Shown piece by piece: positions 1 through 41,145 of a stretch of DNA of 41,145 bases. Where the stretch lies: assembly GCA_001784875.1 (NCBI GenBank), contig MFSH01000014.1, positions 1 to 41,145 on the forward strand, given 5' to 3'. The stretch is from Candidatus Moranbacteria bacterium RIFOXYB1_FULL_43_19 (GTDB lineage: Bacteria > Patescibacteriota > Minisyncoccia > Moranbacterales > UBA11712). A model generated the notes under the pieces. It did no database searches, was not told the DNA's origin, and was given only the letters and a program-made list of their open reading frames with translations. The translations under genes and the position numbers were made by a program. Every line of letters begins with the position of its first letter. The stretch's first letter is position 1.

Positions 1-45
1 GCTGGCAAATTTTGTTTCCATGCATCTATTCTAACATATTCCCAG

Positions 46-122
46 CCGCAGCAAGCTGCGGGGTATTATTACTTCGTAATAAAAAAAAGCTAAGCTTTAG
101 GAGAATCCGAAAGCTTAGCTTT
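46..122. repeat. Run of three palindromes before the first gene
   Basis: Three hairpins lie in tandem: CCGCAGC-AA-GCTGCGG (46-61), TTATTAC-TTC-GTAATAA (66-82) and AAAGCTAAGCTTT (86-98) pairing with AAAGCTTAGCTTT (110-122). The last arm pair returns exactly at 3391-3449, and both copies end 7-12 bases before a start codon. They could act as a terminator for an upstream gene, an mRNA-stabilising leader, or a repetitive extragenic palindrome. Which of these applies cannot be read from one window. Confidence 0.7.
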
Positions 123-133
123 GAAAAAATATT

Positions 134-1060
134 ATGAAAATTCTCGTCACGGGCGGTGCGGGGTTTATTGGCTCTCATCTGGTTGATGCTCTCATCGAAA
201 AGAATCATCGGGTTTTTGTGATTGACAATCTTTCCACCGGATTCAAAAAAAATATCAACCCGAAAGCAAAATTTTTCCGCGTCGATCTCACAAACCACAA
301 AAAAATCGAAGTTATCATAAAAAAAGAAAAACCGGAGGTCATTTTCCATCTCGCCGCCCAAATTGATGTCCGCAAATCGATGGCTGACCCGGTTTTTGAC
401 ACGAGGAGCAATATTTTGGCGAGCGTGAACCTCATCAATCTCGCGCGCGAATATAGAGTCAAGAAATTTATTTTCTCTTCGACGGGCGGCGCCATTTACG
501 GTGACACGAAAAATAGGCCAACTGGAGAAAAAGAGCCTGAATGGCCTTTGTCTCCCTATGGAATTGCCAAATTGACTGTGGATAAGTTTCTTTTTTATTA
601 CCGCGAGGTCCACGGACTCAATTTTGTGTCTCTCCGCTACAGCAACGTCTATGGCCCGCGCCAAAACCCACACGGCGAAGCCGGGGTTGTCGCTATATTT
701 TTGAACAAAATGCTCAAGGGCGACCAGCCGGTCATCAACGGCAATGGAAAACAGACTCGGGATTATGTTTATGTAGGCGATGTGGTGAGCGCCAATCTCC
801 TGGCGCTCAAAAATTTCACGCGCAGCGGAATTTATAACGTCGGAACCGGAAAAGAAACGGATGTCAACCAGCTGTTTTGGGAAATCAACTGCCATTTCGG
901 AAAAAAATTCAAAGAGGTCCACGGTCCAGCGAAAATGGGAGAGCAAAAAACCAGCTGCTTGGACTTCGCCAAAATCAAAAAAGAATTTGGCTGGAAACCG
1001 AAGGTGGATTTCAAAACCGGGATTGGAAAAACATTTGAGTGGTTTTCGAAAAATTTATAA
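134..1060 (+). CDS. NAD-dependent nucleotide-sugar epimerase/dehydratase (GalE-like)
   Basis: This is an extended short-chain dehydrogenase of 308 residues, the normal family length. The Rossmann motif TGGAGFIGSH is at residues 7-16, the substrate-side serines are in FSSTGGAIYGD, and the catalytic pair is YGIAK (YxxxK). It probably interconverts a UDP- or other NDP-hexose at C4 in the cytoplasm, but the family cannot be narrowed further from motifs. It heads a run with heptose genes, so an ADP-heptose 6-epimerase role is possible, although the sequence reads more like GalE than HldD. No Shine-Dalgarno sequence is visible; the start follows the palindrome ending at 122. The next gene starts 4 bases after the stop. 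Confidence 0.85.
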   Translation: MKILVTGGAGFIGSHLVDALIEKNHRVFVIDNLSTGFKKNINPKAKFFRVDLTNHKKIEVIIKKEKPEVIFHLAAQIDVRKSMADPVFDTRSNILASVNLINLAREYRVKKFIFSSTGGAIYGDTKNRPTGEKEPEWPLSPYGIAKLTVDKFLFYYREVHGLNFVSLRYSNVYGPRQNPHGEAGVVAIFLNKMLKGDQPVINGNGKQTRDYVYVGDVVSANLLALKNFTRSGIYNVGTGKETDVNQLFWEINCHFGKKFKEVHGPAKMGEQKTSCLDFAKIKKEFGWKPKVDFKTGIGKTFEWFSKNL

Positions 1061-1064
1061 TATT

Positions 1065-1631
1065 ATGCAAAATAAACTGGAAAAATTATTTGAATCATTG
1101 AACTTGCTTCGGACAAACAAAGAATTTTTGAGCAGCGTTGAAAAAGCGAAGGGAGCAATCATAAAGTCTCTCGTAAACAAGGGGAAATTGATGGCCTGCG
1201 GAAATGGCGGAAGCGCGACGCAAGCTTCTCACATGGTCGGAGAATTTGTGGGAAAATTCGCCTTTGACCGGCCTGCCCTCCCCGCGATTTCCCTTTTCGA
1301 CCTGGCCACGACAACTGCGGTCGGAAATGATTATGGATACGCTGATATATTCTCCCGCTTCGTTGACAGCCTCGGAAACAAAAACGACATCCTTTTTTCA
1401 ATCAGCACTTCCGGAAATTCGGGAAATTGCCTGAAAGCGATGGAATCTGCTAAAAATAAAGGCATTGCGAATATCGCCCTCCTCGGCAGTGACGGGGGCA
1501 AAATGAAGAATATGGCCGATATCGCGATTATTGTTCCGTCAAATGACACTCCTCAAGTCCAGGAAATTCATCTGATGGTGATTCACTGGCTTTGCAAAGA
1601 AGTTGAAAAACATTTTTTCAGTAAATCCTAA
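1065..1631 (+). CDS. gmhA: Sedoheptulose-7-phosphate isomerase (phosphoheptose isomerase)
   Basis: This SIS-domain enzyme of 188 residues converts sedoheptulose 7-phosphate to D-glycero-D-manno-heptose 7-phosphate, the first step of heptose synthesis. It carries the phosphosugar loop ACGNGGSATQASH (residues 44-56), the expected glutamate at about E60 in HMVGEF, the STSGNSGN loop (114-121), and the DTPQVQEIH segment with the catalytic-type histidine at about H169. The ATG at 1065 gives the standard N-terminus; a longer open frame to 861 overlaps the previous gene and is unlikely. It is the partner of the kinase, phosphatase and adenylyltransferase that follow. A second, diverged SIS gene is at 13720. 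Confidence 0.92.
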   Translation: MQNKLEKLFESLNLLRTNKEFLSSVEKAKGAIIKSLVNKGKLMACGNGGSATQASHMVGEFVGKFAFDRPALPAISLFDLATTTAVGNDYGYADIFSRFVDSLGNKNDILFSISTSGNSGNCLKAMESAKNKGIANIALLGSDGGKMKNMADIAIIVPSNDTPQVQEIHLMVIHWLCKEVEKHFFSKS

Positions 1632-1766
1632 ATTCGAAATCCTAAATCCGAAATAAATCCAAATGCTAAAATCTAAATTTTCAATACTCTTTCGAATTTC
1701 GGTCATTTGAATTTTGAAATTGTTTAGAATTTAGAGCTTGAGTTTTAGAATTTTCATTCCATTTTT
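1632..1766. repeat. AT-rich word-repeat spacer
   Basis: The 135-base gap between gmhA and the kinase is built from reiterated short words such as AAATTCGAAATCC, AAATCCGAAAT and AGAATTTAGAG. The first half is roughly the reverse complement of the second half. From memory, similar word repeats are common between genes in Parcubacteria-like genomes; no comparison was run. No coding frame or promoter stands out. Confidence 0.6.
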
Positions 1767-2804
1767 ATGCTAACAACAGAAAGAGCTAAGCAAATTTTGA
1801 AAAGTGCTAAGGGCGCACCGGTGTTAGCTTGCGGTGATGTGATGCTTGATGCCTATCTCACTGGACCGGCGGAAAGATTTTCCCAGGAAGCACCGGTTCC
1901 TGTCATCCGGGTTGACGACGAAAAATTTTTTCCTGGAGGCGCTGGAAACGCCGCGAATTGCATGGCCACGATAGGTCTTTCCACCCATCTCGTCGGGGTT
2001 GTCGGAGAAAAAGGGAGAATAAAATACACGGATGTCATGGAAGAGGAATATAGGAATTGCGGGATAATCACTCATTTCAGTCTTGATCCGGAACGAAAAA
2101 CCACTCTCAAATTGCGGGTGAAAGCGATAAAAACCACTACCCAGCACGTTGCCCGGGTGGATATGGAAGATACCCATCCCTTGAGCAAAGAAAAAGAAAA
2201 TGAAATATCATCTTATCTTGAAAGCCTCGCCAAGGAAATAAAGCCGACGGTTATTTCAATCCATGATTATGCAAAAGGATTTCTCTCGGAAAAAGTTTTC
2301 AAGAAAATCATTGAGATTTCAGACGAAAAAAATATTCCCGTTTTTGCCGATCTGAAACAAAACACTTTTGTGAAATACAAAAGTTTTATTAAAAATCCAA
2401 AATTGTTTTTTTTGAAGCCCAATCGGGTGGAATCCGTCGAAACGGCCAAAATAATAAACGGCTTTGACAAAGACGGCACTACTGATGAAGAAATAGTCGA
2501 AATCGCAAATATCATCCAAAAGGAGATTCCGATCCATATTTTCATCACCCGAGGAAAAAAAGGAGCCGTATATTTTGAACCCCAAAAGAAACCTTACTTT
2601 GTGAGACCGAAGGAGGTGGAAGAGCAATTTGATATTGCCGGCGCAGGCGACACAGTCGAAGCTTTGCTTATCACTTCCTACGTAGGCGGCGCGACAATGC
2701 CTGAAGCGCTTGAGCTCGCCATTGCCGCCTCGCAAGTGGCCATCCGGAAATTTGGAACATCCGTGGTGACAGAAGAAGAACTTTTAGATTGGATCGGAGA
2801 GTAA
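1767..2804 (+). CDS. hldA: D-glycero-beta-D-manno-heptose-7-phosphate kinase (separate RfaE domain I)
   Basis: This is a PfkB/ribokinase-family kinase of 345 residues, matching the N-terminal half of E. coli HldE as a free-standing protein. Visible marks are GDVMLDAYLTGPAERFSQEAP near residue 23, FPGGAGNAANC (sugar binding), FADLKQNTF, KPNRVE, and the anion-hole and catalytic-base motif GAGDTVEA near residue 290. It phosphorylates heptose 7-phosphate at C1 to the 1,7-bisphosphate. The adenylyltransferase half is encoded separately at 3459, so the bifunctional HldE is split here. The start lies after the repeat spacer without a clear Shine-Dalgarno sequence. Confidence 0.92.
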   Translation: MLTTERAKQILKSAKGAPVLACGDVMLDAYLTGPAERFSQEAPVPVIRVDDEKFFPGGAGNAANCMATIGLSTHLVGVVGEKGRIKYTDVMEEEYRNCGIITHFSLDPERKTTLKLRVKAIKTTTQHVARVDMEDTHPLSKEKENEISSYLESLAKEIKPTVISIHDYAKGFLSEKVFKKIIEISDEKNIPVFADLKQNTFVKYKSFIKNPKLFFLKPNRVESVETAKIINGFDKDGTTDEEIVEIANIIQKEIPIHIFITRGKKGAVYFEPQKKPYFVRPKEVEEQFDIAGAGDTVEALLITSYVGGATMPEALELAIAASQVAIRKFGTSVVTEEELLDWIGE

Positions 2805-2840
2805 ACATTCAATGTTGGGGTTCCCCTGACATTGAATGTT
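2804..2840. repeat. Nested palindrome between hldA and gmhB
   Basis: Outer arms AACATTCAATGT (2804-2815) and ACATTGAATGTT (2829-2840) enclose an inner hairpin GGGG-TT-CCCC (2817-2826). The outer arm is identical to the one at 3943-3979. There is no U-tract, so it may stabilise or punctuate the operon rather than terminate it. Confidence 0.75.
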
Positions 2841-2849
2841 AGATAACAT

Positions 2850-3398
2850 ATGAAAGAAATAATTTTTCTCGATCGTGACGGAACAATCAATGTTGACAAG
2901 GAATATGTTTATAAAATCGACGATTTTGCCTTTGAAAAAAATGTGATTCCGGCTATGCAGCTGCTGCGAGACAATGGCTTTGGCTTTATAATTGTGACAA
3001 ACCAGTCGGGAATCGGGCGCGGCTATTATACCGAAGACGACTATCAAAAATTCAACGATCATGTCGTGAAGGAGCTCGAAAAAAATAATATTCGTATTTT
3101 GAAATCCTATTTCTCCCCTTTTCATCCCAAAGGAATTGGAAAATATAAAAAAGCTTCGCGTTGCCGAAAGCCGGAACCGGGAATGCTGGAACAGGCCGAG
3201 CAAGATTTTGAGATTGACAACTTAAAATCATGGATTATCGGCGACAAATGGGCGGACGTGAAGTGCGGCAAAAACTTCGGGATAAAATCTGTTCTCGTCA
3301 AAACCGGAAAATGCGGCGCGGACGAAAAACACAAAACGGACGTTGAATATATTGCCGAAGACCTCCTCGACGCGGCAAAATTTATAATTAAAAGCTAA
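2850..3398 (+). CDS. gmhB: D-glycero-beta-D-manno-heptose 1,7-bisphosphate 7-phosphatase (degraded zinc loop)
   Basis: This HAD-IIIA phosphatase of 182 residues removes the 7-phosphate from heptose bisphosphate. The catalytic motif is FLDRDGTIN (D8 nucleophile, D10 acid), motif II is VTNQSG, and the acidic motif is IGDKWAD (131-136). In E. coli GmhB a C-x-H...C-x-C loop binds zinc; here the equivalent stretch reads SPFHP...SRCRKP (89-107), so only one of the three cysteines (C105) and one histidine remain. The second GmhB-like gene at 14316 has the whole zinc set. The stop codon lies inside the following palindrome. Confidence 0.88.
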   Translation: MKEIIFLDRDGTINVDKEYVYKIDDFAFEKNVIPAMQLLRDNGFGFIIVTNQSGIGRGYYTEDDYQKFNDHVVKELEKNNIRILKSYFSPFHPKGIGKYKKASRCRKPEPGMLEQAEQDFEIDNLKSWIIGDKWADVKCGKNFGIKSVLVKTGKCGADEKHKTDVEYIAEDLLDAAKFIIKS

Positions 3399-3449
3399 GC
3401 TTTGAGGAATTCCCCGGCGAATAGTCGGGGAAGAAAAAAGCTTAGCTTT
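3391..3449. repeat. Nested palindrome between gmhB and hldC
   Basis: Arms AAAGCTAAGCTTT (3391-3403) and AAAGCTTAGCTTT (3437-3449) enclose CCCCG (3412-3416) and CGGGG (3426-3430). The arms are identical to 86-98 and 110-122. The stop codon of gmhB (3396-3398) is part of the left arm, and the hldC start follows 9 bases after the right arm. Confidence 0.8.
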
Positions 3450-3458
3450 GACAAAAAT

Positions 3459-3944
3459 ATGCTCAATCACAAAGAAAAGATCAAATCACTCGACGAAATT
3501 CTCAAAATTGCCGAGCAGGCAAAAAAAGAAGGCAAAAAAATCGTCACGACCAATGGTTCGTTTGATCTTTTTCACGCCGGACACATTGATCTTTTGCAAA
3601 AAGCGAAGGCAAAAGGAGACATTTTGATCGTGGGCGTGAATAGTGATAAATCTGTCCGCGAATACAAAAAAAAGCCGGGCCGGCCCATCATCCCCGGCAA
3701 ATACCGGGCGGAACTTCTGGCGGCCATCATTTATGTCGATTATGTTTTCATTTTCGACGACCTCATTCCCAATCCCTGGCTTGACCGGATTCGCCCCGAT
3801 GTCCATGCCAACAGCGCCGAATACGGAACAAAATGCGTCGAAACGGAAGTGCTTGATCAGTATGGAGGAGAGCTTTTTCTTGTTCCCAAAGAAGATACTC
3901 CCCTTTCAACTTCCGGCATCGAAGCGAAAATAAAGGCATCATAA
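3459..3944 (+). CDS. hldC: D-beta-D-heptose 1-phosphate adenylyltransferase (separate RfaE domain II)
   Basis: This 161-residue cytidylyltransferase-like protein carries the nucleotide-binding signature GSFDLFHAGHIDLL (HxGH at 39-42). Further typical pieces are VGVNSD and the C-terminal PLSTSGIEAKI, in place of the family's usual ISTTxI ending. It transfers AMP from ATP to heptose 1-phosphate, giving ADP-D-beta-D-heptose. I chose the ATG at 3459 because an upstream in-frame ATG at 3402 would place the palindrome inside the protein and add a non-homologous tail. Together with gmhA, hldA and gmhB it completes the ADP-heptose route. Confidence 0.9.
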   Translation: MLNHKEKIKSLDEILKIAEQAKKEGKKIVTTNGSFDLFHAGHIDLLQKAKAKGDILIVGVNSDKSVREYKKKPGRPIIPGKYRAELLAAIIYVDYVFIFDDLIPNPWLDRIRPDVHANSAEYGTKCVETEVLDQYGGELFLVPKEDTPLSTSGIEAKIKAS

Positions 3945-3979
3945 CATTCAATGTTGGGATTTTCCAAACATTGAATGTT
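3943..3979. terminator. Shared palindrome between convergent genes
   Basis: AACATTCAATGTT (3943-3955) pairs with AACATTGAATGTT (3967-3979). It begins in the stop codon of hldC and ends at the stop of the convergent glycosyltransferase, so it probably serves both directions. The arm is the same as at 2804-2840. There is no long U-tract on either side. Confidence 0.6.
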
Positions 3980-5940
3980 TATGGATATTTTTCGACAAGC
4001 TTCTTGAATTTATCAATCACCTCTTCCGGTTTGATCAGAAGCCGGCAGGGGTCATTTTTCCAACGGACCGACAAATCTTTACATCCTTCATCCCAGCAGG
4101 GATAGCATTTGAGGCCCGCCGGCGGAGCCAGCGCTTCGTATTTTTCATATAAGTTGAGACGCGATTCGGGCGTCATCCCGCCCGTGAAAATGGCCAGAAA
4201 AGGAATGCCCGAAAGAGCGGCGACATGAGTCGCGCTGGTGTCCGTTGAAATCACGTATTTTCCAAGCTTCAAAGCTTCGATGAATTCGGGGATGGTTTTT
4301 GTTTTTCCGATCAGGTTTACCCCCCCACCAATTCTAACAGAATCATCTTTTTTTTCTCGAAAAAAATTACCAAAATTGGTGGGAGGGTGAACGACTTTAT
4401 CCCCTTTATAATATTCGCTGTCTTTCGTCCCCAAAATAAGCGGGACGAACCCCATTTTCTCAACCGCTTCGATCAATTTCGGATAATACGGTTCCCACCA
4501 GCTGCGAGCCGGATTGGTAGCGATGAGATTGAATACGACAAACGGCTGGTTTGTGTCATTACCCAGAAAAGTAATTAATTTCTCGACTTTTTCTCTCGCT
4601 TCCGGATAATCCGGCATCGGCACAAGCTCAAAATCTTCCGGAAGACCCATCCGGCGGGAATAAACGAAATGACGGTTAATCTTGTTGTCTTCTTTGGGTG
4701 TTCCTGCAATGGGAGTGATATCCATTTCGAGATCGATGAACCGATAAATCCTAGAATTGCCGGAAATTGGAAGCGGGGAATATTTCTTTCCGTCCGGAAT
4801 CGGGATAAACTCATCAAAAATCCCGAAGCCATTCATCATTTCAATGTTCCGCTCATAAGTCGCCAAAATCAACTTTTTGTCCGGATTTTTTTCGCGAAGC
4901 CGCTTGAACGCGCTCGCACCCATCAGAAGATCGCCGATCCCGTCGTCGCGAATAACTGTTATTGAATTTTTATTCTCGTCCGGGTTGAACGAAATCCGCT
5001 GGTTTTCTTTTTTGGCCAGATTTTTTATTTTTCCTCCCCATATTTTTTTAAGCAGCCAACGGTCTTTCTCGCCTTTTCGCCAATCCCGGGAAGAACATTC
5101 GAAGTGGTATATTTCACATTCGGGATTATAGAGAACCGTGAATCCGCATTCCGCCAACCTGAAGCAAAAATCCGTGTCTTGGGCTTCTTCCCTGAAATCT
5201 TCATTCAGCTTGAAACGGTTGAAAACATCATGGCGGACTGCGGCGCAAGCAAACGTCACGGCGGGAACAACCGCTTTCAAATTCGCACCGGGTTCGTCTT
5301 TCGGTTTTCCAAAAAAAGTGTTTATACCTGTCTCGGTGGGAGGGTTTATTTCGATTCCAGCGTGCTGGATAGTTTCATCCCTGTGAAGAAGCTTTGCTCC
5401 CGCAATCCCGACTTTTTTGTCTTGCAGAGGATCAATAAGCTTGTCAATCCAGCCGGGCTTGGCGAGCGTATCATTATTAAGGAAAATAAGAAACTGGCCC
5501 TTTGCGTATTTCCCGAAAAGATCGTTATAATTTTTGGAGAAAAAATATTTTTTGAGCCAGATTACCTTGATATTTCCCCATTTCTGTTTGGCTTCTTTAT
5601 AAAAAGCCAGCGTCTCCCGATCGGTGCTCCCAGTGTCCCCGATCAATATTTCCACTTTGTATTTTTCGCTTAAGTTGTTCTCGACAGATTCGACACAGGG
5701 TTTTATCAGATCCAGCCGATTGACCGAAAGAATCCCGATGGTAACCAGATTTTTTTCGTAATCATCCACTCTCGGATAATCGGCCGGAATTTCTCCCCGC
5801 CTTTTTTTGTAGTGGCGCTTGACAGCAAACACAAGGCCTCCCCATGAATTATAATAAAATTCCCAAAATGCCATTCGTCCCAATCCCCGGTATTTCCGGA
5901 TAAAGCCTTTGATCCGGTCTTTGATATATCCTATATTCAT
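3979..5940 (-). CDS. Two-domain glycosyltransferase: GT2 fused to GT9 (heptosyltransferase-like)
   Basis: The protein has 653 residues. Residues about 65-300 form a GT-A GT2 domain: ILSVNRLDLIKPCVESV, metal/nucleotide site FLNNDT (153-157), GAKLLHRDETIQHAG, and the acceptor-side EEAQDTDFCFRL. Residues about 326-650 form a GT-B GT9 domain with IRDDGIGDLLMGASAFKRLR (330-349) and the nucleotide-sugar pocket ISTDTSATHVAALSGIP (564-580), the pattern of ADP-heptose:LPS heptosyltransferases. It likely adds two sugars in succession, one of them heptose, on a surface glycan at the membrane. It faces the heptose genes convergently. Residues 518-541 are an unusual insertion encoded by an about 70-bp palindrome. 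Confidence 0.85.
   Translation of the reverse strand: MNIGYIKDRIKGFIRKYRGLGRMAFWEFYYNSWGGLVFAVKRHYKKRRGEIPADYPRVDDYEKNLVTIGILSVNRLDLIKPCVESVENNLSEKYKVEILIGDTGSTDRETLAFYKEAKQKWGNIKVIWLKKYFFSKNYNDLFGKYAKGQFLIFLNNDTLAKPGWIDKLIDPLQDKKVGIAGAKLLHRDETIQHAGIEINPPTETGINTFFGKPKDEPGANLKAVVPAVTFACAAVRHDVFNRFKLNEDFREEAQDTDFCFRLAECGFTVLYNPECEIYHFECSSRDWRKGEKDRWLLKKIWGGKIKNLAKKENQRISFNPDENKNSITVIRDDGIGDLLMGASAFKRLREKNPDKKLILATYERNIEMMNGFGIFDEFIPIPDGKKYSPLPISGNSRIYRFIDLEMDITPIAGTPKEDNKINRHFVYSRRMGLPEDFELVPMPDYPEAREKVEKLITFLGNDTNQPFVVFNLIATNPARSWWEPYYPKLIEAVEKMGFVPLILGTKDSEYYKGDKVVHPPTNFGNFFREKKDDSVRIGGGVNLIGKTKTIPEFIEALKLGKYVISTDTSATHVAALSGIPFLAIFTGGMTPESRLNLYEKYEALAPPAGLKCYPCWDEGCKDLSVRWKNDPCRLLIKPEEVIDKFKKLVEKYP
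4319..4388. repeat. Palindromic element inside the GT2-GT9 coding sequence
   Basis: Arms ACCCCCCCACCAATT (4319-4333) and AATTGGTGGGAGGGT (4374-4388) pair with one mismatch, with an A/T-rich inner near-palindrome between them. The unit is 70 bp and in frame, coding residues 518-541. Its core CACCAATT/AATTGGTG and its length match the intergenic palindrome at 34217-34287 (71 bp). Confidence 0.8.
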
Positions 5941-6067
5941 GATAAAATAAACCTACTTGCGACTTTTTGTATTTTAGATTAGAAACGAACAAAAGTAAAC
6001 ATGAAAGTGTCGCTGCGGGCGGCGCGAGGCTCGTCCCGCACCACCCGATTGCAAAATTAACATACTT
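5941..6067. promoter_or_regulatory. Divergent spacer with leader palindrome before the uxs-like gene
   Basis: This spacer separates the minus-strand glycosyltransferase from the plus-strand decarboxylase. At 6016-6047 CGGGCGGCGCG is followed by CCCGCACCACCCG, an imperfect hairpin. The left arm repeats the sequence that encodes the Rossmann motif of the downstream gene (6099-6109). A 19-codon ATG frame (6001-6060) spans the hairpin but resembles no protein. A related element precedes the epimerase at 15835. Confidence 0.45.
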
Positions 6068-7027
6068 ATGAAAAATACACCCGGCAAAATCCTCGTGACG
6101 GGCGGCGCGGGGTTTGTTGGCTCGCATCTTTGCAAATATTTTTTGGACAGCGGCCATGAAGTGATTTGCCTTGACGATTTGTCAACCGGCCGAAAAGAAA
6201 ATATCGCGCCTCTGCTCGACAACAAGAATTTTGAATTTGTCAATCAGGATATCACGAAACCTCTTGAAATCAGCAAAAAAATCGGCCAGATTTTCAATTT
6301 CGCCTGCCCAGCTTCCCCGCCCCGCTACCAAAAAGACCCGGCCCAAACACTGAAGACGTCTATTTTAGGATCACTGAATATACTTGAGCTGGCCCGGAAA
6401 AACAATGCCCGGATATTGCAGGCCTCGACCAGTGAAGTCTATGGCGACCCGCGCGTCCATCCCCAGCCGGAAACATATTGGGGAAACGTCAACCCGATCG
6501 GGGTGCGGTCCTGCTATGACGAGGGGAAGCGCGCCGCCGAGACATTATTCTTTGATTATAACCGAAAATACGGAACTGACATTCGGGTGGTCCGGATTTT
6601 CAATACCTATGGTCCCAATATGGATCCCGGCGACGGCCGCGTCGTTTCCAATTTCATCACCCAGGCTCTCGAGAATAAAGATTTGACCATTTATGGAGAC
6701 GGCTCGCAAACCAGAAGCTTCCAGTATATTGACGATCTTGTCGGCGGAATCGTCAAGATGATGGACAATAAAAATAATTTCTCGGGACCAGTGAATTTGG
6801 GAACCCCGGATGAGTTTTCCGTGAAAGAACTCGCCGAAATAATCCTCGAAATGATTCCGGAAAGCAAAAGCGAAATCGTTTATCGGGACTTGCCTCAAGA
6901 CGACCCCAAACAAAGAAAACCAGATATATCGCTGGCAAAAAAAGAACTCGGTTGGGAACCCAAGGTGAAGCTTGAAGAAGGGCTCAAGAAGACGATAGAA
7001 TATTTTCGAAAGGCGATAAATGAATAG
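6068..7027 (+). CDS. uxs: UDP-glucuronate decarboxylase (UDP-xylose synthase)
   Basis: This 319-residue extended SDR closely matches the UXS family. Signatures are [10 protein letters not shown], the family-typical [11 protein letters not shown] (about residues 79-89), STSEVYGDP, the catalytic CYDEGKR (YxxxK), [12 protein letters not shown], and [15 protein letters not shown]. It oxidises and decarboxylates UDP-glucuronate to UDP-xylose using bound NAD, supplying pentose for a surface glycan. The stop overlaps the next gene by 8 bases (start 7020), which suggests translational coupling. No UDP-glucose dehydrogenase gene lies in the window, so the substrate must come from elsewhere. Confidence 0.93.
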
Positions 7028-7754
7028 CAAAATGGAAATTTTCCGAAAAATCAGCATCGTTATCCCAATTTATAACGAAGAAAGAACTCTTGAAAAAATA
7101 ATCTCCGCGGTTGAGAAAGCGGATGTTTTTCATTTGGAAAAAGAAATAATCCTGGTCAACGACTGCAGCCGCGACAAATCGAAAGAAATTCTTGAAAAAT
7201 ACGAGGGGAGGCACAAAATCCTCCATCACAAAAAAAATCGGGGCAAAGGCGCGGCGCTCAAAACCGGTTTTGAGAACGCTACAGGAGACATAGTTTTGAT
7301 TCAGGACGCCGATCTTGAATACGATCCAAATGAATACGCGGATATTATAAAGCCGATTTTGGACGGAAAAGCAGACGTCGTTTTCAGCTCGCGCTTTTTG
7401 AGCCACCGGCCGCACCGCGTTTTGTATCACTGGCATTATGTCGGAAACAATATTATCACCACCTTTTCAAATATTTTTACGAATCTTAACTTGACTGACA
7501 TAGAATCCGGCTACAAAGTTTTTACAAAAGAAATTCTGCGCCAAATCCTGCCCAAATTGAAATCGAAGCGCTTTGGGATCGAGCCGGAGCTCGTGGCGCG
7601 ATTCGCGAAACTTTCCAAAAGAAATAAGTGCCGAGTTTATGAAGTCGGCATTTCCTATTCCGGCCGGACCTACGCCGAAGGGAAAAAAATCGGTTGGATT
7701 GACGGGATTGAGGCGGTTTGGTGCATAATAAAGTATAATCTGTTCAGTAAATAA
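7020..7754 (+). CDS. GT2 polyprenyl-phosphate glycosyltransferase (DPM1-like)
   Basis: This 244-residue GT-A enzyme has [36 protein letters not shown], the metal site QDADLEYDP, and the acceptor-side motif [10 protein letters not shown]. It ends in the family's conserved [15 protein letters not shown]...KYNL. It probably loads a sugar onto a polyprenyl phosphate at the inner membrane face; no C-terminal membrane helices are present. It overlaps the uxs-like gene by 8 bases. Its last 20 codons recur as diverged fragments at 9437-9499 and 10943-11005, each closing an accessory module, so this 3' end looks like a repeatedly used insertion point. Confidence 0.9.
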
Positions 7755-8024
7755 CGGATGAATAGCGAAAATTATCTTGTCGATTTTTCCAATGTTGACA
7801 GAGCTATCAAAAAAATATACTAAAAACATACACAACCGTATAATAGTAATAAATGCTTAAAAAGCCTTTATTTATAGTAAAAATTGAGATTACCGGAATC
7901 AAAAATAGAGGCGAAATTACACAGTAATTCGCTCAAAGTAAAAAGATTTAATAAAGACTTGGCTTTAATAATAACCCCGTTTTTCATAAAACGCACTTTC
8001 GAGAATATGGAGTTTACAATCCGT
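7755..8024. other. Degenerate AT-rich spacer after the glycosyltransferase
   Basis: The 270 bases hold two short open frames, 7758-7823 (21 codons) and 7853-7927 (24 codons), neither recognisable. A TATAAT-like box (about 7839-7846) sits just before the second. They may be gene remnants left by the insertion of the ATPase module. I see no tRNA or transposase here. Confidence 0.4.
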
Positions 8025-9269
8025 TTATTTCTCAATCAGCCACTTCCAAAGGGGAGTGATTTTTATCAAATTGCCTCCAATTTTTTCTTCTCCTTCTTGA
8101 TTCTGGGTTATTATCAGGCCGGTTTTGAGCTTGAATTTTTCCATCGCCTCCAGCAATCCTTCCACTTCTCTTGCTTTTGTTTCTTGACTTGACAATGTTT
8201 GCGCCACCTGTATAGCTTCGACAATGTCCATTCCCTTTCGCATCACAAAGTCGCACTCTTTTTTGCTCCTAAAATAAAACGTCTCACAATTTCTTCGTTT
8301 GAGCTCAACAAATACTATATTTTCCATAGTCCGCCCGATATTTTCGGAAAAACGAAAGGCAACCGCATTGACAATCCCTGTGTCGACGCAATATATTTTT
8401 CTGTCATTGATAATTTGCTTCTTAATGGAGTAGTCAAATTTGAATAAACTATAAAACAAATACGCTTCTTCAAAAAAATCAACGTAATTTTTCACGCTTG
8501 TGACGCTTTTTATTCCCAAAAGGTTTCTCAGACCGTTGAAACTCACGGGGGATGAAATATTGGAAAGCAGAAACAAGGCCACGTCGCGGAAAGCTTTTGT
8601 TTCGCGAATGTTGAACCTGACCAGCAGATCTTTGATAAGCACGTCCTGATAAAGCTGCTTGAGTTCTTCCGCATCTCCGCCGACGACAATCTCGGGAAAT
8701 CCTCCCTTCTCTATGTATCTTTTCAGATGATTTTCCATCCCGACTTTTTCTTTGGTGGTGTAATGGCTTTTTATTTTATTCTCTTTGAATTTGATATATT
8801 CCCAAAAACTGAACGGGAAAAGTTCCATTTTCAAATGGCGCCCGGATAGCGCGGTAGCCAGCTCGGAACTCAAAAGTTTCGCGTTTGATCCTGTCACGAA
8901 TATTTTTTTTCTCTCTTCGAAGAGCCTCCGCACGAATTTTTCCCAGCCAAAAATATTTTGGATTTCGTCAAACAAATACGTTTCCTGGTCCCCGTAGAGC
9001 TCTAAAAAAACTTCAAGAAGCGCGTTGAAGTCCCGATAGGTGAAATCAAGCATCCGCTCGTCTTCAAAGTTGAGATAGGCGTAATTCCCGAAATTTTTGG
9101 CAACTTGCTTGAGAAGCGTGGATTTTCCGCTTCTCCTGATGCCGCTGATAACACCGATCTTTTTGGAAGACAGAAATCCTTTCGGCACATCCCTCTCGAC
9201 AAAATCGCCTTTCTTTTCGAAAGATTCCCTTTGGTCTAAAACGGTGTTTTTGATTATGTTTTTGTCCAT
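8025..9269 (-). CDS. AAA ATPase with DUF4143-type C-terminus
   Basis: From the ATG at 9269 the protein has 414 residues. Walker A is GIRRSGKST (43-51), Walker B is TYLFDEIQ, and the sensor-like stretch is FVTGSNAKLLSSELATALSGR, the hallmark of the large archaeal/bacterial AAA_14 plus DUF4143 group. The C-terminal part resembles a degenerate nuclease-like domain (SKKECDFVMRKG). Function in this family is unknown; defence or mobile-element roles are often proposed. An alternative ATG at 9302 lies inside a palindromic operator, so 9269 is preferred. It is transcribed opposite to its neighbours and is bracketed by the glycosyltransferase end and one of its copies. Confidence 0.8.
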   Translation of the reverse strand: MDKNIIKNTVLDQRESFEKKGDFVERDVPKGFLSSKKIGVISGIRRSGKSTLLKQVAKNFGNYAYLNFEDERMLDFTYRDFNALLEVFLELYGDQETYLFDEIQNIFGWEKFVRRLFEERKKIFVTGSNAKLLSSELATALSGRHLKMELFPFSFWEYIKFKENKIKSHYTTKEKVGMENHLKRYIEKGGFPEIVVGGDAEELKQLYQDVLIKDLLVRFNIRETKAFRDVALFLLSNISSPVSFNGLRNLLGIKSVTSVKNYVDFFEEAYLFYSLFKFDYSIKKQIINDRKIYCVDTGIVNAVAFRFSENIGRTMENIVFVELKRRNCETFYFRSKKECDFVMRKGMDIVEAIQVAQTLSSQETKAREVEGLLEAMEKFKLKTGLIITQNQEGEEKIGGNLIKITPLWKWLIEK

Positions 9270-9273
9270 TGCT

Positions 9274-9316
9274 AATGTATAATTAATGTCAATAATATAC
9301 ATTAATAATGTATATT
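9274..9316. promoter_or_regulatory. Palindromic operator at the ATPase gene start
   Basis: AATATACATT (9294-9303) and AATGTATATT (9307-9316) form a perfect palindrome with a 3-base spacer. A third half-site AATGTATA lies at 9274-9281. The cluster covers the promoter and leader of the minus-strand ATPase gene. This suggests a dimeric repressor; no candidate is encoded next to it. Confidence 0.6.
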
Positions 9317-9424
9317 ATTTGATAATAATTGTCAAGCTGTTCGACAATTGAATTTTATCAGAAAATGGGATATTATTGAAGAGCGCGATGCCAGCCAAAG
9401 GCAACCCCCCGTCCGCGTCTGCGG

Positions 9425-9499
9425 CCGAAGGAAAAAATCGGCTGGATTGACGGTATTGAGGCGGTTTGGTGTATCGTGAGGTATAATTTGTTGGGATAG
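9425..9499 (+). pseudogene. Fragment: 3' end of a DPM1-like glycosyltransferase (copy 2)
   Basis: From ATC at 9437 the frame reads [12 protein letters not shown] and continues 8 more codons to TAG (9497-9499). This parallels the last 20 codons of the intact gene at 7020-7754 but with conservative and synonymous changes. Upstream, CCGAAGG plus an A-run is shared but the A-run is two bases short, breaking the frame. No start or catalytic part remains. It comes from a homologue, not a recent copy. Confidence 0.8.
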
Positions 9500-9587
9500 A
9501 TAAAGATTTTATACAAGCCGCAAAATCTTAACAAGATATGGCAATATCATCGAAAAGTAATCAAAAATGATAACCAAACAATGAAAT

Positions 9588-9641
9588 TTGACGGATCGTT
9601 TCAAATAATATAAGATGGAAGTAATAAAATTTCTTACTTCC
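9588..9641 (+). promoter_or_regulatory. Promoter and operator of the AbiE module
   Basis: A -35 TTGACG (9588-9593) and -10 TAAGAT (9611-9616) are separated by 17 bases. An inverted repeat GGAAGTAA (9617-9624) with TTACTTCC (9634-9641) overlaps the expected transcription start and ends 13 bases before the antitoxin ATG. This fits autorepression by AbiEi, which is known to bind inverted repeats in its own promoter. Confidence 0.65.
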
Positions 9642-9654
9642 GTATCACAATAAA

Positions 9655-10224
9655 ATGGATAACGCCACTGCCGCATTGTACAAAAGTTCAAAAACAGTTT
9701 TCACCAGCGAAGATTTGGCTTTATTGTGGCAAGAAACAGACAAAAACAACCTCAAGGCGAAAATTTCCTACTACGTGAAAAAAGGCTCTCTTTTGCGGCT
9801 GACGAGAGGCGTTTTCGCCAAGGACAAAAAATATGATCCCAAAGAACTGGCAACGAGCATTTATATTCCTTCTTACATAAGTTTTGAAACGGCGCTTCGG
9901 GAAGCGGGAATGATTTTCCAGCATTACGAAACAATCTTCGCCGCCGGACCGTGGTCAAAAACGAAAAAAATAAACGGGCACGCTTTCACATTCAGAAAAA
10001 TGAAAAAAAGCCTGCTGTTCAATCCATCCGGCATAATCATCCGGGATAACTACGGCATAGCCTCGCCGGAACGGGCGTTTATGGATATGATCTATCTTTT
10101 CCCGAAATATTATTTTGACAACCTGAAATCGATAAACTGGAACAAATGCCGCAAACTGGCAAAGATTTATGCCAATCTAGCGCTAATCAAACGGCTTGAA
10201 GAATATCGCGAAAAATATGCTTGA
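9655..10224 (+). CDS. abiEi: AbiEi-like antitoxin / transcriptional regulator
   Basis: This 189-residue protein has an N-terminal winged-helix segment: FTSEDLALLW, then KAKISYYVKKGSLLRLTRGVF (the recognition helix and wing), then the AbiEi-type middle SYISFETALREAGMI. In type IV toxin-antitoxin systems AbiEi represses the operon and counters AbiEii without binding it tightly. The gene precedes and overlaps the toxin gene by 8 bases, the standard AbiE order. The pair forms a closed module between two glycosyltransferase 3' fragments. Assignment rests on fold motifs plus the neighbour. Confidence 0.8.
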   Translation: MDNATAALYKSSKTVFTSEDLALLWQETDKNNLKAKISYYVKKGSLLRLTRGVFAKDKKYDPKELATSIYIPSYISFETALREAGMIFQHYETIFAAGPWSKTKKINGHAFTFRKMKKSLLFNPSGIIIRDNYGIASPERAFMDMIYLFPKYYFDNLKSINWNKCRKLAKIYANLALIKRLEEYREKYA

Positions 10225-10927
10225 TAAAGAGAAACATCAGCTCATAATGGGGCAAATCCTGAAAGATATTTATTCCGACATTGAGATCGCTTCTTTTTTG
10301 GGATTCAAGGGCGGAACCTGCGCTTATTTTTTCTTTGGCCTTACCCGCTTCTCGGTGGATCTTGATTTCGATCTGCTGGCAGACGGAAAAAGCGTTCGAG
10401 AAACGACATTCAAGAAAATAAAAAGGATTTTGCGAAAATACGGCGCCATCAAAGACAGCTACCTGAAAAGAAACACCATTTTCGCTCTTCTTTCATACGG
10501 AGACGCCGAACACAACATCAAAATAGAAATCAGCACCCGTTTATTCGCGCCCGATATGAGAGATTTTTTTGAGCTCAAAGAATTTCTCGGAATATCAATG
10601 CCGGCCGCGAAAAAAGAATATCTCTTCGCCGGAAAGCTGGCTGCTCTTGTCTCGCGCAAAATAACAGCCGCGCGCGATATATACGACATCCGCTATTTCG
10701 CGAAAAACAACTGGGATATAGACCGGGAGGCGCTGAAACTTCTGACGGGAAAAAACATCCGCGAACATCTGAAGCAATGTGTCGCGACGATTGAAAAAAT
10801 GAACGAAAATCAAATTTTGCAGGGAATCGGCGAACTTGTGGATGAAAAAGAAAAAATCTGGGTGAAAAAAAATCTCAAATCAGAAGCTGTTTTTCTCTTG
10901 AAAAATTATGCATTAGCGTTGAAATAA
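10217..10927 (+). CDS. abiEii: AbiEii-like nucleotidyltransferase toxin
   Basis: From the ATG at 10217 the protein has 236 residues. The nucleotidyltransferase signature GGTCAYFFFGLTRFSVDLDF carries GG at 32-33 and the metal aspartates at D48 and D50. KLAALVSRKITAARDIYDIRYF matches the conserved downstream motif of the AbiEii group. Family members act as growth-arresting nucleotidyltransferases, some modifying tRNA ends. ATGCTTGA overlaps the antitoxin stop, indicating coupled translation; an in-frame ATG at 10196 would overlap more. The stop lies one base before the third glycosyltransferase tail. Confidence 0.85.
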   Translation: MLDKEKHQLIMGQILKDIYSDIEIASFLGFKGGTCAYFFFGLTRFSVDLDFDLLADGKSVRETTFKKIKRILRKYGAIKDSYLKRNTIFALLSYGDAEHNIKIEISTRLFAPDMRDFFELKEFLGISMPAAKKEYLFAGKLAALVSRKITAARDIYDIRYFAKNNWDIDREALKLLTGKNIREHLKQCVATIEKMNENQILQGIGELVDEKEKIWVKKNLKSEAVFLLKNYALALK

Positions 10928-10928
10928 T

Positions 10929-11005
10929 CCGAAGGGGGAAAAATCGGCTGGATTGACGGGATTGAGGCGGTTTGGTGCGTGATCAAATACAACTTTTTCA
11001 AATAA
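10929..11005 (+). pseudogene. Fragment: 3' end of a DPM1-like glycosyltransferase (copy 3)
   Basis: From ATC at 10943 the frame again reads [12 protein letters not shown], then VIKYNFFK and TAA (11003-11005). The shared stretch starts at CCGAAGG one base after the toxin stop codon. It is nearer to copy 2 in some codons (GGCTGG) and to copy 1 in others (GACGGG), so it is a third allele rather than a duplicate of either. Confidence 0.8.
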
Positions 11006-11022
11006 TATAATTCACCTTATAT

Positions 11023-11054
11023 AAAGCCTATATGGAAAATATCAGGCTTTTTTT
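11023..11054 (+). terminator. Intrinsic terminator after the glycosyltransferase fragment
   Basis: AAAGCCT (11023-11029) pairs with AGGCTTT (11044-11050), followed by further T residues. It was probably the original terminator of the glycosyltransferase gene and now closes the AbiE module. Its T-run leads into the -35 box at 11057. Confidence 0.7.
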
Positions 11055-11056
11055 GT

Positions 11057-11085
11057 TTGACAATATTATCAAATCATGCGAATAT
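11057..11085 (+). promoter_or_regulatory. Extended -10 promoter of the NUDIX gene
   Basis: TTGACA (11057-11062), 17-base spacer, then GAATAT (11080-11085) directly preceded by TGC, an extended -10. The same arrangement, TTGACA-N14-TGC-GAATTT, occurs at 12583. Confidence 0.7.
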
Positions 11086-11156
11086 CCACCGACTCGTCAT
11101 GAGCCAATTTTAAGTTCCTTGCTACTATGGCTAAATATCAAAAAAGGAGGTTTTTC

Positions 11157-11711
11157 GTGGCCATAAAACTATGGGAACGATTGAAAAGCCGCGTGGTCGC
11201 AAGCGGGTATGGAAAGGTTTTGAGAGCTTCAATATTCCAAGATAATTGGGGCGCTCAACACGAATATTATCTATACGGCCAGCAAGATTTTGCCGTCATT
11301 CTGCCAATTACCAAAGCCGGAGAAGTTGTCACGATCCGCCAATATTACCAGGGATGTGACAAGATTCTGCGAACTTTGCCTGGCGGAAATATCGACCCTT
11401 CGGAGCCCATCCAAAAAACCATCCATAGGGAGCTTCTCGAAGAAACAGGCTATCATTGTTACCAAATTATCCAGATGGGCAAACAAATTTGGATAAACAC
11501 CAGAAATTCATGGTCCCATTATTTTTGTTTCCTGGGAATCGGATGTGAAAAAAAACAAGAGCAAAAACTCGATAGCACGGAGGATATCGAGGTTGCGATC
11601 TTTCAACTCTCCAAATGGCTGAAGCTCGCGGAAACGGAAATTGAAGATCCCTGCGCCATAGTGGCAACTCACCGCGCGCTTCCCTATCTGCGGGAACTAA
11701 ATCTTCTCTAA
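11157..11711 (+). CDS. NUDIX hydrolase (ADP-ribose pyrophosphatase-like)
   Basis: From a GTG at 11157 the protein has 184 residues. The NUDIX box is complete: GGNIDPSEP...RELLEETGY (G-x5-E-x7-REUxEExGU). The segment before it, YGQQDFAVILPITKAGEVVTIRQYYQG, is typical of nucleoside-diphosphate-sugar hydrolases. It probably cleaves an ADP- or NDP-sugar to a sugar phosphate and NMP. The start is set by AAGGAGG (11144-11150) six bases before GTG; an in-frame ATG at 11127 lies upstream of this ribosome binding site. It has its own promoter (11057) and terminator (11735). Confidence 0.88.
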   Translation: MAIKLWERLKSRVVASGYGKVLRASIFQDNWGAQHEYYLYGQQDFAVILPITKAGEVVTIRQYYQGCDKILRTLPGGNIDPSEPIQKTIHRELLEETGYHCYQIIQMGKQIWINTRNSWSHYFCFLGIGCEKKQEQKLDSTEDIEVAIFQLSKWLKLAETEIEDPCAIVATHRALPYLRELNLL

Positions 11712-11734
11712 TTTATGCCAAATTTCGACCTCCC

Positions 11735-11765
11735 GGGCTGGACGCTTGCGTCCCGCCCTTTTTTT
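11735..11765 (+). terminator. Intrinsic terminator of the NUDIX gene
   Basis: GGGCTGGACGC (11735-11745), two-base loop, GCGTCCCGCCC (11748-11758) with one mismatch, followed by seven T. Confidence 0.9.
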
Positions 11766-11835
11766 AATTTGCAATAAACTAAACATAATAATATACTTTT
11801 TTATTAGAAGTATGTCCTAACACTCGAATTGCCCC

Positions 11836-12546
11836 ATGAAGAAAAAAAAAGGCATAAGGCAAATAGTAATTTTAGCCGGTGGATACGCCACGCGACTTCA
11901 TCCAATCACGATCAAAATTCCGAAATCAATGGTTGAAATCAACGGCCGGCCTTTTTTTGAATATCAAGTTGAACTATGCAAAAAAAACGGCATTGAGGAG
12001 ATCATTCTCTGCGTCGGCCATTTATGGGAACAAATCCGGGATCATTTTGGCGACGGGAACCAGTTTGGGATAAAAATCGTTTATTCCGTCGAAAACGAGA
12101 AATTGGACACGGGAGGAGCGATCAAAAACGCACTCCCGCACCTCGACGAAAAATTCTTCGTGATGTATGGAGACTCTTTTTTGGACATCGATTGGAAAAA
12201 GATCGCCGAATTTTACGCCAGGTCGAAAGCCGAAGGCCTGATGACGGTGTATAAGAACAACTGGAAACTGGAACCGAGCCGCGTGTTGCTCGATGATATG
12301 GGATACGCAAAAGAATACAACAAAGAAAACCCGCGGCGGGAGATGAAATATATGGAATACGGACTGAATATCCTGCCGAAAAAAATTATCGGCAAGGTGC
12401 GGGAAAAATCTTTTCCAATAAGTCGTTATTTCGATATTTTGATGGACAAAAGACAGCTGATTTCTTGCGAGTCGAAAAAAAGATTCTACGAAATTGGCTG
12501 CCGCGAGGGAAAAGAAACATTCAAGAAATATATTTCAAAAAAATAA
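11836..12546 (+). CDS. hddC: Sugar-1-phosphate nucleotidylyltransferase, likely D-alpha-D-heptose-1-P guanylyltransferase
   Basis: This 236-residue Rossmann-type nucleotidyltransferase has LAGGYATRLHPITIKIPKSM near residue 13 (nucleotide loop and the activating lysine), NGRPFFEYQVE, LDTGGAIKNAL, and the metal-binding YGDSFLDI. The length suits the HddC/RfbF-like group without a left-handed helix domain. Motifs alone do not fix the base or sugar. The GHMP heptose kinase, SIS protein and GmhB phosphatase directly downstream make GDP-D-glycero-alpha-D-manno-heptose the best guess. It ends in its own terminator at 12561, so it is not co-transcribed with them unless by readthrough. Confidence 0.75.
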   Translation: MKKKKGIRQIVILAGGYATRLHPITIKIPKSMVEINGRPFFEYQVELCKKNGIEEIILCVGHLWEQIRDHFGDGNQFGIKIVYSVENEKLDTGGAIKNALPHLDEKFFVMYGDSFLDIDWKKIAEFYARSKAEGLMTVYKNNWKLEPSRVLLDDMGYAKEYNKENPRREMKYMEYGLNILPKKIIGKVREKSFPISRYFDILMDKRQLISCESKKRFYEIGCREGKETFKKYISKK

Positions 12547-12560
12547 CAAAAATAGCGCTC

Positions 12561-12584
12561 CGCGAAAAAATCGCGTTTTTTTTT
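12561..12584 (+). terminator. Intrinsic terminator after hddC
   Basis: CGCGA (12561-12565), five-A loop, TCGCG (12571-12575), then nine T. The last two T are the first bases of the -35 box at 12583. Confidence 0.85.
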
Positions 12585-12611
12585 GACAATCAAGCCAAAA
12601 TATGCGAATTT
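12583..12611 (+). promoter_or_regulatory. Extended -10 promoter of the GHMP kinase operon
   Basis: TTGACA (12583-12588), 17-base spacer ending in TGC, then GAATTT (12606-12611). Transcripts would start near 12618 and carry a roughly 60-base leader with a GGAG...CTCC hairpin (about 12620-12638). Confidence 0.7.
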
Positions 12612-12677
12612 GAAACTATTGGAGGGGCTACGGCTCCTTTAAAATTTACCTAAATCTCTGTTTGGGAGGGTCGAGAC

Positions 12678-13703
12678 ATGTTTCGAATGCTTCTGGGAAA
12701 GGTTCCCCTCCGGCTCTCTATGGGCGGAGGTGGAACCGACATTGCGTCTTTTTATCAATCGGAAGGCGGTTTTTGGACTTCAGCGGCTATTTCACTGTAT
12801 GTCCGGCTAACCGTCAACCGGCGGTGGGACAATCTATGGGTAGTCAAGTATTCTAACAACGTTGACCGGGTTACAGACGTGGCAGAAGTTGGACACCCCA
12901 TCTTTAGGGAAGCTCTTCTTCTGCTTAAGGCTCAAGATTGGCTCAAGGGAAAAGGACTGGAGATAAACATCATCTCCGACGTTCCCACCAAGTCTGGCTT
13001 GGGAGTTTCCGGAGCCATAGCAGTAAATTTTCTGGAAATTCTCCACAAAATGAAAGGCGACGGAATATCTCGTCAGGCACTGGCCGAAGAAGCTTATCAC
13101 GTTGAATTTGAACGGTGCGGATCGTCTTCGACCGGCAAACAAGACCAATACATCGCCGCAATCGGAGGGATCACTTCCTTCGAGGTTACCCGAAAAGGCC
13201 ATGTGGATATTCTTCCCCTGAACCTGGAAAATCGTACTCTGTTGGAGCTAAACGAAAATCTGGTTCTCTTCGGCACGGGAACCGTAAGACCAAAATCCGC
13301 CGCAGAAACTCTCCGTGATCAGGGGTTTGTTTTCTCTGGTGAAAAAATGTCTAAGGTCGACAATCTGAAAGTCATCAAAGAAATCGGCCTTGAGCAACGC
13401 GAAGCCATGCTTTCCGGGAATATCCGCCTCTTTGGTGAACTTCTGGATAAGCATTGGGAAACCAAAAAGCTCTACTCCGACCATACCGCCAATCCGGCCA
13501 TCGACGACATCTATGAGGTCGCGAAGCAGGCCGGCGCTATCGGCGGAAAAGTAGTCGGAGCCGGCACAGTCGGCGCCTATTGGCTTTTTTACGTGGAGGC
13601 TGACAAAAAATCGGCTCTCCGCGACGCCATGGCGGCCTATAACCTTCAGGAAGTTCCGTGGTCCTTTGTGGAACACGGCTCCATGATTTCCTACTGCGAG
13701 TGA
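12678..13703 (+). CDS. hddA: GHMP kinase: D-glycero-alpha-D-manno-heptose-7-phosphate kinase-like
   Basis: This 341-residue GHMP kinase shows motif 1 PLRLSMGGGGTD (10-21), motif 2 PTKSGLGVSGA (103-113, ATP phosphate loop) and motif 3 GGKVVGAGTVGAYW near residue 290. KQDQYIAAIGG is typical of the HddA/FKP-like subgroup. It would phosphorylate heptose 7-phosphate at C1 in the alpha configuration, the committed step to GDP-heptose. GGGAGGG (12664-12670) precedes the ATG by 7 bases. From here to 15646 the genes are GC-rich with C/G-ending codons, unlike those around them. Confidence 0.85.
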   Translation: MFRMLLGKVPLRLSMGGGGTDIASFYQSEGGFWTSAAISLYVRLTVNRRWDNLWVVKYSNNVDRVTDVAEVGHPIFREALLLLKAQDWLKGKGLEINIISDVPTKSGLGVSGAIAVNFLEILHKMKGDGISRQALAEEAYHVEFERCGSSSTGKQDQYIAAIGGITSFEVTRKGHVDILPLNLENRTLLELNENLVLFGTGTVRPKSAAETLRDQGFVFSGEKMSKVDNLKVIKEIGLEQREAMLSGNIRLFGELLDKHWETKKLYSDHTANPAIDDIYEVAKQAGAIGGKVVGAGTVGAYWLFYVEADKKSALRDAMAAYNLQEVPWSFVEHGSMISYCE

Positions 13704-13719
13704 GGGGGGGGTGAAAACC

Positions 13720-14334
13720 ATGAAAGAAGCGACACTGGAACTTTTTTTCAAAACCCGGCTCATGGAAGTGGGTCAAATTGCCAAAGAATTGGCAGGCCAG
13801 ATCGGAACCCTTGAGAAGATGGTAGAAATCCTTGAAGGAGTCCGCCACTTCGGCGACCGCGTTTTTTTCTGCGGAGTCGGAGGCGGCGCCGGAAACGGCA
13901 CCCATGCCGCCGGCGATCTTTTCAAGAGCTGCCGCATCCGGGCCAGCTGCCTCACCGACAACATCCCCACCGTAACCGCCATCGCCAATGACGAAGGCTG
14001 GTCTCGGGTCTTTGTGGACCAGATGGATATCCTGGGTTTCGGCTCGAATGATGTCCTCTTCGTCTTTTCGGTTGGCGGGGGCGATGCCGAGCGCGATATC
14101 TCCAAAAACATCGTGGAAGCGGTCAAATTCGCCAAAAAAAAAGGCGCCTATGTCCTCGGCGTGGTCGGAAAAGCGGACGGCTATACCGCTCAAAACGGCG
14201 ACGCCGTCATTGTGGTGCCGACCGTCAACCCGGACTACCGCACTACCCACACTGAAGCCATGCAGGGCTATATCGCCCACTTCCTCACTGAAGCCCTGCG
14301 CCAGAGGAGCGCCAAATGGGAATCGGTGAGTTAG
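13720..14334 (+). CDS. Diverged SIS-domain sugar-phosphate isomerase
   Basis: This 204-residue SIS protein sits where a phosphoheptose isomerase is expected in a GDP-heptose operon. Its active-site loops differ from GmhA: CGVGGGAGNGTHAAGD (51-66) has Asp where GmhA has the catalytic Glu, SVGGGDAERD replaces STSGNS, and the residue aligning with the catalytic His of QEIH is about Q182. It may be a distinct isomerase subfamily or use another phosphosugar. A long G-run (13703-13711) forms the ribosome binding site; I prefer ATG 13720 over GTG 13711, which lies in that run. It overlaps the next gene by 19 bases. Confidence 0.75.
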   Translation: MKEATLELFFKTRLMEVGQIAKELAGQIGTLEKMVEILEGVRHFGDRVFFCGVGGGAGNGTHAAGDLFKSCRIRASCLTDNIPTVTAIANDEGWSRVFVDQMDILGFGSNDVLFVFSVGGGDAERDISKNIVEAVKFAKKKGAYVLGVVGKADGYTAQNGDAVIVVPTVNPDYRTTHTEAMQGYIAHFLTEALRQRSAKWESVS

Positions 14335-14927
14335 GGCTTCCAAAAGCGGTTTTTCTCGATCGGGACGGAGTGATCAATCCGCCTGTCGGGCTCGACGAGT
14401 TCGGCGGAACGGAAAGCCCGCTCCGTTTCGAAGATTTTCAAATTTTTCCCTGGACCGCCAAGGCCATCAAAATTCTCAACGGCTTTGGCTTCTATGTCTT
14501 TGTCGTCACTAATCAGCCGGCGGTTGCCAAAGAAAAAATGAGCTTGCAAGAGCTGGAAAATATGCATTTTCACTTGACCTATTGGGTCCGAGAAGCTGGC
14601 GGCATCATTGACAAAATTTATGCCTGCCTGCACCATCCGGATCCGAAGCAGGTGAAAATTCCAGCCCTCCTCACCGAATGCGACTGCCGGAAACCCAAAC
14701 CCGGAATGTTGTTTCAGGCCGCCAAAGAATTCGGGATTGACCTCCAAAAATCCTGGATGATCGGCGACACCTGGAAAGACATCCGAGCCGGCCAGGCCGC
14801 CGGCTGCCGGACGATCCTCGTCCGGAACGAAACCGATAATCGCGGCAAAACCATCAAACCCGACTTCGAGGCAGAAAACCTGCTCGAAGCGGCTGAAATT
14901 ATCTTATGGGAGGAAAACAACCAATGA
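14316..14927 (+). CDS. gmhB: D-glycero-D-manno-heptose 1,7-bisphosphate 7-phosphatase (complete zinc loop)
   Basis: This HAD-IIIA phosphatase of 203 residues has the catalytic FLDRDGVIN (D15, D17), VTNQPAV, and IGDTWKDIRAG. The zinc-binding loop is intact, with C104, H106, C122 and C124 (CLHHP...CDCRKP). It would remove the 7-phosphate of heptose 1,7-bisphosphate made by the GHMP kinase. It differs clearly from the copy at 2850, whose zinc loop is degraded. AGAGGAG (14303-14309) lies before the ATG. It overlaps the SIS gene by 19 bases and the transaldolase by 4 (ATGA). Confidence 0.9.
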   Translation: MGIGELGLPKAVFLDRDGVINPPVGLDEFGGTESPLRFEDFQIFPWTAKAIKILNGFGFYVFVVTNQPAVAKEKMSLQELENMHFHLTYWVREAGGIIDKIYACLHHPDPKQVKIPALLTECDCRKPKPGMLFQAAKEFGIDLQKSWMIGDTWKDIRAGQAAGCRTILVRNETDNRGKTIKPDFEAENLLEAAEIILWEENNQ

Positions 14928-15646
14928 AAGACGGACTATTGTTTCTTGACACCGGCGATCTTGCCGAGATCGAGAAATACCTGAAACTCGGCATCGTCGA
15001 CGGCGTCACCACCAACCCGACCATTATGAAAGCGTGCGGGGTCACCGGCGGTTTCGCTGTCATCCGCGACCGGTCCAAAGCCATCGCCGAAATGATCGGC
15101 CACCTGCCTCTCTCCCTCGAAACCTCGAGTCCCCATGGCGATGAGCAGGAAATCATCGACCAGGCGCGGAAATTCGCCTCCTGGTCCCCGAACATCAACA
15201 TCAAGGTGACCTTCACCGACCAGAACGGCAAGCTCTTTCTCGGCGTCATCAAAAAACTGGCCAAAGACCGCATCAAAGTCAACGCCACTGCCATGATGAA
15301 CGCCGAACAATGTTTCCTGGCCGCCAAGGCCGGAGCGGCTTATGTGTCCCTCTTTGCCGGACGGATAGCCAACATGGGCTACGACCCCGTCCCCGTTATC
15401 CGGCAACTGCGTGAATGGCTCGACGTATCGGGGCTTCCCGCGCAAATCATAGCCGCCTCAAGCCGCGAGTTCATCAATATCCAGCAGTGGTGGAGCGCCG
15501 GAGCGCACATCATCACCGTGACCCCGAACCTTCTCAAGCCCTTGGACCATCCCTACACCCGCGACACCGTCGCTATGTTCGAACGCGACGCCGCCGACTG
15601 GTTTCCGGGCTGGCTGGAATGGAAGGCCCGCCAAAAAAAGAAATAA
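14924..15646 (+). CDS. Transaldolase family protein
   Basis: This 240-residue protein is of the small transaldolase/fructose-6-phosphate aldolase type. It has FLDTGDLAEI (7-16), DGVTTNPTIMK (26-36), the Schiff-base lysine K94 in NIKVTFT, and VNATAMMNAEQ with AGAAYVSLFAGRIAN. A transaldolase can make or consume sedoheptulose 7-phosphate, the precursor of the whole heptose route, so its position at the end of this operon makes metabolic sense. GGGAGGA (14908-14914) precedes the ATG, which overlaps the phosphatase stop (ATGA). An in-frame ATG at 14906 is rejected because it lies upstream of that ribosome binding site. Confidence 0.88.
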   Translation: MKDGLLFLDTGDLAEIEKYLKLGIVDGVTTNPTIMKACGVTGGFAVIRDRSKAIAEMIGHLPLSLETSSPHGDEQEIIDQARKFASWSPNINIKVTFTDQNGKLFLGVIKKLAKDRIKVNATAMMNAEQCFLAAKAGAAYVSLFAGRIANMGYDPVPVIRQLREWLDVSGLPAQIIAASSREFINIQQWWSAGAHIITVTPNLLKPLDHPYTRDTVAMFERDAADWFPGWLEWKARQKKK

Positions 15647-15678
15647 TCCGGTGTGCAGCCGCGCCGCCGGACCCAACC

Positions 15679-15749
15679 AAAGGATTAAGCGAATCTTGTA
15701 AAATTTTGCCCGAACGGGTAAAATGGAAACAAGGAACGCTTAATCCTTT
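15679..15749 (+). terminator. Nested terminator of the GHMP kinase operon
   Basis: AAAGGATTAAGCG (15679-15691) pairs perfectly with CGCTTAATCCTTT (15737-15749) and is followed by a T-rich run. Inside it sits a second hairpin, ATTTTGCCCG-AA-CGGG-T-AAAAT (15703-15724). Confidence 0.85.
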
Positions 15750-15765
15750 TTCTTTTGGTTTGCAT

Positions 15766-15831
15766 ATGAAAATTCTTTTCACAGGCGGCGCTGGGCTTGC
15801 CCCGTACCACCCGATGATAAAACCCGCATAA
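15766..15831 (+). pseudogene. Epimerase N-terminus fragment / leader palindrome
   Basis: An ATG frame starts MKILFTGGAG, the first ten residues of an epimerase, then departs into unrelated codons and stops after 21. Just after that, CCCCGTACCACCCG (15800-15813) is complementary, with one G-T wobble, to CGGGTGGTGCGGGG (15866-15879) inside the next gene. It is either a remnant of a duplicated epimerase start or a leader that can fold back over the 15835 start codon. Confidence 0.5.
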
Positions 15832-15834
15832 TTT

Positions 15835-16794
15835 ATGAAAAAAGTATCCCAAAAAATTCTTGTGACGGGTGGTGCGGGGTTCATTGGCTCGCATCTCGTC
15901 GACCATCTTCTGAAAACTAGACACAGCGTGAAGGTATACGACAATTTGAGCGGCGGAAACCGCGATTTTTTGAAGCACCACGAAAAAAACAAGCGTTTCA
16001 CTTTTGTGAAGGCCGATTTGGCCGACCAAAAAACCCTCCGAAAAGAATCAAAAAACATCGAAATGGTTTTTCACCTGGCCGCCAATTCCGACATATCCAA
16101 AGGAATCACCGACCCAAGCATCGATTTTGAGCAGACGACCCGTCACACTTTCAATCTGCTCCAGGCGATGAAAGAAAACGGCATAAAAAAACTTTTCTTC
16201 ACTTCCGGAAGCGGAATATATGGCGATGTTGGATCAACTTATACCACAGAAAATTTCGGCCCTCTCATTCCCGTTTCAATGTATGGCGCGACGAAGCTTT
16301 CCGCCGAAGCGATGATATACGCATTCTCTAATTTTTATGATATACAAGTTTGGGTTCTGCGCCCGGCCAACATAATCGGACCCCGTCTCACTCACGGGGT
16401 CGTGTTTGATTTCATCCGAAGGCTCAAAAAAGATGCCAAAAAGCTCCAAATTCTCGGTGACGGAAAACAGAGCAAATCGTATCTTTATGTCCTGGATGTG
16501 GTGAGAGCCATTGACCTCGTCACAAAAAAAGCGAAAAAGAAGATAAATATTTTCAATATCGCAGCGAACAGCTTCATCACCGTCAATTCTATCGCGGACG
16601 TGATCACTAAAGAAATGGGCATCAATCCGAAACGATGCTGGACCGGCGGAAAAATCGGCTGGAAGGGCGATGTCGCGAAAGTGAGAATAAATAATTCCCA
16701 AATCACCCGCCTCGGCTGGAAGCCACAATACAATTCCCGCCAGGCCGTCCGAAAAACCGTTCGCGTGGTTTTGGGAAAAGATAAGGAATTTTAG
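15835..16794 (+). CDS. NAD-dependent nucleotide-sugar epimerase/dehydratase
   Basis: This 319-residue extended SDR has the Rossmann motif TGGAGFIGSH (11-20), FHLAANSDISKG, SGSGIYGD, the catalytic YGATK (YxxxK), and RPANIIGPRLTHG. It is GalE-like, but the exact sugar cannot be told. It heads the operon for lipid-linked glycosylation (GT2, methyltransferases, GtrA, GT-C-like protein), so it probably makes the sugar nucleotide used there. It is about a paralogue of the gene at 134. The start codon lies between two segments that can pair (15800-15813 and 15866-15879). Confidence 0.88.
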   Translation: MKKVSQKILVTGGAGFIGSHLVDHLLKTRHSVKVYDNLSGGNRDFLKHHEKNKRFTFVKADLADQKTLRKESKNIEMVFHLAANSDISKGITDPSIDFEQTTRHTFNLLQAMKENGIKKLFFTSGSGIYGDVGSTYTTENFGPLIPVSMYGATKLSAEAMIYAFSNFYDIQVWVLRPANIIGPRLTHGVVFDFIRRLKKDAKKLQILGDGKQSKSYLYVLDVVRAIDLVTKKAKKKINIFNIAANSFITVNSIADVITKEMGINPKRCWTGGKIGWKGDVAKVRINNSQITRLGWKPQYNSRQAVRKTVRVVLGKDKEF

Positions 16795-16807
16795 AACTTA
16801 TTCCCTG

Positions 16808-17947
16808 ATGAATAAAAAAATCACAATCGTAATCCCCTGCCTCAATGAAGAAAAGGTTATCGGCGAAGTCATTAAAGACAGCTGGATCGGCCTCGGAAAC
16901 GACAAAATCAATAATCAAGTCCTGATTGTTGACAGCGGAACAGATGATTCAGAAAAAATTGCGAGAAGCCTTGGCGCCGATGTTTTGAAAACTCCTAGAA
17001 GAGGCCTCGGACGCGCATACATAGATTCAATCCCCCACATCAAAGGAGATTATGTTGTTATGGGAGACGCCGACGGAACTTACGATTTCAAGGAAACGCC
17101 TAACTTCACGAAAAAACTGGACGAAGGCTATGAATACGTGATGGGAACACGAATGAAAGGCTGGATTGAAGATGGCGCTATGCCAAATTTGCACCGTTAT
17201 TTCGGAACGCCCCTGACCACGTGGATATTAAACAAACTTTTCAAGCTGAAATTTTCCGACATTCATTGTGGAATGAGGGTAATGACGAAAAAGGCGCTCG
17301 AGAAAATTGACTTAAGATCAAAATCCTGGGAATATGCATCGGAAATGGTGATAAAAGCCGGACTTCTAAAATTGAAAACTGCCGAAGTTCCTATTCATTT
17401 TTATAAAGACAAGAACGGAAGATTAAGCCATCACAGAAGGAGTGGCTGGTTTTCTCCCTGGTATGCCGGATGGATCAATTTGAAGATAATGCTTCTTTAC
17501 GCTCCGAATTTTGTTTTTTTCGTACCCGGCTTCATTGCCTTACTGGCAGGTATTTCAATTGTCACGGCAAGCAGCCTCGGCCTCATATCAAATTTCAGAT
17601 TTCATTTTTCTTTGCTGGGATTCGCTTTGGTTTCGATAGGTTTCTTGACTGTTCAGCTCGGCTTGATATCAAAACTATTCAGTGATTTGAACAAATACTA
17701 TCAAGACAAACTGACTCTGTTTATCAGCAAAAAATTTAATTATGACCGAGGTATGATCGTCGGATTCTCCCTAGTGACCCTCGGAATAATTCTCGATTCT
17801 TTTTTGTTTTACCACTGGTATCAAAATCGTTTTACACTGGAATCTATTTCTATTTACGGAATAATCGGCCTTGTCTTAATAACTTTGGGATTTCAAACGA
17901 TATTTTTCACATTTATCGTTGAAATATTTCGAATTTCAAGAAAATGA
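16808..17947 (+). CDS. GtrB-like polyprenyl-phosphate glycosyltransferase with membrane tail
   Basis: This 379-residue GT2 enzyme has TIVIPCLNEEKVI, the metal site GDADGTYDF (78-86), and the acceptor segment SDIHCGMRVMTKKAL. Residues about 227-375 hold four hydrophobic helices (starting NFVFFVPGFIALLAGISI), the architecture of GtrB/DPM1-type enzymes that anchor in the membrane. It would transfer a sugar from an NDP-sugar to undecaprenyl phosphate on the cytoplasmic face. With the GtrA flippase at 19268 and the GT-C-like protein at 19680 it forms a Gtr-like trio. It overlaps the next gene by 4 bases (ATGA). Confidence 0.88.
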   Translation: MNKKITIVIPCLNEEKVIGEVIKDSWIGLGNDKINNQVLIVDSGTDDSEKIARSLGADVLKTPRRGLGRAYIDSIPHIKGDYVVMGDADGTYDFKETPNFTKKLDEGYEYVMGTRMKGWIEDGAMPNLHRYFGTPLTTWILNKLFKLKFSDIHCGMRVMTKKALEKIDLRSKSWEYASEMVIKAGLLKLKTAEVPIHFYKDKNGRLSHHRRSGWFSPWYAGWINLKIMLLYAPNFVFFVPGFIALLAGISIVTASSLGLISNFRFHFSLLGFALVSIGFLTVQLGLISKLFSDLNKYYQDKLTLFISKKFNYDRGMIVGFSLVTLGIILDSFLFYHWYQNRFTLESISIYGIIGLVLITLGFQTIFFTFIVEIFRISRK

Positions 17948-18537
17948 GAGAAAAATCATTCGGCCAAAACCATAAACTGACGTCTATTGATAAATTTGGA
18001 GTATATTTGTCGAACTACAAAATCATTCGTTTCGTCAAAAAAAATAGGCCACGGAGAATTATCGATATCGGCTGCGGATTCAACGCATCGGCTCTTTCAA
18101 GCTTGAAGCCTTATGCCGAGAATTTGACTGGAGTTGATATCAAAGTAAATACTGAATTGAAGGGCATAAAAATAATTGAAACGAATATTTCCAACAATCT
18201 TTCTTTTTTGTCTGATTCTTCAGCGGATTTGATAATCATGAATTCAGTTCTAGAGCATCTGGACCATCCGAAGAAAATCATCGAAGAAGTTCACCGTATA
18301 TTGGACAGGAATGGAACTGCAATAATCAATGCTCCAAATTGGCTGGGAAAATATTTTTTGGAATTTTCGGCTTTTCGGCTTGGATTATCTCCCACCGAAG
18401 AGATGAATGATCACAAAATGTATTACAATAAAAAAGATTTGTGGCCGCTGTTGGTAAAGGCAGGATTCAAACCTTCCAGAATAAAATTAAAATATCATAA
18501 GTTATTTCTAAACACGATTTGCTATGCAAAAAAATAA
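17944..18537 (+). CDS. Class I SAM-dependent methyltransferase
   Basis: This 197-residue methyltransferase-11/25-type protein has motif I IIDIGCGFNAS (about 39-49), motif II GVDIKVN, and the motif IV-like SADLIIMNSVLEHLDHPKK. There is no signal peptide or membrane segment. It is translationally coupled to the GT2 gene upstream (ATGA) and overlaps the next methyltransferase by 14 bases, so a sugar or lipid-linked glycan is the likely substrate. Its exact target is unknown. Confidence 0.85.
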   Translation: MREKSFGQNHKLTSIDKFGVYLSNYKIIRFVKKNRPRRIIDIGCGFNASALSSLKPYAENLTGVDIKVNTELKGIKIIETNISNNLSFLSDSSADLIIMNSVLEHLDHPKKIIEEVHRILDRNGTAIINAPNWLGKYFLEFSAFRLGLSPTEEMNDHKMYYNKKDLWPLLVKAGFKPSRIKLKYHKLFLNTICYAKK

Positions 18538-19267
18538 AAAAGACCAGTTACAATACGATGAGTGGTGGTCAAATTTCACCTCGGCAAATATCGACGATCC
18601 TGGAACAATATACAGAGTAAACAGAATAATAAAAAAAATTAAATCTTTAAAAGTAAAGGATGTCGTCGATGCCGGATGCGGATCGGGGGAATTACTCAAA
18701 AAAATTTGGAAAAAAACAAACGGGTTGAAACTTTCCGGATTTGATGTATCACAAAAAATAATCGAACGTAATAAAAATTTATACAGCGAAATTGACTTTT
18801 TTTGCTTAAATCTTAACGAGCCGGATATATCATTAAACAAGAAATTTGATATGGTAATCAACTGTGAAGTTATCGAACATCTCCATGAATGGCAACGGGC
18901 AATTTCAACCTTGTCCAATCTTACTAAGAATAACGGATACCTTCTGATAACCACTCAATCGGGAAAAATATTTAACCATCATAAAGTTCTTGGGCATATT
19001 CAACATTTTAAAAAAGAGGATTTAGAATCTGAAATGAAAATAAATAACTTAGAAATTATTGAGTCATCTTATGCCGGGTGGCCATTCATGAATTTGAAAA
19101 ATATCATCCTTAGCCTCCTCTTCAAAGATATAAAAAAATCAACAATAATTACCTCAAAAAAGGGAGTTGCAAATAAATTGGCATTTCGCATATTTAGCTA
19201 TTTATATAGTATTTCTTCCCAAAAAAGAGGGCCACAGATATTCATACTTGCTCAAAAAATATCCTAA
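18524..19267 (+). CDS. Class I SAM-dependent methyltransferase (UbiG/Methyltransf_23-like)
   Basis: This 247-residue protein has motif I VVDAGCGSGELLKKI (about 47-61), FDVSQKIIE, and MVINCEVIEHLHEWQRAI followed by NGYLLITTQSGKIFNHHK. The profile resembles sugar methyltransferases in O-antigen clusters. It overlaps the preceding gene by 14 bases and abuts the GtrA gene exactly (stop 19267, ATG 19268). The second methyltransferase in one operon suggests double methylation of one residue or a methylated cap. Confidence 0.83.
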   Translation: MQKNKKDQLQYDEWWSNFTSANIDDPGTIYRVNRIIKKIKSLKVKDVVDAGCGSGELLKKIWKKTNGLKLSGFDVSQKIIERNKNLYSEIDFFCLNLNEPDISLNKKFDMVINCEVIEHLHEWQRAISTLSNLTKNNGYLLITTQSGKIFNHHKVLGHIQHFKKEDLESEMKINNLEIIESSYAGWPFMNLKNIILSLLFKDIKKSTIITSKKGVANKLAFRIFSYLYSISSQKRGPQIFILAQKIS

Positions 19268-19678
19268 ATGGAAAAAATATCGATTCCATCAATTGGGACA
19301 GCATTCAAAGAAAAAGCCTTTCTGCGTTATTCTGTAATCGGAGGATTCTGTGCGTTAGCAGATATCGCTGTTCTATTTTTTTTCGTGAATTATTTGCATC
19401 TTTTCTATCTAACCGCAGCAACTTTTTCGTTTGTGATTATAACTTTTTTTGGCTATTTTGGGCAAAAATTCTTCACTTTCAGAGATTCTTCCAAAAACCA
19501 TAAAAGGCAAATTCCATTTTTTTTTATTGTCGCTGGATCAGGTCTCGTTCTCAACACTTTTTTTATGTTTCTTTTTGTTAGTATTGCTGGAATTTGGTAT
19601 ATTATTGCAAACGTGTTGACAAAAGCCATTGTATTTATCTGGAATTTTCTGGCAAATAAAAAATTTGTTTTTCATTAA
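19268..19678 (+). CDS. gtrA: GtrA family membrane protein (lipid-linked sugar flippase)
   Basis: This 136-residue protein has four predicted membrane helices. It starts with FLRYSVIGGFCALADIAVLFFFV and contains YFGQKFFTFRDSS after helix 2 and WNFLANKKFVFH at the end, both standard GtrA landmarks. GtrA proteins are thought to move undecaprenyl-phosphate-linked monosaccharides across the membrane. The gene starts directly at the stop of the methyltransferase and is followed after one base by the large membrane protein. Confidence 0.92.
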   Translation: MEKISIPSIGTAFKEKAFLRYSVIGGFCALADIAVLFFFVNYLHLFYLTAATFSFVIITFFGYFGQKFFTFRDSSKNHKRQIPFFFIVAGSGLVLNTFFMFLFVSIAGIWYIIANVLTKAIVFIWNFLANKKFVFH

Positions 19679-19679
19679 G

Positions 19680-21746
19680 ATGGAAAAATATCAAAAAATC
19701 TTTAAAAGTCGAATTTTCAGTATTCCTATTTGGGTCTGGATAACAATTATACTTCTGACGATAATAAAACTTTGGATGGTTAACGACCAACCTATCTCCG
19801 CACTTGGTGAGGCAGGTCATGATGATCGTCTTTTTATTAATTTAGCAAGAAATATAATTAATTCTGAATGGCTAGGAGATTACGACCAGCTGACATTAGC
19901 AAAAGGATCATTTTATCCGATGTGGATTGCTGCAATTTTTTTTACGAGTATTCCTCTTCTCTTGTCTCAGCAACTTCTCTATATTTTTGCTTGTCTTGTT
20001 GCTGCAATTGCGATAAAACCTTTGTTTAATCGACGTCATTATTTTTTATTTATAACGATTTATGCTGCTCTGCTTTTCAACCCAATGAGTTATGGTAATG
20101 AAATAGCAACTCGGGTTATTCGGGAAGGAATATATATGTCGCTTGTTCTTTTGATCGCATCAATTTCCGTAGGATTGTTAATAAGGGCTGAGCGACAGAA
20201 AAATTTTTACTATCTTTGGTTACTGGGATTAGGTCTTTCTTTATCCGCATTTTGGCTTACAAGAGAAGAGGGGTTATGGATTGTTCCATTTTTATTTCCT
20301 GTATTTTTTGTCTTGATTTACACATATTCAAAACACAACGCGAATAAAATAATTCGCGGTGTCATTCTAAACTTATCTCCAATAATAATCCTCATTGTTT
20401 CGCTTTTGTTTGTATCAGCCATAAACTTCAAAAAATACGGAATATTTAATACGGTTGAGTTCAAAAACCACGACTTTCTCCGGGCCTTTGGATCATTAAC
20501 AAGAGTTAAGCAGAATAACTGGAGACCCTATATTTTAGCTCCAAAGGAAACGCGGCTTAGAATATATAAAATCAGCCCTTCGTTCGCAAAGCTCGAGCCC
20601 TTTTTAGAAGGAAATTTGGGAAATGATTGGGCTAAATGCGCTAACAGCAATTTACCTATAGACTCTTCCGAAATTGTAGGTGGTTGGTTCATGTGGGCTT
20701 TCCGGGATGCGGTTGCAGAAGCCGGCTATTATACGAACGGGCGTTCTGCTCTTGGATTTTATAAACAGATGGCGGATGAAATAGACCAGGCGTGCGATAA
20801 AAAACAAATTGAATGTTTCAGGAATAATAAATCCATTGCTCCGCCATGGAAAAATGATTATCTTCTTCCTTTATATGAAGGATTTATTGAAGATATCAGG
20901 CAGCTTGTACGTTTTGACGGATTTAATGCGATACCGGATCCAAGTGAAGGCACACCCAATTCTTTATTTCTTTTTTCACAAATAACTGGCGAACCCATTA
21001 ATAATGTAAGGGAAAAGGATGAAGATTCGCAAATGATAACCTCAGGATGGGCCTTCAGTACTAATGATAAAATTACTCTTTCTGTCATTGATAACGAGAA
21101 TAATCCCGTAGAATATACTGTGAAATATTTATCAAGTCAAGACGTATTCGATTCATTTCTTGCACTAAATGGACAGAGCTTCCCCAATGCCCAAAAGGCA
21201 CGTTTCGCGATAACATATAGTTGCCAAAATGAATGCTTTATCCTTATTCAAAGCCAAGCGGGTATGTCAGAAAAGATAGCTATTGGAGAAAAAAAGTCGC
21301 TACAATCGGGCGACATATTTGCGCATATTGATGAGGTAAAAAAACAGAATGATTTGACAGACAAAATCGGTTTGAGAGATATTTGGATCGAAAAAAAAAT
21401 ACGTATTTTAAATTGTATCGGATTCCTATATCGCTTTTCTTCTCCATATTTATCGATTATAGCAACAATTTTTTTTATTTTGGCCACATTAAATATTAGA
21501 AAACTGAAAAATTATGGGACTGAGCAAATATTGTATGTGATTTCGCTTTCATCTCTTCTCGCAATAACAGCGAGAATATTGATCCTCGCTTTAATCAACG
21601 CAACCTCTTTTCCAACAACGATGTTCGCTTATTTTGCTACCGCCTCACCATTGCTGCTTATATATATAATTTGCAATATTATTCTTTTTTTAAGGTTTTT
21701 TACTAAGAAAGCAGAAGGAGATCATTTGCCTGAGACGTCAAATTGA
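19680..21746 (+). CDS. Polytopic membrane protein, GT-C-like glycosyltransferase
   Basis: From ATG 19680 the protein has 688 residues, with about ten hydrophobic helices in residues 15-260 and three more after residue 570. A large hydrophilic domain (about 270-560) lies between. GHDDRLFINLARN in the first outer loop places two aspartates (D48, D49) where GT-C enzymes bind the lipid-phosphate sugar donor. Position after GtrB-like and GtrA genes suggests it is the third component, the transferase on the outer face. An earlier in-frame ATG (19629) would overlap gtrA by 50 bases and adds a non-matching tail. Substrate unknown. Confidence 0.7.
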   Translation: MEKYQKIFKSRIFSIPIWVWITIILLTIIKLWMVNDQPISALGEAGHDDRLFINLARNIINSEWLGDYDQLTLAKGSFYPMWIAAIFFTSIPLLLSQQLLYIFACLVAAIAIKPLFNRRHYFLFITIYAALLFNPMSYGNEIATRVIREGIYMSLVLLIASISVGLLIRAERQKNFYYLWLLGLGLSLSAFWLTREEGLWIVPFLFPVFFVLIYTYSKHNANKIIRGVILNLSPIIILIVSLLFVSAINFKKYGIFNTVEFKNHDFLRAFGSLTRVKQNNWRPYILAPKETRLRIYKISPSFAKLEPFLEGNLGNDWAKCANSNLPIDSSEIVGGWFMWAFRDAVAEAGYYTNGRSALGFYKQMADEIDQACDKKQIECFRNNKSIAPPWKNDYLLPLYEGFIEDIRQLVRFDGFNAIPDPSEGTPNSLFLFSQITGEPINNVREKDEDSQMITSGWAFSTNDKITLSVIDNENNPVEYTVKYLSSQDVFDSFLALNGQSFPNAQKARFAITYSCQNECFILIQSQAGMSEKIAIGEKKSLQSGDIFAHIDEVKKQNDLTDKIGLRDIWIEKKIRILNCIGFLYRFSSPYLSIIATIFFILATLNIRKLKNYGTEQILYVISLSSLLAITARILILALINATSFPTTMFAYFATASPLLLIYIICNIILFLRFFTKKAEGDHLPETSN

Positions 21747-21779
21747 CAATCCATGATTATAAAGAAGTTGAACTATTTT

Positions 21780-24668
21780 TCAGATGCGAATGCTAAAATC
21801 CTTTTTCCCCCTTGTAAGATTTGGACTATAAAAAGGATCATTCACGATATATTTTTTCCACTTTTTTTCCATGTACTTTCTCTCTGAAATTATCCGATTA
21901 TATTTTTCCGGATATTTATATTTTATATCGCATTCGTTGTCATCTCCCCTGCTCATTGATTCGTGATGATAGAGCAAAGCATATGGAGTGTAAACAATAT
22001 TATAGCCATCTTCCCGAAGCCTTAGGCAATAATCGACATCATTAAATGCAACTGGAAGTTCTTTTTCGTTAAATCCTCCCATTTTCAAAAATAAATCTTT
22101 TTTAGTCAACATACAAGCAGCGGTAACGGAAGAATAATTTCGGATAACGTCCGTTTGGAAAAAATATCCCGGTTTGTATGAAGGAAAACCGTTAAAAGCA
22201 TGATCTGCTACGCCTAAACCAATTATTACTCCGGCATGTTGGATTGAATTGTCAGAATACAGAAGTTTTGCCCCCACGGCCCCTATTTCTCGGCGCTGAA
22301 TGTGCTCAACCATCGAATCAAGCCAGTTTGGGGAAATAATCTCTGTATCATTATTTAAAAAAAGAACATATTCTCCTTCGCAAAAGGAAACTGCATAATT
22401 ATTAATCGCGGAAAAGTTAAAATCTTTATCGTAATTAATTATTTTAATCCCTTCTCTCTTGGAGATAGAGCTTACAAATTCTAAAGTTTTTTCCTCGATA
22501 CTCCGATTATTCACCAAAATTATTTCAAAATTTCTACATTTTGTCTTTTCAAAAATACTTTCAAAGCATTTTTCCAATATTTCTATTTTATCTCTAAAGG
22601 GAATAACTATCGATATCTTTGGACTTCCGATGATTTTTCTCTTAATACGATAAGTTTTTGAAAATTTACCATTCAAGACAGTGCCCTCAATTTTGTTTCT
22701 CTGAAGATGTTCTGATAGGGCTTTTTTTGCTTTGATTGAAAAATGATCTTCCGTTTTCTCATTTCCAGTTATTGGATTGGTTTTTTTTCGATAATGATAA
22801 AGTATTTTTGGAATATGAAATATTTTTTCGCGGTTTGTTTTTTCAATGAACCGCAGAACGAGGTCATAGTCCTGCGAACCCTCGTATCCCTTTCTGAAGC
22901 CGCCAATCTCGTCTATAATTGTTTTTCTGTATACTCCTAAATGGCACGTATACATCTGGGATAGGAAAAGATCTGGCGACCAATCCGGCTTAAAATAAGG
23001 TTCAACCCTTTCCCCTTTTTCGTCAATCTTGTCCTCGTCGCTGTATATGAAATCCGCTTCGGGATGTTTGTTGAGAAGCTTTACATTTTCGAAAAGCGCG
23101 ATCGGCGCCAATTCGTCGTCATTGTCAAGAAGAGCGACGAATTCTCCCGTCGCCATTTTCAAAGCTTCATTTGACGCTCCGGAAATATGCTGGTTTTTTG
23201 TCCCGAATTTTATTTTAATTCTCGAATCAGAGCCCTTCCATCTCCTGAGGCATGCTCTTGTCGTTTCTTTGACTGAAGCATCATTATAAAGGCATAATTC
23301 CCAATTTTCATAAAATTGGTTTTTAACGGATTCAATGCATTTGTCCAGCCACTTCGGATCGACGCTATATACCGGCGTGATGATTGAAATTTTTGGTTTG
23401 TATTTGAATTCTCCTATCTCTTTCTTAATTTCAACCCGATCCCATTTTTCATTTTTATCTATCCATATCTCGTAATCTTTTTTTGGTTTTTCATTCCGGG
23501 ATCTCGATTTGAAATAATCCCACCCGTGTAAAATGTATTTTCCCGCCGCCCACCAAAATTTTTGATATCTGCCTGCCGAAAGTGTTTCGAGAGCTTTTGA
23601 GGCGAGTTGGACAAAATGCCTAGACCGAAAACGCTGCAATTTTATATACCGGTTTCTCAAAATCCAGAATTTCGACGACCTCATCAAGACAATCTCCTTT
23701 TCTTTTTCCTTTATCTTTTCATATAAGGGAACTAATGCTTCTGCAATTTCATATTTGCAACTGTCGACTTTTTTCTTGATTTCCTCTTCTTTTTGTCTGA
23801 TTTCTCGATTAAGTTTATTTATTATATTTTCTCTTTGAAAAAGTGCTTCTTTTAACTTCTGTTTGTCCTGTTCGATTAATAAACTGACATCATAAATTCC
23901 CTGGTTTATTTTCGAAAAATTATTTTTTTCGATTGAAGCAATATATTTCTTGTATAGATCTTTGCTTTGCGTGAAATTATTTCCTTGAACATATTTTTGG
24001 AAATTATATTCAAAATCACCAAAATAGTCCTTTTTCTGGACACCGAGAAATTTCAAGAGCTCATCGAAACTGATTATTCGATTAGGATTGTAAGCACGAT
24101 TTTTAAAATAAAAATAGAAAAAACTCCTATAAATTATATAGTCATACGGAATCGGAAAATTGAAAGTCCATTCATAATCAATAAGGGCATACTCATTTTT
24201 CTTTCTATCATAAATTATGTTATCAAGATTTAGGTCTATACATCCAACATGCAAACACAAAATTTTCTCTTTCGTATAATTTCCAAATATCTTCTTAAAT
24301 TCTTCGGATAGAGGTTGTTCAATTATTTTATTCTTCTTTATAAAACTCAAATAGTTATCGGATAACTTCAAAAATTTTTCTCTATCTCCTTTAATTACTG
24401 ATTTCAGCAAAAGACCTTCCAAAAAAATATCCTCTTTATACTCAAATTTAATTTTTGTGTCATTTATTCTTTGGGGTTTCACTGGTATTATTGAAAAATT
24501 TGCAGACAAAAGATTTTCATATTTTGAGAAAAAAGAATTCAGAAAAATATCTGATTCTTTCCGCAGGCTAGTTTTTGCAGAAAATAAAAAGCTATTTTCC
24601 CTCTCGATTGTCGTGAGCAACTGAAACTCCTTCTTTCTATTTAAGTTGTGTTTGGAGTAAATAATCAT
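21780..24668 (-). CDS. Kinase-like domain, coiled coil and two GT2 domains in one protein
   Basis: From the ATG one base after the upstream stop, the protein has 962 residues. Residues about 10-240 look like a small-molecule/sugar kinase: LHVGCIDLNLDNI holds the DxxxxN pair (about D145, N150), and LIDYEW is the metal-binding aspartate (about D164). Residues about 265-330 are a charged coiled coil (KLNREIRQKEEEIKKK). GT2 domain A starts near 425 (ISIITPVYS, LLDNDD, SDEDKID); GT2 domain B starts near 684 (ISIVIPFRD, FLNNDTEI, QHAGVIIG, FNDVDYCLR). Kinase plus coiled coil next to a methyltransferase recalls WbdD, which caps O-antigen chains. Here it appears split from the methyltransferase and fused to glycosyltransferases. 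Confidence 0.8.
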   Translation of the reverse strand: MIIYSKHNLNRKKEFQLLTTIERENSFLFSAKTSLRKESDIFLNSFFSKYENLLSANFSIIPVKPQRINDTKIKFEYKEDIFLEGLLLKSVIKGDREKFLKLSDNYLSFIKKNKIIEQPLSEEFKKIFGNYTKEKILCLHVGCIDLNLDNIIYDRKKNEYALIDYEWTFNFPIPYDYIIYRSFFYFYFKNRAYNPNRIISFDELLKFLGVQKKDYFGDFEYNFQKYVQGNNFTQSKDLYKKYIASIEKNNFSKINQGIYDVSLLIEQDKQKLKEALFQRENIINKLNREIRQKEEEIKKKVDSCKYEIAEALVPLYEKIKEKEKEIVLMRSSKFWILRNRYIKLQRFRSRHFVQLASKALETLSAGRYQKFWWAAGKYILHGWDYFKSRSRNEKPKKDYEIWIDKNEKWDRVEIKKEIGEFKYKPKISIITPVYSVDPKWLDKCIESVKNQFYENWELCLYNDASVKETTRACLRRWKGSDSRIKIKFGTKNQHISGASNEALKMATGEFVALLDNDDELAPIALFENVKLLNKHPEADFIYSDEDKIDEKGERVEPYFKPDWSPDLFLSQMYTCHLGVYRKTIIDEIGGFRKGYEGSQDYDLVLRFIEKTNREKIFHIPKILYHYRKKTNPITGNEKTEDHFSIKAKKALSEHLQRNKIEGTVLNGKFSKTYRIKRKIIGSPKISIVIPFRDKIEILEKCFESIFEKTKCRNFEIILVNNRSIEEKTLEFVSSISKREGIKIINYDKDFNFSAINNYAVSFCEGEYVLFLNNDTEIISPNWLDSMVEHIQRREIGAVGAKLLYSDNSIQHAGVIIGLGVADHAFNGFPSYKPGYFFQTDVIRNYSSVTAACMLTKKDLFLKMGGFNEKELPVAFNDVDYCLRLREDGYNIVYTPYALLYHHESMSRGDDNECDIKYKYPEKYNRIISERKYMEKKWKKYIVNDPFYSPNLTRGKKDFSIRI

Positions 24669-24669
24669 T

Positions 24670-25578
24670 TTATTTTTTCGCAAAAATAAGAAACGAATTT
24701 GCAAAAAGATCGAAACACTTATTATTTATTATATTGTCAAGGGCCAATTTTTCATTAAACAAAAATTCCCTCGACTGCGAGAGATCCACAAACGGAAAGA
24801 CGTCCGATCTGATATTGTGCTTCTGCGTTGGCAAATATTCATCGGAAAAAATTTCAATTGGAAGTTTGTAGTCCGGCATAGGATAATAAAAATCCAACTT
24901 TTCGAAACCGGCTTCTGTGAAAATATTTTTTATTTCTTCTTTTCCAAAAGTTTGAATGCCTTTGCCATCCGGATAATTTTCAATGGAGTCAAAAATTTTT
25001 CCCGTGTGATCTTCTTTTGCTCCCGCCCAGTATTTGAGACCAAATTTATTTTCAATTGCCAAAATCAAAATACCATTCTCTTTAAGGAAACTTCTTGCTT
25101 TCTTCAGGAAGTCTGTGAAGGGATTGCTTGATTTTGTATATTTCCCAGCATATTCCAACACGCCAATGAGCGTCACATAGTCAAACTTTTCCTCGTTTTT
25201 TAAATCATTTAAATTTCCTGTGATAACATCCAGATTTTTTCTGTTTTTATGTCTGTTATATATAATGTCTGAACGAATCTTCGTGAGCTCAACGGCTGCG
25301 ACCCTCTTCAATCTATCGCAAAACAATCCCGTAAGTGCTCCGCACCCTGCGCCTACTTCAAGAAGAGTCTTATTTTCGCCGAAATCATACCAACTCAAAA
25401 TATTTTCCCGCACCCGGGAAAAATGATACCTCATCGGCCAATTAGGATCGTCGCGTAATATTTTTTCAATCTTATCCTCAAAATTATCAGACTTAAGAGT
25501 GCTTAAAATATCATTCTCGATACTGCCGTCGGAATATTGTTCTTCTTCTTTCGAATACGCTAGATCTCTGGATTTCAT
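24670..25578 (-). CDS. SAM-dependent methyltransferase, possible partner half of a WbdD-like cap enzyme
   Basis: This 302-residue protein has motif I LLEVGAGCGALTGLF near residue 71, FDYVTLIGVLEYAG (motif IV), and ILAIENKFGLKYWAGAKEDH. The last part, FYYPMPDYKLPIEIFSDEYLP, is a stretch I associate with methyltransferase domains of multidomain surface-glycan proteins. Its stop is one base from the start of the kinase-GT gene, so the two are coupled and in some relatives may be one polypeptide. A role in methylating or methyl-phosphorylating the non-reducing end of a glycan is inferred from this pairing and from the Wzt with a C-terminal binding domain. Confidence 0.82.
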   Translation of the reverse strand: MKSRDLAYSKEEEQYSDGSIENDILSTLKSDNFEDKIEKILRDDPNWPMRYHFSRVRENILSWYDFGENKTLLEVGAGCGALTGLFCDRLKRVAAVELTKIRSDIIYNRHKNRKNLDVITGNLNDLKNEEKFDYVTLIGVLEYAGKYTKSSNPFTDFLKKARSFLKENGILILAIENKFGLKYWAGAKEDHTGKIFDSIENYPDGKGIQTFGKEEIKNIFTEAGFEKLDFYYPMPDYKLPIEIFSDEYLPTQKHNIRSDVFPFVDLSQSREFLFNEKLALDNIINNKCFDLFANSFLIFAKK

Positions 25579-25611
25579 GAATATTGCATTTTATTGAACT
25601 GATTATCCTGC

Positions 25612-26316
25612 TTATTTTCTTTTTAGCAAGTAATACATTGACCCCCTGTCTTCTACTCGTTCATTCCCTTCAAGCTCGTTAAATGTGAAATCTACAATTG
25701 AAAAATTATTTTTCAGCAAAATATCATTCAGATAACTTTTATTGAATCGGCATCCCCATGTCCATCCCGGTGCCGGCGATTCAAAGTATGGAGCAAAATC
25801 AAACAATTTGTTGAGAGAACAAGCGGTTTGAATTATCAAATAATTCGGCTTGTGTTTATCGGCAATCTTTTTGATTAGTTCAGGCGGATCATATATGTGA
25901 TATAATCCTCCGCAGCACAATACAATATCATATTCAAATGCGTTTTCAAATTTAAAAACATCTTCGGCAAATATTTTTATTTTGTCTTCAATATTCCATT
26001 TATTGATAAGTATTTTTGCCTGCTGAAGCGCAAGTTTGTCGCTATCAACACAATGTACTATATTCGCTCCATATTTCTCCGCATAAAAAGCATAGTAACA
26101 GTCAGCAGAAAATAAATCCAGAACGGAAATATTTTCTTTGCTGCTTGCTTTCGTTTTCTCTATGGCAAGACGTAAATAGCTTAATATTATTCCTTCTTTG
26201 CTAACTTGATTTAAAGGATAAATCCCTCCCTTTTGAAGATTATCAATGCCAAGGGACTTAAAAGAATGATACCAATCACCGAGAGTATTGATATCTTCGT
26301 TGTTTTCTTTTTTCAT
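25612..26316 (-). CDS. SAM-dependent methyltransferase
   Basis: This 234-residue protein has motif I VLDLFSADCYYAFYAEKYGA, an acidic CVDSDKLAL, and YDIVLCCGGLYHIYDPPELI. Motif I is atypical (LFSADC in place of the glycine-rich loop), similar to methyltransferases with the DUF1698 or CmoB flavour, yet the context is a glycan locus. It follows wzt by 3 bases and precedes the next methyltransferase by 33. The target may be a sugar hydroxyl on the exported polymer; this is inference. Confidence 0.8.
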   Translation of the reverse strand: MKKENNEDINTLGDWYHSFKSLGIDNLQKGGIYPLNQVSKEGIILSYLRLAIEKTKASSKENISVLDLFSADCYYAFYAEKYGANIVHCVDSDKLALQQAKILINKWNIEDKIKIFAEDVFKFENAFEYDIVLCCGGLYHIYDPPELIKKIADKHKPNYLIIQTACSLNKLFDFAPYFESPAPGWTWGCRFNKSYLNDILLKNNFSIVDFTFNELEGNERVEDRGSMYYLLKRK

Positions 26317-26319
26317 GGC

Positions 26320-27588
26320 TTAATTCCAATAATGTTTGACATCTATTGCCCCCCTGTATCTATTTTTCTCATTTACAGAAAAAACTTGAAATTTTTTTGC
26401 CTTCTCAACAAAATCGTAATATTTCTCTTCAATCTTTCCAAAGCAAATGCAATTTAGAAAATAGTTCCCTTTAAGCAGCGGAATCGAGTCGAAAGATAGA
26501 TCAATATATTCAGCGTTAGGCGGTATGCTGTATTCATCCATTTGGGTGTTATATCCAAATATATAACTATTATCATCCTTATATAATCCAATTCCGATAT
26601 TTATATTCTCCGTCTTCTTGTTTTTCTTAAAATAAACCCTTACTGAAATATCATCTCCAGTTTGAAAAACATTTTTGACATTACCGCTTCTGTCTAAAAA
26701 ATCAACTTTGGTTATTTCCACATTTTTTTCAATAGCTGTTTTCTCTTTGTGATTCTTTATATTTTTATTTTTTTTCGCACTTTCATTAATGTGTCTTTTT
26801 TCCTCATCAGACATATTCTGAAAAATATACTTATTCCCGACATCCTCTGATTTTCCCATCATCTCAATTTTTCCATCGCGAAGGAGCATCGCCCGGTCGC
26901 AGTATCTTTGGACAGTTGCAATATCATGAGTAACCAAAACCACTGTTTTTCCAAAATCGCGATATTTGTTGAACTCCTCAAGGCATTTGCTTTGGAAATT
27001 CACATCCCCCACCGCCAGCACTTCGTCCATGAGGAGTATGTCCCGGTTGGCGTGGATAGCTACGGAAAAAGCCAAGCGCACTTGCATCCCGGAAGAATAG
27101 TTTTTCACTTTCTGGTCAATGAAGCGCCGCAGTTCCGAAAATTCCACAATATCATCGAATTTTTCGTCGATTTGCTTGTGAGTGAGCCCCAAGACAGTCG
27201 CATTGAGATAAATGTTGTCCCGCCCCGAAAGCTCCGGATTGAAACCAATTCCCAGTTCCAGAAACGGCGAGATGCGACCATTAATTTTTACCCCGTGAAA
27301 TTCGCCCTTTGGGCGAGAGCCTTTGGCGTATTTCACCGGGGTGTCCGGTTGGTATATCCCCGCGAGAATTTTGAGAAGCGTTGATTTCCCGCTGCCGTTG
27401 CGCCCGATGATTCCGAAAAACTCCCCTTTCTTCACTTCAAAACTGACGTCGTCGAGCGCCTTGAATTCTTCGTATCCGTTCGAGTGGAACGCATTCACAA
27501 AAGCTCCCCGAAGAGTCGAAATTTTCTCGTGGGGGATGCGGAAAGTCTTGCTGACATTTTCAACTTTTATCGCTATTTCTTTTGTCAT
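26320..27588 (-). CDS. wzt: Wzt: ABC-transporter ATPase for polysaccharide export with C-terminal glycan-binding-like domain
   Basis: The protein has 422 residues. Residues 1-255 form the ATPase: Walker A GRNGSGKST (62-70), signature YSSGMQVRL (164-172), Walker B ILLMDE (184-189) and H-loop H221. The FHGVKINGRISPFLELGIGF stretch is typical of Wzt/TagH. Residues about 290-405 are predicted beta-rich (VEITKVDFLD, IGIGLYKDDN, NYFLNCICFG), matching the Wzt C-domain that recognises the chain cap in E. coli O8/O9a. It works with Wzm (32469), now separated by about 4.9 kb. The HEPN gene ends 6 bases upstream, and a diverged copy of the first 28 codons lies at 28687-28770. Confidence 0.92.
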   Translation of the reverse strand: MTKEIAIKVENVSKTFRIPHEKISTLRGAFVNAFHSNGYEEFKALDDVSFEVKKGEFFGIIGRNGSGKSTLLKILAGIYQPDTPVKYAKGSRPKGEFHGVKINGRISPFLELGIGFNPELSGRDNIYLNATVLGLTHKQIDEKFDDIVEFSELRRFIDQKVKNYSSGMQVRLAFSVAIHANRDILLMDEVLAVGDVNFQSKCLEEFNKYRDFGKTVVLVTHDIATVQRYCDRAMLLRDGKIEMMGKSEDVGNKYIFQNMSDEEKRHINESAKKNKNIKNHKEKTAIEKNVEITKVDFLDRSGNVKNVFQTGDDISVRVYFKKNKKTENINIGIGLYKDDNSYIFGYNTQMDEYSIPPNAEYIDLSFDSIPLLKGNYFLNCICFGKIEEKYYDFVEKAKKFQVFSVNEKNRYRGAIDVKHYWN

Positions 27589-27594
27589 ACTATT

Positions 27595-28065
27595 TTAATA
27601 TTGAAATAATTTTTTTTGCGGATTTTTCTTTTGCACCAATTTTTCAATTTCAGACACAAATTCTTTCGCTGATGAAATCGCGTTTTTCGCTTCCGTTTCA
27701 GAAATTGACAGCCCCGCTCCATAGATAAGATAATGCCTGTTTTTTCTCATTTTATCAAATTTGAAAACGAGAATGGTTTCTTCTTTTCCAAGAACCTTTT
27801 CAACGAAGCCGATTGTGATCTTGTGCGATCCGGCTGCTCTTGGCTTGAAGCCATGCGAAAAAATGAGAGCTCTTCCGGAGAGAAGCATCGCTTCATAGGC
27901 AAGCTGATAGCTTCCTTCGAAATCGCCATCCGCGAAAAGAACTTTCGCGCTCTTCGCGCTTCTTTGGGCTTTCGCGAGCACTCTGACCACTTGGGAAAAA
28001 TCTATTTTCTCCTTCCTGATGAGGCCCTTATCAATGAACTCTTGGAATGCCTTCATTGCCTCCAA
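27595..28065 (-). CDS. HEPN-domain protein (toxin partner of MNT)
   Basis: This 156-residue helical protein has the HEPN pattern: AYEAMLLSGRALIFSHGFKP, SHKITIGFVEK, and the active-site-like KMRKNRHYLIYG. The RKNRHY stretch stands where ribonuclease HEPNs have RX4-6H with a nearby tyrosine, the tyrosine being the residue that MNT enzymes adenylylate in HepT/MntA pairs. It overlaps the MNT gene by 35 bases. It ends only 6 bases before wzt, so wzt is probably translated from the same message. Confidence 0.78.
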   Translation of the reverse strand: MEAMKAFQEFIDKGLIRKEKIDFSQVVRVLAKAQRSAKSAKVLFADGDFEGSYQLAYEAMLLSGRALIFSHGFKPRAAGSHKITIGFVEKVLGKEETILVFKFDKMRKNRHYLIYGAGLSISETEAKNAISSAKEFVSEIEKLVQKKNPQKKLFQY

Positions 28066-28615
28066 TCAAAAAAATTATTGGTTTTGACAAAATTCCGCTT
28101 ATGAAAAAATCTTTTCCTTTGATTCTTTTGGCAAATTCTTTTTGGCTGAAGATATGATAATTTATTTCCCTGTCCAGCCGATTTTCCAGTTTTGAAATTT
28201 TTCTTACCAGCTGATTTTCATCAATTTCCCCGACAATCATGAGGTCTATATCCGAGAGAGAATCCTCTTTGCCATTCGCAAAAGATCCGAAAACAAAAGC
28301 TGTCTTTATCCCTTTTATTGAAATTAGGGATTTTTTCAGTTCGCCCTGCGCTCCAATCGTTTTAGAGACGATACTTTTCATTTCGGAAAAAATTGGCGAA
28401 TCGGTATTCAGAAAATAATATACTTGATTGCCCTGCTTTTCCCGCGTGAATATCCCGTTTTTTTCCAAAACAAGAAACTCTCTCCGGATGTTTTGCACCG
28501 GCAAATCCAAAATTCTTTCCAGTTCGCGGAGATAATATTTTTTTTCGGGATGAGCAAAATAAAGCCCAAAAATGGCTTTTCTGATTTTGGAATTGGTTAT
28601 TTTCAATATATCCAT
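28031..28615 (-). CDS. wHTH-MNT nucleotidyltransferase (antitoxin of the HEPN/MNT pair)
   Basis: This 194-residue protein has a winged helix-turn-helix at the N-terminus (residues about 5-68, YLRELERILDLPVQNIRREFLVLEKNGI) and a minimal nucleotidyltransferase after it: GSFANG (110-115) and SDIDLMIVG with metal aspartates D122 and D124. MNT enzymes inactivate HEPN toxins by adenylylating a tyrosine. The DNA-binding domain suggests it also represses its own promoter, and a repeated operator-like sequence begins 3 bases upstream of the ATG. The fused regulator plus enzyme makes the module self-controlling. Confidence 0.82.
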   Translation of the reverse strand: MDILKITNSKIRKAIFGLYFAHPEKKYYLRELERILDLPVQNIRREFLVLEKNGIFTREKQGNQVYYFLNTDSPIFSEMKSIVSKTIGAQGELKKSLISIKGIKTAFVFGSFANGKEDSLSDIDLMIVGEIDENQLVRKISKLENRLDREINYHIFSQKEFAKRIKGKDFFISGILSKPIIFLIGGNEGIPRVH

Positions 28616-28617
28616 AC

Positions 28618-28660
28618 TGTAATCCTTTCTGATTACAATTGTAACACTTTCTGATTACAA
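28618..28660. promoter_or_regulatory. Operator-like repeats before the MNT gene
   Basis: CTTTCTGATTACAA occurs twice (28625-28638 and 28647-28660), 22 bases apart, i.e. on the same DNA face. Each copy is half of an inverted repeat: TGTAATC-N6-GATTACA (28618-28637) and TTGTAACA...TGATTACAA (28639-28660). The position just before the start codon fits autorepression by the winged-helix MNT protein. Confidence 0.7.
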
Positions 28661-28686
28661 AGGCAATGCTTTTCTGCTATCTGAAA

Positions 28687-28770
28687 CCCTCGCAGAGTCG
28701 AAATCTTCTCATGGGGAATGCGGAAAGTCTTGGAAACGTTGTTGACTTGAATCGCGATATTTTCACTCAT
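28687..28770 (-). pseudogene. Stub of a wzt gene (first 28 codons)
   Basis: From ATG 28770 the frame reads MSENIAIQVNNVSK...STLRG, matching residues 1-28 of the intact Wzt with a few substitutions. It then loses similarity and stops at 28633. At the DNA level the match is high over about 50 bases but not identical. It marks where wzt probably began before the HEPN/MNT pair and a second wzt 5' end were placed here. Confidence 0.82.
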
Positions 28771-28833
28771 ATTCAACAAAATCAGTATACAACTAAACGT
28801 TCGATGAATCAACCGGAAAAGGAAAGGTTTCTG

Positions 28834-28862
28834 TTGACTTTTCGCTTTTATTTTGGTATACA
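28834..28862 (+). promoter_or_regulatory. Strong promoter of the zinc-ribbon-like gene
   Basis: TTGACT (28834-28839), exactly 17 bases, then TATACA (28857-28862), with TGG immediately before the -10. This is close to the sigma-70 consensus. The start of transcription would be near 28869, giving a leader of about 32 bases. Confidence 0.8.
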
Positions 28863-28900
28863 GAATGGAAGCCAAATCCCAGTTTCAAAGGAGGAGAAAT

Positions 28901-29317
28901 ATGGACAATATTGTTCGTTTCAATCCGGAAAAAAAATGTGTTGCCGATTCTCCTCCGGCCGAAGAGGCTGGCGCCAGGGAGAGCGACCTGGTTGAGTTCA
29001 ATGAATACGCTGTTCCCAGTGAATATAAGCTGGAGCATTTTCTGATTCCTCCCGCGGACAGGAAGTGGAGATGCGGCTTTTGCGGCAACCTCGGCGCCCC
29101 CCACGAGTTTTCCTGGCATCAGGAAGTCTGGCAGGACGATTGGGACACAGAGGTATACCAGAAGAGATACGAGGAAATGAGGCCCCCGATAAAGATTCGC
29201 TGCTGCCGGGACAAAAAATGCATCCGGGGAGCGAAGAAGCTCGCCAGGAGGCTCCTGCGCGAAAAGCTGCGACGCATTTCCCTGCCGGTGCCGACAACGT
29301 TCTTTTGTCCGCCATGA
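28901..29317 (+). CDS. Unknown protein with zinc-ribbon-like cysteines
   Basis: This 138-residue protein is not one I recognise. An acidic, proline-rich N-terminal part (1-50) precedes WRCGFCGN (CxxC) and, about 40 residues on, RCCRDKKC, a plausible treble-clef or zinc-ribbon pair. The C-terminus is strongly basic (KKLARRLLREKLRR), which could bind nucleic acid. AAAGGAGG (28887-28894) lies 6 bases before ATG 28901. With a near-consensus promoter and a tight terminator it is a self-contained unit, more GC-rich than its neighbours, and the only plus-strand gene between wzt and wzm, which suggests recent acquisition. Confidence 0.7.
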   Translation: MDNIVRFNPEKKCVADSPPAEEAGARESDLVEFNEYAVPSEYKLEHFLIPPADRKWRCGFCGNLGAPHEFSWHQEVWQDDWDTEVYQKRYEEMRPPIKIRCCRDKKCIRGAKKLARRLLREKLRRISLPVPTTFFCPP

Positions 29318-29334
29318 AAAAATTGCGCGCAAAA

Positions 29335-29354
29335 AGGGCTCCTTCGGGAGCCCT
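29335..29354 (+). terminator. Intrinsic terminator of the zinc-ribbon-like gene
   Basis: AGGGCTCC-TTCG-GGAGCCCT is a perfect 8-bp stem with a UUCG-type tetraloop, followed by a T-rich stretch. Confidence 0.9.
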
Positions 29355-29374
29355 GTTCATTTTCTCTTTTTACG

Positions 29375-29659
29375 CTATTTTTTCGGTTTCGTTTTCGCGT
29401 AGTAGACTAGGAATAGAATGTTGATAATCGGCCAGATGAAGAATGAAAAATACAAAAGCCAAACGATGTTGTAGAAATCAAACATATCTGATTTAGTCAA
29501 TACACCCAATAAAAAAACTGTGTTTGCTAAAATAGAAAATAACAAAAGAGAAAATATTTTACGCCTAGCAAAAATTAAAACGACAAGCGAAATAATAAAT
29601 ACTACAACGATGAGAAATATTGTCAATTTGAGATCAAGACTCGGACTTCCAAAAATCAT
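29375..29659 (-). CDS. Small membrane protein, three helices
   Basis: This 94-residue protein has three hydrophobic segments (about 12-31, 36-52 and 64-86) separated by short basic or acidic turns (ARRK, TKSDMFDF) and a lysine-rich C-terminus. I do not recognise a family. The position of charges suggests an N-out or N-in three-helix topology that cannot be fixed from sequence. A perfect palindrome sits 32 bases upstream. It lies between the secreted lipase-like gene and the convergent zinc-ribbon-like gene. Confidence 0.6.
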   Translation of the reverse strand: MIFGSPSLDLKLTIFLIVVVFIISLVVLIFARRKIFSLLLFSILANTVFLLGVLTKSDMFDFYNIVWLLYFSFFIWPIINILFLVYYAKTKPKK

Positions 29660-29690
29660 ATTTTTTCAACAACCCCCACGTAATTTTTTT

Positions 29691-29716
29691 GTTACAGTAT
29701 ACTAGTATACTGTAAC
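29691..29716. promoter_or_regulatory. Perfect 26-bp palindrome
   Basis: GTTACAGTATACT (29691-29703) is followed directly by its exact complement to 29716. There is no loop and no T-run, so it reads as a binding site for a dimeric repressor rather than a terminator. It lies upstream of the small membrane protein and downstream of the lipase-like gene. Confidence 0.7.
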
Positions 29717-29771
29717 GTTATAATTTCGCGGAAATTGTTTAGGTTAATTATAAATTTTTGTTAAATCCATT

Positions 29772-32318
29772 CTACTCTATTTTCATCTCTTCGAGAATAC
29801 CGGTCAGATAGTCCTTCCCTTCCAAGTCGATTTTCTTCGGATAATCGCGGCTGATCTGAAAAATCAGTCTTTCGATATGCCTGTTGGCTTTTGATTTTTG
29901 CTTTCCCGCGGCTCTTTCTTTTTTCTCTGTTTCATATTTTTTGAGGTGGACGCGGATATGCCCGAGTTTTTTGCTGATTATTCTTGATTCTCTCCTCGTT
30001 TTGACGCGGCCGGTTTTGAAAAAATGCCTCACTGACCCTTTGAGGTCATCCAGTTTCTGGATGTTGTTTTGCTTTTCTTTTTTTCCTTTTTCTTGCTTTG
30101 AAGAATTGTCCGAATTGTTGTTTTGACTGTTTCCCTTCGCACTTTTATCTTCTTTCCCGGGAGATTTTGACATTTCCACCTTTTTTCCGGTAACTTTGAA
30201 CCCCATTGAGGTCTCTTTCCCTTTTTCGGCAATGCCGGAAAAGGCCGCTCCGGCATCTTCGCCTTCATTTTCTTCGCCTTCCGCCACTTTCACGATTTCA
30301 ACCCTGTATTCCCCTGTTCCCGTCCCCTCGGCCAGGATTTCGTATTCTCCGTTTTCCGGATTGGGAATGGTGAGAAATTCGGTGTTTGTTTCGAAACCGG
30401 TATAATATGCTCCCTTGATTTCATTGTATTCCCCGCCCGTCTCGAAATTTTTTCCAAGCCGTTTTCCGCTTGGCGAAACGATTTGGATATCAACCGGAGA
30501 AAATACCATTCCGATGAGGATATCATCGATTCGCCATTCTTTCACCTCTTTTGTTGGCCTTTTTCCAGTCAGGATTTCAAGTATATTTTTTTGGGCATCG
30601 GTCGGAAGAATGTTATGTTCTGATTGAAGATATACAATCTTATCAGTAGAAATATCAGACGCTTCAGCGGAAAAAAGCGGCACGGTACCATCGCCGTAAT
30701 CTTTTATTATTCCTTGCCTGTTTAAAACAGGTACATCGAAGTATTTAGGATAGCCATGCCTCCAGTAATCTGATTTATCACTATCTATGACATTGTAGCT
30801 CGACACTGTGCTTGTTTCATTAATAGTTTTCCCAATAATCTTTATAAACTCAATATTTTCCAGCTTTTTTGTTTTTTCAGCACTGTTCAGATTTTCTAAA
30901 AATTCATTTCGCGGATAATTATTCGGATATGTATTTCGCAAATTGAAATCATCTCCGTCTTCGTCGTAAAGATACTTATATACCGGCAATAGTTCTTCTA
31001 CTGACTCCATGGGACGCTCATGAATATAGTCAAAAATATCCGAGTAGCCTTCCTCTTTCGCTTCTTGATTCATTATTCTTTCGAATACAGGACTCCAAAC
31101 TCCCAAAAACTCCCCTGCTTCCCATGTCACATAATCCTTCGGCGCGCCTAGATGCGGCGTACCCACCGTGATCAGCTGGTCAACATCATTTTCATAATAG
31201 CTTGATTCAATATATTCCCTCGCGAGCAAACCTCCCATTGAGTGAGCGACAATATCCACTTTCGGCCGGCCGGTTTCATTTTTTATGTCCTCAATTCTTT
31301 TCTGAAGCAGTTTCGCGTTTTCAATGTTGCTGTCCCGCCACTGGTAGGGAAAAACCGAAAGCTCTTTGCCGTCGTTTTCATATCCCGCCTCGATGAACGC
31401 CTCGATCAGATTGTCATAAGTATGAAAAATCGGATCAATCTGCCACACTCCATCTTTCTCCCACGACCCCATAATCCCTGGAATGATAATAGCCGGATCT
31501 GGCCCATCCTTTCCTATCCAGGGATCAAAAATCACCCCATTCGAAACCCGGTCCCCTTTTCCATCCGGATTGAGAGTCGAATGATAGGGCCCGCTCCAGC
31601 TTCCCCACCAGTTATCTTGGGCGTATATCTTGTTGTAGTTTGGGTATTTGACTTTGGCGCCATAATTGACATTTTTTTCAAAAAAATTTTTGGAGGCAGT
31701 TAGCGAAACTCCACGCGTGCAATCATTCAAGGCGATTCCTTCTGCGTTGTCTGAAAAGGTATTGTTCTCAATCGTTTGGTCAGGATTATAGTTCATGTAT
31801 ATTCCCGCGTATTTGTTGTGTCTGAACTCTGAACTTTTCACCGTCACGCTTTTAGGATTGTTGGGCTGGAGAGAAAGCGTCCCCCAGGGATGTTCTCCGC
31901 CATACAAAAACCAGGCATTTTCAAAATGAGCAATGGCATTGGAACCGATCAATATTCTATACCAATAACCGGCTTTGGGCTTGTGCGCTCCAAGGTCTTC
32001 ATTTGTGTCGCCGCCGTTTTCATCATCCGTCCAGGCAGTGAAAATAATTTTTTCTTCCTCCGTCCCTATGGCTGTGATGGAATTGTTGAAGGTCGCGGAC
32101 GCCGCCTGTTTGAACTTAACAACGACCCCGGGCTCGATAGAGACCGGGGTGTTTACGTTCAAAGTTGCGCAAACGACGTAGGGGCTGCCCGCTTTTGTCC
32201 AAACGGACGGAATCGGTTCGTTCGAGCATAAATTGGTGGCAGCGCGCGTTCCAAAAGGCAACAAAAAAACAACGCCGAAAACGAAAAATCCAAAACATGC
32301 ATATTTTCCCCTTCTCAT
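29772..32318 (-). CDS. Secreted beta-helix and lipase/esterase (alpha/beta hydrolase) protein
   Basis: The protein has 848 residues. A signal peptide (1-26, FFVFGVVFLLPFGTRA) is followed by a right-handed beta-helix-like part (about 50-240, with IENNTFSDNAEGIAL and KNFFEKN repeats ending in DNWWGSWSGP). An LCAT/lipase-like hydrolase follows (about 275-580): oxyanion region IIIPGIMGSW, nucleophile AHSMGG (S360), acid YGDGTVP (D543) and histidine SEHNI (H568). The C-terminal 150 residues are charged, low-complexity and basic. The beta-helix may bind polysaccharide while the hydrolase cleaves an ester or lipid. GGAGG stands only two bases before the ATG. Confidence 0.82.
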   Translation of the reverse strand: MRRGKYACFGFFVFGVVFLLPFGTRAATNLCSNEPIPSVWTKAGSPYVVCATLNVNTPVSIEPGVVVKFKQAASATFNNSITAIGTEEEKIIFTAWTDDENGGDTNEDLGAHKPKAGYWYRILIGSNAIAHFENAWFLYGGEHPWGTLSLQPNNPKSVTVKSSEFRHNKYAGIYMNYNPDQTIENNTFSDNAEGIALNDCTRGVSLTASKNFFEKNVNYGAKVKYPNYNKIYAQDNWWGSWSGPYHSTLNPDGKGDRVSNGVIFDPWIGKDGPDPAIIIPGIMGSWEKDGVWQIDPIFHTYDNLIEAFIEAGYENDGKELSVFPYQWRDSNIENAKLLQKRIEDIKNETGRPKVDIVAHSMGGLLAREYIESSYYENDVDQLITVGTPHLGAPKDYVTWEAGEFLGVWSPVFERIMNQEAKEEGYSDIFDYIHERPMESVEELLPVYKYLYDEDGDDFNLRNTYPNNYPRNEFLENLNSAEKTKKLENIEFIKIIGKTINETSTVSSYNVIDSDKSDYWRHGYPKYFDVPVLNRQGIIKDYGDGTVPLFSAEASDISTDKIVYLQSEHNILPTDAQKNILEILTGKRPTKEVKEWRIDDILIGMVFSPVDIQIVSPSGKRLGKNFETGGEYNEIKGAYYTGFETNTEFLTIPNPENGEYEILAEGTGTGEYRVEIVKVAEGEENEGEDAGAAFSGIAEKGKETSMGFKVTGKKVEMSKSPGKEDKSAKGNSQNNNSDNSSKQEKGKKEKQNNIQKLDDLKGSVRHFFKTGRVKTRRESRIISKKLGHIRVHLKKYETEKKERAAGKQKSKANRHIERLIFQISRDYPKKIDLEGKDYLTGILEEMKIE

Positions 32319-32346
32319 TTCCTCCCAAAAATATATTTATACCTGA

Positions 32347-32376
32347 ACTATATCACAAAATCTTTTTATTCAGCAA
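32347..32376 (-). promoter_or_regulatory. Possible promoter of the lipase gene
   Basis: On the minus strand TTGCTG (32371-32376) and TATAGT (32347-32352) are separated by 18 bases. The rest of the 150-base spacer to the Wzm gene is AT-rich without other recognisable features. Confidence 0.4.
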
Positions 32377-32468
32377 TCATCAGTCTTTTAGCTAACATTT
32401 CAGCCTCTTCACTGGAGAACCAGAATATATACGTATTAGCTAATTTTGAAAAACTTCATTTGGATATT

Positions 32469-33248
32469 TTATATATCCTCCGCGATTTTGGGTTCGAGTT
32501 TTTTGAAGATGAAGAGGCTGGCTGCAAACAAAACAACCACCAGTGAAGAAAAGACGCTGATCTGCGTCAAGGTCGGATAGTGACTTTCCGTCAAGGCCAA
32601 TTTATTGAAGTGGATTATAAACCCGATTGGATTGGCAAGAAGTATTGTGTGATACTTGGCAGGAATAATCTGCAAAGGATAAACGATCGGCGAGCCATAG
32701 AAAAGGGCCTGGATCGCCACTTCCCAAATTTGAAGCAAATCGCGGTACTTTACGTATAGCGGCGCGACGATGAAAGAAAATGCGAGAATAAGCAGAAAAG
32801 TCAGGAGAATAAAAAAAACAAACATCAAAATCGCCGGAATGCCCGGCCAAAATCCCTGCCAGGCAAAAAATGCGGCAATGATGATGAGGTTCATCCCGAA
32901 AATCAATGTGGCGTTTATCGTCGAAGCGGCAACGATCGTCCAGCGGGGAACATAAATTTTCGTGACAAGAGAGGCTTTTCCGAGCAGCGAATTGAGGCCG
33001 GCCATCGTGCCTTCCGAGAAAAAGTTGAAAAGCATGATAGAAGTGAGAAGTTGGAGCGAGAAATGCTGGATGCCGGAATTTCTCGGATTGAAAATTGTCG
33101 AAAAAACAAAGTTGAGGATCAAAAAAGTGAGGAGCGGCTTGAGAAGCGCCCATACATACCCCAGAACCGAGCCGTGGTAGCGCAATTTAAAATCAGTCCG
33201 GGCAAGTGCCCAGACCAATTCCCAATAATTTTCGTGCCTTTTGGCCAT
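32469..33248 (-). CDS. wzm: Wzm: ABC-2 type permease for polysaccharide export
   Basis: This 259-residue protein has six membrane helices. The N-terminal amphipathic stretch ELVWALARTDFKLRYHGSVLGYVWALLKPL (13-42, read in two pieces) is the classic Wzm/TagG start, and YGSPIVYPLQIIP with NPIGFIIHFNKLAL marks the family's end. It forms the channel for Wzt (26320) and carries completed lipid-linked glycan across the membrane. The two genes normally sit side by side; here three genes, a TA pair and a wzt stub lie between them. Confidence 0.92.
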   Translation of the reverse strand: MAKRHENYWELVWALARTDFKLRYHGSVLGYVWALLKPLLTFLILNFVFSTIFNPRNSGIQHFSLQLLTSIMLFNFFSEGTMAGLNSLLGKASLVTKIYVPRWTIVAASTINATLIFGMNLIIIAAFFAWQGFWPGIPAILMFVFFILLTFLLILAFSFIVAPLYVKYRDLLQIWEVAIQALFYGSPIVYPLQIIPAKYHTILLANPIGFIIHFNKLALTESHYPTLTQISVFSSLVVVLFAASLFIFKKLEPKIAEDI

Positions 33249-33369
33249 TATATTTCTTTTGATGAGAAAATTATCCGCGAGATAATGGCTTTTGTGTTTG
33301 ATTTTTGATCCGGAAGTAGGCGAAAAGTTTCCGTTTAGCAGAAACCAATCGCGGCCGAATTTGTTTTAT

Positions 33370-33445
33370 CTTTGAGTTTTTGTTTTCAAGGGGTCCGAAC
33401 GCCGACCTTATTGGATAGCGGTCTAACCCCTACAAAAACTCAAAG
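33370..33445. terminator. Nested palindrome downstream of speH
   Basis: CTTTGAGTTTTTG (33370-33382) pairs perfectly with CAAAAACTCAAAG (33433-33445). Inside, AGGGGT (33389-33394) pairs with ACCCCT (33426-33431). It begins 11 bases after the speH stop on the minus strand. The rest of the 208-base gap to wzm shows no other signal I can support. Confidence 0.65.
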
Positions 33446-33456
33446 GCAAATTTAAC

Positions 33457-33876
33457 TTAAACCAAATCCTGCTTCGGAAAATTGAGCCCGCGCTTGAAAA
33501 ACTGAACTTCGGTCTCTTCAAGGCCAAAAATTTCCTTGAAGTACGCGACTGCCTTGTCTTTGTCCATTTCGTTTTTGCAGGTGTAAGCATCGATGCTTAC
33601 AAACTTCTTTTTGGGGAAAGTATGGATGCTGATGTGAGATTCGACAATCATCACAAAACCTGAATAGCCTCCGCTGTCTTTCATGTTCCGCGGTTCCGCG
33701 TACTTGACGACCGGTTCTGTCATCTTTTCCATCCCCAACTTTTCCGGAAGCTCATTGAGTGTTTTCTTGATAAGCTCGGGGTCATTGAGCTTTTCCGGAC
33801 TTCCCCCATAACCATCGAGGGTGAGATGCACTCCAAAGTGATGAGTGTCTCCATTCCCTTGCATAGTCTGTTTCAT
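33457..33876 (-). CDS. speH: S-adenosylmethionine decarboxylase proenzyme
   Basis: This 139-residue protein is of the bacterial/archaeal class 1B AdoMetDC type. It self-cleaves at the serine of ESHISIHTFP (S80), making a pyruvoyl cofactor. The histidine (H85) and cysteine (C100) lie 5 and 20 residues further, the same spacing as in the T. maritima enzyme. It makes decarboxylated AdoMet for spermidine synthesis. The N-terminus (about 17 residues before the usual start) is slightly longer than in many homologues. No spermidine synthase is in the window. Confidence 0.93.
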   Translation of the reverse strand: MKQTMQGNGDTHHFGVHLTLDGYGGSPEKLNDPELIKKTLNELPEKLGMEKMTEPVVKYAEPRNMKDSGGYSGFVMIVESHISIHTFPKKKFVSIDAYTCKNEMDKDKAVAYFKEIFGLEETEVQFFKRGLNFPKQDLV

Positions 33877-33975
33877 TTTTTGTGGTTTGGTTTTTTGGCC
33901 TAATGATTAAATTTTATTTAACTAAAATAATTTTATACTCTTTTGGAAATTCGCACAATGCCTTTTCGGGAAAAA

Positions 33976-34185
33976 CTATTTGCCTTTTTTATCTTTTTTC
34001 TTTTTCTTCATTTTTATCTCAACTGCTTTCTTCCCCTTGTAGTATCCGCAGAAAGGGCAAGCTGCGTGCCGCCTTATCATTTTTTTGCATTGCGAACAGC
34101 TGATGAAATTTTTTGATGAAATTTTTATATTTGCTCTCCTCCGATTTTTCCTCCCCTTAGTGTGACGCTGCTTTGGAACCGACAT
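33976..34185 (-). CDS. rpmF: 50S ribosomal protein bL32
   Basis: This 69-residue protein begins SVPKQRHTKGRKNRRR, a canonical bL32 start, and carries the zinc pair CSQC...CPFC (residues 30-33 and 43-46). The C-terminus ends in a lysine run (KMKKKKKDKKGK). It is a component of the large ribosomal subunit. It sits alone between speH and rnhB, and an about 70-bp palindrome lies just upstream. Confidence 0.95.
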   Translation of the reverse strand: MSVPKQRHTKGRKNRRRANIKISSKNFISCSQCKKMIRRHAACPFCGYYKGKKAVEIKMKKKKKDKKGK

Positions 34186-34216
34186 GAGTTTTGTAAAAAA
34201 TTAGAAAATTATTTTT

Positions 34217-34287
34217 ATCCCTCACCAATTTCATGAAAACAAAATATTCTTCGCCGAAATTTTAGAACAAAAAAATTGGTGAGGGAT
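34217..34287. repeat. 71-bp palindromic element (CACCAATT family)
   Basis: ATCCCTCACCAATTT (34217-34231) pairs perfectly with AAATTGGTGAGGGAT (34273-34287). The interior contains a weaker palindrome around TTCGCCGAA. Core and length match the in-gene element at 4319-4388. Confidence 0.85.
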
Positions 34288-34326
34288 GAACTAACTTGAT
34301 TTTAGTTTCTTTGAAAAGTTTGTCAA

Positions 34327-34509
34327 GCCCCGCACCAATTTTTTTGAAATAATTTTTAAAAAATTTTACGAAAGGCGGAGCCCCGCACCAAATTTCTAAA
34401 TTGGTCAATGAAATTTAATGAATATATTTTTTAAATTTTGGTGCGGGGCGGAGCCGCTCCGCTTTCTGCCATCGCTTTAAGAAGAACGATGATTGAAATT
34501 GGTGCGGGG
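34327..34509. repeat. Double nested palindrome (GCCCCGCACCAATT family)
   Basis: The outer arms are GCCCCGCACCAATTT (34327-34341) and AAATTGGTGCGGGG (34496-34509). An inner pair is GCCCCGCACCAAATTT (34380-34395) and AAATTTTGGTGCGGGGC (34433-34449). A third hairpin GCGGAG-CCG-CTCCGC (34448-34462) overlaps the last. The block ends one base before the rnhB stop codon and fills the rest of the rpmF-rnhB gap. Confidence 0.85.
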
Positions 34510-35154
34510 TCAAAGGCTTTTTTGAAAAAGTCGAAAAGATTTTCTGTGGATCTCGCACGGCCCGTGTTTTTTGATCATCTCGAAATGAAATTTTGTCCCG
34601 TAACCTTTGTGGCGGGCAAAATCATAATGGGGAAATTTTTGATGGAGCCCGACCATCATCCGGTCGCGGGTGACTTTGGCGACTATTGAAGCAGCTGCAA
34701 TGGAAAAAACAAATTTGTCGCCGCCGATGATGTTTTCCTGACGAGTTGAAGTGTTCGGAATTGGGCTCCTCCCGTCAACAAGGAGAACTTCTGCATCCGA
34801 TCCCATTTTTCTTTTGAGATCTGAAGCCGCTTTTTTCATCGCAAGATATGAAGCTTCGAGAATATTTATCCTGTCTATGGTTTCGTGGCTTGAAAATCCC
34901 ACTCCGATTGGAAAATTGACTGCGATAAAATCAAAAGCTTCTTCGCGTTGGCGGGCGGAAAGCGTTTTGGAATCACGGACGAGTTTGAATTCCGGCAACT
35001 TTTCAATCTTTTTGACGGATTCCGGAAAAACAGCCGCCGCTCCGGCCACCACCGGCCCCGCCAGCGGGCCCCGCCCGGCTTCGTCAATGCCGACGACGAT
35101 TTTCAGGCCTTCGCCCCAATATTTTTTTTCTTGGTCAAGTGTTGGAAGAATCAT
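34510..35154 (-). CDS. rnhB: Ribonuclease HII
   Basis: This 214-residue protein has GIDEAGRGPLAGPVVAGA (22-39) with D24 and E25 as metal ligands, RDSKTLSARQRE, LLVDGRSPIP and HKGYGTKFH, the full RNase HII set. It removes RNA from RNA-DNA hybrids and single ribonucleotides in DNA. The ATG at 35154 gives the family's usual N-terminus; an in-frame ATG at 35214 adds 20 residues with no match. The final RKSFRLF is conserved. Confidence 0.95.
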   Translation of the reverse strand: MILPTLDQEKKYWGEGLKIVVGIDEAGRGPLAGPVVAGAAAVFPESVKKIEKLPEFKLVRDSKTLSARQREEAFDFIAVNFPIGVGFSSHETIDRINILEASYLAMKKAASDLKRKMGSDAEVLLVDGRSPIPNTSTRQENIIGGDKFVFSIAAASIVAKVTRDRMMVGLHQKFPHYDFARHKGYGTKFHFEMIKKHGPCEIHRKSFRLFQKSL

Positions 35155-35273
35155 GTTGTCAGTATATAGTATATGGTATTTGGTATCTAGTCTTTTTTGG
35201 GTTTCAAACGGCAACTTTCACCTTTCCCCCAGATCATATATAATAAAGAAAAAGACAATTCAAAGCCTTCTCG

Positions 35274-35371
35274 CCCCGCACCAATTTTTTATCCCCCACT
35301 TTTGACTCATTGCAGAATGTTAGTTTCCATTTGCGTAAACTTTTTTTATTTAATTGGAATTGGTGAAGGGT
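35274..35371. repeat. CACCAATT palindrome upstream of dnaE
   Basis: GCCCCGCACCAATTT (about 35273-35287) faces AATTGGTG followed by AAGGG (35358-35370). The cores pair; the flanks pair only partly. It is a fourth member of the family at 4319, 34217 and 34327. Confidence 0.6.
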
Positions 35372-35389
35372 AAAGGGTTTTATTTCGTT

Positions 35390-35443
35390 ATGGAAAAAAA
35401 ACAATCCCAAAAAATCAAATTTCCCCGGTACAACAATGAATAA
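35390..35443 (+). other. Short open frame overlapping the dnaE start
   Basis: ATG at 35390 opens 17 codons, rich in Lys and Gln, and stops at TAA 35441-35443, 5 bases past the start of dnaE (35436). DnaE has no Shine-Dalgarno sequence, so ribosomes finishing this frame could restart there. Whether it is translated is unknown. Confidence 0.3.
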
Positions 35444-38400
35444 TCAAGTCAAAAAAGACATCAGCACGCAGAATACCGAACCACAACATTGTGGTACCGG
35501 GTTCGTCCACCTTCACGTCCATTCGCACTATTCCCTTCTTGACGGGCTCGCCAAAATCGACGAGCTTCTGGATCGCGCCAAGGAACTCGGGATGGACGCC
35601 TTGGCCCTCACCGACCATGGGGTTCTTTATGGCGCGATTGAATTTTATGAAAAAGCAAAAAAGAAAGGCTTGAAGCCCATTATCGGCTGCGAGATGTATC
35701 TTGCTCCCAATGGACGCGAAAACAAACGCCCGAAAATCGATGATGTCCGGCATCATTTGATCCTTCTTTCCAAAAATGAAACCGGATACAAAAACCTCAT
35801 GAAACTGGTTACTCTCGCCCATCTTGAGGGATTCTATTACAAGCCCCGGATCGATAAAGAGATCCTAAAAAAACATTCCGAGGGCCTCATTGGTCTTTCC
35901 GCCTGTGTCGAAGGCGAAATTCCTGCCACGGTGATTTCCGGAAAATTGGACGAGGCTGAAAAAAAAGCTCTCGCATATGAAGAAATTTTCGGAAAAGGAA
36001 ATTTTTATCTTGAACTTCAGCACCATCCGAAATTTCCAAACCAAAAAATTGCCAACGACGGACTCATTGAAATTTCAAAGCGCACCGGCATACCCCTGGT
36101 CGCCACCACTGACCTTCATTATGTCCACTTGGACGACGCTCCGATCCAGGATATTCTGCTTTGCGTCCAGACCAACCGCAAGGTGAGCGAAGCCAACCGC
36201 ATGAACCTCATGGATTTTGACCTGCATCTCCGCAGCCCTGAAGAAATCGAGGAGGCTTTCGGCCATATTCCGGAAGCGATCGAAAATACCCGAAAAATTG
36301 CCGACGCCTGCAATCTGGAAATCGAACTCGGAAACACCAAGCTTCCCTTTTTCAAAGTCCCTGAAGGCTTCACGCCGGAATCATATCTTCGAAAGCTTTG
36401 TGAAGAGGGTCTCAAAAAACGCCTTGGCAAAAATGTTTCCAAGGAATACCGCGATCGAATGGAATTTGAACTTTCTGTCATCGAGAAAACCGGATTCGCC
36501 TCCTACTTCCTGATTGTCCAGGACTTTGTAAACTGGGCGAAAAACCAGGGAATCGTCGTCGGACCGGGACGCGGCAGCGCAGCCGGCAGTTTTGTTTCCT
36601 ATATTCTTGGCATCACCAATATTGACCCGATCAAGTATAATCTTCTTTTCGAGCGCTTTTTGAACCCGGAAAGAATATCTCTCCCGGATGTGGACATGGA
36701 TTTTGCTGACAACCGCCGGGACGAAGTTTTGGCTTATGTAAGGGAAAAATACGGCAACGACCATGTCGCCCAGATCATCACTTTCGGAACAATGGCCGCC
36801 AGAGCCGCCGTGCGCGACGCCGGCCGGGCACTCGGCTATCCCTACGGTTTCTGCGACCAAACAGCCAAACTCATTCCGATGAATATGCCCATTCAAGGCG
36901 CCATTGCCGGCGTGCCAGAGCTTTCGAGTCTTTACAACACTGATCCGGCCGCCAAGAAACTTCTCGACAGCGCTTCACGCCTTGAGGGCGTTTGCCGACA
37001 CGCTTCCATGCATGCTTGCGGGGTGGTTATCACTCCCGAACCGGTTGTGAACTATTCTCCCCTCCAATATGTCTCCGGAGATACGGAAAATGTCGTTACG
37101 CAATATTCCGCTTCCACAAAATCCAGTTACGTTGAAAAAATAGGGCTTCTCAAGATGGATTTCTTGGGACTCAAGAACCTCACCATTATCCAGCACGCTA
37201 TCAAGATTATTGAAAAAACCAAAGGCGCGCGAATCTCAATTGACAAAATCCCGCTTGATGACAAAAAAACTTTCGAGCTTCTCCAAAACGCTTTCACAAC
37301 CGGCGTTTTTCAGCTTGAGTCCGGCGGAATGAAAAGATATCTGCGCCAGCTTGAGCCTTCCACTTTTGAAGATGTGATCGCCATGGTCGCCCTTTACCGT
37401 CCCGGCCCGATGGACTGGATACCGGATTTCATTTCAAGAAAACACGGACGGAAAAAAATAACCTATATCCACCCAAAACTTGAGCCGATTCTCAAAAATA
37501 CTTACGGCGTGGCGGTCTACCAGGAGCAAGTGATGCAGATTGCCCGGGCTCTCGCCGGTTTTTCTCTTTCTGAAGCTGACATCCTCCGAAAAGCGGTGGG
37601 GAAAAAAATTCCGGAGTTGATTCGCGAGGAAAAAGTGAAATTCATTGACGGCTGCGTGAAGAACAAAATCGACCGCCGCATCGCTGAAAAAGTCTTTGCC
37701 TTCATCGAACCGTTCGCCGGATACGGATTCAACCGTTCGCACGCGGCCTGCTACGCCATGATAGGCTACCAGACGGCCTATCTCAAGGCCCACTATCCGA
37801 CCGAGTTCATGGCGGCTCTTCTCACTTCCGACCAGGACAACATTGACCGTATCGCTATCGAAATTGAAGAATGCCGAATTATGGGAATTGAAGTCCTTCC
37901 TCCTGATATAAATGAAAGTTTTGTCACTTTTGCCGCCATTTTGAAGCCGAATGAACCGGAGAAAATCCGGTTCGGCCTCGGAGCCATTAAAAATGTCGGA
38001 AAAAATGTCGCCAATGAAATCGTCGAGGAAAGGAAAAGGAACGGAAAATATAAAAGCCTTACTGATTTTGTCGAGAGAATTCAAATAAAAGACCTCAACA
38101 AAAAATCTTTGGAAAGTCTCGTGAAAAGCGGAGCTATGGAAGAATTTGGCGAGCGGAACCAGCTCCTCGCCAATGTTGAACATATTTTGGGCTATTCAAA
38201 GGACCTTCAGCGCCAGGCCGCTTCCAACCAAACCAGCCTTTTTGGAGCCAGCGGTGTCGAGATAAAAATGCCGGAAATCAGCCTTTCTGAAGCTCCGCCT
38301 GCCGAAAAAATGCAGCGCCTTACCTGGGAAAAAGAATTGCTTGGGCTTTATATAAGCGATAATCCGCTCGTCGAATATCTGGATTTTTTCCGCCATTTTT

Positions 38401-38972
38401 CGAAACCAATTTCCGAAATTGACGAAAGTTATGTCGGACAGGTTGTCACGGTCGGCGGCATAATTGAAAAGGTTAAGAAAATATTTTTGAAATCACAAAA
38501 AAGTATGGCCTTCGTCGGCGTGGAAGATGCTGGCGGCCAGAAAATGGAGATAATCGCTTTTCCAAAAACGCTTGACCAGTATGGCGGTCTTTTTGAAGAA
38601 GGAAAAATAATCCTGGCTACGGGAAAAATATCCGACAAAGACGGAACGCTGAAGCTGCTTTGTGACGAAGCCAGGCTTGTTAACCGGGACGAAATCGAAA
38701 GATACCGCGCTCTGGAAAACCAGCGCAAAACCGATGTTGAGCGCGAAAACAGCCTCCAAAAAATATTTTTGAAGCTTCCCCAAAAATCCAATTCCGAACT
38801 CCTCCGAAAAATATCCGGCATCTTGAGCCAGGCAAAATCAGGCAACTCGAAAATCTATCTCGAATTTGAGAGTGGCAGTTCCGCAAAAACAAACCGGCTG
38901 GAAACACCTTATAGGATTGAGTATGACAAGAATGTGGCCGAGAAGATAAGAGAAATATTGCAAAGAAAATAA
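35436..38972 (+). CDS. dnaE: DNA polymerase III alpha subunit
   Basis: This 1178-residue protein is a full-length DnaE1-type replicative polymerase. The PHP domain starts FVHLHVHSHYSLLDGL (about 23-38) and keeps most metal-site histidines. GPGRGSAAGSFVSYILG precedes the catalytic LPDVDMDF, with D418 and D420. YQEQVMQIA, AGYGFNRSHAACYA and a helix-hairpin-helix region (about 850-900) follow. An OB fold (about 1000-1070, VTVGGIIEKVKK) and a C-terminal domain complete it. It synthesises the chromosome with the sliding clamp. No Shine-Dalgarno sequence is evident before ATG 35436. Confidence 0.97.
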   Translation: MNNQVKKDISTQNTEPQHCGTGFVHLHVHSHYSLLDGLAKIDELLDRAKELGMDALALTDHGVLYGAIEFYEKAKKKGLKPIIGCEMYLAPNGRENKRPKIDDVRHHLILLSKNETGYKNLMKLVTLAHLEGFYYKPRIDKEILKKHSEGLIGLSACVEGEIPATVISGKLDEAEKKALAYEEIFGKGNFYLELQHHPKFPNQKIANDGLIEISKRTGIPLVATTDLHYVHLDDAPIQDILLCVQTNRKVSEANRMNLMDFDLHLRSPEEIEEAFGHIPEAIENTRKIADACNLEIELGNTKLPFFKVPEGFTPESYLRKLCEEGLKKRLGKNVSKEYRDRMEFELSVIEKTGFASYFLIVQDFVNWAKNQGIVVGPGRGSAAGSFVSYILGITNIDPIKYNLLFERFLNPERISLPDVDMDFADNRRDEVLAYVREKYGNDHVAQIITFGTMAARAAVRDAGRALGYPYGFCDQTAKLIPMNMPIQGAIAGVPELSSLYNTDPAAKKLLDSASRLEGVCRHASMHACGVVITPEPVVNYSPLQYVSGDTENVVTQYSASTKSSYVEKIGLLKMDFLGLKNLTIIQHAIKIIEKTKGARISIDKIPLDDKKTFELLQNAFTTGVFQLESGGMKRYLRQLEPSTFEDVIAMVALYRPGPMDWIPDFISRKHGRKKITYIHPKLEPILKNTYGVAVYQEQVMQIARALAGFSLSEADILRKAVGKKIPELIREEKVKFIDGCVKNKIDRRIAEKVFAFIEPFAGYGFNRSHAACYAMIGYQTAYLKAHYPTEFMAALLTSDQDNIDRIAIEIEECRIMGIEVLPPDINESFVTFAAILKPNEPEKIRFGLGAIKNVGKNVANEIVEERKRNGKYKSLTDFVERIQIKDLNKKSLESLVKSGAMEEFGERNQLLANVEHILGYSKDLQRQAASNQTSLFGASGVEIKMPEISLSEAPPAEKMQRLTWEKELLGLYISDNPLVEYLDFFRHFSKPISEIDESYVGQVVTVGGIIEKVKKIFLKSQKSMAFVGVEDAGGQKMEIIAFPKTLDQYGGLFEEGKIILATGKISDKDGTLKLLCDEARLVNRDEIERYRALENQRKTDVERENSLQKIFLKLPQKSNSELLRKISGILSQAKSGNSKIYLEFESGSSAKTNRLETPYRIEYDKNVAEKIREILQRK

Positions 38973-39058
38973 TTGAAGTCAAATTTTTTCCCTTCTGGAT
39001 AAAATCCGTGCCAAGTTTCGAGGGATAAGTGGGCTTCGAGGTGAGGACAGAATAAAAT

Positions 39059-39096
39059 AAAAGCGCAGATCCTCCCCCAAGAGAACTACGCTTTTT
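39059..39096 (+). terminator. Probable terminator after dnaE
   Basis: AAAAGCG (39059-39065) pairs with CGCTTTT (39089-39095), and the T-run continues. The stem is short with a long loop, so efficiency is uncertain. Confidence 0.5.
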
Positions 39097-39108
39097 TTCT
39101 TCTCTGGA

Positions 39109-39501
39109 TTACATCTCTATATAATCCAGCATAAATTGAAAAAGAAATTTGAGCGGCGCCGTATCCCGCTCCCAATCACTGCAAGCAACCAAACGATCGA
39201 AATGAGAAAATATAAGCGCCAATGGCGTTGCGCCTCCCCCTATGGCAACTGACTCGACGCAAACACAGAGATGATCCAATTTCACGCACCAAGGATAGAA
39301 AAATCTGCTTTGGAATAGTGAGATTGTTCCTTCCTTGCCTCCTATCAAATCATTCAGATATTCACCTATTTCTTCTTCGGTATTGTCTTGTTCCTCCTTG
39401 ATTTCCCAAAGAAGAGCAGCGACATGAGGCTTGTCATATTCCATCGGCCTCAACCTAAAAAATTTGCATGTTTGACATAATGTCTTCAGGCAATAGGCCA
39501 T
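39109..39501 (-). CDS. Unknown small protein with N-terminal cysteines
   Basis: This 130-residue protein from ATG 39501 follows AAGGAGA by 7 bases; an in-frame ATG at 39549 precedes the ribosome binding site and is rejected. The start MAYCLKTLCQTCKFFRLRP holds CxxxxCxxC, which could bind a metal. A strongly acidic stretch (KEEQDNTEEEIGEYLNDL) follows, and the C-terminal half contains VESVAIGGGATPLALIFSHFDRL. I recognise no family. The gene has its own extended -10 promoter placed directly after the rRNA terminator. Confidence 0.6.
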   Translation of the reverse strand: MAYCLKTLCQTCKFFRLRPMEYDKPHVAALLWEIKEEQDNTEEEIGEYLNDLIGGKEGTISLFQSRFFYPWCVKLDHLCVCVESVAIGGGATPLALIFSHFDRLVACSDWERDTAPLKFLFQFMLDYIEM

Positions 39502-39536
39502 TGCTTCTCTCCTTATCTTATTTTTATCTTCAAAGA

Positions 39537-39565
39537 AGATTAGCAACATATTTCAAGAAAGTCAA
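39537..39565 (-). promoter_or_regulatory. Extended -10 promoter of the small cysteine gene
   Basis: On the minus strand TTGACT (39560-39565), 17 bases ending in TGC, then TAATCT (39537-39542). The -35 box follows the rRNA terminator by 4 bases, echoing the terminator-promoter junctions at 11057 and 12583. Confidence 0.7.
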
Positions 39566-39569
39566 ACAC

Positions 39570-39592
39570 AAAATCCCCTTTGTGGGGATTTT
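39570..39592 (-). terminator. Terminator of the rRNA operon
   Basis: AAAATCCCC (39570-39578) pairs with GGGGATTTT (39584-39592) around a 5-base loop, 18 bases beyond the 5S 3' end. On the minus strand it is followed by GTGTTTG rather than pure T; on the plus strand by TTATTTT. Confidence 0.75.
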
Positions 39593-39609
39593 TTATTTTG
39601 AGTTCATTG

Positions 39610-39720
39610 TTCCTAGCACTGGCCTACTCTCACCTTGCGGCTACCATCGGCGCTGTGAGGCTTAACTGCCGAGTTCGGGAAGGGATCGGGTGTACCCCTC
39701 ACGCTAGAAGCACTAGGAAC
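39610..39720 (-). rRNA. rrf: 5S ribosomal RNA
   Basis: Read on the minus strand the gene contains ACACCCGATCCCTTCCCGAA and GAGAGTAGG, standard 5S segments. The ends pair as TCCTAG with CTAGGA. The length is about 111 bases; exact ends are uncertain by a few bases. Confidence 0.93.
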
Positions 39721-39991
39721 AATAATCTCAAACCTTAGAACGTTTTGATCACTGGAGACGTGAATATGAAAAAAACAACCGATAAAATGATAACAGCCAA
39801 AACAGAAAATGCCAAAATGAAACTCTGTTTGTAATCTTTTTTCACGTAACACATAACACGCAACATGGAACATAGTATAATTTTGTTATGTACTCCATGC
39901 TAGGTGATTTTAGTGACTCCTAATTGCTGGTCGAATCCGCCTAAATTTTTTTCGCAAAAAATTTGGGCGGAAGAAACGATAGAGCGATTAA
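39721..39991. other. 5S-23S spacer
   Basis: The spacer has no tRNA gene that I can fold. It contains word repeats (GTAACACATAACACGCAACA near 39846), ACATAAC...GTTATGT pairing and the hairpin at 39936-39972. Nothing in it looks coding. Confidence 0.6.
39936..39972. repeat. Hairpin element in the 5S-23S spacer
   Basis: TCCGCCTAAATTTTTT faces AAAAAATTTGGGCGGA across TCGC, a 16-bp stem with one T-G position. The first 14 bases, with the A before them, occur again inside the 23S intron (40390-40404). Confidence 0.8.
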
Positions 39992-40046
39992 CCCTGTTAA
40001 ATAATTTCGCGAAGCGAAATTGCCGCAGAGCGGCATTTAACAGGGT
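39991..40046. repeat. Three-way cruciform at the 23S 3' end
   Basis: ACCCTGTTAAAT (39991-40002) pairs perfectly with ATTTAACAGGGT (40035-40046). The interior is made entirely of two perfect hairpins: AATTTCGC-GAA-GCGAAATT (40003-40021) and GCCGC-AGA-GCGGC (40022-40034). It could be an rRNA processing site or a mobile palindrome. Confidence 0.85.
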
Positions 40047-40187
40047 AAATTCTTTAGCTTATTAGTACTTCTCGGCTCAATGCGTTGCCGCACTTACACC
40101 TGAAGCCTATCAACCTGGTCATCTCCCAGGAAGCTATCTAGTGCAAGCACTAGAGTTGCCTAATCTTGAAGTGGGCTTCCCGCTTAT

Positions 40188-40225
<38 letters not shown>

Positions 40226-40390
40226 AGCGTTGCCCTTGGCAGGATCAACTGGTAAACCAGAGGTTCGTTCTTTCCGGTCCTCTCGTACTAAGAAAGACTC
40301 TTCTCAAGCAACGGCGCCTACGGCAGATAGAGACCAACCTGTCTCACGCATATTGGTCACATATTACTATGTGTATGGACTATACCTTCA

Positions 40391-40422
40391 TCCGCCTAAA
40401 TTTTCGAAGAAAACTTATGCGG
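40391..40422. repeat. Hairpin of the spacer-element family inside the intron
   Basis: TCCGCCTAAATTTTC pairs with GAAAACTTATGCGGA with two mismatches. It lies between the two conserved core strings of the intron, in the place expected for the P8 stem. It shares 15 bases (40390-40404) with 39935-39949 in the rRNA spacer. Confidence 0.75.
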
Positions 40423-40439
40423 AGACCGACGTTTAGTCT

Positions 40440-40886
40440 CTAGGGGGTCAATGTACGCTTTTTTCTTTTCTTGGAATAATTTAATTCCCGAAATTGATCT
40501 ATAACATTTATCAACTGTTTAAAATCTTTTCTTGTTTTCACTTTTTTCTTCAGACTAATAATCCTTTTTAATAGAGCTATTTGTGATTTTTTCATTATCA
40601 CATAAGGCTCAACTAATCCAATAAAGGATATTATTTCTTCCTGTTTGCTGATTATATGTTCGACGATACCATCTTTCCTCAAGCGCTTGTGTCCTAGTTT
40701 AGTCAGAGAACAAACACGATGAAAAGATTTGGCATCTTTATGTGACTGATAGAAAACAATATAAGGTGCAACTTGAAAACCGAAACGGTATGTTTTGTTC
40801 GGTTTGGCTTGCACATAAATGCTTCCATCAGCATCCAGAAAACCAGCCAGATAAGATTTTTTAGTTGACGAAATAGATTTTAGCAT
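40440..40886 (-). CDS. I-CreI-like LAGLIDADG homing endonuclease
   Basis: This 148-residue protein has a single LAGFLDADG motif (13-21, catalytic-type acid D20), so it should work as a homodimer. The following SIYVQAKPNKTYRFGFQV parallels the DNA-binding strand region of I-CreI, and the late segment IDQFRELNYSKKRKKRT parallels its C-terminal helix. It would cut intron-less 23S genes at the sequence spanning the insertion point and so copy the intron. It is encoded in the same strand as the rRNA, inside a peripheral loop of the intron. Confidence 0.92.
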   Translation of the reverse strand: MLKSISSTKKSYLAGFLDADGSIYVQAKPNKTYRFGFQVAPYIVFYQSHKDAKSFHRVCSLTKLGHKRLRKDGIVEHIISKQEEIISFIGLVEPYVIMKKSQIALLKRIISLKKKVKTRKDFKQLINVIDQFRELNYSKKRKKRTLTP

Positions 40887-41098
40887 ACACGACTTCCCTC
40901 GATATTATCCTATCATATGACGGTTTGTCATGCAACAGGACTTCATCGAAATGAGTCGGTTTCGCACTTAGAGATTGCTCTCTAAGGCCGCCATGATTTG
41001 ATGTCATCTCCTCGGGTTCAAACAGCTGAAAAGCCTATAAATAAGCTTCTCGACGGTTTGAACCCAGCTCGCGTACCGCTTTAATTGGCGAACAGCCA

Positions 41099-41129
<31 letters not shown>

Positions 41130-41145
41130 CGATGAGCCGACATCG

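Follow-up and report, generated by a model that had tools for sequence, protein, structure and literature searches.

The window analysed here, a stretch of 41,145 nucleotides from a genome of 1.0 Mb, carries on its minus strand a methyltransferase gene followed by the gene of a large protein with kinase and glycosyltransferase domains. With a probability of about 0.7, this pair is a split version of the methyltransferase-kinase chain terminator known from the Klebsiella O7 antigen, joined to a two-module GT2 polymerase and working in a Wzm/Wzt-dependent glycan pathway. This reading builds on features observed in the locus, namely the gene order, the identity of the domains, the conservation of catalytic residues, the fold of the kinase and the homology to proteins with the layout of O7 ORF6.

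The probable terminator pair and its export operon

The methyltransferase of the pair (hereafter MT; 24670-25578, minus strand) is a 302-aa protein of the O7-ORF6 type that matches Pfam Methyltransf_23 (1.1e-9), and it abuts the large protein just as the sequence-only reading of this DNA had described. In the large protein, of 962 aa, a kinase domain resembling APH is followed by a long, predicted helix and by two GT2 domains; the true start of the protein is likely the ATG at 24668, one base past the MT stop codon (24670), and not the TTG at 24704 given in the open reading frame listing. At this junction (24668-24681, minus strand) the MT gene ends with AAA AAA TAA, one base ahead of the next ATG (AAA AAA TAA AATG). 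A +1 frameshift at the stop codon, which would fuse MT with the large protein, is possible in principle, and no support for it was found.

Both genes share the minus strand with a Wzt gene (26320-27588) and an additional small methyltransferase gene lying between Wzt and MT (25612-26316), and the intergenic gaps span 1-33 bases, being 3, 33 and 1 bases in order from Wzt through the small methyltransferase and MT to the large protein. The small methyltransferase, of 234 aa, matches Methyltransf_31 (1.1e-8) and, at a score under the cut-off of that model, TIGR04290 (6e-10). The Wzt protein combines an ABC transporter ATPase domain (PF00005, 3.6e-21) with a C-terminal domain of carbohydrate-binding type at residues 287-415 (PF14524 Wzt_C, E=2.2e-20, above the curated cut-off), so that the long C-terminal domain claimed for a Wzt of this operon is indeed present; a search of PDB sequences with this C-terminal domain alone gave no match. 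Its likely partner is a 259-aa Wzm-like ABC-2 permease encoded at 32469-33248 on the minus strand (PF01061 ABC2_membrane, 8.4e-14). A split Wzm had been suspected at 27595-28615, and the two reading frames there were found to be overlapping genes, on the minus strand, for a nucleotidyltransferase (PF01909) and a HEPN protein (PF05168).

Several other features of the surrounding DNA deserve mention. The nucleotidyltransferase and HEPN genes, which look like an MNT-HEPN toxin-antitoxin pair within the export operon, are located between the intact wzt gene and a broken Wzt start: the first 84 bases of wzt (27506-27589) are duplicated upstream at 28688-28771 with 76% identity, as a broken copy in the reading frame 28633-28875, much like an old start that stayed in place when a Wzt-terminator cassette was exchanged. 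Between the Wzm-like gene and wzt (29772-32318, minus strand) there is also a gene whose 848-aa product combines a beta-helix domain with an alpha/beta hydrolase domain of the LCAT/lipase-like kind. On the plus strand, at 12678-15646, genes for a GHMP kinase, a SIS protein and a HAD protein follow one another, a set reminiscent of a nucleotide-heptose pathway; a transaldolase-like gene and an epimerase gene come next.

Domains of the large protein and of the methyltransferase

The kinase domain occupies residues 1-245 of the large protein (23936-24668, minus strand). Pfam gave no credible match to the first 400 residues of the protein, the kinase-like N-terminus included, and a profile of the kinase searched against PDB sequences retrieved only weak matches to JAK1 and to designed proteins. 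The AlphaFold model has a pLDDT of about 96 across residues 1-235, and its Foldseek matches include APH(3')-Ia, PRPK/Bud32, LicA, macrolide kinases and AmiN. In an alignment of 89 kinase domains, D145, N150 and D164 are identical in all 88 relatives that have a letter at the position, as are W167, P174, R181 and R11, and K32 is kept in 87 of the 89. The kinase-like N-terminal domain postulated from the DNA is therefore real, and since the catalytic residues are invariant, the model confidence is high and the fold matches include kinases, it is very probably an active kinase of the small-molecule or sugar type and not a degenerate one. A search of viral contigs with this kinase returned no relatives.

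The two GT2 domains, which had also been predicted, are certain. PF00535 matches the large protein with E=2e-46 in two stretches, the best of them at residues 439-599, and the GT2 motifs are found at about 515 (DNDD), 599 (QDYD), 772 (NND) and 876 (NDVD). The first domain (residues about 424-670; 22661-23399, minus strand) has its best PDB sequence match in the chondroitin synthase 2z87 (2.4e-21), and the second (residues about 690-935; 21866-22601, minus strand) matches PF13641 (2.4e-14 at 694-913) and PF10111 (1.1e-13); both are likely polymerase modules.

The segment between the kinase and the first GT2 domain includes a long charged helix at residues 251-331 (23678-23918, minus strand), a candidate coiled-coil spacer. 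The coiled coil that had been claimed for this region is thereby borne out as a predicted helix and not as a coil with recognizable heptads. AlphaFold places a single helix over these residues with a pLDDT of about 43-88, mostly low to middling, and a proline lies inside it at position 314; by a simple heptad test, periodicity does not exceed that of shuffled sequences, either in the best 28-residue window (equalled by 87 of 1000 shuffles) or over the whole helix span (p=0.85). The helix has 81 residues and at 1.5 Å per residue would reach at most about 12 nm. The model thus hints only faintly at a coiled-coil ruler in the large protein, and control of chain length by this helix is a possible function. 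An S-x-W-x-[LI] motif follows the helix in some relatives (SSKFWIL in the window, STSWKITKPL in others); it was dismissed as a general motif of the family, the strict form being present in only 14/87 loci, some of them by chance.

In MT the residues Y51, G76, G78, E97 and Y143 stand at exactly the spacing published for the SAM site of the O7 enzyme, and the distance between Y15 and Y51 is 36 residues vs 38 in O7. This spacing was found in 43 of the 1902 open reading frames of the fetched loci, and all 43 belong to the MT family, whose members also share an invariant IENKxGxKY..G..EDH block.

Kinship with O7 ORF6 and variation within the family

The closest characterised case is ORF6 of the Klebsiella pneumoniae O7 locus, described by Kelly et al. 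2024 as a single chain in which a methyltransferase and a cryptic APH-like kinase are followed by an Ig-like CBM, a coiled coil and two GT2 domains (PMC11231755). The structure nearest to the cryptic kinase is AmiN, and in vitro the terminal rhamnose is phosphorylated and then methylated, an activity abolished by the D441A mutation (PMC11231755). The authors left it uncertain if the CBM is needed, and stated that the kinase of ORF6 is unlike that of WbdD in sequence and structure; methyltransferase and kinase reside in one polypeptide in O7 and in the orthologs that they aligned (PMC11231755). The two GT2 modules of O7 are absent in some orthologs.

For the comparison, a 1457-aa single-chain protein encoded beside an ABC transporter on a plasmid of Pseudomonas asturiensis was taken as an ortholog of ORF6-O7, on the basis of the published residue positions and not of the ORF6-O7 sequence: its Y28, Y66, G91, G93, E112 and Y158 fall exactly where they were published for O7, and the catalytic Asp, D443 in this protein, compares with D441 in O7. 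The MT (E 1.6e-73), kinase (34.9 bits) and GT profiles of the window family match this protein in the same order, the GT matches covering residues 917-1159 and 1168-1419, and the kinase profile aligns D145 of the window with D443. The shared residue spacing and the ordered profile matches tie the window to the O7 type, with which it has in common the SAM-site residues, the APH-like kinase, a coiled coil or predicted helix, the two C-terminal GT2 domains and the Wzm/Wzt operon. It differs from O7 ORF6 in that MT is a separate gene, in that the model shows the helix directly after the kinase with no CBM seen, and in that this helix looks short and weakly coiled. The window pair is a split variant of an O7 ORF6-type terminator, and thus of a known kind.

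Nor is the joining of capping and polymerase modules the new arrangement that the sequence-only reading took it for, since O7 ORF6, O12 WbbB and WsaE already combine them. According to the O7 authors, WbbB of K. pneumoniae O12 holds polymerase and terminator in one chain (PMC11231755); like the proteins of interest here it has two polymerase GT modules, whereas its terminator is a Kdo transferase instead of a kinase plus methyltransferase and its GT modules belong to other families. In WsaE of Geobacillus stearothermophilus, which serves the Wzm/Wzt-dependent S-layer glycan of a monoderm, a capping methyltransferase is joined to two rhamnosyltransferases in one protein (PMC2943079), whereas the reported cap is a 2-O-methyl group and no kinase is reported. 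The further claim that polymerase and terminator form a single chain in the window stands for the kinase, which is fused to the GT2 modules, and not for MT, which is separate; only the first capping step could be intramolecular.

Relatives of the kinase domain were sought in 380 genomes of the phylum, and only 10 had them; in most cases the domain was fused to a methyltransferase of the window type or encoded next to one. When the MT alignment was run against 84,980 species genomes, at least 355 relatives came up, and the 80 loci that were kept belong mostly to Clostridia and Paenibacillus; the rest include Sulfurovum and a Methanomassiliicoccaceae archaeon. The kinase is fused to or adjoins MT in 87/87 loci; most loci were found through MT, so this means that the kinase adjoins MT, and the reverse does not follow. 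A Wzt with a C-terminal domain lies upstream in 73/87.

The modules are combined in several ways. The kinase has no GT2 and a separate MT alongside in 40/87 loci, and MT and kinase are fused in 25; a separate MT with a kinase chain bearing two or more GT2 segments is seen in 12, the window included, one relative among these having a frame broken inside the second GT2. The remaining arrangements are kinase-GT2 (6/87) and MT-kinase-GT2 in one chain (4/87), the latter being the full fusions that the earlier reading had suggested looking for among relatives; some frames end at contig ends, and every count for GT2 is a minimum. A quick tree with several long branches was built from MT and kinase domains joined together; it requires 10 changes in MT-kinase fusion, at least 8 of which are forced by starred branches, and about 16 changes in GT2 joining. 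The nearest relative of the window on this tree, from another genome of the phylum, also has a split MT and lacks the GT2 fusion. Because these changes recur on the tree, the arrangement in the window is a recurring one and not new. Splits and joins are common in the family, and the "split and re-fused" history read from the DNA captures just one among the many states of a family that has gained and lost fusions.

Two other loci are described here for their own sake. In another genome of the class (L099, 420-2595, minus strand), an MT-like protein with an apparent N-terminal zinc-ribbon-like stretch adjoins a kinase of the APH type in which the HGD motif is plain, and the two may represent a distant form of the pair. 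A conjugative plasmid of Citrobacter braakii (L097, 7923-9872, plus strand) encodes an MT-kinase-helix terminator together with rhamnose genes and an ABC transporter, and the position of its Mg-binding Asp aligns with a Glu (FEREW).

Proposed mechanism, alternatives and significance

It is proposed that a lipid-linked glycan would be lengthened in the cytoplasm by the two GT2 domains, and that its non-reducing end would receive a phosphate from the kinase domain, which lies at the opposite end of the polypeptide from them. The adjacent MT, acting in trans, would place a methyl group on this phosphate; the resulting cap would halt growth, and the C-terminal domain of Wzt would select the capped chain for export, as C-domains of Wzt bind caps in characterised cap-dependent transporters (PMC9445017). 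Inferred parts of this scheme are the substrate, the methyl-phosphate chemistry, the termination, the action of the helix as a ruler and the recognition by Wzt.

The name "WbdD-like", under which the pair was initially read, is too specific, O7 ORF6 being closer. WbdD, from E. coli O9a and K. pneumoniae O3, resembles the window system in capping through a methyltransferase and a kinase, in a helix that follows the kinase and in a Wzt with a cap-reading domain, whereas its kinase is Src-like, its trimeric coiled-coil ruler measures about 20 nm (PMC5082667) and it has no GT domains, recruiting WbdA instead. That the pair is nevertheless a true WbdD homologue with kinase and ruler rearranged is quite improbable. 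The order methyltransferase-kinase-helix is common to both, and the D-x4-N then D spacing is similar to that of D351/N356/D369 in WbdD; moreover, for a naturally fused MT-kinase protein of the family (L033), the model (pTM 0.88) matches the WbdD structures 4ax8, 4azt and 4azs over both domains, across 553-565 columns with E about 1e-9. That superposition, however, has a TM of about 0.27 and an rmsd of 18 Å, the kinase profile has no sequence match to WbdD in the PDB at E<=10, and WbdD is absent among the best 50 Foldseek matches of the window kinase. The structural comparison upheld the kinase fold; taken alone, the domain prefers the folds of APH, PRPK and LicA over WbdD, aminoglycoside kinases being the best matches.

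Two further explanations keep the domains and change their roles, and each is unlikely. The cap might consist of a methyl group only, with a structural kinase-like domain and an MT that methylates the terminal sugar directly, for which the one-chain MT-GT2-GT2 protein WsaE and the WbdD of O8 offer precedents; in a dead kinase, however, the strict conservation of Asp, Asn and the Mg-binding Asp (88/88), with the Lys nearly invariant, would be unexpected. Alternatively, the kinase and MT might decorate the glycan internally or, as LicA does, modify a lipid or small molecule, and would then have no part in chain ending. The small-molecule kinases LicA and APH among the fold matches fit such a role, against which speak the Wzt with a cap-reading C-domain in 73/87 neighbourhoods, the repeated fusion to GT2 polymerase modules and the fact that the characterised O7 relative is a terminator. 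The split O7-type terminator joined to a GT2 polymerase is accordingly the preferred reading.

The locus is otherwise unremarkable within its modular and widespread family, and the interest lies mainly in the family-wide pattern. A terminator defined in Klebsiella O7 is hereby carried over to a bacterium with a tiny genome and to many monoderm loci; the monoderm and tiny-genome bacteria of the family would lack LPS. It may be, although we hold this as a tentative idea with somewhat less than even odds, that capping kinases and GT2 polymerases were fused and parted over and over in monoderms, an archaeon and tiny-genome bacteria. An intramolecular ruler would then be a recurrent means of length control in a very widespread and little studied form of capped glycan export, and the window would illustrate how the two capping steps may fall to two separate proteins. 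The naturally fused and split pairs offer material to ask whether joining the terminator to the polymerase tightens the control of chain length.
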